A stretch of 64,000 nt of DNA. Origin: an uncultured Bacteroidota bacterium (GTDB lineage: Bacteria; Bacteroidota; Bacteroidia; Flavobacteriales; Flavobacteriaceae). Shown here one piece after another: positions 1 to 64,000 of this stretch (position 1 is the stretch's first letter; every line of letters begins with the position of its first letter). The notes under the pieces are model-generated. The model saw nothing but the letters and a program-made list of their open reading frames with translations, did not search any database and was not told the DNA's origin. The stretch spans positions 95,326 through 159,325 of the forward strand of contig CACHNE010000001.1 of assembly GCA_902581145.1 (NCBI GenBank). Reading direction: 5' to 3'. A program made the position numbers and the translations under genes.

Positions 1-1062
1 AAATCTATTGTTACCAAGATTTAAATCAGATTCATAAACAATTTTTGAGTTTATATCAAAAATAATTATGCTTTTATTTTTAGAATGATTAGTTATACTT
101 AAATATGAATCAATTGGATTTGGATAATAAGAAAACTGATTATAATTTACATTATTGTTTAAGGATAGATTGCAATCTTCAATTAAACCATTAATTGAGT
201 AATTCGATACAAAATTCCAAATTTCATTATCAGAGCTGATATCCAAATTACCAAAGCTGCCTGGCCAATCATGTCCTCCACCATTAACTCGCAACTCAAC
301 AACAGAAACACAAGAATTTCCATTTTCCCAAATTCTTTTAGTCACTGTCGAACCATCATTAGTATTATTATCGGGTAATTCAATTTCAATTGGGTCGTTA
401 TCCGTACTATTATAATCAGTCCAATATTGGTGAGTTTCGTCTGCAGAAATATAATAAGTCACACCTGCGAAATCAATTCCATTATAATAATCTTCTGTTC
501 CAAGAATCGTCATTATTGCAGTTGGATGTCCTGGGCTACAATTTTCATATTGGTACTGCCCCATAGTTCTAGCAACTGCAACACCAGCGGCAATCTTATC
601 ATTCAAACGGCAAAGCAATTCATATACAAACTCTCCACCCAAAGAATAACCACAGGCATAAACCCTTTCAATATCAATCGAATACTGGTTTGAAAGCTCT
701 GAAATTATTGAATCAATAAAATATATGTCATCATGATCGGAATCTCCTTTAAAAATCCAATTTAAAGAACCGTCATCTGATGGATCAGCTAATGCCTGAG
801 GATAAACAAGAATAAAATTATTCTCATCAGCTAAATTTCGCATATCAGAAATAGCAATCTGAGTTTCAGTAGTATCGTTACCCGCATGAAAATTAAACAT
901 CAAAGGAGATAAAACATCTTGAGTGTAACTGCTTGGAATATACAATTCATATTCCCTAGTATTTCCATCATACTCAATTGTTTGACTGATGAAATTCTGA
1001 GCCGTTAATGCTTTGCAAAAAAACAATAGAATGATTAAGGAAATAAAATTATACTTAGGCAT
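1..1062 (-). CDS. PHB depolymerase/LpqC-type alpha/beta-hydrolase esterase, secreted, with the start of a T9SS type A-like C-terminal domain (3' end truncated by the window edge)
   Basis: Open minus-strand frame from ATG at 1062: MPKYNFISLIILLFFCKALTAQ (signal peptide), then YELYIPSSY, FNFHAGND, ERVYACGYSLGGEFVYELLC (GxSxGG nucleophile elbow), GGGHDWPG, and NPIDSYLSITNHS near the edge. Not in the ORF track because no stop lies in the window. Confidence 0.8.
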   Translation of the reverse strand, partial: MPKYNFISLIILLFFCKALTAQNFISQTIEYDGNTREYELYIPSSYTQDVLSPLMFNFHAGNDTTETQIAISDMRNLADENNFILVYPQALADPSDDGSLNWIFKGDSDHDDIYFIDSIISELSNQYSIDIERVYACGYSLGGEFVYELLCRLNDKIAAGVAVARTMGQYQYENCSPGHPTAIMTILGTEDYYNGIDFAGVTYYISADETHQYWTDYNSTDNDPIEIELPDNNTNDGSTVTKRIWENGNSCVSVVELRVNGGGHDWPGSFGNLDISSDNEIWNFVSNYSINGLIEDCNLSLNNNVNYNQFSYYPNPIDSYLSITNHSKNKSIIIFDINSKIVYESDLNLGNNRF

Positions 1063-1076
1063 AATACAAAAATAAA

Positions 1077-1104
1077 AAAAACCTTCTAAATTAAGAAGGT
1101 TTTT
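1077..1104 (-). terminator. Rho-independent terminator downstream of tRNA-Asp
   Basis: accttct-aaatta-agaaggt hairpin flanked by A-run/T-run; gives a U-tract on the minus strand just after the tRNA 3' end. Confidence 0.75.
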
Positions 1105-1107
1105 AAG

Positions 1108-1181
1108 CGGTCTGGACGGGACTCGAACCCGCGACCCCATGCGTGACAGGCATGTATTCTAACCAACTGAACTACCAGACC
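1108..1181 (-). tRNA. tRNA-Asp (GTC)
   Basis: Reverse complement ggtctggtagttcagttggttagaatacatgcctGTCacgcatggggtcgcgggttcgagtcccgtccagaccg: 7-bp acceptor stem, GTC anticodon loop and GGTTCGAGTCC T-arm. Confidence 0.95.
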
Positions 1182-1194
1182 TTTTTTGCGTGAG

Positions 1195-1202
1195 CAAATA
1201 TA
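1195..1202 (-). promoter_or_regulatory. Bacteroidota-type -7 element (TATATTTG) for tRNA-Asp
   Basis: CAAATATA on + strand, 13 nt upstream of the tRNA 5' end; matches TAnnTTTG. Confidence 0.55.
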
Positions 1203-1250
1203 CATTTGATTTTGATTAGAACAAATATTTTCTTTTAAATAAATTTTGAT

Positions 1251-2225
1251 TTAGTACTCAGGACATCCAAAACAATCTTTGTTGTTTAAGAAATCATAAG
1301 TGATGGAAAATTCAGAAATACCTCCATCTCCTCCAATTTTACTTAAATTAAAGTCATATGAATATCCAAATTTAAATCCTTCCCAAGCCATTCCAATTAT
1401 AGGGTTAATAGATGTGACTAAATGGCTTTCATTTTCTGTCTGAATAGGGTTTGTTGATGCAGTTAGTGCAAAAGAGAATCTATCAAAAACATATTGAAAA
1501 CCTAAATCAAACCTATCATATTTAGCTTGCTTCATAAAATTTGTTATGAAATAAACACTGCTATCACTATTATATTGTAAAATAGGCAGTTCAAGTGATG
1601 CATGTACAGAAATGAATATATCTAGCGGTATATCACCTTGTGAAACCATAGAAACATTTGGTCTATTTAGGTGTCTTAAAGTGATTCCTATCCAGTGATT
1701 ATCATTATTAAATAAAAATGATGCTCCAATATCTACATATCTTGCATTTTCGCCCAATGCAATCGGATCAAATGTGTTTGAATTGATTATGTTTTGAAAT
1801 ATATTAATCTGATCCTCAAATAATAAGTTGTCAAAACCAAAATCTTTAGTTGCAAAACCAAAAGTTACACTTGGCCTAAAGTCCCATTCGTAGTTAATTT
1901 GAACCTTATATGCCCAGCTAAAATTTAATTGCTTCAAGGAATAGTTTGTAAATGTTTCCTGGTGATTCATTAAGCTTATTCCAATGCCACTATTTAAATC
2001 TGGATACCAATCATCAAAATACAAGTATTGAGAATTAAGATTAAAATCAAACCCGGACCATTGCTGATTTTTATAAAGTAATCCAGCTTTTGTAGTTTCA
2101 TAAAATCCAGAAAATGAAGGGTTGATACTTTCAGGCACCATAAAGGACTGAGTAAATGCTGGGTCCTGCGAATATGATTTCACAGAAAATATAATTGCCA
2201 ATATCAAGATAATTCTTTTCATCAT
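1251..2225 (-). CDS. PorP/SprF family type IX secretion system outer-membrane protein
   Basis: 324 aa, signal peptide, QDPAFTQSFMVPESINPSFSGFYETTKAGLLYKNQQWSGF typical of PorP/SprF; begins 4 nt after the giant T9SS substrate gene. Confidence 0.9.
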   Translation of the reverse strand: MMKRIILILAIIFSVKSYSQDPAFTQSFMVPESINPSFSGFYETTKAGLLYKNQQWSGFDFNLNSQYLYFDDWYPDLNSGIGISLMNHQETFTNYSLKQLNFSWAYKVQINYEWDFRPSVTFGFATKDFGFDNLLFEDQINIFQNIINSNTFDPIALGENARYVDIGASFLFNNDNHWIGITLRHLNRPNVSMVSQGDIPLDIFISVHASLELPILQYNSDSSVYFITNFMKQAKYDRFDLGFQYVFDRFSFALTASTNPIQTENESHLVTSINPIIGMAWEGFKFGYSYDFNLSKIGGDGGISEFSITYDFLNNKDCFGCPEY

Positions 2226-2229
2226 AATT

Positions 2230-5200
2230 TTATCTTAGTAATACAAACACTCCTCTTAGATTAATCTCTTCATTATAAATTGTAGTTCCTTTTACAACAA
2301 TTAAATAATTTCCATTCTCAGCTAATTTACCGTTTAAGCTTCCGTTCCATCCGTTAAGTTCAAGATTGTTTTCATAGTAAATTAGCGAACCAAAAGTATC
2401 ATAGATACTCATTTCAATACTATTCACACAAGCATAAACAGGTCTCATAGTATCATTTATACCATCATTGTTTGGAGAAAAAGCAGTAGGTAATACAATA
2501 TCATATCCATCCGTAACTTCAATTTGTTCAGAATAGGTATCAATACATCCATAGCCATACTCCACAGTCTGGGTGACCGTATATTCACCAGGGTTTAAAT
2601 ATTGATGAGATACCACATCACCAGAAACTAGTGAGCTTCCGTCTCCAAAATCCCAAGTAACGGAGATATAGTCTCCAGAAGATGTATTCATAAATTCAAG
2701 TTCATTATAAATACTAATTCCACAATCAATATTTCCATTGCTGTCATATGTAAATGACGGCTCTCCGATTTCCTCAAAATCGATTATTATTTCCGTATTT
2801 ACTTGACAGCCAATCTGATCAGTTACTAAAACATTATAAACTCCATTTTGATAAGCGGTCATGAAAGTATTATCACTTATATCAACAGCTCCACCAGACC
2901 AGTTTACAGTATATGGCGGGAAACCACCAGAGATGGAAATAGAGTTCTCTTGAGTTACCAAATTATTTTCACAATAAGGAACTACTTCAGTGGTTAAATC
3001 AACAGTTAAATCCTCTTGCCTAAGAACTATAAAAACTTCAGAGGTACTTGAACAATCATGTAAATCAGTTACAGTAAGAGTGTATTCACCAGGACCAATA
3101 TTGGTTAAATCTTCCGTTTCTTGTCCTGTATTCCAAAGGAATTCATAATCTCCATATCCTCCAGAGGTTGTTACATTGATACTTCCACTATTTGGATCAT
3201 CACAATCATAAGCATTTGTTACATCACCAACTATAATTATTTCACTTGATACACTAATAATAAAAGTTTGGGGTAGACCTACACACGTATTTCCTTCAAA
3301 GGTATAAGTTGGTGTAACACTGATATTTGCAAATTGTGTTGTCAAACCACTATTTAATGCAGTAAATGATGGAATATCTCCGTTTCCAGATACTGGAAGA
3401 CCTATTGAAGTATTATCATTAGTCCATTCGTATGTTGTTTCTCCATCGGTGTTTGAGGTTGAAAAATCAATAATTGAGGTTATTTCATTGCTACATAAAA
3501 ATATATCTTCAACAACATTCATTTCAGGTGATGGGTTTACTGAAATCGAAAATGATGAGGGTTCACCAGTACAAATTATTCCATTATTATCATAAGATGG
3601 AGTAACTGTAATTATTGCAAAAATAGTAGAGTCTGTTGTGTTAATAGCCTGGAAGCTAGGAATTCCACCTTGTCCCGAATCAGACAACCCAATTTCTGTA
3701 TTATCATTTGTCCATTCGTATGAGGTCAATCCATCTGTATTTAAAGTTTCAAATGTATAAACAGGTGTAAAATCCCCATTACACAAAACAGTATCATTAA
3801 CCGAAACATCATTAACCTGCGCAGATGGATTAACAGATATCACAAAATCCTCTGGGTTTCCCTGACAAATAACACCGTTATTTGTATAGGTTGGTGTTAC
3901 AGTAATAGTTGCAGTTTGAGCAGTGGTTGAAGTATTTATAATTTCAAAAGGCTCAATATTTCCGATTCCTGTTGCTGGTAGACCAATGGACTCATTTGAA
4001 TTAGTCCAATTATATTCTGTAGTACCTTCTTCATTTGTAGTGGTAAATTCAATTAATTCCGTCAAATCTCCGTTACAATAAAATACATTATCTATTTCAT
4101 TTACTTGAGCGCCCGGATGTACTGTAATTGTAAAGGTTTCAGCTTCACCCAAGCAATCTATACCAAGATTTGAATAAGTTGGTGTCACAGTAATGGTTGC
4201 AGTCAAAGGAGTTGTCCCCGTATTAATGGCCGTAAACGTATCAATTGTGTCTTCACCGCTTTCTCCCAATCCAAATACATCAGGGGTATCATTAACCCAA
4301 GAGTACGATGTTACAGAAAGATCTCCTAAATTAACCGTCTCGAATATTATTGGATCTGTTAGTTCACCATCACAAATTTCTATATTTTCAATCTCATTGA
4401 CTTGAGCAGATGGATTAACCGTAATTGTAAATTCTTTAGACTCACCAGGGCAACTTATCTCATTATTTGTATAGGTAGGTGTTACTACAATAGTGGATAC
4501 AATTGGCTCATTTGTATTATTTATTGCGTTAAATACTGGTACATCTCCATCACCGGCTGTTTCAGTCAAACCAGTATCTGAATTGTCATTAGTCCAATTA
4601 AAACTAACAACTCCGTCAGTATTTTCAGATGCAAAAGAAATGAGTTCTGTTGTGTCACCATTACAAAAAACATAATTTTCTGGTTGAATAAGGGTTGCAT
4701 CAGGATTTACCGTAATTGTAAATTCAATAGGGGTTCCAACATTTGAATTCCCCTCAAATGTAAAAGTAGGAGTTACCTCAATGGTTGCAGTTTGAGCAGA
4801 TAATGATGAGTTAGTAGCTGTAAATCCACTTATCATTGAAGTAGATCCAGTTCCAGTTAACTCATTGTTGGAGATTGAGATATTATCATTAGTCCATTCA
4901 TATGTTGTTGTTCCGCCTGTATTTTGGGTAGAAAAGATTATATCCGCTACCTCATCTAAATTACAGACAACGATATTGTTAATTGGATCAACCTGTGCAG
5001 GTGGATTAACGGTAATTGTAAAAGTTTCCGTTGGACCGGAATTACTATTACCTCCGTTTTCAAATGTTGGTGTAACAACAACAGTTGTAGTAACCGGACT
5101 GGATCCAGTATTAGTGGCTGTAAATCCAATATTACTATTACCGCTTAATTCTAAGCCAGTAGTATCATCCGAGTTTGTCCATGTATAGGTAGTAATCCCA

Positions 5201-8200
5201 CCTGTGTTTATTGTTGAAAATGGAATATTTATTTCGTCTCCGTCTGAAACAACAATATTATTATTTTCATTTACCTGCGCAGTTGGATTAACAGTAATTT
5301 CAAAAGGGGTTGCAGGCCCTGTACAACTTACACCTCCGTTCTCGAATGTTGGAGTGACTGTTATTGTTGCTGTTACAGGACTAGTTCCTGTATTGGTAGC
5401 AGTGAAGGATGGAATATTTCCAGAATCAGAATCTTGTAAATTGATTGAGGTTAAATCGTTTTCCCAATTAAATGTTGTATTACCGTTTACATTTGTTGTT
5501 GAGAATTCAACTAGAGAGGTGTCAAATCCGTTTGAAACAATCTGATTTTGAACAGTGTTTACTTGACCTGTTGGATTCACTGTTACCACAAATGTAATAG
5601 GGTCTCCAACATTTATATCACCACCATTTTCAAAACTTGGTGTTACAACTATATTTGCCGAAATAGGGGCATCAGTAGTATTAGTAGCTATAATATCAAT
5701 ATTTCCCTCACCAGCATTTGAAAGATTTATTGCAGTATTATCATTAGTCCACGAATAAGTCATATTTCCACCGTTTACATTAGTGGTAAACTCAATTAAA
5801 AGTTCTTCATCATTACAAACTGTTTGAGGATCTACTGGATTAACCTGAGCCTTCGGATTTACAGTAACTTCATAATAAAATGGAAGACCTTCGCAATCAA
5901 AACCTATATTTCCTGATGCAACAGCAGTGTAAATGACCGTAAGGGGGTCTGTAGTAGTATTAAATAATGTCTCTTCAGGGATTGAATTTGTTCCTGAGGT
6001 TGTTGTAAGACCTGTAATTCCATTGTCGGCTACGGCAGTCCATGCAAAAGTAACACCGCTTGTAGGACTAGTCAGATCAACAGAAGCAGTTGTTTCACCA
6101 CTGGTTATAAATTGGTTATCTTCGGAAAATAATACCTGTGGAGAAGGATTAACAATTATTTTAAATGTTGTAGAATCTCCATCACAACTTACTTCATTGT
6201 AAGTATAAACAGATGTAACTGTAATATTTGCCTCAATTTGCTCAGATGACGAATTATTAGCTTGGAAACTTGAAATATTTCCCGTTCCATTTTCAGCAAG
6301 CCCAATATCAGGATTGTCATTAATCCAAGAATATGTTATCTCACCTTCTTCTAGATTTTCAGTATTTGCATCTAAAACTGATGTGAAATTAATATCAAAA
6401 GTGTTTTCACCATTACACAAGATTTGGTCTCCTACAGGACTTATTCCAACAGTAGGGTTTACTGTTACAACCACGTCAAACGGAGCACCCTCGCAACCAT
6501 CTGTACCTACTACTGGGGTAACAGTGTATGTCAATGTAGCTGGAAAATCTGTAGAATTTGTAAGTACTTGACTTATTGATGTTTCATTAGAAGCAGAGGA
6601 TCCACCTGTAACAATTCCAACGGGATTACTAGTTGGTTCAGACCAGCTGTATGTAGTTCCTACAGGAACAATTTCAGTTGGTGAATCATCCGTTGGTGAT
6701 ATTTCTAAAAGTTCACCATCACATATAGTAATTTCTTTGTCTGAAATAACAGGAGTTGGCTGAATAGTCATTGTATAATCAAATGGATCTCCTTCACAGC
6801 CATCGGCATCTGGGGTAATGGTGTATACTAAATCTTGTTCAATATTGGTTAAGTTTGATATTGTCTGTGATGGGATAAATCCATCAGTACCACTATTCAC
6901 ATAATTAGTTAAATTTTCATTTTCGGCAGCTATCCATGAATAGGTTGTACCATCTACATCAGAAATGAAATCAAACTGTGTTGAAGCTTGATTTGAGCAA
7001 ACCTCCTGAGTATTAGTAGTATTCGTAATTGTGGGGGTTTTACTCAATGTGATTGAAACCGTTGCAGTCGGGGGATTATTACAATTTGAACCAGCTGTTA
7101 CTGAAATATTATATACACCAGGTGAGTTTAATCTAATTTCAGGATATGGGTCTGTAGCAGTTGTTCCGTTCAAAAACGTATAGTCAGAGCTAGTGATATC
7201 AGAACCTGAAACAGTCCATAAATAACCAGTTGGCGCAATAAACCCAGTAGAATATATGGGAGTAATTTCAGATTCAAAATCTATATCTAAAGTCGATAGC
7301 GAACAATAAGTTATTTCAGAAATTGGTAGTCCAACCGTAGGATCTCCTAATACTTCAAGATTACTTGAATAGCTATCAGAACCACAGGAAGTTGTAACGG
7401 TCTGGGTAATTGTATAATTTCCAACAGATGTAAAACTAATTTCTGGATTTTGAGATGTTAGAGTTGTAGAATCCACTAAACTGTAACCAGAATTTGGTGA
7501 AATACTCCACTGATAAGTAGGGTCCTCATTTGGAAGTGCACTATCACATTCCACACTGACAATATTTGAGGCATCTGTTAGGGTTACTACATCATTAATA
7601 CATATTTGGCTAACCTCATCATCTAATTCACCATTTGTAGGGTCTGTTAACATTGTTGTTTTCATCAATACAACTAAATCCACCTGTGACCCGTCTTCCC
7701 AATAACCATTAGAGGTGAAGTTTATATCTGTATTTCCTGGATCGATATTAGCGACAAAATTATTAGATGAACCTGATGCTTTTAAATGAATAGTGTATTG
7801 GGTTCCAGAATTTAGTGTGGGAGCATCTTCAACAGGTATCTCCATCGTAAACCAACCGGAACAAACTCCGTCTGAATTAAGATTAGAATTTGAACTATTC
7901 CAATACTGATGGGGATACTGTTTTTCATATAGGAGATTGCCACTTACATTACCAGTTACACTGCCATATGAAACAGTACCCTGGAATATTTTTATTGTAG
8001 GTTGGAAACTGTATGGGGATTGTGTACAGCCATTTTTAAACATAGATACAGATGTTAATTTTCCTGTATGACCTGCAGTATATACATTTCCTTGACCACT
8101 AAAAAAGCCTACACCGGTAGTATTATTTGGTTCGATATTTAGATCTTGAACAAGTGAGCCAGATTGTATGATATTAAAGTCTGCATCAGGAATATCCTCA

Positions 8201-9654
8201 ACATTTACCGTTTTTATTTCGATGTCCTCCTGTAAACAACCAGAGGGATTTTGGGCACTCAACTTTATCTCCCAACATCCAGGTTCATCAATATCTGAAG
8301 CAGGAATAATTAAATCATCTCCAACCAGCCAGTTATTATTTAGTAAAAAGGCTAGAACAAAATCATCAGAACTTGGTTTCTTCACTTCCCAGGTTAAATT
8401 TACTTCACCTGCACACGAACCGTTAGCAGTTGGGTAAGACCCAGCAATTGTAGCATTGATTGCTCTGATATCCTCATCTATACATTGTTCAGGATTAAGA
8501 TTAAACTTTGCATCAGGAGATTCTGCTGTAGCAACATCTTTAGTAGTACCATTTCCGTTAGGCGAATAAGTATCACAAACTGGATCACTTCCGGTAGGAT
8601 TTACTCCTTTGTTATATAGTTTTTTCGAAACTTCAAAACTTGAACTACCACTATTATTACAAGATGGTTGATTAAAAATATGCGTGATTGGATCAGCAGG
8701 TGTAGCGCTATAACGTGCTAATAACTCAGCCTGCGTGTATGTTTCAGGAGTTGTTCCGTCACCAAAATTAATAACATAGTATGATCCCATGTAATTGTTA
8801 GTGATACCTAAATTTGAAACAATATCACCAATACCAAATACAACTTCTTCCCCAACACATACAGTCTCCGATGATAAATTAGCTAATGCAGTTGAACTGG
8901 TGTGAAATAAAAAAGTATAGCTAAAAACACTAATATTTCCATCTGCATCTGTTTCATTTACCTCAAAATTATAAGTTCCAACAGATAAATTATCAGGAAT
9001 TTCATATGTGTAATTTAGAAATGGAGAAATTGTTGTCGCAGATCCTGATTCAATATCTATGAGTTTAACCGAAATTGAATTTTCTTCGTTTGATGGAGTT
9101 ACAGTGAAATATTTGTAAGATGTCGGGATGATTGTTGTTTGTGCGCTATAGGTTTGATTCAATGAGCCAATAAAGGGATTAGTTGTATTAGTGCCGTTGT
9201 TTAAACACTCAGAAAAAAAAGTATCAGAATTTATCGATGATACTACACTAGGAACAGAATCATATGAAGAATTATTAACCGAAAATAAATTTGTTTCAAC
9301 GCTTAAAGCTGGCTGTGTCGATCTAATTCTTAATTTGTATTGACCTGCAGATAATCCAGCAGGTAAAACACCATTAATGAGAGGCGTGTAAAAATCATGA
9401 ACTGTACTCAAGACCGTTGGGTTTGTAAAATCTCCTGCAGGACCTGATAATTCTAAAATAAAAGAATTGTTAGAACCATCTTGTAGATTTGCGGGATTTG
9501 CGAGTTCAAAAACACCTGTTGGGTTTATGTGAACAGAGACTCCCGAACCAGGGGCATACGTATCTGATGAATTAAAATTTACAAGATTTATGCTCTGAGA
9601 AAATGTGAGCACACAAAAAAACATGAATAATATGGTCAGCCTTATTCTCTTCAT
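2230..9654 (-). CDS. Giant (2474 aa) secreted PKD-like repeat protein with T9SS type B (gliding-type) C-terminal sorting domain
   Basis: Signal peptide; about 13 PKD-like repeats (TFTITVNPxAQVNxIxNIxxCxG...YxWTNDNxxIGL); PKD domain (WDFGDGSS...VSHQY); C-terminus LPTAFSPNNDGINDTMRPVYACVNSIEMSIYDTFGSLIY...GVFVLLR. Confidence 0.9.
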   Translation of the reverse strand: MKRIRLTILFMFFCVLTFSQSINLVNFNSSDTYAPGSGVSVHINPTGVFELANPANLQDGSNNSFILELSGPAGDFTNPTVLSTVHDFYTPLINGVLPAGLSAGQYKLRIRSTQPALSVETNLFSVNNSSYDSVPSVVSSINSDTFFSECLNNGTNTTNPFIGSLNQTYSAQTTIIPTSYKYFTVTPSNEENSISVKLIDIESGSATTISPFLNYTYEIPDNLSVGTYNFEVNETDADGNISVFSYTFLFHTSSTALANLSSETVCVGEEVVFGIGDIVSNLGITNNYMGSYYVINFGDGTTPETYTQAELLARYSATPADPITHIFNQPSCNNSGSSSFEVSKKLYNKGVNPTGSDPVCDTYSPNGNGTTKDVATAESPDAKFNLNPEQCIDEDIRAINATIAGSYPTANGSCAGEVNLTWEVKKPSSDDFVLAFLLNNNWLVGDDLIIPASDIDEPGCWEIKLSAQNPSGCLQEDIEIKTVNVEDIPDADFNIIQSGSLVQDLNIEPNNTTGVGFFSGQGNVYTAGHTGKLTSVSMFKNGCTQSPYSFQPTIKIFQGTVSYGSVTGNVSGNLLYEKQYPHQYWNSSNSNLNSDGVCSGWFTMEIPVEDAPTLNSGTQYTIHLKASGSSNNFVANIDPGNTDINFTSNGYWEDGSQVDLVVLMKTTMLTDPTNGELDDEVSQICINDVVTLTDASNIVSVECDSALPNEDPTYQWSISPNSGYSLVDSTTLTSQNPEISFTSVGNYTITQTVTTSCGSDSYSSNLEVLGDPTVGLPISEITYCSLSTLDIDFESEITPIYSTGFIAPTGYLWTVSGSDITSSDYTFLNGTTATDPYPEIRLNSPGVYNISVTAGSNCNNPPTATVSITLSKTPTITNTTNTQEVCSNQASTQFDFISDVDGTTYSWIAAENENLTNYVNSGTDGFIPSQTISNLTNIEQDLVYTITPDADGCEGDPFDYTMTIQPTPVISDKEITICDGELLEISPTDDSPTEIVPVGTTYSWSEPTSNPVGIVTGGSSASNETSISQVLTNSTDFPATLTYTVTPVVGTDGCEGAPFDVVVTVNPTVGISPVGDQILCNGENTFDINFTSVLDANTENLEEGEITYSWINDNPDIGLAENGTGNISSFQANNSSSEQIEANITVTSVYTYNEVSCDGDSTTFKIIVNPSPQVLFSEDNQFITSGETTASVDLTSPTSGVTFAWTAVADNGITGLTTTSGTNSIPEETLFNTTTDPLTVIYTAVASGNIGFDCEGLPFYYEVTVNPKAQVNPVDPQTVCNDEELLIEFTTNVNGGNMTYSWTNDNTAINLSNAGEGNIDIIATNTTDAPISANIVVTPSFENGGDINVGDPITFVVTVNPTGQVNTVQNQIVSNGFDTSLVEFSTTNVNGNTTFNWENDLTSINLQDSDSGNIPSFTATNTGTSPVTATITVTPTFENGGVSCTGPATPFEITVNPTAQVNENNNIVVSDGDEINIPFSTINTGGITTYTWTNSDDTTGLELSGNSNIGFTATNTGSSPVTTTVVVTPTFENGGNSNSGPTETFTITVNPPAQVDPINNIVVCNLDEVADIIFSTQNTGGTTTYEWTNDNISISNNELTGTGSTSMISGFTATNSSLSAQTATIEVTPTFTFEGNSNVGTPIEFTITVNPDATLIQPENYVFCNGDTTELISFASENTDGVVSFNWTNDNSDTGLTETAGDGDVPVFNAINNTNEPIVSTIVVTPTYTNNEISCPGESKEFTITVNPSAQVNEIENIEICDGELTDPIIFETVNLGDLSVTSYSWVNDTPDVFGLGESGEDTIDTFTAINTGTTPLTATITVTPTYSNLGIDCLGEAETFTITVHPGAQVNEIDNVFYCNGDLTELIEFTTTNEEGTTEYNWTNSNESIGLPATGIGNIEPFEIINTSTTAQTATITVTPTYTNNGVICQGNPEDFVISVNPSAQVNDVSVNDTVLCNGDFTPVYTFETLNTDGLTSYEWTNDNTEIGLSDSGQGGIPSFQAINTTDSTIFAIITVTPSYDNNGIICTGEPSSFSISVNPSPEMNVVEDIFLCSNEITSIIDFSTSNTDGETTYEWTNDNTSIGLPVSGNGDIPSFTALNSGLTTQFANISVTPTYTFEGNTCVGLPQTFIISVSSEIIIVGDVTNAYDCDDPNSGSINVTTSGGYGDYEFLWNTGQETEDLTNIGPGEYTLTVTDLHDCSSTSEVFIVLRQEDLTVDLTTEVVPYCENNLVTQENSISISGGFPPYTVNWSGGAVDISDNTFMTAYQNGVYNVLVTDQIGCQVNTEIIIDFEEIGEPSFTYDSNGNIDCGISIYNELEFMNTSSGDYISVTWDFGDGSSLVSGDVVSHQYLNPGEYTVTQTVEYGYGCIDTYSEQIEVTDGYDIVLPTAFSPNNDGINDTMRPVYACVNSIEMSIYDTFGSLIYYENNLELNGWNGSLNGKLAENGNYLIVVKGTTIYNEEINLRGVFVLLR
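3240..7040 (-). repeat. About 13 tandem PKD-like domain repeats of roughly 95-100 aa within the giant adhesin-like protein
   Basis: Recurrent blocks starting at PxAQVN...C(N/D)G and ending ...VTPTYxxxGxxCxGxPxxFxIxVNP in the translated frame; boundaries approximate. Confidence 0.8.
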
Positions 9655-9672
9655 GGTCTTTAGTTAGACTTA

Positions 9673-9680
9673 CAAATATA
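9673..9680 (-). promoter_or_regulatory. Bacteroidota-type -7 element (TATATTTG) for the PKD giant protein/PorP unit
   Basis: CAAATATA on + strand, about 19 nt upstream of ATG at 9654. Confidence 0.55.
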
Positions 9681-9691
9681 GATGATTTTTT

Positions 9692-10009
9692 TTAGATAAG
9701 GTTATCTAATGCTTGAGCGTAATCATTCTTTGAAGAAACTCCTACTTTTCTGTCAACAAGTTCACCGTTCTTAAATACAAGAACCGTGGGGATATTTCTT
9801 ACACCGAATTGTGCGGCATATTGTTGATTAGAATCAATGTCAACTTTTCCCACAACAGCTTTGCCTTCATATTCGTCACTAAGTTCATCTATTATCGGAC
9901 CAACCATTCTACAGGGGCCACACCAAGCTGCCCAAAAATCGACCATCACCGGTTTGTCACTTTTTAATACTGTTTCTTCAAAATTGCTATCTGTAATCTC
10001 TAATGCCAT
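9692..10009 (-). CDS. trxA: Thioredoxin
   Basis: VMVDFWAAWCGPCRMVGPIIDELSDEY with WCGPC active site; start likely the internal Met (MALEITDSNF) of track ORF 9692..10030. Confidence 0.95.
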   Translation of the reverse strand: MALEITDSNFEETVLKSDKPVMVDFWAAWCGPCRMVGPIIDELSDEYEGKAVVGKVDIDSNQQYAAQFGVRNIPTVLVFKNGELVDRKVGVSSKNDYAQALDNLI

Positions 10010-10045
10010 AATATTATTTTTAAAAGCCAAAAATAAGTATTTTCT

Positions 10046-13000
10046 CTAATTTAATTTGTAAAAAATATTTTTTCCTTCAAGTTCATTAAGAAGTTTAGGA
10101 GAAATATTTACTTTTTGTTTTTCACTATCCATCTCAACCATAATTTTTTCTTCGTCATCATACACGACAAAACTGAGATTGTGTATTCCGTCATGTTGAC
10201 TTAAAAGAGATTTTATTGAGCTTATTTTTTCATTTTTTATATCGTCTAATTTTAATTGAATTGATAACTTTTTTGCAAATGTCTTTACAACGTCCTGTAA
10301 TAGTTTGAAGTTTGTGTACTGAATCCTTGGCTCACCTCTGACTCCAGTTTCTTTATTCAACCACCCTTCAACAATCTTGGTTTTTATATGCAGGAAATTA
10401 TTTAAAGTCAAGAAATGTTTAAATCTAAGATATTCTTCTCCAAAAATTCTAAAATTATATGAATCAACATAATCCTCTAATACAAAAAATGCCCAACCTT
10501 TTCCTTGTCTGCTAACTCTGTGCTCCACCTCAGTGATAACCCCGGCAACATTAATTTCCTTATTAACAAAGTCTTTGGGAGACTTAAATACACTTACGTC
10601 ACCATTACAAAAAGATTCCATTTCAACTTTGAAATCGTCAAGTGGATGACCAGAAATATAAATACCTACAACCTCTTTTTCTTTTGTTAACTTTTCAATG
10701 GTTGGCCAAGGTTCAACCTCGGGTATAGACGGGTTTGATACTTGTAAATCATTTGTACCTGCAAATAGACTGACCTGAGAGGAGTTTTTGTTTTCTTGGA
10801 ATTTATTTCCATGCCTTAATATTTTTTCAATAAATGTTATTCCATCACCATTATCATGAAAATATTGTGACCTATTAATATCAAAAGAATCAAATGCTCC
10901 TGCTGCAGCTAAACTGTCAAAAGCTTTTTTATTGGCAGCTCTTAGATCAACCCTTTGGGATAGATCAAATATTGATTGATAATGACCATTTAGTTTTCTT
11001 TCACTTACAATTGCCTTAACTGCGGAAGCACCAACTCCTTTGATCGCACCCATTCCGAAACGAATAGCATTATCTTTATTTACAGAAAATTTATAATAAG
11101 ATTCATTCAAATCAGGTCCCAAAACTTCCAATTTCATTCTTTTACATTCACCCATAAAAAATGTCACATTTTTTATATCATTCATATTATTAGATAATAC
11201 GGAAGCCATATATTCAGCTGGATAATTAGCCTTAAGAAATGCAGTCTGATATGCAATCCACGCATAGCATGTTGAATGAGATTTATTGAAAGCATAACTA
11301 GCAAAAGCCTCCCAATCTTTCCATATCTTTTCTACCTTTTCAGTTTTAAAACCCTTCTTTTCAGAATTTTTTAAAAACTTGGGCTTCATTTTATCAAGAA
11401 CATCTTTTTGTTTTTTACCCATTGCTTTTCTAAGAATATCCGCTTCACCTTTTGAGAAATTTCCAATTTTTTGAGACAAGAGCATCACCTGCTCTTGGTA
11501 TACAGTAATTCCATAGGTATCTTTTAAATATTCCTCCATCTCAGGTAAATCATAGACAATTTTTTCATCCCCATGCTTTCTTCTGATAAAGCTTGGAATA
11601 TATTCCATTGGCCCAGGCCTGTATAAAGCATTCATAGCGATTAAATCATCAAAAACAGAAGGCTTTAGGTCTTTAAGGTGTTTTTGCATACCAGGTGATT
11701 CATATTGGAAAATCCCTACCGTTTCTCCTCTTTGAAATAATTCGAAGGTTTTTTTATCATCTATTGGAAAATTATCTGGATCTAAATCAATTCCGTATTT
11801 AGCTTTAACAATTTTGACTGTGTCCTTTATAAGGGTCAAGGTTTTTAGACCTAAAAAATCCATTTTAAGTAATCCTGCCTGTTCAACCACGGCATTATCG
11901 AATTGGGTAACAAATAAATCGGAATCTTTTGCCGTTGCAATCGGTACGAAATTTTTTATATCATCAGGAGTTATAATTACCCCACAAGCATGGATTCCTG
12001 TATTTCTTAATGATCCCTCTAGTAATCTGGCTTGTTTAATGGTTTCAGATTCCAGATTATCAGATTGTGAGATACTTAACAGCTGATTTATTTTATCGAG
12101 ATCATCGGCCCTAAATTTATTTCTTAATTCTTTGTGATCGGTTTCAAAAATTGAACTAAGTTTTGTCATATTTGGTACTAACTTCGCAATTCTATCTGCA
12201 TCTCCAAGCGGTAAATCTAAAACTCTAGCAGTATCTCTAATAGAAGATTTAGCTGCCATAGTACCATAGGTAATTATTTGAGCTACCTGATTTTCGCCAT
12301 ATTTATCTATCACGTAATTAATAACCTTATTTCTTCCTACATCATCAAAATCAATATCAATATCTGGCATACTAACCCTTTCTGGATTTAGAAATCTTTC
12401 AAAAAGTAAATCATATTTTATAGGATCAATATTTGTAATCCATAAACAATATGCGACCACTGATCCTGCAGCTGAACCTCTTCCAGGACCAACAGAAACG
12501 TTCATTTCTCTGGCCTTTCTTATAAAATCCTCAACAATTAAAAAATATCCAGGATAACCTGTATTTTTAATAGTATCAAGTTCAAACTCGATTCTTTCTT
12601 TTAGATCATCATCAATTTTTTCATACCGCTTTTCTGCACCTATGTAAGTTAAATGTCTTAGGTAATTATTTTCTCCTCTTTTACCTCCATCAACTTTGTC
12701 TTTTGAATCAATAAATTTTTTGGGGATTTCAAATTTTGGTAACTGAACTTCATTAGTTAAATCAAATGCCTCAATTTTAGAAACAATCTCGTTTGTATTT
12801 GAAAGTGAGCTTGGAATATCAGCAAATATCTCCCTCATCTGATCTTGAGATTTAAAATAATACTCACTATTTGGTAAGCCAAACCTAAACCCTCTTCCTC
12901 TTCCTTTTGGCGTTGATAGTTTTTCTCCGTCCTTAACACAAAGTAAAATATCATGAGCATCAGCACTTGAGTTCTCTAAGTAAAAAGTATTATTTGTTGC

Positions 13001-14413
13001 AACTAGCTTAACTTCATGTTTTTTAGAAAATTCTAGCAAAACATTATTAACTGTATCCTCATCATCTTGACCGTGACGATTAACTTCAAGATAGAAATCA
13101 TCCTTAAAGTTATTTTTCCACCATATTAAAGATTCTTCAGCTTCATTTTTTCCAGTATTAAGGATTTTATTGGACACCTCTCCGTACAAATTACCGGATA
13201 AAACAATTAAATCTTCTTTGTAATTAAGTACTAAATTTTTATCAACTCTGGGTACATAATAAAAGCCTTTTGTGTAAGCAAGTGATGATAATTTTGAAAG
13301 GTTATTATACCCATTTTTATTTTTGGCAAGAAATACAATCTGATATCCATTATCTCTATAATTTTTATTCAAATGATCTTCACAAACATTTAACACACAT
13401 CCTATAATTGGTTTTATCAAACTTTTTTTCTCTTCTGAACTATCATTTAATTCTTTTATTACTCTATTTTTCTTTTTTATAGTATCTACAAATCTGAAAG
13501 CTCCCATCATATTTCCTAGATCTGTTATTGCAACAGCTTTCATATCATATTCAAATACTTTGTCAACCAAATCTTTAATTTTGATAGTTGATTGGAGCAT
13601 AGAAAATTGACTGTGATTGTGAAGATGAGTAAAATCAATATCATGAAGATTAGTATTAGCTGAATCGATAATTTCTTGATCTTCAGACTCATTTTTATTT
13701 TGTTGAAGTTTACTCTTTAAATCGTCTGATTTTTTCTTGAGATTTACATGTTTAATTCCTGCTTTTTCTATTGTGCTGGGATTATTTTCAGAAAACTTTT
13801 CAAAGTAGTCGTCAGCCGACTGTAGTTGTTCTTTTTTAAAGTTTTTTATTCTTATAAGCTCTAGGAAACAACGGGCAGTAGCCTCAACATCAGCTGAAGC
13901 GTTATGGGCTTCTTCAAAAGATGATTCAAACAGAAATTCGTGTAATTCTGTTAAGGTTGGTAATTTAAATTTTCCGCCTCTTCCCCCAGGTAATTTACAT
14001 AAGCCTGCAGTGAGTTCTGTACAGGTGTCTAAAACATCCGTAGATTCGATATTTGAAATAATATTTCTTCTGTAAAACTCACAGCCAATTACATTCAAAT
14101 CAAAGTTTACATTATGACCAATTATGAATTTTGATTTGGAAATTGAATCATTAAATTCATCCAACACACTATCCAGTTCAATACCTTCAGATTCAGCTAG
14201 CAAAGTTGAAATTCCATGAATTTTTTCAGACTCGTATGGAATATCGAAATTATCTGGCTTAATAATATAACTTTTGCTTTCAATCAGGTTACCTATTTCG
14301 TCATGAACTTGCCATGCTAACTGAACACATCTTGGCCAATTTTCAGTATCAGAAATAGGCGCCCTCCAATTCTTGGGCAAACCGGTGGTTTCGGTATCAA
14401 AAATTAAATACAT
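10046..14413 (-). CDS. dnaE: DNA polymerase III subunit alpha with fused N-terminal DnaQ-like DEDDh exonuclease
   Basis: N-terminal FDTETTGLP / GHNVNFDLN / HNASADVEATARC exonuclease motifs; then PHP (FTHLHNHSQFSML) and DnaE polymerase motifs (VGPGRGSAAGSVVAYCL, MPDIDIDFDD, YRPGPMEYIPSFIRRKHG). Confidence 0.95.
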   Translation of the reverse strand: MYLIFDTETTGLPKNWRAPISDTENWPRCVQLAWQVHDEIGNLIESKSYIIKPDNFDIPYESEKIHGISTLLAESEGIELDSVLDEFNDSISKSKFIIGHNVNFDLNVIGCEFYRRNIISNIESTDVLDTCTELTAGLCKLPGGRGGKFKLPTLTELHEFLFESSFEEAHNASADVEATARCFLELIRIKNFKKEQLQSADDYFEKFSENNPSTIEKAGIKHVNLKKKSDDLKSKLQQNKNESEDQEIIDSANTNLHDIDFTHLHNHSQFSMLQSTIKIKDLVDKVFEYDMKAVAITDLGNMMGAFRFVDTIKKKNRVIKELNDSSEEKKSLIKPIIGCVLNVCEDHLNKNYRDNGYQIVFLAKNKNGYNNLSKLSSLAYTKGFYYVPRVDKNLVLNYKEDLIVLSGNLYGEVSNKILNTGKNEAEESLIWWKNNFKDDFYLEVNRHGQDDEDTVNNVLLEFSKKHEVKLVATNNTFYLENSSADAHDILLCVKDGEKLSTPKGRGRGFRFGLPNSEYYFKSQDQMREIFADIPSSLSNTNEIVSKIEAFDLTNEVQLPKFEIPKKFIDSKDKVDGGKRGENNYLRHLTYIGAEKRYEKIDDDLKERIEFELDTIKNTGYPGYFLIVEDFIRKAREMNVSVGPGRGSAAGSVVAYCLWITNIDPIKYDLLFERFLNPERVSMPDIDIDFDDVGRNKVINYVIDKYGENQVAQIITYGTMAAKSSIRDTARVLDLPLGDADRIAKLVPNMTKLSSIFETDHKELRNKFRADDLDKINQLLSISQSDNLESETIKQARLLEGSLRNTGIHACGVIITPDDIKNFVPIATAKDSDLFVTQFDNAVVEQAGLLKMDFLGLKTLTLIKDTVKIVKAKYGIDLDPDNFPIDDKKTFELFQRGETVGIFQYESPGMQKHLKDLKPSVFDDLIAMNALYRPGPMEYIPSFIRRKHGDEKIVYDLPEMEEYLKDTYGITVYQEQVMLLSQKIGNFSKGEADILRKAMGKKQKDVLDKMKPKFLKNSEKKGFKTEKVEKIWKDWEAFASYAFNKSHSTCYAWIAYQTAFLKANYPAEYMASVLSNNMNDIKNVTFFMGECKRMKLEVLGPDLNESYYKFSVNKDNAIRFGMGAIKGVGASAVKAIVSERKLNGHYQSIFDLSQRVDLRAANKKAFDSLAAAGAFDSFDINRSQYFHDNGDGITFIEKILRHGNKFQENKNSSQVSLFAGTNDLQVSNPSIPEVEPWPTIEKLTKEKEVVGIYISGHPLDDFKVEMESFCNGDVSVFKSPKDFVNKEINVAGVITEVEHRVSRQGKGWAFFVLEDYVDSYNFRIFGEEYLRFKHFLTLNNFLHIKTKIVEGWLNKETGVRGEPRIQYTNFKLLQDVVKTFAKKLSIQLKLDDIKNEKISSIKSLLSQHDGIHNLSFVVYDDEEKIMVEMDSEKQKVNISPKLLNELEGKNIFYKLN

Positions 14414-14427
14414 TCTATACTATAGGT

Positions 14428-14901
14428 TTAATCCTGTTCTCCAGAATTTATAGGAATTTTATAGAAAACCCCTTCAGAAACATTAATTGTATATTCTCCA
14501 GTACCATTATATGCGTCAAAATGAAAATGACCAGTAATGGTATTGTTTACGCTGTCAATTTCTTGAATATCTAAATAGCCATCGCTTAAAAATGCAATAC
14601 TTCCGATTCCATCGTTTTGAGTTGAGTACTGTAAAGTATCTTGAAAAATTGCATAATCATCAGTCCAACTATAAAAATTGAATCCGCTTACCTCTGGAGA
14701 GTTAACAACAAATGATATTACACCAAAAGGGTTAATACCAGAAATTGAAAGCTGGTTATTTTGAATAGTTGCACTAAAATCTTCAGCAATCCACTGGTTA
14801 TTACCATTTACAGTAGCCTGAAATACAGGCGTTTTATTTGTAAGATTATCTTCACAGTTAAAAACTAGCAATAGAGATAATGCAATAAATATTTTTTTCA
14901 T
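14428..14901 (-). CDS. DUF6252-like lipoprotein of unknown function
   Basis: Lipobox LLLVFNC; fold pattern FQATVNGNNQW...SISGINPFGVISFVV...GTGEYTINVSEGVF. Confidence 0.55.
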   Translation of the reverse strand: MKKIFIALSLLLVFNCEDNLTNKTPVFQATVNGNNQWIAEDFSATIQNNQLSISGINPFGVISFVVNSPEVSGFNFYSWTDDYAIFQDTLQYSTQNDGIGSIAFLSDGYLDIQEIDSVNNTITGHFHFDAYNGTGEYTINVSEGVFYKIPINSGEQD

Positions 14902-14972
14902 TTAAGAATATCGATTTGAGTAAATGTAATACAAAAAATTCAAAGAATTGTCTGTGAATTAGAATTTTATAC

Positions 14973-14980
14973 TATATTTG
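14973..14980 (+). promoter_or_regulatory. Bacteroidota-type -7 element (TATATTTG) for rpsP
   Basis: ttttatacTATATTTGccag, 46 nt upstream of rpsP ATG, with TTG further upstream. Confidence 0.55.
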
Positions 14981-15026
14981 CCAGCTCATTAATAAACTTG
15001 GTCGAGAACCTTAAAATTTAATAATT

Positions 15027-15716
15027 ATGTCAGTAAAAATAAGACTACAAAGACACGGTAAAAAAGGTAAACCATTTTACTGGATTGTCGCAGCAGACTC
15101 GCGGTCTAAAAGAGACGGAAAATACCTTGAAAAATTAGGTACTTATAATCCAAATACAAATCCAGCAACAATAGAAATTGATATTGACTCTTCAGTTAAG
15201 TGGCTTCAAAATGGAGCTCAACCAACTAAAACTGCAAGAAACATACTCTCATATAAAGGTGTTATGTTAAAATATCACCTTTTGGGTGGTGTAATCAAAG
15301 GGGCTTTCAGTGAAGAAGAAGCTGAAAAAAGATTTGATGCTTGGTTAGAAGAAAAAGCTCAAAGAATTGACAAAAAGAAGTCTGTGCTTCAAAAGCTCAA
15401 AGAAGAGAAAAGGGCCAAAGCTCTTGAAAATGAAAAAATTGCTAATGAGGCAAGAATCAAAGCCCAAGAAGAAGCTTTAGCAGCTCCGGCAGAGGAAGCT
15501 CCGGCAGAAGAGGCTCCAGCAGAGGAAGCTCCGGCAGAGGAAGCTCCGGCAGAGGAAGCTCCAGCAGAAGAGGCTCCAGCAGAGGAAGCTCCAGCAGAGG
15601 AAGCTCCAGCAGAAGAGGCTCCGGCAGAAGAGGCTCCAGCAGATGAAGCTCCGACAGAAGAGGCTCCAGCAGAGGAAGCTCCAGCAGAGGAGGATTCTGA
15701 TGAGGAATCAAAATAA
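15027..15716 (+). CDS. rpsP: 30S ribosomal protein S16 with long C-terminal Ala-Pro-Ala-Glu-Glu repeat tail
   Basis: [46 protein letters not shown] typical of S16; tail has 14 five-residue units. Confidence 0.95.
15483..15692 (+). repeat. In-frame 15-nt tandem repeat (14 units, APAEE) inside rpsP
   Basis: gctcc(g/a)gcagagga(a)/gaagag units without indels over 210 nt. Confidence 0.95.
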
Positions 15717-15768
15717 CTTAAGTTATTATCATTAATTTTTTAAATTTATAGATAGTCTATACTAATCT

Positions 15769-16293
15769 ATGAATCAAAGTAAATTCTTCTATTTAGGTAA
15801 AATAACCAGAAAGTTTAGCTTCAAAGGAGAGTTAATAATTTTTTTGGATACCGATAGCCCTTCAGCATACTACGCTTTAAAAAAGGTGTATGTAAAAGAA
15901 GATGATAGTTACCTTCCATATTTTATTTCAGACATATCAAAATATAAAAACAATAGTATCAGAGTAAAATTTGAAGATATTGAAAATGAGTCAATGGCAT
16001 CGAATCTTATCAATAAAGAAATTTTTTTACCAATTAGTGAGCTTCCTAAGCTTGACGGCAAAAAGTTTTATTATCACGAAGTTAATGGTTTTCAAGTTGA
16101 AGATATTATACATGGTAAAATCGGAGAAATTGAGTATATAAATGATCAAACACCTCAGCACTTTTTTGTAATTAACAGCAATGATAAAGAAGTATTAATC
16201 CCTATTAATGATGACTTTATTTTAGAATTAGACAGAATTAATAAAACCATAAAAATGGACCTTCCCGAAGGCTTGTTAAAAATTTATATTTAG
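15769..16293 (+). CDS. rimM: Ribosome maturation factor RimM
   Basis: FFYLGKITRKFSFKGELIIFLDTDSP...KFYYHEVNGFQVED...HFFVINSNDKEVLIPINDDFI; follows rpsP as usual. Confidence 0.9.
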   Translation: MNQSKFFYLGKITRKFSFKGELIIFLDTDSPSAYYALKKVYVKEDDSYLPYFISDISKYKNNSIRVKFEDIENESMASNLINKEIFLPISELPKLDGKKFYYHEVNGFQVEDIIHGKIGEIEYINDQTPQHFFVINSNDKEVLIPINDDFILELDRINKTIKMDLPEGLLKIYI

Positions 16294-16298
16294 AAATT

Positions 16299-17390
16299 AT
16301 GGTAACTAAAATAAATGTAGATAAAGACATTAGATTAGCAGAAACTCTTCCAGCTAAATTTTATAAAAATGAAAAATTATTTGATATAACAAAGAAAAAA
16401 ATCTTTTTGAGATCTTGGCATTGGATCGGAGATGACACTTTATTGAAAGAAAAAAATACAATCATTCCTTATAATATTTTACCAGAATTTCTTGATGAAC
16501 CTGTATTAGTATCTTGCTCTGAGGTAGATAAATTAACCTGCTTTTCAAATGTTTGTACTCATAGAGGTAATTTATTAATTAAAGAAAAGTGTAAGTCAAA
16601 AAAAATAACATGTAAATATCACGGAAGAAGATTTGATAACACAGGAAAATATGAATACATGCCAGAGTTTGAGGAAACCGCTAATTTCCCAAGAGAATGT
16701 GATAATCTACACAACTTTTCTTTATTTTCTTGGAATAGTCTACTATTTGTTGGTCTTAATCCAAGTTTTCAAATTGAAAATATTTTTAAAACAATTAACG
16801 ACAGAATCTCTTTTTTACCACTTGAAAAATTAAAGTTAGATGAGACATTGTCCAAAGATTATGTAATTAATGCAAACTGGGCATTATACTGTGATAATTA
16901 TTTGGAAGGTTTTCACGTACCCTTTGTTCATAAAGATCTTAACGATGTACTTGATTACAATAATTATGAAACTGAAATTTATGAATATTATAATATTCAA
17001 ATTGGATATTCTAAAAAAGATGAAGAATGTTTTACGATTCCAAAAAACCATAAAGATTATGGTAAAAAAATCGCTGCTTATTATTACTGGTTATTTCCAA
17101 ACTTGATGTTAAACTTTTATCCATGGGGCATTTCAGTCAATCTTGTCTGCCCTATTGAAATTTCAAAAACTAAAATTTTGTTTAGGTCTTATGTTTTTGA
17201 TAAATCAAAATTAAATACCGGTGCAAGTGGTGATTTAGATAAAGTTGAAATGGAGGATGAAGAAATTGTTCAAAGCGTACAAAAGGGTGTAAATTCTGCA
17301 TTTTATAATACTGGAAGATTTTCTCCCACAAAGGAAAAAGGCGTGCATCATTTTCATTCGCTAATTTCACGCTTTTTTAATGAGAAATAA
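16299..17390 (+). CDS. Rieske non-heme iron oxygenase alpha subunit (aromatic ring-hydroxylating dioxygenase/choline monooxygenase-like)
   Basis: Rieske ligands CTHRGN...CKYHGRRF and catalytic-domain ANWALYCDNYLEGFHVPFVH. Confidence 0.9.
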   Translation: MVTKINVDKDIRLAETLPAKFYKNEKLFDITKKKIFLRSWHWIGDDTLLKEKNTIIPYNILPEFLDEPVLVSCSEVDKLTCFSNVCTHRGNLLIKEKCKSKKITCKYHGRRFDNTGKYEYMPEFEETANFPRECDNLHNFSLFSWNSLLFVGLNPSFQIENIFKTINDRISFLPLEKLKLDETLSKDYVINANWALYCDNYLEGFHVPFVHKDLNDVLDYNNYETEIYEYYNIQIGYSKKDEECFTIPKNHKDYGKKIAAYYYWLFPNLMLNFYPWGISVNLVCPIEISKTKILFRSYVFDKSKLNTGASGDLDKVEMEDEEIVQSVQKGVNSAFYNTGRFSPTKEKGVHHFHSLISRFFNEK

Positions 17391-17447
17391 ACCCCAAAAT
17401 AATTTAAACTTCGATTACCATTATTTAAATTTGTAAAAAATTTAATT

Positions 17448-18626
17448 ATGAAACCGGATTTGTTTGAAGCACCAGACTACTACAACCTAGATGACCTTCT
17501 TACTGATGAACACAAATTAATAAGAGACTCAGCCAGAGAATGGGTTAAGAAATCTGTTTCACCTATCATTGAGGAATATGCTCAAAAAGCAGAATTTCCA
17601 AATCATTTAATAAAAGAATTAGCAGATATTGGAGCCTTTGGACCTTACATTCCTGAAGAATACGGTGGGCCTGGTTTAGACCAAATTTCATACGGACTTA
17701 TAATGCAAGAAATTGAAAGAGGTGACTCGGGAATTAGATCGACAGCATCTGTTCAATCATCACTTGTTATGTACCCGATTTTGAAGTATGGAAATGAAGA
17801 ACAAAAAATGAGATTTTTACCCAAACTTGCAACTGGTGAATTAATGGGCTGTTTTGGGTTGACCGAACCAGACCATGGCTCAAATCCAGGCGGAATGACC
17901 ACAAACTATAAAGATAAAGGAGACCACTACCTTTTAAATGGTGCAAAATTATGGATATCCAATTCTCCATTTGCTGATATTGCAATTGTTTGGGCAAAAA
18001 ATGAAGAAGGAAGAATTCACGGTTTAATTGTAGAGAGAGGAATGGAAGGCTTTACAACACCTGAAACACACAACAAATGGTCATTAAGGGCTAGTTCAAC
18101 CGGTGAGCTGATTTTTAATGACGTTAAGGTTCCAAAAGAAAATTTACTTCCTAATAAATCTGGACTTGGAGCTCCGTTAGGCTGTCTTGACTCTGCTAGA
18201 TATGGAATTGCATGGGGAGCTGTAGGAGCGGCTATGGATTGCTATGATACTGCACTTAGATACAGTAAAGAAAGAGTTCAATTTGGAAGACCAATTGGAG
18301 GATTTCAATTACAACAAAAGAAGTTAGCAGAAATGATTACTGAAATTACTAAAGCACAACTTCTGGCATGGAGATTAGGTGTATTAAAGAATGAGGGAAA
18401 AGCATCATCTGCACAAATATCAATGGCAAAAAGAAATAATGTTGAAATGGCAATAAAAGTTGCAAGAGAAGCCAGACAAATTTTAGGTGGAATGGGGATT
18501 ACTGGAGATTACTCGATTATGAGACACATGATGAACCTAGAAAGTGTTATAACCTATGAAGGTACTCATGATGTACATTTACTAATCACAGGATTAGATA
18601 TTACTGGATTAAATGCTTTTAAATAA
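17448..18626 (+). CDS. Acyl-CoA dehydrogenase, glutaryl-CoA dehydrogenase-like
   Basis: GCFGLTEPDHGSNPGGMTT, LNGAKLWISNSPFADIAIVWAKN, ARYGIAWGAVGAAMDCYDTALRYSKERVQFGRPIGGFQLQQKKLAEM, YEGTHDVHLLITG. Confidence 0.9.
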   Translation: MKPDLFEAPDYYNLDDLLTDEHKLIRDSAREWVKKSVSPIIEEYAQKAEFPNHLIKELADIGAFGPYIPEEYGGPGLDQISYGLIMQEIERGDSGIRSTASVQSSLVMYPILKYGNEEQKMRFLPKLATGELMGCFGLTEPDHGSNPGGMTTNYKDKGDHYLLNGAKLWISNSPFADIAIVWAKNEEGRIHGLIVERGMEGFTTPETHNKWSLRASSTGELIFNDVKVPKENLLPNKSGLGAPLGCLDSARYGIAWGAVGAAMDCYDTALRYSKERVQFGRPIGGFQLQQKKLAEMITEITKAQLLAWRLGVLKNEGKASSAQISMAKRNNVEMAIKVAREARQILGGMGITGDYSIMRHMMNLESVITYEGTHDVHLLITGLDITGLNAFK

Positions 18627-18633
18627 ATTGCAA

Positions 18634-19482
18634 ATGAACATTGATAATATACAGGAAAAAATTAAGAATCATAGAGACAGGCTACTTGAGCACAAATTGT
18701 ATTCTAATATTGAGAGTATTAAAGATTTACAGTTATTCACAGAGAATCATATTTACGCCGTTTGGGACTTTATGTCTCTTTTAAAGGCTTTACAAATAAG
18801 ATTGACTTGTACAAAAACACCATGGCTTCCTAATAAAAATTCTCAAACAGCATATTTGATTAATGAAATTGTGCTGGCAGAAGAAACTGACATTAACCAA
18901 GCTGGTGAAAGAAAAAGCCACTATGAGTTGTATTTAGATGCGATGATTGATATTGGTGCTAAAACTGAAAAACCTGTTGAAATAATTAATCAAATTGTTA
19001 ATTCTGAAGATATTTTCAATGCAATTGAAAATCTAAAAATTCATGAGAATATTAAGGAGTTTTTAAATTTTACTTTTTCTGTAATCAAGGAAGGTAAACC
19101 TCATAAAATTGCGGCAATTTTTACATTTGGAAGAGAGAATTTAATCCCAAACATGTTTAATGAAATTCTTAGAGAATTTGAAAAGAATGTTACTGAAGGA
19201 GATATATCTAAGTTGATATATTACTTTGAAAGACATATTGAATTAGACGAAGACGAACACGGTCCAATGGCACTTGAAATGGTATCAATGTTAGCCGAAA
19301 ATGACCATGAAAAATGGAAAGAAATTGAAGAAATTTCAATTGAAGCACTTGAAAAAAGAATTCTCTTATGGGACGCTATTAACGAACAAATTGAAAATAA
19401 AACATGGACTGATTTGAGGTCGTCTGAACAAGAGACATACTCTCAAGATTATAAAAATTTAAATCCTGATTTTAAATTCTAA
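18634..19482 (+). CDS. DUF3050 (heme-oxygenase-like) domain protein
   Basis: HKLYSNIESIKDLQLFTENHIYAVWDFMSLLKALQIRLTC...HIELDEDEHGPMALEMV; internal Met start avoids overlap with the preceding gene. Confidence 0.85.
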   Translation: MNIDNIQEKIKNHRDRLLEHKLYSNIESIKDLQLFTENHIYAVWDFMSLLKALQIRLTCTKTPWLPNKNSQTAYLINEIVLAEETDINQAGERKSHYELYLDAMIDIGAKTEKPVEIINQIVNSEDIFNAIENLKIHENIKEFLNFTFSVIKEGKPHKIAAIFTFGRENLIPNMFNEILREFEKNVTEGDISKLIYYFERHIELDEDEHGPMALEMVSMLAENDHEKWKEIEEISIEALEKRILLWDAINEQIENKTWTDLRSSEQETYSQDYKNLNPDFKF

Positions 19483-19511
19483 TTCAGCTTGAACGTATGT
19501 TGTTGAAAAGA

Positions 19512-20564
19512 CTATTTAATAGACTTTAATACTGATCCCTCAGCTTTCTTTAATGATCCGTCAAATCCTGCAACCCCCGAAACAGTGGTGTATTTTAAAA
19601 TGAACTTTTTATCAGGATTGATTATTTTAAATGCAGCTTGACACATTAATGCTGCTTCATGAAATCCACACAAAATTAAATTTAATTTTCCGGGGTAAGT
19701 ATTTATATCACCTATCGCAAAGACACCTGGAATATTTGTTTGATAATCTAGAGAATTATTAACAACTATCGAATTTTTTTCAATTTCTAATCCCCAGTCT
19801 GAAATTGACCCTAGTTTAGGTGTTAAACCAAATAATGGAATAAAAAAATCAGCACTTATTTCAATTTCTTCATTCTCTTTATTTATCAAAACCTTTTCTA
19901 AATGTTTGGAGCCTTTTAATTTATAAACCTCTGCGGGTGTAATAAGATTTATCTTATTATCGTTTTTTAATTTTTGAACTTTTTCAACAGAATCACTTGC
20001 ACCTCTAAATTCGTTTCTTCTGTGAACTAATGTTACTCTTTTTGCAATTTTTGCAAGCTCAATTGTCCAATCCAAAGCTGAATCACCTCCACCAGAAATA
20101 ACAACATTTTTATCCTTATAAATGCTTGGCTCTTTGATAAAATAAGAGACTCCTTTATCCTCAAATTCCTCAATACCTTCAAAATTCGGTTTTCTTGGCT
20201 GAAATCCACCTAAACCGCCTGCAATTACAACTATTGGTGCATTATGTTTTGTTCCCTTATTTGTGGTGATAACGAACGAACCATCAGACTTCTTCTCAAG
20301 TTTTTCAGCTTTTTCGCCCAGGGTATATCCTGGCTCAAACTGACGACCCTGCTCGATAAGGTTATTTATCAGATCACCTGCTAGAATTTCAGGGTAACCA
20401 GGAATATCATAAATAGGTTTTTTGGGATATAATTCGATGCATTGACCACCAGCTTTGGGGAGTATATCAATCAAATGACATTTCATTTTTAGTAAACCAG
20501 CTTCAAAAACTGCAAATAAGCCCACAGGACCTGCCCCAATAATTAAAATGTCCGTTTTTATCAT
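19512..20564 (-). CDS. Thioredoxin-reductase-like ferredoxin/flavodoxin-NADP+ reductase
   Basis: DILIIGAGPVGLFAVFEAGLLKMKCHLIDILPKAGGQC; VISGGGDSALDW in place of a TrxR CxxC; FAIGDINTYPGKLNLILCGFHEAALM. Confidence 0.88.
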   Translation of the reverse strand: MIKTDILIIGAGPVGLFAVFEAGLLKMKCHLIDILPKAGGQCIELYPKKPIYDIPGYPEILAGDLINNLIEQGRQFEPGYTLGEKAEKLEKKSDGSFVITTNKGTKHNAPIVVIAGGLGGFQPRKPNFEGIEEFEDKGVSYFIKEPSIYKDKNVVISGGGDSALDWTIELAKIAKRVTLVHRRNEFRGASDSVEKVQKLKNDNKINLITPAEVYKLKGSKHLEKVLINKENEEIEISADFFIPLFGLTPKLGSISDWGLEIEKNSIVVNNSLDYQTNIPGVFAIGDINTYPGKLNLILCGFHEAALMCQAAFKIINPDKKFILKYTTVSGVAGFDGSLKKAEGSVLKSIK

Positions 20565-20801
20565 TTAGACCTCTACACTAATTACTTTTTCAATTTCAGG
20601 TACGTGTTTTTTTATGATCATTTCCACACCTGATTTTAAAGTCATCTGATTAACAGTGCATGTTGAACATGCACCTTCAAACTTAACTTTTACAGTTTTG
20701 TTTTCAACACTTACTAATGAAATATCTCCACCATCATTATTTAGAAATGGTCGAATTTCCTCAAGAGCATTTTCGATATTATTTATTAATGTTTTTTTCA
20801 T
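20565..20801 (-). CDS. NifU C-terminal domain (NFU-type) Fe-S scaffold protein
   Basis: IRPFLNNDGGDISLVSVENKTVKVKFEGACSTCTVNQMTLKSGVEMIIKK: CxxC of the NifU C domain. Confidence 0.92.
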   Translation of the reverse strand: MKKTLINNIENALEEIRPFLNNDGGDISLVSVENKTVKVKFEGACSTCTVNQMTLKSGVEMIIKKHVPEIEKVISVEV

Positions 20802-20802
20802 T

Positions 20803-21918
20803 TTATTTACTTACAGCAGAACAACCTGCCATTGTTGTAATTTTTAATATCTCGGAGGGTGGTAAATCTTTGTTTCTTTTTACCAACTCCGAAACTAAAT
20901 TTTTAGAAATCTCTTCGAAAGTTAATGAAATTTTAGAATTTTCTTGTAATGAAGCAGGATGACCAAAGTCTGAAGCTTCTCTAATACTTTGTACAATTGG
21001 AACTTCGCCGAGTAATTTAACATTCATATCCTGAGATAAGTTTTTTGCACCATCTTTTCCAAAAATATAATATTTATTTTCAGGTAATTCAAAAGGGGTG
21101 AAATATGCCATATTTTCGACGATTCCAAGAACTGGAACGTTTATACTCTTTTGATTAAACATCGCAATACCTTTTCTTGCATCTGCTAAAGCAATATTTT
21201 GCGGGGTGCTAATTATTACACTTCCTGTTACCGGTAAAGCTTGCAGAATACTTAAATGAATATCACCCGTTCCGGGGGGCAAGTCAACCAATAGAAAATC
21301 AAGCTCACCCCAAGTAGCATCAAATATCATTTGATTTAAGGCTTTTGAGGCCATTGGTCCTCTCCATATGACAGCTTGATCTGGTTTTGTAAAAAATCCA
21401 ATTGATAAAATTTTAACACCGTAGCTTTCAATAGGTTTCATTTTATTTTTACCATCTACATTTACACTTAAAGGTCTTTCATTAGCTATATCAAACATGA
21501 TAGGAATTGAAGGACCATAGATGTCTGCATCTAGAATACCCACTTTAAATCCCATTTTTGATAATGTAATTGCAATATTTGAAGTAACTGTAGATTTTCC
21601 AACTCCACCTTTTCCAGATGCAATCGCGATAACATTTTGTATACCTTTGATTGGATTTCCTTTAATTTGATTTTGAGGTGATTCGGTTTTTTCAACCTTG
21701 AAATTAATCTTAAGTTCAACTTTTTCAATGAAATTTTCAGAAATAATTTCTTTTATTGAATTTTCAATGTTTTTTTTTGATTGTAATGTGGGATTATTAG
21801 TTTCAATATCTAATAAAATCTCATTACCAAAAATATTCAGATTAATTATTTTAAAATCTTTCTTCTTATTTTTTTCAATAAGTGAAAGAATATTTTTCTT
21901 AGATAACTCCAAAATCAA
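20803..21918 (-). CDS. Mrp/NBP35 (ApbC) family P-loop Fe-S carrier ATPase
   Basis: IAIASGKGGVGKSTVTSNIAITLSKMGFKVGILDADIYGPSIP...DFLLVDLPPGTGDIHLS. Confidence 0.93.
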   Translation of the reverse strand: MILELSKKNILSLIEKNKKKDFKIINLNIFGNEILLDIETNNPTLQSKKNIENSIKEIISENFIEKVELKINFKVEKTESPQNQIKGNPIKGIQNVIAIASGKGGVGKSTVTSNIAITLSKMGFKVGILDADIYGPSIPIMFDIANERPLSVNVDGKNKMKPIESYGVKILSIGFFTKPDQAVIWRGPMASKALNQMIFDATWGELDFLLVDLPPGTGDIHLSILQALPVTGSVIISTPQNIALADARKGIAMFNQKSINVPVLGIVENMAYFTPFELPENKYYIFGKDGAKNLSQDMNVKLLGEVPIVQSIREASDFGHPASLQENSKISLTFEEISKNLVSELVKRNKDLPPSEILKITTMAGCSAVSK

Positions 21919-21927
21919 AATTTTTTA

Positions 21928-21935
21928 CAAATATA
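21928..21935 (-). promoter_or_regulatory. Bacteroidota-type -7 element (TATATTTG) for the Mrp-NFU-FNR unit
   Basis: CAAATATA on + strand, 10 nt upstream of ATG at 21918. Confidence 0.5.
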
Positions 21936-21960
21936 CGTTGAATAAAAAAAATAAACAGAA

Positions 21961-22293
21961 TTAATTTAATTCTTTGGATGGATCCCAAACAAGATTTTTG
22001 AAGTTTATGACTTGGTCATTTTTTACTGTAATTCCTTCACTTTCAAGAAGATTTCTCATAAGATTTGAACCCGCAAAATGATGTTTACCGGTTAATATCC
22101 CAAGCCTATTTACCACTCTATGGGCAGGAATAGTTGGGTTACGGTGAGAGGCATTCATTGCATAACCAACAACTCTGGAGCTGCTTATTGACCCCAAGTA
22201 TCTAGCAATTAATCCATAAGTACTAACCCTACCTGGTGGTATTAATTTTACAACTTTATATACTTTCTGAAAAAAATCTTTTTTTGAGTCCAT
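21961..22293 (-). CDS. MGMT-family alkyltransferase-like (ATL) protein lacking the acceptor cysteine
   Basis: IPPGRVSTYGLIARYLG...RVVGYAMNASHRNPTIPAHRVVNRLG: PAHRV replaces PCHRV. Confidence 0.9.
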   Translation of the reverse strand: MDSKKDFFQKVYKVVKLIPPGRVSTYGLIARYLGSISSSRVVGYAMNASHRNPTIPAHRVVNRLGILTGKHHFAGSNLMRNLLESEGITVKNDQVINFKNLVWDPSKELN

Positions 22294-22299
22294 TCTATA

Positions 22300-22977
22300 T
22301 TAATTAACCCTAAAGCTGAGATATGTTATTGGCTTATCTTCTTCTAAAAATTTTGACTCATAAAATGTTTTAATTTCCGTTACATATTTTGGAGATCCGG
22401 TTTGTTTATATATGTCATGATTTGAATAGATCAACTCAAGGAAATCATTCCCGCTAATTAATCCAAGCATATAACCGTGTAAAAATTCACTATCGGTTTT
22501 AAGATTAATTATCCCTCCACTAACCATTATTTCTCTGTACTGCTTAATAAAGTTTAAATTAACCAGTCTATGTTTTTCTCTTTTAAGTTTAATTTGTGGA
22601 TCAGGGAAGGTTATCCAAATTTCAGAGACTTCATTTTTGTTAAAAATTTTTTCGATTAATTCAATTTGGGTTCTTAAAAAAACAACATTATTTAATTTGT
22701 TTTCAATTGCATCTTTTGCTCCTTTCCAAAAACGCGCACCCTTAATATCTATTCCGATGTAATTTATTTCAGGATTTTCTTTAGCTAAAGCTACTGAATA
22801 CTCACCTTTTCCACATCCCAATTCAACTACAATTGGATTTTTATTTTTAAAAATTAGTTTGCTCCAATTTCCCTTGAATTTAAAATTGTTATTGACAATT
22901 ACATCTCTTTCGGGTTGAATAACATTTTTGAATGTCAAATTTTCTGAGAACCTCTTTAATTTATTTTTACTACCCAA
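22300..22977 (-). CDS. trmB: tRNA (guanine-N7-)-methyltransferase
   Basis: IVVELGCGKGEYSVALAKENPEINYIGIDIKGARFWKGAKDA...EIWITFPDPQIKLKREKHRLVN. Confidence 0.93.
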   Translation of the reverse strand: MGSKNKLKRFSENLTFKNVIQPERDVIVNNNFKFKGNWSKLIFKNKNPIVVELGCGKGEYSVALAKENPEINYIGIDIKGARFWKGAKDAIENKLNNVVFLRTQIELIEKIFNKNEVSEIWITFPDPQIKLKREKHRLVNLNFIKQYREIMVSGGIINLKTDSEFLHGYMLGLISGNDFLELIYSNHDIYKQTGSPKYVTEIKTFYESKFLEEDKPITYLSFRVN

Positions 22978-22987
22978 AACTATTGAT

Positions 22988-24025
22988 TTATAGGACTTTT
23001 GATTTTTTTAAAGAAAAAGAAAATTCACTTCCAATACCAACGGTTGATTGTACATAAATATTTTCATTGTGAGCATCAATAATATGCTTAACTATTGCTA
23101 AACCTAGCCCAGAACCGCCTTGACTTCTACTCCTACTTATATCTACTCTAAAAAATCTTTGAAAAAGTCTTGGCATATTTTCTTCACTTATACCTTCACC
23201 ATTATCATTTACCTTTATCATTATATTTTCTTCATCAGATTCAAAACTAATTTCCGTAGTTCCTTTTTCAGACCCATAATTGATTGAATTTGTTACAAGA
23301 TTAGTCAATACCTGTTCTATTCTATTCTTGTCAGCATCTACTAAAATTTCATTATCATATATTTTGTTGAAAATGATTTTTATATTTTTTTTCGAGGCAC
23401 TAATTTCCAAATCCTCGATTATCTCTTCTGCTAGTTTAACTATATCAAATGATGTAATTTGAAGTTTTAGCGTTGAAGATTCTAATTGAGTTATAAGGTC
23501 TAAATCCTTAATTATATATGTTAGTCTATCAACACTTTTTTCAGCTCTTTTTAGATATTTTTTAAGTAATTCTTTATCATCCATTGCTCCGTCTAACAGA
23601 TTTGATATATATCCTTCAATGGAAAAAAGTGGTGTTTTAAGTTCGTGTGCTACATTTCCGACAAACTCTTTTCTGTAAAGATCTTCTTTTTTTAAGGACT
23701 CTATTTCGGACCTTTTTAATTTTACAAACTCTTCTAAATCCTTTGCAAAGGAATTCATGTCCGAGTCGATAACTGATGTTTGAATTAAAGAGTCACTTTC
23801 AAATTCTAAATCCTTATAAATTTGTCTGACTCTTTCAAAAAATAACTTTTTTACCCTTAACTGAATAATAAGAAAACTTACAATAAAAATTATAAATGAA
23901 ACTAAAACCGACTTTAAAGAAATAGTTAAGTCATTATAGTTAATTACAAAATATGAACCTATTGAAATATATAAGGATGAAAGTAAAGAAAATTTATAAG
24001 GGTTAAAGTTATTTTCTGATGGCAT
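22988..24025 (-). CDS. Two-component sensor histidine kinase (PhoR-like)
   Basis: Two N-terminal TM segments; FVGNVAHELKTPLFSIEGYI, NRIEQVLTNLVTNSINYG, GSGLGLAIVKHI. Confidence 0.92.
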   Translation of the reverse strand: MPSENNFNPYKFSLLSSLYISIGSYFVINYNDLTISLKSVLVSFIIFIVSFLIIQLRVKKLFFERVRQIYKDLEFESDSLIQTSVIDSDMNSFAKDLEEFVKLKRSEIESLKKEDLYRKEFVGNVAHELKTPLFSIEGYISNLLDGAMDDKELLKKYLKRAEKSVDRLTYIIKDLDLITQLESSTLKLQITSFDIVKLAEEIIEDLEISASKKNIKIIFNKIYDNEILVDADKNRIEQVLTNLVTNSINYGSEKGTTEISFESDEENIMIKVNDNGEGISEENMPRLFQRFFRVDISRSRSQGGSGLGLAIVKHIIDAHNENIYVQSTVGIGSEFSFSLKKSKVL

Positions 24026-24702
24026 TAATTTTGAAATTTATACCCAACTCCTTTGACTGTTTTAAAGTAAGAATCTCCGATTTTTTCTCTCAATTTTCTA
24101 ATATGAACATCAATGGTTCTGTCTCCAACCACAACATCCTTACCCCAAACTGATTCTAAGATAAATTCTCTTTTAAAAACTTTACCAGGCTTTGAGCATA
24201 ACAAAAATAATAATTCAAATTCTTTTCTCGGCAAAGAAATATCTTTTCCACTGAGAGACACTTTATATCCAGACTTATCGACAATTAAAGATCCTAATTT
24301 AATGAGATCTTCTTCCTCCTTAGTAATCCTTCTTAATAGGGATTTAATTTTACTTTTTAAAACCTTTGGTTTAATAGGTTTTGTAATATAATCATCGGCA
24401 CCAGCATTAAAACCAGCTATCTGACTGTAGTCTTCCCCTCTAGCAGAAAGGAATACAATTAAAGAATTTCCAATTGCTGAATCATTCCTAATAATTTCAC
24501 ATGCTTCAATACCGTCCATTTCCGGCATCATCACATCTAAAATTATTAAGTCAGGTTTTACTTTTTTTGCAAGTTCAATTGCCTTAACTCCATTTTCTGC
24601 AGTGTAAACAAGATATCCATCGCTTTTTAATGTATAAGAAATAATTTCAAGAATATCAGGTTCATCATCAACTAATAGAATTTTAAAATTTTCTGAACCC
24701 AA
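24025..24702 (-). CDS. OmpR/PhoB-family response regulator
   Basis: KILLVDDEPDILEI...LIILDVMMPEMDGIEAC...ADDYITKPIKP; winged helix DRTIDVHIRKLREKIGD; ATG overlaps the downstream kinase gene. Confidence 0.93.
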   Translation of the reverse strand: MGSENFKILLVDDEPDILEIISYTLKSDGYLVYTAENGVKAIELAKKVKPDLIILDVMMPEMDGIEACEIIRNDSAIGNSLIVFLSARGEDYSQIAGFNAGADDYITKPIKPKVLKSKIKSLLRRITKEEEDLIKLGSLIVDKSGYKVSLSGKDISLPRKEFELLFLLCSKPGKVFKREFILESVWGKDVVVGDRTIDVHIRKLREKIGDSYFKTVKGVGYKFQN

Positions 24703-24785
24703 AATATAGAATTTATAGATACTAAATTTAAAAAAAAAAAAAGATAAAATCTTGACTTAACGTTATAATAATATATTTTTAATCT

Positions 24786-25763
24786 ATGCATAATTTTGAA
24801 AAAGTTTTTGATATTAAAAATCACTCGGAGTTTAAAAAACAATGTTTGGATATATATAATTTTCAATATCAAAACAATATGGTATATCAAAATTATTGTA
24901 ATATGATTTGTGAAGATCCAACTAATGTAAATGAAATAAATAAAATTCCATTTTTACCGATTTCATTTTTTAAAACAAAAAAAATATTATCAACTGATAA
25001 CTTTGAAAAAGTATTTTACAGTAGCGGAACAACAACAAATTCAAGAAGTAAACATTTCATTTCCAGTCTTAAACTTTATCAAAAATCTTTCATTAATAAT
25101 TTTAAGCTTAATTATAGTGACATAACTCAATATACAATTCTAGCTCTCCTTCCAAGCTATTATGATAATAAGGGCTCATCTCTTATATATATGATTGAAA
25201 AATTAATCAAATTGACAAAATCAAAAGAAAGTGGTTTTTTTCTTGACGACTACCATAATTTGTCAAAAAAACTAATCGAACTAGACACAAAAAAAGAAAG
25301 AAAAACAATCTTAATCGGAGTTCCTTATGCATTACTTGATCTTATTGATTTTAATCAATTTCAATTAAACAATACAATTATAATGGAAACTGGAGGAATG
25401 AAAGGTAGGAGAAAAGAGATGGTGCGGACAGAATTACATGAAAAATTAAAACGTGGTTTTGGGATAAGTAAAATACATAGTGAATATGGCATGACTGAAT
25501 TACTCTCGCAGGCTTATTCCAAAGGTGATGGTATTTTTAAAACACCTTCATGGATGAAAGTAATTATCAGAGATATAAATGATGCTCAAAACTTAGATTT
25601 TAATAAAAAATCAGGTGCAATTAATATAATTGACCTTGCTAATTATAATTCATGTAGTTTCATAGCTACAGATGATATGGGTAAGTATATCAACGATGAC
25701 GAATTTGAATTAATCGGAAGAGTTGACAATAGTGATGTAAGAGGATGTAACTTATTAATTTAA
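24786..25763 (+). CDS. LuxE-like acyl-protein synthetase / acyl-activating domain protein
   Basis: IPFLPISFFKTKKILSTDNFEKVFYSSGTTTNSRSKHFISS...METGGMKGRRKEMVRTELHEKLKRGFGISKIHSEYGMTELLSQAYS. Confidence 0.8.
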   Translation: MHNFEKVFDIKNHSEFKKQCLDIYNFQYQNNMVYQNYCNMICEDPTNVNEINKIPFLPISFFKTKKILSTDNFEKVFYSSGTTTNSRSKHFISSLKLYQKSFINNFKLNYSDITQYTILALLPSYYDNKGSSLIYMIEKLIKLTKSKESGFFLDDYHNLSKKLIELDTKKERKTILIGVPYALLDLIDFNQFQLNNTIIMETGGMKGRRKEMVRTELHEKLKRGFGISKIHSEYGMTELLSQAYSKGDGIFKTPSWMKVIIRDINDAQNLDFNKKSGAINIIDLANYNSCSFIATDDMGKYINDDEFELIGRVDNSDVRGCNLLI

Positions 25764-27055
25764 ACTTTTGCTTTCAGTATGAAAGTTTTTTTCTTTCCCC
25801 GATTTATAATAACATATTTATTCTTTATTAAATCTTTTTCGGAAACAATATAATTTTGATCAACCTTATTTTTATTAATCGATATTGAATTTTCAACTAA
25901 AGCCCTTCTAGCTTCAGAATTTGAACTTAAAAATCCTGAGTTTTCATGAAGTATTTTTATAATTTCAATTCCATTTTTAAATTCATTTAAACTTATCTCA
26001 CTCATTGGAACACCATCAAAAATATCTAAAAAAATATCTTCGTTTATCTCATTAATTTCTTGTAAAAAGTTCTTGCTGAAAAGAACTTTAGATGCTTTCT
26101 CAGCATTGTCAAGCTCATTCTGGTTATGAACCATAAGTGTTACCTCAGCGGCTAATTTTTTTTGAAGCATTCTTTGATGTGGCTCTTTGTCGTGTTGGTA
26201 AATTATTCTTTCGATTTCATCCTTTTCTAGAAAAGTAAATATCTTAATATAATTTTTTGCATCCTCATCTGAGCTGTTTAACCAATATTGATAAAATTTA
26301 TAAGCAGATGTTTTTTTAGGGTCTAGCCAAATATTTCCACCCTCAGACTTACCGAACTTTGAACCATCTGATTTGGTCATCAAAGGACATGTAAGAGCAT
26401 AACCTTTACAATTATCAATCCTTCTTATCAATTCCATTCCGGTAGTAATATTTCCCCACTGGTCACTACCTCCCATCTGAATTGAACAGTTTAAATTTCT
26501 GTTTATAAATAAAAAATCATATCCTTGAACAAGTTGATAAGTAAATTCTGTGAAACTCATTCCAGATCCTGATTCTGAATCAATCCTATTTTTTACTGAG
26601 TCCTTAGACATCATGTAATTAACGGTAATATGCTTACCAATATCTCTTATAAAATCAAGAAAAGAAAATTCTTTCATCCAGTCATAGTTATTTTTTATCA
26701 TTGCATGGTTTGGAAATTTTTCATCAAATGATAAAAACCGAGAAAGTTGTTTCTTGATACTGTTTTCGTTATTTCTTAAGGTTTCTTCATCTAAAAGATT
26801 TCTTTCGATTGACTTTCCTGAGGGGTCACCAATCATTCCCGTAGCTCCACCTACAAGAGCAATTGGCTGATGACCACTTTTTTGAAAATGAGCTAATAGT
26901 ATTATTGGAACTAAACTACCTATATGCAATGAGTCAGACGTCGGATCAAAACCAATATAAGCAGTTCTCTGGGAATCTTTTAAATATTCTTGCAATCCAG
27001 GAGTAGAATCGTGAATTAAACCTCGCCATTTTAGTTCATCTATAAAATCTACCAT
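25760..27055 (-). CDS. tyrS: Tyrosyl-tRNA synthetase
   Basis: AYIGFDPTSDSLHIGSLVPI (HIGH-type), GGSDQWGNITTGMELIRR, KFGKSEGGNIWLD. Confidence 0.95.
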   Translation of the reverse strand: MVDFIDELKWRGLIHDSTPGLQEYLKDSQRTAYIGFDPTSDSLHIGSLVPIILLAHFQKSGHQPIALVGGATGMIGDPSGKSIERNLLDEETLRNNENSIKKQLSRFLSFDEKFPNHAMIKNNYDWMKEFSFLDFIRDIGKHITVNYMMSKDSVKNRIDSESGSGMSFTEFTYQLVQGYDFLFINRNLNCSIQMGGSDQWGNITTGMELIRRIDNCKGYALTCPLMTKSDGSKFGKSEGGNIWLDPKKTSAYKFYQYWLNSSDEDAKNYIKIFTFLEKDEIERIIYQHDKEPHQRMLQKKLAAEVTLMVHNQNELDNAEKASKVLFSKNFLQEINEINEDIFLDIFDGVPMSEISLNEFKNGIEIIKILHENSGFLSSNSEARRALVENSISINKNKVDQNYIVSEKDLIKNKYVIINRGKKKTFILKAKV

Positions 27056-27086
27056 TATAATTTTTTTACATTTATCGAAAGATAGT

Positions 27087-27545
27087 TTAATTTTCTAAGA
27101 TATTAGAATTTAAGTCTCCGCTTAAAGTTGTTTTCGATAACTCATTATTTTTTGTAGTATCAAGTTTAATTTCCTGACTTCTTTTTGCTTTATCTTTTTT
27201 ATAATTTTCAATGCTATCCACAATAAACTCCCTATTAATCTCAAGTTTATTTAAAACTTGCTCATATATTTTCAAATATTTTTCTAAATCCTTAGAGTAA
27301 TACTCATTACTTAACACAAACTGAAGACTATCAATATTGTATTTTTTAAGTATATATCTTTTTGGCTTCATTCCATTGTTTTCTAGTATCCTTTTATTAA
27401 TCCCTTTTGAAACGCTAATTAATGACATGTCATATAAAACATCAACCATTTTTTCCTCTGTGATTAAATTATCTGGAACTAAATTTTCGTCATTGACAAA
27501 TCCACAGGAACAAAAAATAAGTAATATAAAAAGTGTTTTTTTCAT
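27087..27545 (-). CDS. DUF4296 lipoprotein
   Basis: FCSCGFVNDENLVPDNLITEEKMVDVLYDMSLISVSKG...YILKKYNIDSLQFVLSNEYYSKDLEKYLKIYEQV. Confidence 0.8.
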   Translation of the reverse strand: MKKTLFILLIFCSCGFVNDENLVPDNLITEEKMVDVLYDMSLISVSKGINKRILENNGMKPKRYILKKYNIDSLQFVLSNEYYSKDLEKYLKIYEQVLNKLEINREFIVDSIENYKKDKAKRSQEIKLDTTKNNELSKTTLSGDLNSNILEN

Positions 27546-28882
27546 CTTTCAAACGTGATTTTCATTCCCTTACTAGATTCTATAATTTTTCCATTTGAAA
27601 AAACAAGATTACCATTAACCAATGTGTGTAATATTCTAGATTTAAATGTCTTATTTTCAAAAGGTGACCATTTGCACTTATAAAGTAAATTATCTTTTGA
27701 TACTTTCCAAGGGCTGTTGAGATCAAAAATTACTAAATCTGCATAAAAACCTTCTCTGATAAATCCTCTTTTTTCCACATCAAATAGAATTGCAGGGTTG
27801 TGACACATTTTTTGAACTATTTTTTCTAAGGAAATTTTTTCATCATGATATGCATGAAGCATTGAAACAAGCGAGTGTTGAACCAAAGGGCCGCCAGAGG
27901 GACATGAGATATATGGATTTTGTTTTTCCTGGATTGTATGTGGTGCATGATCTGTTGCTATCACATCAATTAAATCATTATTTAATGCGTCCCATAATTT
28001 TTCTCTGTCATTTGATGTCTTTACAGCCGGATTCCATTTAATTTTTGAACCAAACTTATCATAATCTTCATCACAAAAAGTCAAATGATGAATACATACT
28101 TCAGAAGTAATTTGTTTGTCTTTTAATTGAATTTTATTTGAAAATAATTCCAGTTCTTTAGCAGTGGACAGGTGAAAAACATGCAATCTTGCACCCGTTT
28201 TTTTTGCTAAAGCTACTGCCATACTAGAAGAAATAAAACATGCTTCTTCACTTCTGATTTTTGGATGGTAGTTAATTGGTATATTATCACCAAATGTTTC
28301 AATATGTAATTTTAAATTATCCTTTACAGTTTTTTCATCTTCACAATGAACTGCAATGGGAATATTAACATTTGAAAATATATTTTCCAAAGAATCAAGA
28401 TCATCGACAAGCATATTTCCGGTTGAAGACCCTAAAAATAATTTGACAGCCGGTACCTCTTTTGTGTTAATCTTTAATATTTCATCCAGATTAGAATTTG
28501 TTCCTCCAAACATAAAAGAATAGTTAGCTATAGAGTTTTCACTCGCGATATCATATTTATTGTTTAAAGCATCAATTGTTGTGGTGTTTGGCTGGGTGTT
28601 AGGCATTTCAAAAAAAGAGGTAATACCTCCAGCTACAGCAGACCTTGACTCTGAAAATATATTTCCTTTGTGAGTTAGTCCAGGTTCTCTAAAATGAACT
28701 TGATCGTCTATTAGTCCTGGGATAACAAAATTTCCTTCTGCATCTATGATCTTAGTATTTGGAAAATTAGGACTAATTGATTTAGAAATTTTAGATATAA
28801 AAAAATCTTCAATTAAAATATCTGATTCAAATATTTTTCCTTCACTTATAATATTTGCATTTTTGATTATTGTTCTCTTCAT
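27542..28882 (-). CDS. pyrC: Dihydroorotase
   Basis: VIPGLIDDQVHFREPGLTHKGNIFSESRSAVAGGITSFFEMPNT...VIATDHAPHTIQEKQNPYISCPSGGPLVQHSL. Confidence 0.93.
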   Translation of the reverse strand: MKRTIIKNANIISEGKIFESDILIEDFFISKISKSISPNFPNTKIIDAEGNFVIPGLIDDQVHFREPGLTHKGNIFSESRSAVAGGITSFFEMPNTQPNTTTIDALNNKYDIASENSIANYSFMFGGTNSNLDEILKINTKEVPAVKLFLGSSTGNMLVDDLDSLENIFSNVNIPIAVHCEDEKTVKDNLKLHIETFGDNIPINYHPKIRSEEACFISSSMAVALAKKTGARLHVFHLSTAKELELFSNKIQLKDKQITSEVCIHHLTFCDEDYDKFGSKIKWNPAVKTSNDREKLWDALNNDLIDVIATDHAPHTIQEKQNPYISCPSGGPLVQHSLVSMLHAYHDEKISLEKIVQKMCHNPAILFDVEKRGFIREGFYADLVIFDLNSPWKVSKDNLLYKCKWSPFENKTFKSRILHTLVNGNLVFSNGKIIESSKGMKITFER

Positions 28883-28885
28883 ATT

Positions 28886-29608
28886 TTAATTAAAAAAACT
28901 CTTAAATTTCATAGAGATAACTCCTAAAACAGCTTCTCCAATTATCGAACTGTTCAATTTTGATTTGCCAAATTTTCTATCAGTAAAAATTATAGGTATT
29001 TCCACTAGACGTAATTTCTTCAAAAATAGTTTAAATTTCATTTCAATTTGAAATGCATATCCGTTAAACTTTATTTCACGTAAATCTAATTTTTGTAGTG
29101 ATTTAACAGAGTAACATACAAATCCAGATGTGGGATCCATTATATTCATTCCTGTAATTAATCTAACGTAAAATGAGGCAAAATATGAAAGAATAATTCT
29201 TTGAAGAGGCCAATTAATCACATTTATGCCTTTTATATATCTTGAACCAATACAAATATCATTTTTTTCATTAACACATGTTTCGTAAAGCCTGAAAATA
29301 TCAGATGGGTTATGCGAAAAATCAGCATCCATAGAAATAATGTAATTGAAATCTTTATTTATTGCCCAATTGAAGCCTCTAAGATAAGCTGTTCCAAGAC
29401 CCATTTTTGATTCCCTAGTTATTAAATTAAGCTTATTGTTGTATTTTGATATTACTTCTTTAACTTTACTTGAAGTACCGTCTGGTGAGTTGTCATCAAC
29501 AACCAAGATATTAATGTCTTGATGAATATTAAATATTGATTCAATGATTTTGATAATATTTTCGCTTTCATTATATGTTGGAATTATTACTAAAACTTCA
29601 TTCATCAA
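28886..29608 (-). CDS. Polyprenol monophosphomannose synthase-like GT2 glycosyltransferase
   Basis: VLVIIPTYNESENIIKIIESI...ILVVDDNSPDGTSSKVKE...ISMDADFSHNPSDIFRL...IGSRYIKGINVINWP...DPTSGFVCYS. Confidence 0.9.
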   Translation of the reverse strand: MMNEVLVIIPTYNESENIIKIIESIFNIHQDINILVVDDNSPDGTSSKVKEVISKYNNKLNLITRESKMGLGTAYLRGFNWAINKDFNYIISMDADFSHNPSDIFRLYETCVNEKNDICIGSRYIKGINVINWPLQRIILSYFASFYVRLITGMNIMDPTSGFVCYSVKSLQKLDLREIKFNGYAFQIEMKFKLFLKKLRLVEIPIIFTDRKFGKSKLNSSIIGEAVLGVISMKFKSFFN

Positions 29609-29664
29609 GTTGTTTTTTGCAAAAATATTATTTTTTACTTTAAAAGATAATTTAATAAATAATT

Positions 29665-30288
29665 ATGATTAGAGAAATAATTTCAAATGACTCATTGACA
29701 TTAATATTATTTGGTTCTCTTTTTCTTCTAATTATTTTAAAAAAAATTGATTCAAATATATTTTATCAAAATTTAAGTTTTTTTCACAGAGATTTAAGAA
29801 ATAGTTTCTCTAACAATCTTTTTGGAATTAAATTACCTGATATTATTTATAAAATTTTATTTGTTTCAAATCTGTCGTTACTATTGACATTTTTTTATAA
29901 TCAGAATTTTGATTTTTCTATTTACTTTAAATACTTTAAATATCTCATTATTTTTTTTCTATTAAAAATCCTATTTGATGTTATTATTGGAGGTTTATTT
30001 TCATTAAATAACATGATGAGAAACTATATTTATCTAAAGTTTGTTTATAATAATTCATTGGGAATTTTAATTCTATTTTTTAATTTTTTTATTGCCTATT
30101 CAATTTTTGATAATCAAAATATAACTTTAATTTTTGTCTCATTTTCTGTATTATATTTTATATACTGCTATTTTTCAATTTATTTTTCTATGAAAAAAGC
30201 TATTTATAAAAATTGGTTTTATTTTATTTTGTATCTTTGCACACTTGAAATTATACCTTATTACTATTTGATTAGTAATGTTTTATAA
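29665..30288 (+). CDS. DUF4271 multi-pass membrane protein
   Basis: Hydrophobic multi-TM protein immediately 5' of hemD, the usual DUF4271 context in Bacteroidota; LFLLIILKKIDSNIFYQNLSF N-terminus. Confidence 0.75.
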   Translation: MIREIISNDSLTLILFGSLFLLIILKKIDSNIFYQNLSFFHRDLRNSFSNNLFGIKLPDIIYKILFVSNLSLLLTFFYNQNFDFSIYFKYFKYLIIFFLLKILFDVIIGGLFSLNNMMRNYIYLKFVYNNSLGILILFFNFFIAYSIFDNQNITLIFVSFSVLYFIYCYFSIYFSMKKAIYKNWFYFILYLCTLEIIPYYYLISNVL

Positions 30289-30302
30289 AATTGAGTGGCC
30301 AA

Positions 30303-31052
30303 ATGAAAGTTAAAACAATACTTGTTTCTCAACCCCGTCCAAAGCTTGAGAATTCTCCTTTTTTGGATTTACAAAAAAGGAGAAAGTTAAAAATTGACTT
30401 TATTCCATTTATTCACGTTAAAGGCGCTACGGTTAAAGAAATAAGACTTCAAAAAATAGACTTAACTAAGTTTTCAGCGATAATTTTAACAAGTAGATAC
30501 GCTGTTGACCACTACTTTAGAATCTGCGAGAAAATGAGATTTAAAGTACCAGATTCAATGAAATATTTTTGTCAATCTGAAGTAGTTGCTCTATACCTTC
30601 AAAATCATGTGGTATACAGAAAGAGGAAAATTTATGTTGGAAAAAGGACTTTCAAAGATCTCTGTCCATTAATTACAAAACACAAAAACGAATCATTCCT
30701 TTTACCTACTACAGATAAATTAAAACCAGAAGTTCCAAAACTTCTTGATGAATTAGAAATTAAATGGAGACAATCTGTTTTTTACAAAACCGTCATAAGC
30801 GACTTATCTCATTTAGCTGATGTAACTTATGATGTACTAGTTTTTTATAGTCCCTCAGGAATTGAATCATTATTTCACAATTTTCCTGATTTTAAGCAAA
30901 ATAATACAAGAATAGCAGTTTTTGGAGCGATAACTAAAAAAGCTGTTGAAGACAAAGGATTAAATGTTGACATCTATGCCCCTTCTCCAAAATTTCCATC
31001 AATGTCTATGGCTTTAGATAATTATATACTAAAGGCAAATAAAAAGAAGTAA
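30303..31052 (+). CDS. hemD: Uroporphyrinogen-III synthase
   Basis: MKVKTILVSQPRPKLENSPFLDLQKRRKLKIDFIPFIHVKG...SAIILTSRYAVDHYF...VLVFYSPSGIESLFHNFP...IAVFGAITKKAVEDKGL. Track start is 30291. Confidence 0.85.
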   Translation: MKVKTILVSQPRPKLENSPFLDLQKRRKLKIDFIPFIHVKGATVKEIRLQKIDLTKFSAIILTSRYAVDHYFRICEKMRFKVPDSMKYFCQSEVVALYLQNHVVYRKRKIYVGKRTFKDLCPLITKHKNESFLLPTTDKLKPEVPKLLDELEIKWRQSVFYKTVISDLSHLADVTYDVLVFYSPSGIESLFHNFPDFKQNNTRIAVFGAITKKAVEDKGLNVDIYAPSPKFPSMSMALDNYILKANKKK

Positions 31053-31055
31053 TTT

Positions 31056-32666
31056 TTATTTGGTGTTTGGAGCTCCTGATAAAATCTGATCATCTGCTTC
31101 ATTGGAAAATTTTTCAAAATTCTTAATAAATGCAGATGATAGCATATATGCCTTCTCATAATATTTTAAGTCATTATTCCATGTCTGTCTGGGACTTAAA
31201 ACACTGGTTGGTACATCAGGACATACTCTTGGCTGCATTAAATTAAAAACCGAATGAATATGATAATTACCATTATTTAATTTATCAAGTTTACCTGACA
31301 TAGCAGCATTTATCATCGCTCTGGTATATTTTAGCTCCATTCTTTTACCAATTCCAAATGGACCACCTGTCCAACCTGTATTTACTAACCATACATCAAC
31401 TGCAGATTCTTTCATTTTTTTGATTAACATTTTTGCATAAACAGTTGGGTGAAGGGGCATAAAAGGGGCTCCAAAACATGCTGAAAATGAAGGGACGGGT
31501 TCATCAACTCCGTCCTCAGTTCCAGCTAATTTTGAAGTATAGCCTGAAATAAAATGATAAGCAGATTGACTCGGAGTTAGTTTTGATATAGGCGGTAAAA
31601 CACCAAAAGCGTCTGCAGTTAAAAAGAAAATATTTTTTGGATTATTTCCTATTGAAGGTAGCTTGATATTACTAATAAAGCTAATAGGATAACTAACCCT
31701 TGAGTTTTGAGTTATTGTTTTATTTTTAAAATCAACCTCACCGGTATTATCAATAATGACGTTTTCCAGTAAAGCTCCTCTCTTTATGGCAGCAAAAATT
31801 TCAGGTTCTTTTTCCTTTGAAAGATTTAATACTTTGGCATAGCAACCACCTTCAAAATTAAAGATATTGTCATCTTGATCCCAGCCATGCTCATCATCCC
31901 CAATTAATTTTCTTGAGGAATCGGTTGACAAAGTAGTTTTTCCCGTACCAGAAAGACCAAAGAAAATTGATGTGTCACCATTCTCTCCTGAGTTTGCACT
32001 GCAATGCATTGGTAACACATTTTTCTGAACAGGTAAAGTGAAATTTAAAACAGAAAAAATTCCTTTTTTGATCTCACCAGTGTATCCGGTTCCACCAATT
32101 ATAATAATTTTCTTTGAAAAATTAATAATTGAGAAATTTTTATTATCAACACCATCTTCTACAGGATTTGCATAAAAATTTGGAGCAGATATCACAGTCC
32201 ATTCTATTTCAAATTTCTCGTTCTTTTCAGGTCTTAAAAACATATTATGAGAAAAAATATCACTCCATGCATATTCACATATTGTTCTAAGGTTTAGTCT
32301 ATTTTTTTGAGATGCGCATGCATAGCAATCTCTAACATACAGCTCTTTTCCACTAAGATGATTTATGATCTTTGCAAATAAATTGTCAAATACATTTGAA
32401 TCAATTGGTCTGTTTATATGACCCCACCATACTTTATCCTTTGTTATTTTGTCAGAAACGATATAACGATCTTTTGGAGAACGGCCTGTGAATTTCCCAG
32501 TATTAATTGCTAAAACATTCTTATTTGTTAAAACTCCATGATTGTTGTTAATACATATGTTGTAAAGAGTTTCAACGGAAAGATTATAATTAATTTTAGC
32601 ATCAATTATCCCATAATCTTCTAATGAAATTGTATGTTTTTCTAAATCGTTTGAGTTTCGATTCAT
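31056..32666 (-). CDS. pckA: Phosphoenolpyruvate carboxykinase (ATP)
   Basis: NTGKFTGRSPKDRYIV, FFGLSGTGKTTLSTD, LIGDDEHGWD, VWLVNTGWTGGPFGIGKRMELKYTRAMI. Confidence 0.96.
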   Translation of the reverse strand: MNRNSNDLEKHTISLEDYGIIDAKINYNLSVETLYNICINNNHGVLTNKNVLAINTGKFTGRSPKDRYIVSDKITKDKVWWGHINRPIDSNVFDNLFAKIINHLSGKELYVRDCYACASQKNRLNLRTICEYAWSDIFSHNMFLRPEKNEKFEIEWTVISAPNFYANPVEDGVDNKNFSIINFSKKIIIIGGTGYTGEIKKGIFSVLNFTLPVQKNVLPMHCSANSGENGDTSIFFGLSGTGKTTLSTDSSRKLIGDDEHGWDQDDNIFNFEGGCYAKVLNLSKEKEPEIFAAIKRGALLENVIIDNTGEVDFKNKTITQNSRVSYPISFISNIKLPSIGNNPKNIFFLTADAFGVLPPISKLTPSQSAYHFISGYTSKLAGTEDGVDEPVPSFSACFGAPFMPLHPTVYAKMLIKKMKESAVDVWLVNTGWTGGPFGIGKRMELKYTRAMINAAMSGKLDKLNNGNYHIHSVFNLMQPRVCPDVPTSVLSPRQTWNNDLKYYEKAYMLSSAFIKNFEKFSNEADDQILSGAPNTK

Positions 32667-32717
32667 AAATAGTTTTTCAATAGAGTGAAATACTAAAATT
32701 AATCTAAATAATTTAAT

Positions 32718-32742
32718 TATTAGTAATATTAATTTACTAATA
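32718..32742. promoter_or_regulatory. Perfect inverted repeat (9-bp arms, 7-nt spacer), candidate operator between pckA and the saccharopine dehydrogenase-lrp unit
   Basis: TATTAGTAA-tattaat-TTACTAATA read directly, ending 21 nt before ATG at 32764. Confidence 0.5.
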
Positions 32743-32763
32743 TTATACAGTAAATCGTATCAC

Positions 32764-34092
32764 ATGAGAAATGTTTTGATCGTTGGTGCAGGAAAATCTT
32801 CTCCTTACCTGATTAAATATTTATTAGATAAATCTCAAGAACAAAATCTTTGTTTGCACATTACTGATATTAAAATTGATCATCTCCTACATTACAAAAA
32901 AAACAACAGGTGTTCAGTTTCGACAATAAATATTTTAGACAGTAATGAAAGAGAAGAATTTTTATTAAAAAACGATATAATTATTTCAATGCTACCTGCA
33001 AGACTACACATGATACTTGCTAACACATGTCTCAAGCTCAAAAAAAATTTAATCACCGCATCGTATGTTAGTGATGAAATGAGAAGCATCAATAAAAGCG
33101 TAAAAGAAAGAAATTTAATTTTTTTGAATGAGATGGGTCTTGACCCTGGTATAGACCATATGAGCGCAAAAAAAATAATAGATAAACTTAAGGATAATAG
33201 TTGTTCTATATACTCTTTCAAATCATATACAGGTGGTTTAATTGCCCCTGAGAGTGATAATAATTCATGGAATTATAAGTTTACATGGAATCCCAGAAAT
33301 GTTATCTTAGCAGGTCAAGGCTCCCCTGCTAAATTCATTGAAAATAAAAAATATAAATACTTACCATATAATAGACTTTTTAAAAATACCGAAAGAATAA
33401 ATATTAATGAATATGGTGAATTTGATGTATACCCAAATAGGGACTCATTGAAGTATAGGGAAATTTATGATTTGGATGATATTGAAACAATGATTAGGGG
33501 AACTATCAGAAAAGTAGGTTTTCCAAACTCATGGGATATGCTTATAAGGTTAGGATTAACCGATGACAGCTTTAAGATGTTTGATTGTAAAGACTTGTCT
33601 TATAGAGATTTTTTAAATCGTTTTCTTCCGTATAATAAATCTTTAACTGTTGAAGAAAAGGTTAAAAATTTATTAAATATAAATGAGAAAGATTTAGATT
33701 GGGTTAAGCTTAATGAAATTAATCTGTTTAGCAATTCAGAGAAAATTCCTTTTGAAAAAGCTTCTCCAGCACAAATTTTAGAGCATATATTAAAAGAAGC
33801 ATGGCGGTTGGAGTGTAATGACAAAGATATGATAGTGATGTATCACGAATTCAAATACAGAGATAATTTAAATAAGCAAAAGACTACTGTGTCAACAATG
33901 GCATGTATCGGAGAGGATAGTACATTTACAGCAATGGCTAAAACAGTAGGTTTGCCACTTGCAATTTCATGTTTAATGATTTTAAATGGTCAAATAAATT
34001 CTCTAGGTGTTCAAACTCCAGTTATTAAAGAAATTTACGAGCCGGTTTTGAAAGAACTAGAAAGTTTTGGAATTTTATTTAACGAAATATGA
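32764..34092 (+). CDS. Saccharopine dehydrogenase family protein (saccharopine reductase-like)
   Basis: NVLIVGAGKSSPYLIKYLLDKS...NEMGLDPGIDHMSAKKIIDKL...SYTGGLIAPESDNNSWNYKFTWNPRNVILAGQG. Confidence 0.9.
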   Translation: MRNVLIVGAGKSSPYLIKYLLDKSQEQNLCLHITDIKIDHLLHYKKNNRCSVSTINILDSNEREEFLLKNDIIISMLPARLHMILANTCLKLKKNLITASYVSDEMRSINKSVKERNLIFLNEMGLDPGIDHMSAKKIIDKLKDNSCSIYSFKSYTGGLIAPESDNNSWNYKFTWNPRNVILAGQGSPAKFIENKKYKYLPYNRLFKNTERININEYGEFDVYPNRDSLKYREIYDLDDIETMIRGTIRKVGFPNSWDMLIRLGLTDDSFKMFDCKDLSYRDFLNRFLPYNKSLTVEEKVKNLLNINEKDLDWVKLNEINLFSNSEKIPFEKASPAQILEHILKEAWRLECNDKDMIVMYHEFKYRDNLNKQKTTVSTMACIGEDSTFTAMAKTVGLPLAISCLMILNGQINSLGVQTPVIKEIYEPVLKELESFGILFNEI

Positions 34093-34546
34093 TATTTTGA
34101 AATTAGACGGTATAGATAAAAAAATTCTAAAAATGCTTATGGAAAATTCAAGAAGACCTATTCTTGAAATAGCGAAAAATATTGGCATTTCTGGAGCGGC
34201 AATACATCAAAGACTTAGAAAACTTGAATCGAAAAATTTAATAATTGGCTCTAGTATAATAGTTAACACCAAAGTTCTTGGGTATACTACCATGGCATTT
34301 ATTGGTATTTTTTTAGATAAAGCAACTAATAATAAAATAGTGGTTAATCAGCTAAAAGAAATTCCAGAAATTTTAGAATGTCATTATACAACAGGTGATT
34401 GGAGCGTACTTGCAAAGCTAATCTGCAAGGATAATGAAGATCTTATGGAAATTCTAACAAAAAAAATTCAAACAATTCAGGGGGTTTCCAGAACAGAAAC
34501 ATATATATCTCTTGAACAACAAATAAACAGGCAAATAAGCTTATAA
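34067..34546 (+). CDS. Lrp/AsnC family transcriptional regulator
   Basis: [52 protein letters not shown] plus RAM domain; TTG start, overlaps the preceding CDS by 26 nt. Confidence 0.92.
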
Positions 34547-34568
34547 TATTTATTTATATTTATTTGAA

Positions 34569-34576
34569 TATATTTG
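34569..34576 (+). promoter_or_regulatory. Bacteroidota-type -7 element (TATATTTG)
   Basis: gaaTATATTTGccc, 19 nt before ATG at 34596. Confidence 0.5.
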
Positions 34577-34595
34577 CCCTTCCTTAATAATTCTT

Positions 34596-36095
34596 ATGAA
34601 TATTAGTGTAATAACAAATTATATATTTATTATTTCGATAATCTTTATTGCTATTAATTTACAGAGTTGTCAAAACGAGTCAATTGATCAAAATTATGGT
34701 GATAATGATAATGACGGATATTCTGATTTAATAGACAACTGCCCTTTTGACTCTAATCCAGATCAGATTGATAGTAATTACGATGGTATTGGAGATTTAT
34801 GCTCTGATATTGATAATGATGGGATAATCGATGGCGATGATAATTGTCCATCAAACTTTAATCCAAATCAAGCTGATAATGATGGTGACGGAATTGGAGA
34901 TACATGTGATCTTGTTGATTTTACCTCTTTACAGTGTACTGACGGATTTGCAGGAATTTATCCATGCAGTGGTTATAATTTATTGGGTCATTTATCAATT
35001 GAGGACTTGTGTATAGATTTTCAAGAAAATACAAGAGTTAATGATTCATGGGGATGGAAAGACAACGTAACGGGAAAAGAATATGCTATAGTTGGACTCT
35101 CTTCACATACTTCTTTTGTTGATATGAGTGATCCGGATAACTTGTTATTGATAGGAATCCTGCCTACTGCGTCAGTTAATAGTATTTGGAGAGATATAAA
35201 AGTTTATAATAATTATGCATTTATTGTTAGTGAAGCCTCTAATCATGGCATGCAAATTTTTGATTTAACAAGATTAAGGAATTCTGAAAATATTCCGACT
35301 GTATTTAATTCTGATTCTCATTTTACAGATTTTGGAAGGGCTCATAATATTGTTATTAATGAGGAAACTGGATATGCTTATCCTGTTGGAAATCAAGATC
35401 CTGGAAGAAGTTTTTCAAGAGATCCTGGGCATGAAGGTGGTATGTTTGATGGAGGTCCTATATTTGTTAATATACAGAACCCTACATCTCCTACTTTAGA
35501 AGGAGGTTTCAGTGATACAGGTTACTGCCATGATGCTCAAGCTGTAATATATAATGGCCCTGACTCTGATCATTTAGGTAAAGAAATTATTATCGGAAGT
35601 AATGCACAGCATGTTGATATTGTTGATGTCACCGATAAACTAAATCCTATTTTGATATCGACAATTGTATATGATAATGTACATTATACTCATCAAGGTT
35701 GGCTAACAGAAGATCACAAATATTTTATAGTTGGAGATGAGTTAGATGAGACTGCTGATGGAATAAATACAAGAAGCATAGTTTTAAATTTAACAGATTT
35801 AGATAATCCTGTTGTTCATTTTGACTACATTGGACCAACTCTAGCAATTGATCATAATGGATATGTAGTCGAAAATAGTTTTTATTTGGCAAGCTATAAA
35901 GCGGGGCTCAGAGAAATTGATATCAGTCAAATTGAATCTGAGATAATGACTGAAGTTGCTTACTTTGATTCATATCCTCAAGCAGACGGTACAGGTTTTA
36001 GCGGAGCTTGGAGTGTATTCCCTTTCCATGAAAGCAGAAACATTATAATCAGTGATATACAAAATGGTCTTTTTATTGTAAAAAGAGGAGATTAA
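34596..36095 (+). CDS. Choice-of-anchor B / LVIVD-repeat lipoprotein with N-terminal thrombospondin type 3 Ca-binding repeats
   Basis: Lipobox [103 protein letters not shown]. Confidence 0.88.
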
Positions 36096-36097
36096 AA

Positions 36098-36412
36098 TTA
36101 CTTTATAAATCTTTTATTAGAAATTATAATAAAATAAGGCCATGGAATACAAATAGCGATAGCATAAATTATTGCACTGGTTTCGATATTAAAAAATATA
36201 GTTGAAATAAAATAAATGATTGCTGTATAAAGTGAAACATTTAGCATAAATCTTCTAAAAAATTTCAGGTAATTTATCAAATCAAATCTGTTTTTTTCGT
36301 CTTTTGACATTGTATTATAACCAGCCAATAAAACATCTGCATTCTTTTCATTAACAATATAACCGCTAAGGGCTATGAGTAAAGATGTAAAAATCACAGC
36401 AAATATCATCAT
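36098..36412 (-). CDS. DUF3784 membrane protein
   Basis: GYIVNEKNADVLLAGYNTMSKDEKNRFDLINYLKFFRRFM motif and 3 TM segments. Confidence 0.8.
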   Translation of the reverse strand: MMIFAVIFTSLLIALSGYIVNEKNADVLLAGYNTMSKDEKNRFDLINYLKFFRRFMLNVSLYTAIIYFISTIFFNIETSAIIYAIAICIPWPYFIIISNKRFIK

Positions 36413-39093
36413 ATAACAAAATTTATGATTTTTCCAGGAATAACAATAACTCGTTTTGGCTTATTTCCTTCTAATTTTTTTATAAAAATCTCATCTGATA
36501 ATATAGCTGCTTCTATCTGTTCTTTAGACAAATCAGAAGGTAATTCAATTTTGTATTTTAATTTTCCGTTAATTGAAACAGGATATATTTTAGTACTGTC
36601 TTGTATATAAGATTCAGAGTATTCAGGAAAAGATGAATAAACTATTGATTCAGTATTACCTATTCTTTCCCAAATTTCTTCGCAAATATGAGGCGCAAAT
36701 GGGGACAATACTATCAATAGGGGTTCCAAGATTTCTTTACTTCTACATTTTTGTGCAGTTAATTCGTTCACAGTTATCATTAAAGTTGAAACTGCTGTAT
36801 TGAAAGAAAACGACTCTATATCTGAAGAAACCTTTTTAATACATTTATGAAGAACCTTTTGGTTATTGTTGTTTGGTTTAGAATCATCAACTTTCAGATC
36901 ATTAGAATCAAAATAAAGTTTCCAGAACTTTTTTAAAAAATTGTGAACTCCAGAAATTCCAGCAGTATTCCATGGTTTTGATTGCTCTAGAGGACCAAGA
37001 AACATTTCATACATCCTTAAAGTGTCTGTGCCAAATTTTTCACATATGTCGTCTGGATTTACAACGTTATATTTAGATTTTGACATTTTTTCTACTTCCC
37101 GGTGAACTTTAAAAGTACTATCAAACTCAAAAACCGCTTTTTCAAATTGTGAGTTTTCATTTCTCAATAATTCAATGTTAAGTTCATTTTTTTCGTTAAC
37201 ATACTTAATATCAACCAGAATTTTTTGTGTTGAATATTTTTTTTCAAGTTCAACGGAAACATATCCAGTCTGATCAGTTTTTCTAAAAATATATGCACTG
37301 TTACCAAGTATCATACCCTGATTGACTAATTTTTTGAATGGTTCTTTAGTATTCACAAAATTCAAATCATATAAAACCTTATGCCAAAACCTTGAGTACA
37401 ATAAATGTAATACTGCATGTTCAGCTCCACCAATATATAAATCGACTGGCATCCAATATTTTATGCTTTCCTCAGATGCGAAGTTAAATTCATTTTTTGG
37501 GTCTAAAAATCTTAAATAATACCAACACGAACCAGCCCATTGAGGCATTGTATTGGTTTCCCTTAAATATTTTTTTCCTTTTATTGAAACAGATTTCCAT
37601 TCATCATTTCTTGCTAATGGTGACATGCCATCAGCTGTTGGTAAATATGAATCCACCTCAGGGAGTTCAAGAGGTAAACTCTTTTCGTCAACTGATTTAG
37701 TTCCGTTTTCAGAATGTAAAATTGGAATAGGTTCACCCCAATACCTTTGTCTTGTAAAGATCCAATCCCTTAGTTTATAATTCGTTGTCTTTTTACCCAT
37801 TCCTTTTTTTTCTAAAATCTCAGTAACGACAGCCTTGAATTCTAAACTATCAATTCCGTCATATTTGCCTGAATTAATTATTTCACCTGAGCCTGAATAA
37901 AAATCGTCTTTACTATTTATAACCTTTACTATTTCAAGATTAAATTTATTGGCAAACTCATAGTCTCTTTCGTCATGAGCAGGAACTGCCATTATAGCTC
38001 CAGTTCCATATCCATATAAAACATAATCAGAAATCCATATGGGTATTTTTTTATTTGACATTGGATTAATAGCATAGGATCCCGTAAAAACTCCTGTCTT
38101 ATTTTTTTGATTTTCCTGTCTTTCCAAATCACTCTTTGAGGAAGCAATTTCTTTATATTTATTTATTTCTTCTTTTTGATTTTCAGCAACAATTAAATCA
38201 AGTATTGGGTGCTCAGGAGCAAGAACTAAATACGTAGCACCAAAAATTGTATCAGGTCTTGTAGTAAACACATCTATTTTATTATTGTTGTCTACTTGAA
38301 AGCTGATTTCAGCGCCTTCTGATTTTCCGATCCAATTTCTTTGAGATGATTTGATTGATTCAGGCCAATCGAGATCTTCTAAATCTTCTAATAACCTATC
38401 TGCATAGTCGGTTATTCTCATTACCCATTGTTTCATTGGTTTTCTTATAACTTGATAACCTCCTCTTTCACTTAATCCTCCGATTACTTCTTCATTTGCT
38501 AAAACGGTACCTAACTCTTCACACCAGTTAACATCGATTGTATCAATATAGGCTAATCTTTTACTGTCAATGAATTTATTTATTTGATTATTTTCAAGTC
38601 CTTTTGGAATTTTCAAATCATCAATATTGACTGCTTTATTTTTTTCTTTATCAAAATATGAATTATAGAGTTTTAAAAAAATCCACTGAGTCCATTTATA
38701 ATAACTGCTATCACTTGTTTTTATTTCTCTATCCCAATCATATGATAAACCTAGTTTATTCAGTTGTTCTTTGAATCTTACGATATTATTTTCAGTAGTG
38801 ATTTTAGGATGTTGACCGGTTTTTATTGCATATTGCTCGGCAGGTAATCCAAATGAATCAAAACCCATGGGATGCAGTACATTAAAACCTTTTGTCCTTT
38901 TGTATCTTGAAATAATATCTGAAGCTATGTAACCTAAAGGATGACCAACATGTAATCCTGACCCTGACGGGTAAGGAAACATATCAAGAACATAATATTT
39001 TGGTAAGTCAGAGTTGTTACTAGAACTGTATACTTTTTTTTCACGCCAATATCTTTGCCATTTTTCTTCTATACTTATAAAATTATATTCCAT
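36409..39093 (-). CDS. leuS: Leucyl-tRNA synthetase
   Basis: YYVLDMFPYPSGSGLHVGHPLGYIASDIISRYKR; KMSKSKYNVVNPDD; start likely at internal MEYNFISIEEKWQRYWRE. Confidence 0.96.
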   Translation of the reverse strand: MEYNFISIEEKWQRYWREKKVYSSSNNSDLPKYYVLDMFPYPSGSGLHVGHPLGYIASDIISRYKRTKGFNVLHPMGFDSFGLPAEQYAIKTGQHPKITTENNIVRFKEQLNKLGLSYDWDREIKTSDSSYYKWTQWIFLKLYNSYFDKEKNKAVNIDDLKIPKGLENNQINKFIDSKRLAYIDTIDVNWCEELGTVLANEEVIGGLSERGGYQVIRKPMKQWVMRITDYADRLLEDLEDLDWPESIKSSQRNWIGKSEGAEISFQVDNNNKIDVFTTRPDTIFGATYLVLAPEHPILDLIVAENQKEEINKYKEIASSKSDLERQENQKNKTGVFTGSYAINPMSNKKIPIWISDYVLYGYGTGAIMAVPAHDERDYEFANKFNLEIVKVINSKDDFYSGSGEIINSGKYDGIDSLEFKAVVTEILEKKGMGKKTTNYKLRDWIFTRQRYWGEPIPILHSENGTKSVDEKSLPLELPEVDSYLPTADGMSPLARNDEWKSVSIKGKKYLRETNTMPQWAGSCWYYLRFLDPKNEFNFASEESIKYWMPVDLYIGGAEHAVLHLLYSRFWHKVLYDLNFVNTKEPFKKLVNQGMILGNSAYIFRKTDQTGYVSVELEKKYSTQKILVDIKYVNEKNELNIELLRNENSQFEKAVFEFDSTFKVHREVEKMSKSKYNVVNPDDICEKFGTDTLRMYEMFLGPLEQSKPWNTAGISGVHNFLKKFWKLYFDSNDLKVDDSKPNNNNQKVLHKCIKKVSSDIESFSFNTAVSTLMITVNELTAQKCRSKEILEPLLIVLSPFAPHICEEIWERIGNTESIVYSSFPEYSESYIQDSTKIYPVSINGKLKYKIELPSDLSKEQIEAAILSDEIFIKKLEGNKPKRVIVIPGKIINFVI

Positions 39094-39116
39094 GATATTT
39101 ATATTGACCAAAAAAA

Positions 39117-39124
39117 CAAATTTA
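39117..39124 (-). promoter_or_regulatory. Bacteroidota-type -7 element (TAAATTTG) for leuS
   Basis: CAAATTTA on + strand, 24 nt upstream of the likely leuS ATG. Confidence 0.5.
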
Positions 39125-39208
39125 CATTTTCTACTAACAATAGAAAATCTTTTTAATTATTGATTTCTTCATTACTTTTATAAAGAAATCAAAAGAGAGA
39201 ACTATTTA

Positions 39209-40072
39209 ATGGCAAATATTAAAAACAGAAGACTTTTTACATCATACATTTCAATAACTATCATAATGTCTGTAGTTTTATTTTTATTTGGTTTTTTTGG
39301 TATTTTCTTTATAAGCTCAAATTCTATAGCTAATTCATTCAAAGAAAATTTTTCTGTTTCAATTTTTTTTAAGGAAGATGCAAAAAATATTGAAATCACT
39401 CAGCTACAAAATGAACTCTTAATGAGTGATTATGTAGAAAAACTAAAATATGTTTCAAAAGATGAGGCTGTACTGCTAATGAAAGATGAATATGGTCAAG
39501 ATTTTATCAAAGAGTTGGGGTTTAATCCTCTTGTTAATTCGATTGATTTTAATTTGCAAAGTGAATACGTAGAAGCGACTTTACTAGATAGTATTTCTAG
39601 ACTTATTGAAAATAAAAATTATGTTGATGAAATTGTTTACGATAAGAATTTAATTAATATAATTAACGATAATATTAAAAGAATTTCTTTGTGGCTAATG
39701 CCCTCAATATTCATATTATTAATAATTACATTTCTAGTTATTAATAGTTCAATTAGACTGTCAATTTATTCAAATAGGCAACTTATAAAAACAATGCAAC
39801 TTGTTGGTGCAACAAAGGCATTTATCAGAAAGCCATTTATAAAAATCAATATTTTCTTAAGTTTAATTTCATCTATTATTTCAATATCAGCAATAATTTT
39901 ATTGATTTATTATATTGATTTAAATATCTCATTTGTTGATAACATAAGTATTGAATCTGTTATAACTTTATTCTTAATCATTTTAAGTCTTGGATTGTTT
40001 ATTAGTTATATTAGCACATTCTTTGCCACTCAAAATATTTTGAAAATAAAAGCTGATAATTTGGATGTTTAA
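39209..40072 (+). CDS. ftsX: Cell division protein FtsX (permease-like)
   Basis: Four TM topology; NSFKENFSVSIFFKEDAKNIEI...YVEKLKYVSKDEAVLLMKDEYGQDF...KTMQLVGATKAFIRKPF. Confidence 0.92.
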   Translation: MANIKNRRLFTSYISITIIMSVVLFLFGFFGIFFISSNSIANSFKENFSVSIFFKEDAKNIEITQLQNELLMSDYVEKLKYVSKDEAVLLMKDEYGQDFIKELGFNPLVNSIDFNLQSEYVEATLLDSISRLIENKNYVDEIVYDKNLINIINDNIKRISLWLMPSIFILLIITFLVINSSIRLSIYSNRQLIKTMQLVGATKAFIRKPFIKINIFLSLISSIISISAIILLIYYIDLNISFVDNISIESVITLFLIILSLGLFISYISTFFATQNILKIKADNLDV

Positions 40073-40304
40073 TATGAAAAAGAAAAAAGATTTCTTGTTT
40101 GACAAGTCTAATTATAAGTATGTTATAATTGGGGTTCTATTTATTATTATTGGTTTTTTACTTATGCTTGGGGGAGGAAGTAAAGATCCAAATATATTCA
40201 CCGAGGAGATTTATAATTTTCAAAGAATTAGACTTGCACCTGCTTTTATTTTGATTGGATTTGGAATTCAAGTTTACGCAATTCTAAAATCTCCAAAAAA
40301 ATAA
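40065..40304 (+). CDS. DUF3098 membrane protein
   Basis: FDKSNYKYVIIGVLFIIIGFLLMLGGGSKDPNIFTEEIYNFQRIRLAPAFILIGFGIQVYAI between ftsX and uppP. Confidence 0.88.
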   Translation: MFNMKKKKDFLFDKSNYKYVIIGVLFIIIGFLLMLGGGSKDPNIFTEEIYNFQRIRLAPAFILIGFGIQVYAILKSPKK

Positions 40305-40306
40305 AA

Positions 40307-41092
40307 ATGAATGAAATAGATGCTATTATACTAGGTGTTATTCAAGGTTTAACAGAATTCTTACCAGTATCATCGAGTGGCCACCTTGAAATTACAAGAG
40401 AATTACTCAATACAAATCAACTACCGTCTGATAATTTATTGATGACGTCTGTTTTGCATTTTGCTACCGCCCTAAGTACAATTCTGGTATTTAGAAAAGA
40501 TATATATGATTTGATCAAAGGATTGTTTGACAAAGAAAATAAAACCAGTAAATCATATGTAATCAAGATTTTAATAGCCATAGTTCCTGCTGGACTTGTA
40601 GGGTTTTTATTAAGTGATCAAATAGAATTTTTATTCTCGGGAAATATGACTCTCGTAGGTATAATGCTAATTATAACCGGAACACTACTTTTTCTGACAA
40701 AAATTTTAAAAACCAAAAATTTTAAAATATCTAAAGTTCATGCACTTATTATTGGATTATCTCAAGCATTTGCCGTTATTCCTGGAATTTCAAGATCTGG
40801 AGCCACAATTTGTACCTCACTTTTTTTAGGAAATAATAAAAGTGAGGCAGCTAAATTTTCTTTTTTAATAGTTATCCCGGTAATATTTGGAGCAATACTA
40901 AAAGATATTTTATCAGGAGATATTTTTGATAATGAAATCAAAATCTCAATACTAATAATTGGGTTTATATCTTCATTTTTTACTGGAGTTTTGGCATGTA
41001 AACTAATGTTGAAAATAGTAGCAAATAATAACTTGATATATTTTAGCTTCTATTGTTTTCTTTTGGGAATTATTTCGATTTTTATAATTTAA
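40307..41092 (+). CDS. uppP: Undecaprenyl-diphosphate phosphatase
   Basis: IQGLTEFLPVSSSGHLEITRELL; VIPGISRSGATICTSLFLGNNKSEAAKFSFLIVIPVI. Confidence 0.95.
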   Translation: MNEIDAIILGVIQGLTEFLPVSSSGHLEITRELLNTNQLPSDNLLMTSVLHFATALSTILVFRKDIYDLIKGLFDKENKTSKSYVIKILIAIVPAGLVGFLLSDQIEFLFSGNMTLVGIMLIITGTLLFLTKILKTKNFKISKVHALIIGLSQAFAVIPGISRSGATICTSLFLGNNKSEAAKFSFLIVIPVIFGAILKDILSGDIFDNEIKISILIIGFISSFFTGVLACKLMLKIVANNNLIYFSFYCFLLGIISIFII

Positions 41093-41097
41093 AATAA

Positions 41098-41778
41098 ATG
41101 AACTTAGATTTTCAAAATGGTGAAATAATTCTAATTGATAAAGAATTAAATTGGACTTCATTTGATGTTGTGAGTAAGCTCAGAAATTCAATAAAAAAGA
41201 AGCTTGATTTAAAAAAAATTAAGGTTGGTCACGCAGGGACACTTGATCCTCTTGCAACTGGACTACTTATTATATGTACAGGGAAAATGACAAAAAGAAT
41301 TGACGAATTTTCATGCTTAAATAAAACTTATACCGGAAAAATAACTATTGGGTCCACTACCCCTTCTTACGACCTTGAAACCAAACCTAATGTATATTAC
41401 CCAACGGATCATATAAATGACGAATTAATACTAAATACTGCAAAGAAATTTACCGGAAAAATCTTACAAAAACCTCCCATTTTTTCGGCAGTAAAAAAAG
41501 ATGGAGTAAGATTATACAAACTCGCAAGAAGAGGTGTAGATGTAAAAGTTGAAAAAAGAGAAATCACAATTCATGACTTTACAATTACATCCATAAATTT
41601 TCCAGAAATAGAGTTTTCTGTTTGCTGCAGCAAGGGAACTTACATAAGATCTCTTGTAAACGATTATGGTAAAGAATTAGGGTCTGGAGCACATCTTTCA
41701 GAACTTAGAAGAACATCCATAGGAGAATATTCAGTTGATAAGTCGTATAAATTGATGAGTTTTATCAGAAAAATATAA
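41098..41778 (+). CDS. truB: tRNA pseudouridine(55) synthase
   Basis: IDKELNWTSFDVVSKLR...KVGHAGTLDPLATGLLIICTGKMTK; QKPPIFSAVKKDGVRLYKLARRG. Confidence 0.95.
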   Translation: MNLDFQNGEIILIDKELNWTSFDVVSKLRNSIKKKLDLKKIKVGHAGTLDPLATGLLIICTGKMTKRIDEFSCLNKTYTGKITIGSTTPSYDLETKPNVYYPTDHINDELILNTAKKFTGKILQKPPIFSAVKKDGVRLYKLARRGVDVKVEKREITIHDFTITSINFPEIEFSVCCSKGTYIRSLVNDYGKELGSGAHLSELRRTSIGEYSVDKSYKLMSFIRKI

Positions 41779-41779
41779 C

Positions 41780-43399
41780 TTAAAATTTAATTTCCTTAGA
41801 GTGTATCTGGGTTGATTTATCGTAAGAAATATTTTTCAATATCAAATTTATGGCATCAATTCTTGCATCAATCTTTCTGTCTGCACTAATAATATTCCAA
41901 GGTGCTGTCTTAGTATTTGTTTTTTTAAACATCTCATCTTTATACTTGGTGTATTTATCCCAAAGTTTTTGAGCTTTACTATCAACCTCTGTAAACTTCC
42001 ATTTTTTTAATGAACTAGCCTTTATCTCATTAAACCTCTTTTGCTGAGTATTTTTAGAAATTGAAAAGTATACTTTTAATAATATAATATCATCGTCAAT
42101 TATCATCTCTTCAAAGGCATTGACATGATTCATAAAATTAGAATACTGCTCTTTTGAGCAAAAACCATTGACAGGCTCAACAACCGCTCTATTATACCAC
42201 GATCTGTCAAAAAAAACTATTTCCCCATGCTTAGGAAAATGTTGAACATATCTTTGAAAATACCATTGCCCCTGTTCAGTCTCAGACGGTTTTGGTAGAG
42301 CAATAACCCTAAGTTTCCTTGGATTAAGATTTTGAATTGCTCTTCTTATTGCTCCTCCTTTTCCTGCAGCATCTCTTCCTTCAAATACAACTATCACTTT
42401 TTTATTTTTTTCATAAACCCAGTTTTGAAGCTTTATCATTTCCAATTGTAACTTTTTTGATCTTCTTTCAAACTTAACATAGCGAAGTGTTTTGATCAAA
42501 GTTGTATCATCTCTTGACAATAAATTAATTAAGGCCTTATCTTTATTTAATAATTTTAAATCTTTGGTTGAATAGTTGATTTTTTTCTCATTTTTGACAG
42601 CTTTTGGTTTTAATTTGATGTTTTCGATTTCTTTCAATTTTTTAAATTTTGATAGCACATATTTTATTGAATTTACTCTTGCATCTAGCTTATCATTACT
42701 GTCTATAATTTTCCATGGTGCATATTCCATATTAGTCTCAGAAAACATTTTTTCTTTGTACTTAGTGTAAATATTCCATCTTTTCTGCCCCTCCATGTCA
42801 ACATCACTAAACTTCCAAGTTTTTAGCGGATTTGATAATCGATTTATGAACCTTATTCTTTGTTCCTTTTTTGAAATAGAAAACCATAATTTCAATAATA
42901 TAATTCCATCGTCAACCAACATTTTTTCAAAATTATTGACTTGATTCATGAATAATTCATAATCATTTTTTTTACAAAAACCCATTACAGGCTCCACAAT
43001 AGCTCTATTATACCAGCTTCTGTCAAAGAAAACCATCTCACCAGGATTAGGCATCTGCTTAAGATATCTTTGAAAATACCACTGACCTTTTTCTATATTG
43101 GTTGGTTCAGCCAAAGCAACAACACGTGAATTTCTTGGGTTTAAATGCTCGACAAATCTTTTAATCGCACCTCCTTTTCCAGCCGCATCACGACCCTCAA
43201 AAATTACACACAACCTTTTATTATTATTTATAATCCAATTTTGAAGATTAACTAGATCAGTTTGTAAGGCAACGATTGCTTTATTGTAATTACTTTTTTG
43301 AATAATTTTATTGTAGCGCTTCTCCGATAACTTTTCTTTGAGTAAAGACAAAAAATCATCTCTTTCATTGTGCTTATTTAATTCTTCAAATGATAACAT
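41780..43399 (-). CDS. Tandem-domain PPK2 family protein (polyphosphate:AMP phosphotransferase-like)
   Basis: Two PPK2 modules, each with VIFEGRDAAGKGGAIKR / VVFEGRDAAGKGGAIRR and FFDRSWYNRA(I/V)VEPV. Confidence 0.9.
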   Translation of the reverse strand: MLSFEELNKHNERDDFLSLLKEKLSEKRYNKIIQKSNYNKAIVALQTDLVNLQNWIINNNKRLCVIFEGRDAAGKGGAIKRFVEHLNPRNSRVVALAEPTNIEKGQWYFQRYLKQMPNPGEMVFFDRSWYNRAIVEPVMGFCKKNDYELFMNQVNNFEKMLVDDGIILLKLWFSISKKEQRIRFINRLSNPLKTWKFSDVDMEGQKRWNIYTKYKEKMFSETNMEYAPWKIIDSNDKLDARVNSIKYVLSKFKKLKEIENIKLKPKAVKNEKKINYSTKDLKLLNKDKALINLLSRDDTTLIKTLRYVKFERRSKKLQLEMIKLQNWVYEKNKKVIVVFEGRDAAGKGGAIRRAIQNLNPRKLRVIALPKPSETEQGQWYFQRYVQHFPKHGEIVFFDRSWYNRAVVEPVNGFCSKEQYSNFMNHVNAFEEMIIDDDIILLKVYFSISKNTQQKRFNEIKASSLKKWKFTEVDSKAQKLWDKYTKYKDEMFKKTNTKTAPWNIISADRKIDARIDAINLILKNISYDKSTQIHSKEIKF

Positions 43400-43402
43400 A
43401 AT

Positions 43403-43780
43403 TTAGAACGGAAGATCGTCTAAGTCTTCATCATTTGTTTCAGATGCAGGCTCAAATGGACTTAAATTATCGAGTGGGGGTAAGTCATCATCAGAACTAG
43501 AATTTTCTAAAAGTTCTATTCTCCACCCTTGAATCGAATTAAAATATTTTATTTCCTTAGTTTGTGGATTCTCCCATTCTCTACCCCTTAGATTAATACC
43601 AACTTTAACATTTTGACCAATCTCAAATTTATTTAACAGATCAGTTTTATCTTGGATAAATTCAATGGATAGTGTTTGTGGATATTGCTCATCGGTTGAA
43701 ACAACCAATTCTCTTTTTTTAAAAGTTGCACTGATTTCCTGAACTTCTCCTATAACCTTGATTGACCCTTGTACTTCCAT
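43403..43780 (-). CDS. DUF3127 protein with SSB-like acidic C-terminal tip (EDLDDLPF)
   Basis: MEVQGSIKVIGEVQEISATFKKRELVVSTDEQYPQTLSIEFIQDK...NLRGREWENPQTKEIKYFNSIQGWRIE; ends ...NDEDLDDLPF*. Confidence 0.88.
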   Translation of the reverse strand: MEVQGSIKVIGEVQEISATFKKRELVVSTDEQYPQTLSIEFIQDKTDLLNKFEIGQNVKVGINLRGREWENPQTKEIKYFNSIQGWRIELLENSSSDDDLPPLDNLSPFEPASETNDEDLDDLPF

Positions 43781-43888
43781 ATATATTTATTTTTATAGTA
43801 AATATGAAGATAGATAATAAATAAGAATTATTGAAGTTAAATTTATATATTAACTAATTATATTTAATATCAATAAGTCTAAATTTTA

Positions 43889-45025
43889 ATGAAAAATAAC
43901 AAAAACAAAAACTGGCTGATAATACTTTTATCGTCAATTATTGTGTCATTTATTTTATGGAATACTTATGTTTTTGTTCAGAACTATAAAACTGAGGAAA
44001 GAAATAAGATGGAGTTGTGGTCATTAGCAACACTAGAGCTTATTGATATTGAGGGGGAAATTTCAAATCTAACATTAGAAGTTCTTAAAAAGAACAAAAC
44101 AACACCGATGATCAAAGTTGATAATAGTGGTAAAATTGAAATTAATAACATTGTTGATTTAAATATTTCTGATTCCCTAAAAATAAATAATTTGATTAAA
44201 AAGTTTAGCTCAGAGAATGAGCCCATAAAAATTTATTTGTCTGGGAATCATATTTCAACTTTGTACTATGGAAATTCAAATTTGCTAAATAAACTCAAAT
44301 TTTATCCTGCTGCTCTTCTATTAATAGCTGGTGTATTTGGTTTTATTGCTTTTTTATTTTTTAGAAGTTCAAAAATTGCTGAAATGAATTTATTATGGTC
44401 TGGTATGGCCAAAGAGACCGCTCATCAAATTGGGACTCCCCTTACTTCACTTATGGGTTGGATAGAACTTTTAAAAAATAAGCCTAGTGAAAAAAAATAT
44501 TTAAAAGAAGTTGAAAAAGATTTACAACGTCTAAATATTATTTCTGAAAGATTTAATAAGATTGGTTCAAAACCAAAATTGGATAAGACTAACATATATG
44601 ACGAAATTGAAAAAACAATGGATTATTTAAGAGCAAGATTAAGTAAAAAGATCAATTTAGAATTAGATAATTCAAAACAAGAAATCTATGTTGAATTGAA
44701 TAAACAATTATTTAGTTGGAGTCTAGAAAATATCATTAAAAATAGTATTGACGCAATCAAAGAAAAAGGTAAAGTTACCATTAGAGTGTCAAAAGTTGAT
44801 GAATACGTAAAAATATTTATCATAGATAATGGAGTTGGCATAAATAAATCTATAAGAAATAAAATTTTTAACCCTGGGATCACAACAAAAGAAAGGGGTT
44901 GGGGATTAGGTCTATCGCTTGCCAAAAGAATTATTGAGGAATATCATAATGGGGAAATAAAGGTTGAAGAATCCTCAATCGGTCAAGGAACAAAAATGAT
45001 GATTAAATTAAAGGGAATTGAATGA
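43889..45025 (+). CDS. Sensor histidine kinase
   Basis: WSGMAKETAHQIGTPLTSLMGWIELL (H-box), SLENIIKNSIDAI, WGLGLSLAKRIIEEYH. Confidence 0.9.
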   Translation: MKNNKNKNWLIILLSSIIVSFILWNTYVFVQNYKTEERNKMELWSLATLELIDIEGEISNLTLEVLKKNKTTPMIKVDNSGKIEINNIVDLNISDSLKINNLIKKFSSENEPIKIYLSGNHISTLYYGNSNLLNKLKFYPAALLLIAGVFGFIAFLFFRSSKIAEMNLLWSGMAKETAHQIGTPLTSLMGWIELLKNKPSEKKYLKEVEKDLQRLNIISERFNKIGSKPKLDKTNIYDEIEKTMDYLRARLSKKINLELDNSKQEIYVELNKQLFSWSLENIIKNSIDAIKEKGKVTIRVSKVDEYVKIFIIDNGVGINKSIRNKIFNPGITTKERGWGLGLSLAKRIIEEYHNGEIKVEESSIGQGTKMMIKLKGIE

Positions 45026-45406
45026 AGTTGAAATCAGCTTTGCAGTTTCACGAAAATCCGAATCTGATAATTTTACCTTATTGGAAAAATTAGCATCAAT
45101 CATTGTGTTTAAGGGGATTAAGTGGACATGTACATGAGGAACTTCAAGACCAATCACGGTAATTGACACTTTTTTACATTCGATGACTTTTTTTATTGAT
45201 TTAGCAACTATTCGAGAAAACAACATCAGATTTTTGTACGTTGATTCGTCTAAATCAAGAATATCATCAACTTCAATTTTTGGAATACATAATGTATGAC
45301 CTGTTGAATTTGGATTTATATCAAGGAAAGCTAAAAATTCATCGTTCTCTGCTACTTTATAACAGGGAATTTCACCATTAATAATTTTACTGAAAATTGT
45401 CGGCAT
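45008..45406 (-). CDS. HIT family protein
   Basis: TIFSKIINGEIPCYKVAENDEFLAFLDINPNSTGHTLCIPK...VPHVHVHLIPL. Confidence 0.95.
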   Translation of the reverse strand: MPTIFSKIINGEIPCYKVAENDEFLAFLDINPNSTGHTLCIPKIEVDDILDLDESTYKNLMLFSRIVAKSIKKVIECKKVSITVIGLEVPHVHVHLIPLNTMIDANFSNKVKLSDSDFRETAKLISTSFNSL

Positions 45407-45880
45407 TTATCGAGTGATTTCAACTATTTCAAAATTAATCACTCCACTAGGTACGTTTATTTGAGCAACTTCTCCAACAGCTTTACCTAATAGACCCTTT
45501 CCGATGGGAGAGTTTACAGAAATTTTACCTTTGGATAAATCTGCTTCACCGTCAGCAACAATCATATAGTCCAACACCATACCATTAACCTGATTTTTGA
45601 TTTTAACCTTTGACAATACTAGAACTTTAGAATTATCAAGTTGAGATTCATCAATAACTCTAGCATTTGAAAGAGTTTCTTCTAGCTTTGAAATTCTCAT
45701 TTCTAGCATGCCTTGGGCTTCTTTTGCAGCATCATACTCGGCATTTTCACTTAAATCTCCCTTGTCTCTTGCCTCAGCAATAGCATTTGATGCTTTTGGT
45801 CTTTCAACATCTTTAAGATGATTTAATTCATCTTTTAATTTTTTTAGACCTTCAGCTGTATAATATGAAATTTTACTCAT
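45407..45880 (-). CDS. greA: Transcription elongation factor GreA
   Basis: MSKISYYTAEGLKKLKDELNHLKDVERPKASNAIAEARDKGDLSENAEYDAAKEAQG; track ORF extends N-terminally to 45931. Confidence 0.94.
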   Translation of the reverse strand: MSKISYYTAEGLKKLKDELNHLKDVERPKASNAIAEARDKGDLSENAEYDAAKEAQGMLEMRISKLEETLSNARVIDESQLDNSKVLVLSKVKIKNQVNGMVLDYMIVADGEADLSKGKISVNSPIGKGLLGKAVGEVAQINVPSGVINFEIVEITR

Positions 45881-45942
45881 ATCAATGGTTTTTAGTTTGT
45901 TTCTCTTATAAAAGAAAAATCTCGCTTTCACGAGACCTAAAT

Positions 45943-45950
45943 CAAATATA
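45943..45950 (-). promoter_or_regulatory. Bacteroidota-type -7 element (TATATTTG) for greA-HIT
   Basis: CAAATATA on + strand, 62 nt upstream of the likely greA ATG. Confidence 0.5.
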
Positions 45951-45976
45951 CAAAATATTTAAATCATACTTATTTA

Positions 45977-46423
45977 TTGTATTTTTATCAGGTGAAGCAA
46001 GTAAATTTATTATACTTTATCCTATTTATATTATTTGTAGGCTGTGTTAAAAACATTAATGATTCTCGATGTAATTTTCTTCTTGATTTGGATATATATT
46101 ATGAGATAAATCTAAATTTACCTCAGTATAATGAACTAAATTTTATTAGCAATTCAGTTTATATTCCTAATGTAGGTAACGGCGGGATAATTGTTGTAAA
46201 CTCTGGCACTGGTTTTCTTGCATGGGATGCCGCAGATCCAAACCATACCAACCTACCATGCTCAATTTTAAGTATTAACGGATTAGAAGCAACTTCTAGT
46301 TGTGCTGAACAAAACACCTATAGTCTAATCACTGGACAGTCTATAGGTATTGCCTTGACATGTTCATTAAAACCTTACAGAGTTGAGGTTAATGGAAATA
46401 TATTGATAATCACTAGCTTTTAA
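45977..46423 (+). CDS. Small lipoprotein with degenerate Rieske-like fold
   Basis: Lipobox-like LFVGC; YNELNFISNSVYIPNVGNGGIIVVNSGTGFLAWDAADPNHTNLPCS...SLKPYRVEVNGNILII resembles flavobacterial Rieske-like lipoproteins. Confidence 0.5.
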   Translation: MYFYQVKQVNLLYFILFILFVGCVKNINDSRCNFLLDLDIYYEINLNLPQYNELNFISNSVYIPNVGNGGIIVVNSGTGFLAWDAADPNHTNLPCSILSINGLEATSSCAEQNTYSLITGQSIGIALTCSLKPYRVEVNGNILIITSF

Positions 46424-48540
46424 AGTTTGAATGTTAGTCCTAGTAAAAAATTTCTCTTAGCTTGAGGATAATAACCGGTTCCTTCAATAGTTGTGATTAA
46501 ATTAGGATCTGACCATGTATCGTCATAAGTGTAATAATAACCGTTTGATACATATTCTTTGTTAAAAATATTATTAATCATTGCCGTAAATATAATTTCA
46601 CTAAAATAAGCTGAGTTTTTTATCGTATATAAGATATTTAAATCTGTAGTAGAATATGAACTTAGCTTGGAGATATTCGATTCAGTATTACTCATATATT
46701 GATTTCCAACAAATTTATTCAATAATGTGAAAGTTAAATCCTGAGATGCACTAAACTGAATACCAGCTGAAGAGATGACATTTGGTGAAAATGAAATATC
46801 TGTATCACCCCAATCTGTAATTACTCCATTGTAATTAGTCTTATAGTCTATATTTTTATTTTCGCTAAGACTAATGTTTGCAGAAATATTTAGTTTGTTG
46901 GTAGCCTTAAATACAGACTCTAATTCAATACCCGTTCTGTAACTCTTACCACTGTTTTCTCTAATGGGTGAACCAACATCATCTAAAGCTCCTGTTAAAA
47001 CTAGCTGATTTTTGTAGCCCATATAGTAGAGATTAGAATTAAAGAAAAACTTTTCTGAGTTATATTTCCACCCTAATTCATAATCGATTAATTCTTCTGG
47101 CTGAATATTGATATTGTTTTCAAAATCACTTCGAGTTGGTTCTCTATGTGCCTTTGAAAGAGAAAAATAGATTTTATTCTTTTGATTTATGTCATAATTT
47201 AATCCTGCTTTTGGATTAAAAAATGAATATTTTTTATCGACAACTAATTGATCAATATTTGAAGTACTTCCTGAAGTCTGATAATCAATATTTCTAAGTT
47301 GTAAATCTGCATAAATGCTAACATCATTAGAAATCTGATAAATTGATTTTATAAAATTACTAAAGTCTTTTTTCAAACCATTTCCATTATAAAAAAGATC
47401 TGTGAACTCAATATCACCTGAATTTTGTGACCATATTGTTTCTCCAAAATGATCTCCATCATATTCACTGTATGTCGAGCCAAAAATTATATTATTATTA
47501 TTTTTTAAATAATTTAACGTGTAATTAATAACATAAAATTGATTGTCTAGCCACTTTCTTGTAATAAAGTCTTCACTTCCATTTTCATTATACTGCTCAT
47601 AATACCCCCTACCATTTGTAAGATTCAATCCTAAATTTGATGAAAGAATTTCAGAAAATGACTGGGTCCAATGAAATTGAAAATGATCTTGCTTATAATT
47701 ATCAACTTCATTCTCATGAAACCTTTCTACTCCGTTTAAATCATAATAAAGACCTGATGGATTATAAGTTCTGTTGTTTTCTAATGTCTGAAGATCAATA
47801 CCATTCCAAGCTTGGTAGGTTATTTCATGTCCTCCAAAATTTAAAAACTTTAATAATGTTTTATTTTTCTTGTATGAAAGCTGAAGAAAATAAGATTTTA
47901 AATCTGATGAGGCTCTATCAATGTATCCGTCAGAATCTATTTTTGAAAGTCTACCTGAAAATTCGATAGTCTCTTTCAACAAACCAGTGCTAAACCTAAA
48001 ATTATTTTTAACAGTTTTAAAACTTCCTATTGTATTAGCACTTTCAAAGTATGGGTTTTGAGAAATTTTATCAGTTAAAATATTAATACTTGCTCCAAAA
48101 GCACTTGATCCGTTAACAGAAGTTCCTATACCCCTTTGAACTTGTAAATTCTCAACAGATGATGAGAAATCAGGTAAATCTACCCAGAAGGTTCCTAATG
48201 ATTCAGCATCATTATAAGGAATTCCATTGATAGTAACATTCGTTGACTGTGAGTTAACCCCTCTTATTCTAATTCCGGTATAACCAATACCAGCACCCGC
48301 GTCCGAAGTAGTAACTACATTAGGTAAAAAATTTAATAAAATGGGAATATCTTGACCTAAATTCCTTTTTGAAATTTCTTCTTTTGAAACATTATTAAAC
48401 GCTATTGGGATATTGTCTTTAACCCTTACTGAAGATACAATTACTTCTTCTAGATTTTGAACCTCTAGCGAATCTAAAACGGATTCTTGTGCGCTTAGCG
48501 ATAAGCTAAAAGCCAATAGAACAAACACAAATTTTTTCAT
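46420..48540 (-). CDS. TonB-dependent outer-membrane receptor, predicted thiamine/TPP-related uptake (riboswitch-controlled)
   Basis: Signal peptide; plug GIRIRGVNSQSTNVTINGIPYNDAESLGTFWVDLPDFSSSVENLQVQRGIGTSVNGSSAFGASINI; TPP riboswitch in its leader. Confidence 0.88.
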   Translation of the reverse strand: MKKFVFVLLAFSLSLSAQESVLDSLEVQNLEEVIVSSVRVKDNIPIAFNNVSKEEISKRNLGQDIPILLNFLPNVVTTSDAGAGIGYTGIRIRGVNSQSTNVTINGIPYNDAESLGTFWVDLPDFSSSVENLQVQRGIGTSVNGSSAFGASINILTDKISQNPYFESANTIGSFKTVKNNFRFSTGLLKETIEFSGRLSKIDSDGYIDRASSDLKSYFLQLSYKKNKTLLKFLNFGGHEITYQAWNGIDLQTLENNRTYNPSGLYYDLNGVERFHENEVDNYKQDHFQFHWTQSFSEILSSNLGLNLTNGRGYYEQYNENGSEDFITRKWLDNQFYVINYTLNYLKNNNNIIFGSTYSEYDGDHFGETIWSQNSGDIEFTDLFYNGNGLKKDFSNFIKSIYQISNDVSIYADLQLRNIDYQTSGSTSNIDQLVVDKKYSFFNPKAGLNYDINQKNKIYFSLSKAHREPTRSDFENNINIQPEELIDYELGWKYNSEKFFFNSNLYYMGYKNQLVLTGALDDVGSPIRENSGKSYRTGIELESVFKATNKLNISANISLSENKNIDYKTNYNGVITDWGDTDISFSPNVISSAGIQFSASQDLTFTLLNKFVGNQYMSNTESNISKLSSYSTTDLNILYTIKNSAYFSEIIFTAMINNIFNKEYVSNGYYYTYDDTWSDPNLITTIEGTGYYPQAKRNFLLGLTFKL

Positions 48541-48592
48541 GAATATATAGTTTAAGTTAAGTGGAGTGTTTACAAAAACTACATTGAAATTA

Positions 48593-48670
48593 TCAATTTC
48601 CTAAACAGCATTACCTGTTCCAGGTTCAATGGGTATAATCTCAGCCTTCAAAGCACCCCTATTAATTGAA
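48593..48670 (-). ncRNA. TPP (thiamine pyrophosphate) riboswitch
   Basis: Minus strand TTCAATTAATAGGGGTGCTTTGAAGGCTGAGATTATACCCATTGAACCTGGAACAGGTAATGCTGTTTAGGAAATTGA: conserved GGGGTGC, CTGAGA, ATACCC, GAACCTG, GGTAATGC and closing P1. Confidence 0.95.
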
Positions 48671-48671
48671 A

Positions 48672-48679
48672 CAAATTTA
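48672..48679 (-). promoter_or_regulatory. Bacteroidota-type -7 element (TAAATTTG) immediately upstream of the TPP riboswitch
   Basis: CAAATTTA on + strand, 2 nt from the riboswitch P1. Confidence 0.5.
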
Positions 48680-48697
48680 CAAATTTTAAGTAAATAA

Positions 48698-51127
48698 TCA
48701 GTAACTACAACTAACTGACAGCATAATATTTCTACCCATTTCGTGAGTGAAATATCTAAGTCTATTTAAATAATTCTTATACAGGTTATTTAATAAATTT
48801 TCAATCCTTAGATTGATTTTATAATTACCTCCATTTTCAGATTTAAACCCAATTGAAGATGCAAAGTTTAATAAATGATATGCACCTGGTGGTGTACTAG
48901 TATCTAAAGTTGAATATATATTTTCAGTTGGAATAAAAACTTCAAAATTATTATTTGGATATTCGTTTTGTCTAAATACATATTCACTTTCTAAAGAAAG
49001 GTTCAAATTATTCATCTCTGGAATACTGTACGAAATTTGATTTTTTAGATTCACTGGTGGCATATTAATCAAAGGTTTATCGTTATCTCTTTCATATCCT
49101 TTTATAATTGAAATCTGATGTCCTACAAAGAAATTGGTGAAGTATTGTCTGTCATATTTTAAATCAAACCCAAATAATTTTGCATCATCCTGTTTATATT
49201 CCCAGTAAGGGAAAACTCCTGCAATTGTTGGCATTAAATCAACGGGAATTATATAAATAAAATCGTCAACATAATTAGCAAAAGAATTAATCGTTAAGTT
49301 AGATTTTTCATTAGCTACATTGTAGGTCAGAGAAAAATTGTGACCAACTTCTGAAGTAAAGCTTAAATCACCAATTTCAATTCTAGCCGAGGAATGATGT
49401 AATCCTTCGCTAAAAAGTTCTGAAGGATTTGGTTTTCTAGATGATATTGAATAATTAAAATATAGATTTTGACTTTTGTCGATTGAATATCTAGTGCCTA
49501 AGTTTGTAGAAATATTATTGTAAGTAAATTTTGGATTAGTTAAGGTGTTTAGGCCTAAATCCTCTACAACGAATTCTGGGAATAACTCATCGTAATTTCT
49601 TGCTTCCCAAAGAGATGTTCTGTAATATTTATAAGCATCAATATGAGAAAAATCATATCTAATCCCTGCTTCAAAGAACCAATTGTTGCTAAAGCTTTTA
49701 TCGTACACAGAATACAAACTAAAATCATATTTTTTGTAGTCAGGAATAATTCTTTTCACTCCAGTTGCTGGGTCTGGAAAGTTCTTTTGGTATCTGGCTA
49801 AAATTCCTGATTTTAAGTTTGAGCTATTGTCAAATTTTGATTCGAGGTCAAGTGCAATAGAATGTGTTTGAAGATTTAAGTCAAGTGCAGGATTGTTTCT
49901 ACCGCCTCTTCTAATGTCATATTCTTTTCTGTCATTTGACTGAAAATCATATCTCATGGATAGCTTACCAAAATCAAAGTTTTTGAACCCCCTTACTTTA
50001 ATTAAATGATGACTTATTTTTTGACTTGGAATCTTAATGTCATACGAAAAGTCTTCAATTACATTTGGCACCTCATCTTCAATCGAATTTATGACATCAA
50101 TAGCGGTATGTGCGTGTGAGGATCTAAGTATTCCAAGACGATTACTGAAAAAAGAATAATATACATTAAATCCATGGTCAATTCTATTAAGGCCTGCTTT
50201 AAAAGATAAATTCTGCTCATAAAAACCGGTGTTTGTCATTATATAATCTGGAGTTTCATGATCACCCATTTTTTTAAAGGTTCCTTGAAATTTATAGTGC
50301 CATCCATTACTATTTGTTTTAGTATAATTAGTTGACACACCACCACCTCTTCCGTTTGATTGAAGGCTTGTAGTTATATTTCCATGAATACTATCTAATA
50401 ATTTTTCTCTGGATGTGTCAGCAATAATAACTCCACCAAGTGCATCACCTGCATATTTTAAAGCACTTGCACCTTTGATGATTGAAATTTTATCAATGGA
50501 GTTAATATCAATACTTGGAGCATGTTCAATTCCCCAATCCTGGTCTTCTAATCGAACTCCATTATTGATTAAAATAACCCTACTGCTATGCAAGCCGTTT
50601 ATTACTGGCTTAGATAAATAACTTCCTGAATTTAAAGTACTGACACCTGTAACTGTTTTTAATACATCTCCAATAGTTCTACTATTGTAATCGTCAAGAA
50701 CTTCTTTAGATATTTTATTTTCAAAAAGAGTTCTGGAGTTATTTCTATTATCTGAAATAACCATAATCTCCTCTAACTCATTTAAATGATGTTCTAATCT
50801 TATTTTACGGAAGGTGTCTTTTTTAATGTCTACAGTTTGCACCATAGATTCACAATCCTCATGAGAAATTGTTAACACATAAGTATCCTCACAAAGATTT
50901 TCAAAAATTAAGTTACCATCAAAGTCAGTTGCACCCTTTAAGCCATTAGTCTGGACTGTTGCATTTTCTAGTGGTGTACCATCGTGTAAATCAATTACCT
51001 GAATCGATAATCTCTTATTACAATTTTGGGCAAACGAATTTATGCAACATAATGAAAAGAAAGAATACAAGGCAAGTGCTAATTTCGATGAGAAACTAGC
51101 ACCGCACTTCTTGCATTTACAATTCAT
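48698..51127 (-). CDS. TonB-dependent receptor with N-terminal CarboxypepD_reg/CNA-B-like domain; candidate metal (zinc?) receptor
   Basis: IQVIDLHDGTPLENATVQTNGLKGATDFDGNLIF; plug VLKTVTGVSTLNSGSYLSKPVINGLHSSRVILINNGVRLEDQDWGIEHAPSIDINSIDKISIIKGASALKYAGDALGGVI; Cys-rich N-terminus MNCKCKKCGASF. Confidence 0.85.
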   Translation of the reverse strand: MNCKCKKCGASFSSKLALALYSFFSLCCINSFAQNCNKRLSIQVIDLHDGTPLENATVQTNGLKGATDFDGNLIFENLCEDTYVLTISHEDCESMVQTVDIKKDTFRKIRLEHHLNELEEIMVISDNRNNSRTLFENKISKEVLDDYNSRTIGDVLKTVTGVSTLNSGSYLSKPVINGLHSSRVILINNGVRLEDQDWGIEHAPSIDINSIDKISIIKGASALKYAGDALGGVIIADTSREKLLDSIHGNITTSLQSNGRGGGVSTNYTKTNSNGWHYKFQGTFKKMGDHETPDYIMTNTGFYEQNLSFKAGLNRIDHGFNVYYSFFSNRLGILRSSHAHTAIDVINSIEDEVPNVIEDFSYDIKIPSQKISHHLIKVRGFKNFDFGKLSMRYDFQSNDRKEYDIRRGGRNNPALDLNLQTHSIALDLESKFDNSSNLKSGILARYQKNFPDPATGVKRIIPDYKKYDFSLYSVYDKSFSNNWFFEAGIRYDFSHIDAYKYYRTSLWEARNYDELFPEFVVEDLGLNTLTNPKFTYNNISTNLGTRYSIDKSQNLYFNYSISSRKPNPSELFSEGLHHSSARIEIGDLSFTSEVGHNFSLTYNVANEKSNLTINSFANYVDDFIYIIPVDLMPTIAGVFPYWEYKQDDAKLFGFDLKYDRQYFTNFFVGHQISIIKGYERDNDKPLINMPPVNLKNQISYSIPEMNNLNLSLESEYVFRQNEYPNNNFEVFIPTENIYSTLDTSTPPGAYHLLNFASSIGFKSENGGNYKINLRIENLLNNLYKNYLNRLRYFTHEMGRNIMLSVSCSY

Positions 51128-51131
51128 TTAT

Positions 51132-51680
51132 TTACTGTACAGTAACTGAAAAAGTAGTTTGGATGTCTATCTCTCCACCAGCAGTATCTAAACCATCATT
51201 TGGTTTTGTAGGCTCATGTATTAATGTAATGGTTACAGAACCAGAACCAGCTCCTAAAGGTGCAAGTACAAACTGTGTTCCAAGAGGATTTCCATCTCCG
51301 TCAAAATCCATGTAGACAAATTCCATTCCTACACCAGAAGCACTAAAGAATACTTGGTGCTCATCGTCTTCCTCTAAAATTTCTTCGGTGATATCCTCAG
51401 CTGGATCTTCCATTTCATTTAACCATTGAATAGATCCTGAATATGATGTTCCAGCGGTTAGAGGGCCTGAAACTGTAATTACAGGCTCATTAGGACCATC
51501 TCCATCTAAATCCTGTGTTTGCATCGTGATAACATCATCACCATTCATATGATTCACTAAAGTTACTGTCATAGTAGTAATTACTTCTTCTTCATTAATC
51601 GGTTCTGGCGTATCGTTATCGTCATCACATGAGAAGTATAAAAAAGGTATTGCCAATAAGGCGTATTTGAAAATTTTCAT
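51132..51680 (-). CDS. Acidic lipoprotein co-encoded with TonB receptor
   Basis: FLYFSCDDDNDTPEPINEEEVITTMTVTLVN lipobox; 4 nt upstream of the receptor gene. Confidence 0.65.
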   Translation of the reverse strand: MKIFKYALLAIPFLYFSCDDDNDTPEPINEEEVITTMTVTLVNHMNGDDVITMQTQDLDGDGPNEPVITVSGPLTAGTSYSGSIQWLNEMEDPAEDITEEILEEDDEHQVFFSASGVGMEFVYMDFDGDGNPLGTQFVLAPLGAGSGSVTITLIHEPTKPNDGLDTAGGEIDIQTTFSVTVQ

Positions 51681-51756
51681 AATTTTTAAATTAAAAGTTT
51701 AATTAATATTAATTGTGTCGCGATTAGTATCGCTTATTGAAAGTGCGAGTAATTCA

Positions 51757-52056
51757 TCAAACAACTGGCGGAGCTCTTAAATTAAAAGTTCTTAAGTTGT
51801 TTGACTTATGGTTTTCATAATGATCAATGACTAATTCATCTATTAAAACCAAATTATAATTAAACTCTATGTAGCTAATAAAGCTATTATCTGTGTTATT
51901 TAATACGAAGCAGGTAGAACAGTTAATTTCATCTTGATGAAAATGAATTTCGGTTTCAGTACATACTTTGTGCTCTTCAAAAATGTGATGAGCAAAACTT
52001 ATGATACTTGGAAGTATTAGTAAAACTGAAAGAAAAAAACTGTAGAATTTTTTCAC
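51757..52056 (-). CDS. Small His/Cys-containing exported protein of unknown function
   Basis: Signal peptide then HHIFEEHKVCTETEIHFHQDEINCSTCFVLN; same strand as the receptor cluster. Confidence 0.55.
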   Translation of the reverse strand: MKKFYSFFLSVLLILPSIISFAHHIFEEHKVCTETEIHFHQDEINCSTCFVLNNTDNSFISYIEFNYNLVLIDELVIDHYENHKSNNLRTFNLRAPPVV

Positions 52057-52074
52057 GAGCTAAAAATATAAAAT

Positions 52075-52632
52075 TTATATTATTTTATTTATACAATTAA
52101 TTGCTTTTTTTAATCTTTCAATTCTAGTGCCATTTATCAATTCAAATGGAAGATTATTTTTGATTAGTTCGTTTTTGAAAATCTCAAAAGATTCCTCTCT
52201 TTCGTTAGGTTTATCTCTTAAATCATCTTTTTCCCATGGAATATCAATATCCGTTAAAAGGTACAAATCATAATTATTTTTTAGCGCATATTTTTCTAGA
52301 AGAGGATCACAGTTTCCTCCATAGTAATATTTTGAATACACCATTGTTTCGAAAAGATTAGTGTCGCAAATTATAAGTGAATCAGACTTTTTAACATACT
52401 TGTTCTCTAACTCCATTTGACCAAACGCAATTGGTAATATATCCCGAGGTTCACATATTCTTTTTTCGCTATCCCAAACTTTCTGTAAATAGTCCCTAGC
52501 ATATTCAGGAACCCAGTGAACATTGAAATGTTTCGCCAATTCAATTGATAAGGTTGTTTTTCCAGTTGACTCTGGTCCATAAAGTACAACCCTTTTACAA
52601 TTAGATTCTATTTGCTTAAGCTTTTCTTCCAT
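52075..52632 (-). CDS. NadR-like (ribosylnicotinamide kinase domain) P-loop ATPase
   Basis: VVLYGPESTGKTTLSIELAKHFNVHWVPEYARDYLQ...PIAFGQMELENKYVKKSDSLIICDTNLFETMVYSKYYYG. Confidence 0.88.
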   Translation of the reverse strand: MEEKLKQIESNCKRVVLYGPESTGKTTLSIELAKHFNVHWVPEYARDYLQKVWDSEKRICEPRDILPIAFGQMELENKYVKKSDSLIICDTNLFETMVYSKYYYGGNCDPLLEKYALKNNYDLYLLTDIDIPWEKDDLRDKPNEREESFEIFKNELIKNNLPFELINGTRIERLKKAINCINKII

Positions 52633-53228
52633 TCTATATATGCCTGAACTGCAAGTATGGTAAAAATAATATATTGAATTGATAATATAATCTTATCACT
52701 GGAAAGATACAGAGGTATAGTTATCACATTTCCAATTATCCATAATATCCAATTTTCTAATTTTTTATTTGCCATTAACCACATTGCAGTCACAAAGATT
52801 CCAGATGTTAAAATATCCAATTCCTTTATTTGACCTTCAAAATTAGTTGCAAAGAAATCGTGTGCAAAGTAGGCAACAAACACGATGAAAAAGAAAATTA
52901 ATAATGACTTCTTAAAGTCATTAGAGGTGAATTTTGAAACCTTGACTACTAAATCATTATTCTCTCTTCTAGACCAATTCCACCATCCAAAAAAACTAAT
53001 AATTGTGTAAAGTAAATTAACAAGAATATGACCTAATAAACTAACCTTATACATCAAATACATTGTTATTATAGTACATATAATACCTGTTGGATAAACA
53101 AGTATGTTTTGTTTTTTAGCAAAAACTACACTGATAATTCCAAACCAAAATGCAAGGAATTCTAAAACAATATCAACCCTGGAATAGTCAGAGTATGAAC
53201 TGAGAAAAAAATCGTAAACTTCTCCCAT
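52608..53228 (-). CDS. PnuC/PnuT family vitamin-precursor transporter
   Basis: FWFGIISVVFAKKQNILVYPTGIICTIITMYLMYKVSLLGHILVNLLYTIISFFGWWNWSRR...NWILWIIGNVITIPLYLSSDKIILSIQYIIFTILAVQAYIEWKK. Confidence 0.9.
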   Translation of the reverse strand: MGEVYDFFLSSYSDYSRVDIVLEFLAFWFGIISVVFAKKQNILVYPTGIICTIITMYLMYKVSLLGHILVNLLYTIISFFGWWNWSRRENNDLVVKVSKFTSNDFKKSLLIFFFIVFVAYFAHDFFATNFEGQIKELDILTSGIFVTAMWLMANKKLENWILWIIGNVITIPLYLSSDKIILSIQYIIFTILAVQAYIEWKKSLSK

Positions 53229-53848
53229 TAATTTTTAATTACAAATGCTAAGGTATATTTTTTAGAAATTTTAAAACGGGTGTCAAAAGAATAAATTTTA
53301 TCATCGTTTATATACCAGCTTTTCACCACATTTTTTTTGATATCTAAGGGGGGAACGAGAATATTTTTTTTAAAATCAATTCCAGATTTATCTACTGCTT
53401 TGAATACACTCTCTTTAATATTCCAATAAATAAGCGAAGTTTCCGTATTTAATTCCAATGGATAGTTAAGTTCGGTTTCCAAATATTTACTTTTTATTTT
53501 TAGAATTCTGTCATTAATTGTTTCAATATCAATCCCAACAGAGTGATCACTCATAATTACTGCAGCATAATTTCCTGAATGACTGATTGATAAGACTTTG
53601 TTTTGAGAAAAAATTGGCTTTCCTGCTTTATCGTATTTTACCTCATTGTCTTTGATTGAAAGTAGCTTGAATATATTTCGGATTGCTAGAAATTGTTTTT
53701 TTTGAATTTCTGACTTTTTTTGATTGAGTAATTTTAAAGAGTTTTCACTTAAAACAATTTTTGACTCTAGATTTTGAAGAGATTCATTAATTTCCCATAT
53801 GACTACTCTAGTTTTTGGTGGTAAGTTTAAATCATCAATGATTGGCAT
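53228..53848 (-). CDS. 4'-phosphopantetheinyl transferase superfamily protein
   Basis: YDKAGKPIFSQNKVLSISHSGNYAAVIMSDHSVGIDIETIN...IYWNIKESVFKAVDKSGIDF. Confidence 0.88.
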   Translation of the reverse strand: MPIIDDLNLPPKTRVVIWEINESLQNLESKIVLSENSLKLLNQKKSEIQKKQFLAIRNIFKLLSIKDNEVKYDKAGKPIFSQNKVLSISHSGNYAAVIMSDHSVGIDIETINDRILKIKSKYLETELNYPLELNTETSLIYWNIKESVFKAVDKSGIDFKKNILVPPLDIKKNVVKSWYINDDKIYSFDTRFKISKKYTLAFVIKN

Positions 53849-53892
53849 AAGAATATCAATTCTTTGTTTTAAAGATACTTTAAGTGTATAAA

Positions 53893-53918
53893 AAAACCTC
53901 TTTAATTAAAGAGGTTTT
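53893..53918 (-). terminator. Rho-independent (potentially bidirectional) terminator after the DUF805 gene
   Basis: aaaacctctttaattaaagaggtttt perfect inverted repeat with A/T flanks. Confidence 0.75.
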
Positions 53919-53929
53919 TAAAAGTTTAT

Positions 53930-54322
53930 TTAAGCTTTTGGGTCGGGGCCCCATTTATTATCCTCTTTTTGACCCTCTGTACAGTATAGTACTAATAGCC
54001 ATATCCACCCAATAATCGGAAGCAAAATTAATAGATAAAACCATCCTGATTTTCCAACATCATGTAATCTTCTTACCACCAAACCCAGTCCAGGGATAAA
54101 ATGTACTAGTGAACAAATAGAGTATAACCATCCATAGCCCATACTAATTTCACCCAATGGTCCTGCATCCATCATAAACACTGTCCCAAGTACATTGTCA
54201 AGAACCATGCATGCAATCAGAATAATCACATATACAAGTACAAACATCCAATACTCTTTTCTTCTGGCCCTGCCTTTGAAATTTGCGTAATTATCACGCA
54301 TTACTTTTAAATACCATTCCAT
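53930..54322 (-). CDS. DUF805 membrane protein
   Basis: NYANFKGRARRKEYWMFVLVYVIIL...VVRRLHDVGKSGWFYLLILLPIIGWIWLLVLYCTEGQKEDNKWGPDPKA. Confidence 0.93.
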   Translation of the reverse strand: MEWYLKVMRDNYANFKGRARRKEYWMFVLVYVIILIACMVLDNVLGTVFMMDAGPLGEISMGYGWLYSICSLVHFIPGLGLVVRRLHDVGKSGWFYLLILLPIIGWIWLLVLYCTEGQKEDNKWGPDPKA

Positions 54323-54417
54323 ATTTTGTTATTTATTAATTAACTAACAAATCTATATAAGATTAATAAGAAGTATTAAAAATTTGTATGACAAAGTAAT
54401 GTCAAGGATAAATAAGA

Positions 54418-54672
54418 TTAAGAAGGCACTATAGAAACGAAAGACTTATTGTCTTTCTTTTTGGTAAACTTAACTACACCATCAACTCTAGCATGAAGAG
54501 TGTGGTCTTTACCGAGATAGACATTTTCTCCAGGGTTGTGAACTGTTCCTCTTTGTCTAACAATAATATTACCAGCTTTAGCAAGCTGTCCACCAAAAAT
54601 CTTAACACCTAATCGTTTCGATTCTGATTCTCTACCGTTTTTAGAGCTTCCAACTCCCTTTTTATGTGCCAT
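54418..54672 (-). CDS. rpmA: 50S ribosomal protein L27
   Basis: [59 protein letters not shown]. Confidence 0.97.
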
Positions 54673-54683
54673 TTCTTATAAAA

Positions 54684-55220
54684 TTAACTTAGTGCTTTTA
54701 TTAAATCCGCTTTTTTCATTGAAGAAATACCTGTAATCCCTTTATCTTTAGCTAAGGTTTTTAGTTGGGCTACGGACATAGAAGAAAGATCTTGTGATTC
54801 CTTTTTGGCAGAAGCCTTTTTAGGTTCAGCCTTCTTTGTAGCTACAGTTTTCTTTGCTTCAGCTTTTTTGGGAGCATCAGCTTTTTTTGCAGTAGCCTTC
54901 TTTGAAACACCAGTTAAAATATCACTTATTTCAATTTCAGTGATAGCTTGACGGTGTCCGTTTCTTACTTTGTAGCCTTTTCTTCTTTTCTTTTTGAAGA
55001 CAATTACTTTGTCTGATTTTAGGTGCTTTAATACCTTAGCGTCCACCTGAACTCCAGAAACATTAGGAGTACCAACTGATGATTTTGAACCATCGTTTAC
55101 CATTAAAACATTATCAAATGATATTTTTTTACCTTCAGCAACATCTAACCTGTTGACAAAAAGCTTTTGCTTTTTCTCAACTTTGAATTGTTTACCTGAT
55201 ATTTCTACAATTGCGTACAT
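54684..55220 (-). CDS. rplU: 50S ribosomal protein L21 with Lys/Ala-rich linker and C-terminal Rho_N/SAP-like motif
   Basis: MYAIVEISGKQFKVEKKQKLFVNRL...KRRKGYKVRNGHRQAITEIEI, then KKATAKKADAPKKAEAKK...LSSMSVAQLKTLAKDKGITGISSMKKADLIKALS; track ORF starts at 55262. Confidence 0.95.
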   Translation of the reverse strand: MYAIVEISGKQFKVEKKQKLFVNRLDVAEGKKISFDNVLMVNDGSKSSVGTPNVSGVQVDAKVLKHLKSDKVIVFKKKRRKGYKVRNGHRQAITEIEISDILTGVSKKATAKKADAPKKAEAKKTVATKKAEPKKASAKKESQDLSSMSVAQLKTLAKDKGITGISSMKKADLIKALS

Positions 55221-55240
55221 TTTATCTTTAAAAGCGATTG

Positions 55241-55248
55241 CAAATATA
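55241..55248 (-). promoter_or_regulatory. Bacteroidota-type -7 element (TATATTTG) for rplU-rpmA
   Basis: CAAATATA on + strand, 20 nt upstream of ATG 55220; lies inside the longer track ORF and so supports the shorter start. Confidence 0.55.
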
Positions 55249-55386
55249 AAGCTAATTAGCAAATCAGCAAATTTTTATAAAAATTAAATTTAATAGGTTA
55301 CTTGATTCGTTTTTTTGATTTTCTTTAACATTCTTTTATTATGAAAAAACTATATTTGGTTTTCATAATATTTAAAACTTATATCA

Positions 55387-56706
55387 ATGAATAAATTTTT
55401 AAGTTTATTTGTAGCTTTTCTGGTTACTAATTGTATATATTCTCAAAATATTGAGTACACGGAGTATACCTTAGAAAATGGCTTACATGTAATAATTCAT
55501 CAAGATAACTCTGCTCCAGTTATAGCTACTGAAGTAATGTATCATGTTGGAAGTAGAGATGAAATTGAAGGAAAATCAGGATTTTCTCACTTTTTTGAAC
55601 ATATGTGTGCTTCATCCTCTGCTAATTCTCCCAATATCAAAAAAAGACAGTGGAAGCAAATTATAACATCCAAAGGTGGAGTTGCAAACGCAAGCACCTG
55701 GAAAGATAGAACTAACTATTTCAACTTTTTCCCATCCAATAATTTAGAATTGGCATTGTGGTTACAAAGTGAAAGAATGCTTCATGCAATCATTGACCAA
55801 GATCAAGTAGATACACAAAATGAAGTAGTTAAGGAGGAAAAAAGAGACAGAATTGACAATTCTCCTTATGCAAAATTCGGATACAGAGAAATTGACAAAT
55901 ATATGTTTACAAATCATCCTTATGGCCAATCCGTAATCGGTTCATTTGAAGACTTAGATTCTGCTAGTCTTGAAGAATTTCAAGATTTTTATAAAAAATG
56001 GTATAATCCAAACAATGCTGTTCTGGTAATTGGTGGAGACCTTGATACCGAAAAAACTATAAAGTTAGTTGAGGATTACTTTGGTGATATAGAAAATAAT
56101 AATTCAAAGCCTGCTAAGCTAAATATTATTCAAAAACCTATAACCGAGACAATCAAGGTTACAGAATACGATGCTAATATCGAAATTCCTGCTAAAATTT
56201 TCTCATATATTACTCCTAGAAATAGTGCTAAAGACTCATATGTTTTAAACTATATTTCACAAATACTGACAGGTGGCAAAAGCTCGAGACTTTATAAAAA
56301 AATGGTTGACGAAGATAAGACTGCTCTTCAAATATTTTCATATGGTAGATATGATCAAGCATATGGAACATTTTCAATTTTTGCATTGCCTCTTGGTGAA
56401 ACATCACTTGAAACATTATCTGAAGAAATCGATAGTCAAATCAGAAAACTTCAAACTGAGTTGGTAACCGAAAGAGAATTTGAAAAAATAAATAATCAAA
56501 TAGAGACTTCCTTTGTTCAAAAAAATACTGGAATTTTAGGGATTACCAGTAGTCTAGCTGAATATTATCTTTTGTATGATGATACATCATTAATAAATGA
56601 TGAGATCGAAATATACAGATCTATTACTAGAGAAGATATAATGCGAGTTGCAAATGAGTATTTAAAGCCAAATCAAAGGCTTGATATGGATTATGTAAAA
56701 AAATAA
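55387..56706 (+). CDS. M16 family zinc metalloprotease (HxxEH)
   Basis: MYHVGSRDEIEGKSGFSHFFEHMCASSS (HFFEH); R/Y substrate region GGKSSRLYKKMVDED. Confidence 0.93.
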   Translation: MNKFLSLFVAFLVTNCIYSQNIEYTEYTLENGLHVIIHQDNSAPVIATEVMYHVGSRDEIEGKSGFSHFFEHMCASSSANSPNIKKRQWKQIITSKGGVANASTWKDRTNYFNFFPSNNLELALWLQSERMLHAIIDQDQVDTQNEVVKEEKRDRIDNSPYAKFGYREIDKYMFTNHPYGQSVIGSFEDLDSASLEEFQDFYKKWYNPNNAVLVIGGDLDTEKTIKLVEDYFGDIENNNSKPAKLNIIQKPITETIKVTEYDANIEIPAKIFSYITPRNSAKDSYVLNYISQILTGGKSSRLYKKMVDEDKTALQIFSYGRYDQAYGTFSIFALPLGETSLETLSEEIDSQIRKLQTELVTEREFEKINNQIETSFVQKNTGILGITSSLAEYYLLYDDTSLINDEIEIYRSITREDIMRVANEYLKPNQRLDMDYVKK

Positions 56707-56710
56707 TAAA

Positions 56711-58780
56711 ATGATGAAGAAAAATATTATTATATCGTTACTGTTAATTTTTGTTTTCAACATAAATTTTTCACAAATTGACAGAAGTAAACAGCCAAAT
56801 TCAGGACCCGATCCTGAAATTAAGTTTGGTACACCCAAAACATTTAAGTTAAAAAACGGAATTCAAGTATTGGTAGTTGAAGATAATAAATTACCAGTTG
56901 TAACTTACAGCTTAAGAATTGACAGAAATCCGATAATCGATGGAGAAAAAGTTGGAGTTTCGAGTATTTTAAGCGCTATGCTTGGAAATGGAACAACAAA
57001 TATCCCCAAAGATGAATATAATGAAGAAGTTGAATTTTTAGGGGCATCAGTAGGTGTAACCTTTAGTGGTGGTTCAGCGAATACTTTAACCAAAAATAAT
57101 GACAGAGTTCTTGAACTTTGGTCAGACGCGATAATCAATCCACTATTATTAGAAGAAGAGTTTGATAAAGAAAAGACTAAACTTATTGAAAGCTTGAAAT
57201 CTGATGTAAACAATATTGATGCTATTGCTTCTAGAGTAAGCTCTGCATTATCCTATGGAAAAAATCACCCATATGGTGAATTTACAACACAAGAATCTCT
57301 TGAAAATGTAACTTTTCAAGATGTAGTTGAACACCATAAAACTTATTACATTCCAAATAATGCATATTTAGTTGTTGTCGGTGATGTTACTGCAAAGGGA
57401 ATTAAACCTGTTTTAAAGGAGAAATTTGAAGGTTGGAAAAAAGGTAAGCTACCTGTAAATCCAGAACCATCTTATACAGAAAATGTGGCTCTAACTGAAA
57501 TAAACTTTATTGATGTTCCTTCTGCAACACAATCAACAGTAATTTTTACTAATAACACACAATTAAAACAATCTGATGAAGATTACTTTGCTGGTTTAAT
57601 AGCAAATCAAATTTTAGGAGGTGGTAGTGAAGGATATTTATTTAAAAATCTTAGAGATGATAATGGATGGACATACGGTGCATACTCGAGTCTTGGATCT
57701 AGCAGGTATGGAGTTTCTAGATTTACAGCTGAAGCTAAAGTAAGAAATGCAGTTACAGACAGCACGGTTACTGAAATTGTTAAAGAAATCTCTAGAATTA
57801 GAACAGAAAGTGTAGATCCGCAAAGACTTAAAGACGTAAAAGCTGCATACCTTGGTAATTTTATTTTTTCAACAGAAAGAGCTTCAACAATAGCAAGCTT
57901 TGCCCTTGGACAAAGATTAAATAATCTTCCTGATGATTATTATGAAACATTTATTGAAAATATTAATAATGTATCTGCTCAAGATGTTAAAAAAGCAGCT
58001 AATAAATTTCTTAAACTTGGTAATACGCGAATAATTGTTGTTGGTAGAGGTAGTGAGGTTGTAGCTGGTCTAGAAGAAATTGGATTCCCAATAAATTATT
58101 TTGACAAGTTTGCTAACCCTGTAGCTAAACCTGTATTTAACAAACCTATTCCTGAGGGGTTAACAGCATCTGATGTGATTAGTAATTATATAAATTCAAT
58201 CGGTGGAAGAGAAAAATTAGAGGGTGTTAATACTCTTATTACAAACGGAGAGTTAGAGTTACCAGCCGGTACACCTCAACAGGTAATGCTGTCAGTAAAA
58301 CAAAAAATGCCAAATTTAGAATCTGTTAAGCAAAAGGTTCTTATGGGTGGCCAGGTTGTTATGGAGGGTGGACAATCATTTGATGGAGAAACTGGATATA
58401 TACAAGGTCCACAAGGGAGAATGGATATGGACGATGAAACTATTTCAAAAATGAAAGCTGTTCAGGGAATATTTGAAGAACTATATTATACTGATAAGCA
58501 GCTAGAACTTATAAACATTAGCAATGTAGATGGTGATGATGCTTACAAGATAAAAATATCTGATGGATCTGATGTTTCCTATAGATACTATAGCATTTCC
58601 AAAGGTTATTTACTTTCGGTTGAATCTGAAGATAAAAGCAAAAATGTAACTACAACTAATTATTCAGATTTTAGATCTGTTGACGGGATTATCTTCCCTT
58701 TTAAATTAGAGTTACAAGGGCAAAAAATAAGTATTTCAGAAATTATAGTAAACGAAGAGATTAAAGATTCTAGTTTTTAA
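56711..58780 (+). CDS. M16 family peptidase-like protein, second partner subunit (no HxxEH seen), with C-terminal lipoprotein-like domain
   Basis: FKLKNGIQVLVVEDNKLPVVTYSLRIDRNP...SSILSAMLGNGTTN at the HxxEH position; GGGSEGYLFKNLRDDNGWTYGAYSSLGSSRYGVSRF. Confidence 0.92.
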   Translation: MMKKNIIISLLLIFVFNINFSQIDRSKQPNSGPDPEIKFGTPKTFKLKNGIQVLVVEDNKLPVVTYSLRIDRNPIIDGEKVGVSSILSAMLGNGTTNIPKDEYNEEVEFLGASVGVTFSGGSANTLTKNNDRVLELWSDAIINPLLLEEEFDKEKTKLIESLKSDVNNIDAIASRVSSALSYGKNHPYGEFTTQESLENVTFQDVVEHHKTYYIPNNAYLVVVGDVTAKGIKPVLKEKFEGWKKGKLPVNPEPSYTENVALTEINFIDVPSATQSTVIFTNNTQLKQSDEDYFAGLIANQILGGGSEGYLFKNLRDDNGWTYGAYSSLGSSRYGVSRFTAEAKVRNAVTDSTVTEIVKEISRIRTESVDPQRLKDVKAAYLGNFIFSTERASTIASFALGQRLNNLPDDYYETFIENINNVSAQDVKKAANKFLKLGNTRIIVVGRGSEVVAGLEEIGFPINYFDKFANPVAKPVFNKPIPEGLTASDVISNYINSIGGREKLEGVNTLITNGELELPAGTPQQVMLSVKQKMPNLESVKQKVLMGGQVVMEGGQSFDGETGYIQGPQGRMDMDDETISKMKAVQGIFEELYYTDKQLELINISNVDGDDAYKIKISDGSDVSYRYYSISKGYLLSVESEDKSKNVTTTNYSDFRSVDGIIFPFKLELQGQKISISEIIVNEEIKDSSF

Positions 58781-59660
58781 TATTTGATTTTTTATTTGTT
58801 AATATAACACCAAATACTATTATTAGTGTCGCTATTAATTGATAGATAGAGAATTTCTCTCCATCTACGATTCCCCAAAAGATAGAAACAATCAGCATTG
58901 AATAAGTTACAGAAGAAGCGAATACTGGACTTGAAATCTTTATAAGCTTATTAAAAATTATTTTAGCTAATGCTGTTCCAAATAGTGCCAATATAAATAC
59001 ATAAAATATCGAAGTTTTTACCTCACCCTTTTCTAAACTTGAAAACTCAAAGTCAGAAAATAAAAAAACCAAAATAGCAGGAAATATAATTGCTGTAAAG
59101 TGCCCTACTGTTATTGTTAAAGCTGAAAGGTGTTGAAGATATTTTTTTATAATATTAACGTTCAATGCATATAAAAACGAACAAAGAATCACCAATCCTG
59201 CATAATTATAATTTTGATCTGGATTTAGCTTAAGTCCTGATGTGATTAAGAGATATGTACCAAAAAAACCTATAAGGACTCCAATAATCTGCCTTTTGGT
59301 AGATTCTATTTTAAAAATAATCATTCCTAATATTAAGGTATTTAAGGGTACTATTGAATTGATTATTGATGCTACTGAGCTATCAATTTCTTTTTCAGCA
59401 AATGCAAACAAAAATGCTGGAAAAAAACTTCCCAAAAATGCAGAAATCGTTATCCATTTCCATTCTATTTTTTTAATTGTAAGAATATTCCTCCATGCAA
59501 TTAAAAAAATAAAAATTGAAGAAAATATAATTCTTAATGAACCAAGCTGAGAAGCCTCAAGACCGACTAAAGCTTTTTTTATCAAAATAAATGAACTTCC
59601 CCATATTAACGACAAAGCAATTAAATAAAACCACTTATTAAGTTTCATTTCATATTCCAA
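58770..59660 (-). CDS. DMT superfamily (EamA) transporter
   Basis: Multi-TM; ALSLIWGSSFILIKKALVGLEASQLGSLRIIFSSIFI; second EamA half with Y...FGTALAKIIFNKLIKISSPVFASSVTYSMLIVSIFWG. Confidence 0.9.
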   Translation of the reverse strand: MEYEMKLNKWFYLIALSLIWGSSFILIKKALVGLEASQLGSLRIIFSSIFIFLIAWRNILTIKKIEWKWITISAFLGSFFPAFLFAFAEKEIDSSVASIINSIVPLNTLILGMIIFKIESTKRQIIGVLIGFFGTYLLITSGLKLNPDQNYNYAGLVILCSFLYALNVNIIKKYLQHLSALTITVGHFTAIIFPAILVFLFSDFEFSSLEKGEVKTSIFYVFILALFGTALAKIIFNKLIKISSPVFASSVTYSMLIVSIFWGIVDGEKFSIYQLIATLIIVFGVILTNKKSNIKN

Positions 59661-60217
59661 TTAATAGATTCAAATAAAACTAAAATATCATTTTTAACAT
59701 ATTGAATTGACGGAAATATTGAATCGTAATTCGATTTAAATTTTAGATTAACCGAGCCGCTTATAAAATTTGAAAGACTGTCTGTAAGATAGAATTGAAC
59801 GGGAGATGCTACATCCCCTTTTATTTCATAAAGTTTTCCAAATATCCTCTTATTATGATTATCATATTCTCTTAAAATAACACCATTTGATTTTTTTGTG
59901 TGGGTGTCCAAAATTACATAAAAGTCACGTACTTTTTTTTCTATATCCTGACTGGTTTTAATGTTATAAAATGATAAATTAAGGGACAGGTTTAGATCCC
60001 TGTAGTCAAACAGAAATTGATTATTTCCAATTTGATCTAAATCAGTGGAATTTGAATTATAATAGAAATTAAATGGAGTATCTATTTCCTCATGATTCGA
60101 ATAATATGGTTCTTTAAATTCAATTCTAAGAAAGCCATTTTGCTTAGGTAAATTCGGCTCATTACAAGAGAAAATTATGAGAGTAAAAAAGAGTAGTGAA
60201 ATAATTATTTTACCCAT
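59645..60217 (-). CDS. gldD: Gliding motility lipoprotein GldD
   Basis: IIFSCNEPNLPKQNGFLRIEFKEPYYSN...TPFNFYYNSN...VASPVQFYLTDSLSNFISGSVNLKFKSNYDSIFPSIQYVKNDILVLFESINW; downstream of ssb. Confidence 0.88.
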   Translation of the reverse strand: MGKIIISLLFFTLIIFSCNEPNLPKQNGFLRIEFKEPYYSNHEEIDTPFNFYYNSNSTDLDQIGNNQFLFDYRDLNLSLNLSFYNIKTSQDIEKKVRDFYVILDTHTKKSNGVILREYDNHNKRIFGKLYEIKGDVASPVQFYLTDSLSNFISGSVNLKFKSNYDSIFPSIQYVKNDILVLFESINWNMK

Positions 60218-60256
60218 GTTAATATAAATTCTATATAAAGAAAATAAAATTTAATT

Positions 60257-60694
60257 CTAAAATGGTAAATCGTCGGTTTCTTCAACAGAATCAGAAACAC
60301 TCTCTACTTTCTTTTCATCAATGACTGGTGAATTATCGGATTGAGCTGGCATATCATTTTTATTAGATAAAAAGGTGAATTCAGTACAATTTATCTCAGT
60401 TGAGTACCTGTCATTTCCTTTATCATCTTGCCATTTTCTGGTCTTGATTCTACCTTCAATGTATACTTTATCACCCTTTGATAAATATTTTTCACAAATT
60501 TCAGCAGCTTTGTTTCTCAGGACGATATTATGCCATTCGGTATTAGAAACTCTTTCATTAGTTTGCTTATTCATATATGTTTCATTTGTTGCTAAAGGAA
60601 ATCTTCCTACGCATCCTCCATCCTCAAACCTGTGAATTTTTACCTCGTCTCCTAAATGACCAATTAACATGACTTTATTAAGTGTTCCTGACAT
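60257..60694 (-). CDS. ssb: Single-stranded DNA-binding protein
   Basis: NKVMLIGHLGDEVKIHRFEDGGCVGRFPLATNE...EWHNIVLRNKAAEICEKYLSKGDKVYIEGRIKTRKWQD; ends EETDDLPF. Confidence 0.95.
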   Translation of the reverse strand: MSGTLNKVMLIGHLGDEVKIHRFEDGGCVGRFPLATNETYMNKQTNERVSNTEWHNIVLRNKAAEICEKYLSKGDKVYIEGRIKTRKWQDDKGNDRYSTEINCTEFTFLSNKNDMPAQSDNSPVIDEKKVESVSDSVEETDDLPF

Positions 60695-60727
60695 AGTTTT
60701 TATTTTTTTCTAATTTACTATTTTAAC

Positions 60728-61771
60728 TTAAGATATACTCAATTCATGAGTATATTTTTCAATAAACTTGTGCATTAACTTTGACATTGGATATTCCTTA
60801 AATGAAGACACATAAATTCCCTCATCAACATTAATTTTATTCTCTGTTAACCAAAATCTAGATCTTATATTTATGTGGGATAATTTATGCTGAATAAATT
60901 CAGAATCAATCAGTTTAATCGTCAAATTTTTAGCTTGATATTTTTCTAATAAAAACTTTATAACCTCTTTTTTTGTCTTTTTAGATTCTGAAACATGAAC
61001 TGGAAACTGAAACATGTTCTTCCAAATCCCTTCTTTTATTTGCTCTATTAAAAATTGGTTTTTATGCTTGGCAACTATGTAATCAAAATACAACAACTTA
61101 ATCTTACTTTTGGAGCTCTTTACCGGATAATATTCCACAGAATTATTATTAAAAGCTGAACAAAATTTTGAAATAACACAAGATGAGCAAAGAGGGTTTA
61201 AAGGTTTACAGATAATTGATCCGAAGTCCATTAATGCCTGATTATAATCACCATATCTATCACTTGGCATCATTTCTTTAGCCTTCTCTTTAAATACTTT
61301 TCTTGATTTATTTAAATCTATTGGATTTTTGATTTCATATACTCTTGAAATAATCCGAAAAACATTACCGTCTAAAACTGGCTGAGATTTTTCAAAACAA
61401 ATAGATGAAATTGCACTAGCTGTATAATCCCCTATTCCTTTAAGCTTAATTAACTCTTCATAGGATTCAGGAAACTCTGAATTTAATTGATTATATATAT
61501 GTTTTGATGTATAATGTAAATTTCTAGCTCTTGAATAGTAACCTAAGCCTTGCCATAATAATAACACATCTTTTTCATCTGAAGTTGCCAAGGTTTTCAA
61601 ATCTGGAAACCTGGAAATGAATCTATTATAATAGTAAATTCCCTGTTCCATTCTAGTTTGCTGTAAAATAATTTCAGATATCCATATATTATATGGATTT
61701 TTAGTATGTCTCCACGGCAAATCTCTTTTGTTTTTATCATACCAATTTAAAATTAACTTATTGAGTGCCAT
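60728..61771 (-). CDS. mutY: A/G-specific adenine glycosylase
   Basis: NKRDLPWRHTKNPYNIWISEIILQQTRMEQGIYYYNRF...LKGIGDYTASAISSICF...LDGNVFRIISRV; Fe-S CxxxxxxCxxCxxxxxC. Confidence 0.95.
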   Translation of the reverse strand: MALNKLILNWYDKNKRDLPWRHTKNPYNIWISEIILQQTRMEQGIYYYNRFISRFPDLKTLATSDEKDVLLLWQGLGYYSRARNLHYTSKHIYNQLNSEFPESYEELIKLKGIGDYTASAISSICFEKSQPVLDGNVFRIISRVYEIKNPIDLNKSRKVFKEKAKEMMPSDRYGDYNQALMDFGSIICKPLNPLCSSCVISKFCSAFNNNSVEYYPVKSSKSKIKLLYFDYIVAKHKNQFLIEQIKEGIWKNMFQFPVHVSESKKTKKEVIKFLLEKYQAKNLTIKLIDSEFIQHKLSHINIRSRFWLTENKINVDEGIYVSSFKEYPMSKLMHKFIEKYTHELSIS

Positions 61772-61855
61772 TTAGATAATTAAGGATAGTAAAGGTAATC
61801 TATAGATGTAATAAATTAAATTATAAACCAATTAAATATTGAAGTAAAAAATACA

Positions 61856-61863
61856 TATATTTG
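61856..61863 (+). promoter_or_regulatory. Bacteroidota-type -7 element (TATATTTG) for the HU gene
   Basis: aatacaTATATTTGcagg, 41 nt upstream of HU ATG. Confidence 0.5.
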
Positions 61864-61904
61864 CAGGCATTGTTGAATTATTAATGATAAAAATATATTG
61901 ATTT

Positions 61905-62195
61905 ATGACAAAGGCTGAAATTGTGGCAAATATTTCTGAAAAATTAGGAATTGAAAAAGTTGATGTGCAACTTACTGTTGAATCACTTATGAAAGAGATA
62001 ATTGATTCATTAGAAAATGGTGAAAATGTATATTTAAGAGGTTTTGGAAGTTTTATAGTTAAAAAAAGAGCTGAAAAAACTGCTAGAAATATCAAGAAGA
62101 ATACAACCATCAAAATACCAGCTCACAATATTCCAGCTTTTAAACCATCAAAGTTTTTTATTGATGGTGTGAAAACGAAATTAAAAATTAACTAA
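61905..62195 (+). CDS. HU/IHF family DNA-binding protein
   Basis: MTKAEIVANISEKLGIEKVDVQLTVESLMKEIIDSLENGENVYLRGFGSFIVKKRAEKTARNIKKNTTIKIPAHNIPAFKPSK. Confidence 0.96.
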   Translation: MTKAEIVANISEKLGIEKVDVQLTVESLMKEIIDSLENGENVYLRGFGSFIVKKRAEKTARNIKKNTTIKIPAHNIPAFKPSKFFIDGVKTKLKIN

Positions 62196-62205
62196 AATAT
62201 AATTT

Positions 62206-62298
62206 ATGCCTAGCGGAAAAAAGCGTAAAAGACATAAAGTAGCTACTCATAAGAGAAAAAAGAGACGTAGAGCTAATCGTCACAAGAAGAAGGATTAA
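62206..62298 (+). CDS. 30-aa highly basic small protein, candidate bS22/mS38 (COX24)-like ribosomal protein
   Basis: atgcctagcgga...aaggattaa = MPSGKKRKRHKVATHKRKKRRRANRHKKKD*; 10 nt after HU; below the ORF-track length cutoff. Confidence 0.75.
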   Translation: MPSGKKRKRHKVATHKRKKRRRANRHKKKD

Positions 62299-62352
62299 TT
62301 CTAATCGATCTTCTAAATTATCATTAATATCAACTTAAGTTCTTTGAAAAAT

Positions 62353-62397
62353 ATTCATTAGTACGTTGTAATAATTGCTTTTACAACAGATGAATAA
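62353..62397 (+). promoter_or_regulatory. Structured leader (two stacked 7-bp helices) upstream of rng
   Basis: TATTCAT-tagtac-GTTGTAA-taattgctt-TTACAAC-ag-ATGAATA; both arms perfectly complementary. Confidence 0.5.
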
Positions 62398-62443
62398 TCG
62401 TAGTTTATATATTAATCAGCATTAATGCAAAAAAAATGATAAA

Positions 62444-63985
62444 ATGAATAAAGAATTGCTTATTCGTTCAAGTTCTAACAATGTTGATTTTGCCTTACTT
62501 AAAGACGGAAAACTTATAGAGTTTCATAAAGATAATGACAATACAAAATTTTTAGTTGGTGATATATATCTTGCCAAAATAAGAAAAACAATGCCTGCTT
62601 TAAATGCAGCATTTGTTAATGTGGGATATAAAAAAGATGCTTTTTTACACTATCACGACTTAGGTCCTAAAGTTTCTACCCTTCAAAAATTTATAAAGGG
62701 TATTAGCTCAGGAAAAATCAGAAATTTCTCTTTAAATAATTATAAATTTGAGGAAGAAATAGATAAAAACGGTGCTATTGCAGATGTACTTAGCCCAAAT
62801 CAATCTGTTTTAATCCAAATTGTAAAAGAACCTATCTCAACCAAAGGTCCAAGAGTAACTTCCGAATTATCAATTGCCGGAAGATTTTTAGTTCTTGTTC
62901 CATTTTCAAATAGAATTTCTATTTCTCAAAAAATTGAAGATCAGAAAGAAAAAGATAGATTAAAGAGGCTGGTAAAAAGCATTACGCCAAAAGGATTTGG
63001 TGTGATTGTCAGAACCGTTGCAAAAGGTAAAAAAGTTGCTGAACTTGACAGAGATTTACAAAATCTTTACAATAGATGGATTGCAATGTGTAAAAAAATT
63101 AGGAATGCAAATATTCCTAGTAAAGTTATGGATGAAATGAATATTTCGTCCAAGATTCTTAGAGACTTATTTGATGAAAGTTTTACATCAATCTTAGTTA
63201 ATGATGAAGCATTACACATTCAAATCAAAGATTATGTACAAAAAATTGCACCAAAAAAGGAGTCGATTGTAAAACTATACAATTCTAAAATTCCAATCTT
63301 TGAAAAATTTGGAATTGAAAGACAAATTAAAACTTCATTTGGTAAAAATGTTTCAATGACAAAAGGGTCCTACTTAGTGATTGAACACACAGAAGCTTTG
63401 CATGTAATAGATGTTAATAGTGGAAATAGATCTTCTTCGGCTAAGAACCAAGAAGAGTCTGCACTGGAAGTTAATCTAATAGCTGCCTCAGAAATCGCAA
63501 GACAACTTCGTCTCAGAGATATGGGTGGAATTATTGTAGTTGACTTTATTGATCAAAATAAGGCAGATAACAGAAAAAAACTATTTAACCATCTGAAAAC
63601 AGAAATGAAGGAAGATAGAGCTAAACATAAAATTCTTCCTCCAAGTAAATTTGGATTAATCCAGGTAACAAGGCAAAGAGTAAGACCTGAAATGAATATT
63701 AAAACTAGGGAAGAAAACCCTAGTAATGGTCTTGACAATGAAGTTGAAGCTCCAATTGTGCTCATAGATAAGATATCTGAAGATATCGATAGGCTAGTTA
63801 ATAAAGGTGAAAGTCATATTAATTTAAATACTCATCCTTTCATAGCTGCTTATCTAGAAAAAGGATATCCGTCTGTTAGACTCAAGTGGTATTTTAAACA
63901 TAAAAAATGGATTAAAATTATCCCAAGAGATGCTTATAAATATTTGGAGTACCATTTTTTGGATGAAAATGGTAAAACCATTTAA
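62444..63985 (+). CDS. rng: Ribonuclease G / Rne-Rng family endoribonuclease
   Basis: GDIYLAKIRKTMPALNAAFVNVGYKKDAFLHYHDLG (S1 domain), GSYLVIEHTEALHVIDVNSGNRS, RDMGGIIVVDFIDQ. Confidence 0.94.
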   Translation: MNKELLIRSSSNNVDFALLKDGKLIEFHKDNDNTKFLVGDIYLAKIRKTMPALNAAFVNVGYKKDAFLHYHDLGPKVSTLQKFIKGISSGKIRNFSLNNYKFEEEIDKNGAIADVLSPNQSVLIQIVKEPISTKGPRVTSELSIAGRFLVLVPFSNRISISQKIEDQKEKDRLKRLVKSITPKGFGVIVRTVAKGKKVAELDRDLQNLYNRWIAMCKKIRNANIPSKVMDEMNISSKILRDLFDESFTSILVNDEALHIQIKDYVQKIAPKKESIVKLYNSKIPIFEKFGIERQIKTSFGKNVSMTKGSYLVIEHTEALHVIDVNSGNRSSSAKNQEESALEVNLIAASEIARQLRLRDMGGIIVVDFIDQNKADNRKKLFNHLKTEMKEDRAKHKILPPSKFGLIQVTRQRVRPEMNIKTREENPSNGLDNEVEAPIVLIDKISEDIDRLVNKGESHINLNTHPFIAAYLEKGYPSVRLKWYFKHKKWIKIIPRDAYKYLEYHFLDENGKTI

Positions 63986-64000
63986 AAAAAACCCTATCGA

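Follow-up and report, generated by a model that had tools for sequence, protein, structure and literature searches.

DUF3127, an SSB-like protein family with a conserved Pro-Phe tip and a probable second single-stranded DNA-binding protein in Bacteroidota

The locus and the shared DDLPF end

The window, i.e. the whole 64,000-nucleotide stretch of DNA analysed here, encodes two small proteins with the same C-terminal end, namely a DUF3127 protein and the canonical single-stranded DNA-binding protein (SSB). The features considered are as follows:

43403..43780, reverse strand: DUF3127 gene, 125 aa (PF11325, E 9e-29; PHROG 4932)
43511..43780, reverse strand: OB-fold domain, DUF3127 residues 1-90 (AF2 model, Foldseek)
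43424..43510, reverse strand: Pro/acidic disordered linker, DUF3127 residues 91-119 (pLDDT 55-60; low column conservation)
43406..43423, reverse strand: SSB-Ct-like tip LDDLPF, DUF3127 residues 120-125 (conservation, codon diversity)
60257..60694, reverse strand: canonical SSB, 145 aa (PF00436, E 2e-30), with the tip DDLPF at 60260-60274
59645..61771, reverse strand: gldD - ssb - mutY neighbourhood, the reference locus for the ssb presence test in a relative

The DUF3127 protein matches the entire PF11325 profile (1-85 of 85) with 100 bits, the Pfam gathering cut-off being 27. It terminates in ...ASETNDEDLDDLPF and the SSB in ...SVEETDDLPF, and the identity of the two ends, as pointed out in an earlier note on this DNA, is confirmed. 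Across the assembly of the window organism (1.29 Mb, 68.5% complete), DDLPF followed by a stop (GAYGAYYTNCCNTTYTRR) occurs at two sites, which are the DUF3127 and SSB genes, against one site for the reversed control pattern. The SSB at 60257-60694 is also the one PF00436 protein found in this 68.5%-complete assembly and falls in the tip-bearing SSB-A clade of the SSB tree.

Fold and kinship to SSB

The AF2 model of DUF3127, built from 57 sequences, is an OB fold with a pLDDT of about 95, where five strands (2-10, 21-29, 36-42, 57-70 and 77-90) are arranged with a helix (43-51) between strands 3 and 4, and the protein continues into a disordered linker and a conserved acidic-hydrophobic Pro-Phe tip. 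The comparison with OB folds proposed in the earlier note returned SSBs as the nearest solved structures (best Foldseek matches in the PDB, E 2e-6, probability 1.00); bacterial SSBs account for 48 of the 50 PDB matches listed, and the remaining two are the yeast mitochondrial SSB Rim1 and an OB protein of the trypanosome editing complex. The SSB-like or OB-fold nature suggested there is thus supported by the predicted fold, by the Foldseek matches and by the conservation of the tip.

Regarding sequence kinship, profile-profile comparison of DUF3127 with SSB gave 95.7% (E 1e-8) over an aligned part that takes in the tip, and the DUF3127 profile retrieved the Deinococcus radiodurans SSB 1se8 from the PDB (E 1e-7); the same database yielded no match to a single DUF3127 sequence, a profile being required. 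The window protein also matches PHROG 4932, "single strand DNA binding protein", over its full length (residues 1-125 vs. 1-117 of 117, E 1.1e-41). The window protein did not match PF00436, and a relative (G291:C87) matched it weakly, below the cut-off (E 9e-4). Together, these profile links and the missing PF00436 match indicate, at the level of sequence, that DUF3127 is an SSB-like family, distantly homologous to SSB and lying outside PF00436.

Canonical SSBs of PF00436, such as those of E. coli and Flavobacterium psychrophilum (FpsSSB), share with DUF3127 the OB fold, the disordered linker and an acidic (D/E)-x-L/I/V-P-F tip besides the distant sequence homology; FpsSSB, which ends in DLPF, is a biochemically normal tetramer (PMC3991886). 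Unlike them, DUF3127 has a shorter N-terminal half and scores below the PF00436 cut-off; a truncated canonical SSB was rejected as its identity. With respect to the stacking aromatics of E. coli SSB, the position equivalent to W88 is aromatic in 55/57 sequences and that of F60 is W in 19/57, whereas W54 has no evident counterpart in the DUF3127 alignment. Conserved aromatic or basic positions are F/W20, K22, Y33, R67, W69 and W86.

The resemblance of the tips could also stem from convergence, an OB-fold protein without kinship to SSB, such as one that binds RNA, having acquired an acidic Pro-Phe end. The replicative helicase DnaB of several genomes of a sister family (f2, see below) ends in DDFPF or DDMPF-type tails, which means that such ends can arise outside SSB, and a mitochondrial RNA-editing OB protein is found among the listed Foldseek matches. 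Convergence is nonetheless highly improbable, since SSB is indicated alike by the fold, the domain profile and the full-length PHROG match, the first two of which do not depend on the tip.

Conservation of the tip across the family

DUF3127 is present in 172 of the 297 genomes sampled from the phylum, including nearly all those of the class of the window organism; the 14 control genomes yielded a single case, from a Bacteroides. PF is the end of 185 out of 188 distinct DUF3127 proteins. For 150 of them the end is exactly DDLPF, encoded by 64 different 15-mers, from which it follows that selection acts on the peptide; judging from these sequences, the tip is under purifying selection at the protein level, and a chance origin was rejected on the same counts. 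With a mean relative entropy of 3.1 bits per alignment column, the last six residues exceed both the domain (2.3) and the linker (0.95), and P124 and F125 are within the ten nearly invariant positions. The tip is therefore far more conserved than the linker, which was the comparison proposed in the earlier note for the terminal DDLPF. Two of the three proteins without PF belong to family f12 (L188 in G006 and L190 in G001), where DUF3127 ends in DDE or DEA and the PF tip is gone, and the third, probably prophage-borne, is an additional DUF3127 of G307 that is short and has no tail. In family f17, the tips have drifted to GDMPF, GDAPF, GEAPF or DDCPF.

Gene neighbourhood and phage copies

Of 80 loci from the Flavobacteriaceae, 66 retain the gene order GreA-HIT-kinase-DUF3127-Aat, and DUF3127 adjoins aat in the f2 genomes read here too. 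This shared neighbourhood speaks for DUF3127 being one core gene that is vertically inherited, separate from ssb, which lies by mutY and gldD. In the window, the adjoining gene (41780-43399) encodes a 539-aa protein that appears, by eye, to consist of two fused PPK2-type kinase repeats, and seven relatives with such a PPK2-like neighbour have no aat beside DUF3127.

The 111 phage records with DUF3127 concern hosts that are nearly all Flavobacteriia. These copies belong to the same family as the cellular proteins, with a full-length match including the tip, and in RefSeq they already bear the predicted name "single strand DNA binding protein", in agreement with PHROG 4932, whereas their cellular counterparts considered here still go by DUF3127 domain-containing protein. 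The phage copies differ in that they occur in genomes devoid of canonical SSB (no PF00436 protein at E<=1 in 7/7 tested DUF3127 phages) and, for some, in recombination modules, namely after an Erf annealase and a YqaJ exonuclease in phage P12024L and near RecT in Cellulophaga phages. In the open-licence literature, the term DUF3127 led to a Pantoea phage SSB and no mention of PF11325 was found.

The small size of DUF3127 and its location away from replication genes, in the gene order described above, would fit a regulatory or decoy protein, one that presents the tip in competition for the partners of SSB without coating ssDNA. This reading is very unlikely, considering that the OB fold is closest to those of SSBs, that the aromatic and basic positions listed above are conserved and that the gene is placed in phage recombination modules; moreover, a competitor makes little sense in genomes without an SSB tip, such as those described below.

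A sister family where DUF3127 is kept and SSB decays

The strongest result for DUF3127 as a second SSB is the pattern in f2, a family of the same order as the window organism and, judging from its size and diversity, probably the Weeksellaceae. All 45 f2 genomes tested have DUF3127, every one ending in LPF. Some genera retain an SSB with a DDLPF end; in other genera, the SSB belongs to the SSB-A clade and its end is eroded (ENTPF, HSEEI, HTEEF, MDLDD, DSEFN, VQHDF, NKDSN or KEMPF). In 14 genomes of 10 genera, a single PF00436 protein, which is tail-less, is accompanied by a tip-bearing DUF3127.

In three further genomes, each of a different f2 genus (G298, G307 and G308; drafts, each 99% complete), a sensitive SSB profile matched DUF3127 alone. 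For G298, about 1.2 of the 1.83 Mb of the contig was read directly, with 5 kb beside DUF3127 masked, and the rest was covered by profile search. Direct reading of its HU-mutY locus revealed neither ssb nor gldD; mutY is followed by two genes resembling, by eye, gldC and gldB. The mutY slot is thus intact DNA without ssb, and the absence there is real rather than an assembly gap. A fourth candidate, G310, was rejected as SSB-less because a divergent tip-bearing SSB, probably element-borne, is located just behind a tRNA-like stretch; only G298, G307 and G308 are consequently counted.

A loose DxPF pattern, applied to 29 genomes, gave about as many matches as its reversed control and was replaced by a stricter pattern combined with ORF inspection. 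These strict searches revealed in f2 no core SSB-type protein with a tip besides DUF3127, and DnaB or element-type proteins also match in some genomes. The SSB-tip-like acidic Pro-Phe tails of DnaB (L341 in G012, L367 in G308 and L368 in G298) read DDDDDFPF, DDDEMPF and DFDDMPF, the identity of the G012 protein as DnaB being confirmed by Pfam DnaB/DnaB_C.

In the SSB tree, which has few columns and many weak forks, the tip-bearing SSB-A stands apart from the tail-less SSB-B, whose clade has an SH-aLRT of 99, and the eroded f2 SSBs nest within SSB-A. The tail-less paralogue (L184, L204, L206, L210-L212, L216, L226 and others), about 115 aa long, makes up a clade of its own that spans order and class, and it is also present in the family of the window organism. 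A mixed complex could be envisaged on this ground, in which tail-less SSB-B coats ssDNA and a co-assembled DUF3127 provides the tip in trans; the 14 f2 genomes with exactly one, tail-less PF00436 protein next to a tip-bearing DUF3127 would fit, as would the single well-supported tail-less clade and its presence in the window's own family. Such an arrangement is unlikely, given that three f2 genera have DUF3127 and no detected SSB, that the window assembly (68.5% complete) shows no tail-less SSB and that phages carry DUF3127 without any PF00436 protein.

DUF3127 as a probable second SSB

Considering together the fold, the distant homology, the conservation of the tip and the phage and f2 patterns, we regard it as very likely that DUF3127 is a second SSB in its own right, able to take over the hub role. 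The basis of this reading is computational and consists of the predicted fold, the remote kinship to SSB, the conserved tip, the phylogenetic distribution and the empty ssb slot of one genome; from it we infer ssDNA binding, oligomeric state, partner docking and, in f2, essentiality. The SSB-type OB fold would bind and coat ssDNA, and the tip would dock the repair and replication partners of SSB. In the family of the window organism, DUF3127 would work beside canonical SSB and be redundant with it; in f2, it would have become the principal or sole SSB with a tip for many genomes, and at least three genera would have no other SSB-like protein, DUF3127 presumably being sufficient in parts of this family.

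Canonical SSB is commonly regarded as an essential hub protein found throughout bacteria. In E. coli, an SSB that lacks the tip or its Phe no longer binds its partners, and the loss is lethal (PMC10164576); bacteria would therefore be expected to require an SSB with a tip. DUF3127 is the sole core SSB-type protein with a tip in many f2 genomes and the sole SSB-like protein found in three genera, which makes an SSB a better reading than a competitor of SSB. Outright replacement of canonical SSB by DUF3127 in part of f2, with three genera lacking SSB, about ten more having only a tail-less one and DUF3127 acting as the sole hub of SSB type, is a somewhat more tentative proposal that we still favour.

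A second SSB within the same genome is also encountered in Firmicutes, in the form of SsbB. SsbB is a recognisable PF00436 protein, whereas DUF3127 is a distinct family, carried by nearly all members of its lineage and persisting longer than canonical SSB in some genera. If DUF3127 is indeed an SSB that replaces the canonical one in some lineages, an abundant gene of "unknown function", nearly universal in Bacteroidia-type lineages, would be explained, a natural test of what bacteria need from SSB would be at hand, and it would matter for the genetics of these bacteria as well as for work on drugs directed at their SSB.

SSB and DUF3127 tips in other families

Families f3 and f4 have SSB tips changed to DDFPY, GDLPY and EQPGF (L182 in G214, L213 in G033 and L214 in G270), and DUF3127 retains DDLPF or NDLPF in the same genomes; these are possible further cases of the shift described in f2. 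Besides, residue -3 of the tip covaries between SSB and DUF3127 (I/V vs. L; Fisher p 3e-5); no weight is placed on this, as all five matching I/V cases sit in two families whose SSBs form one clade and may reflect a single event.
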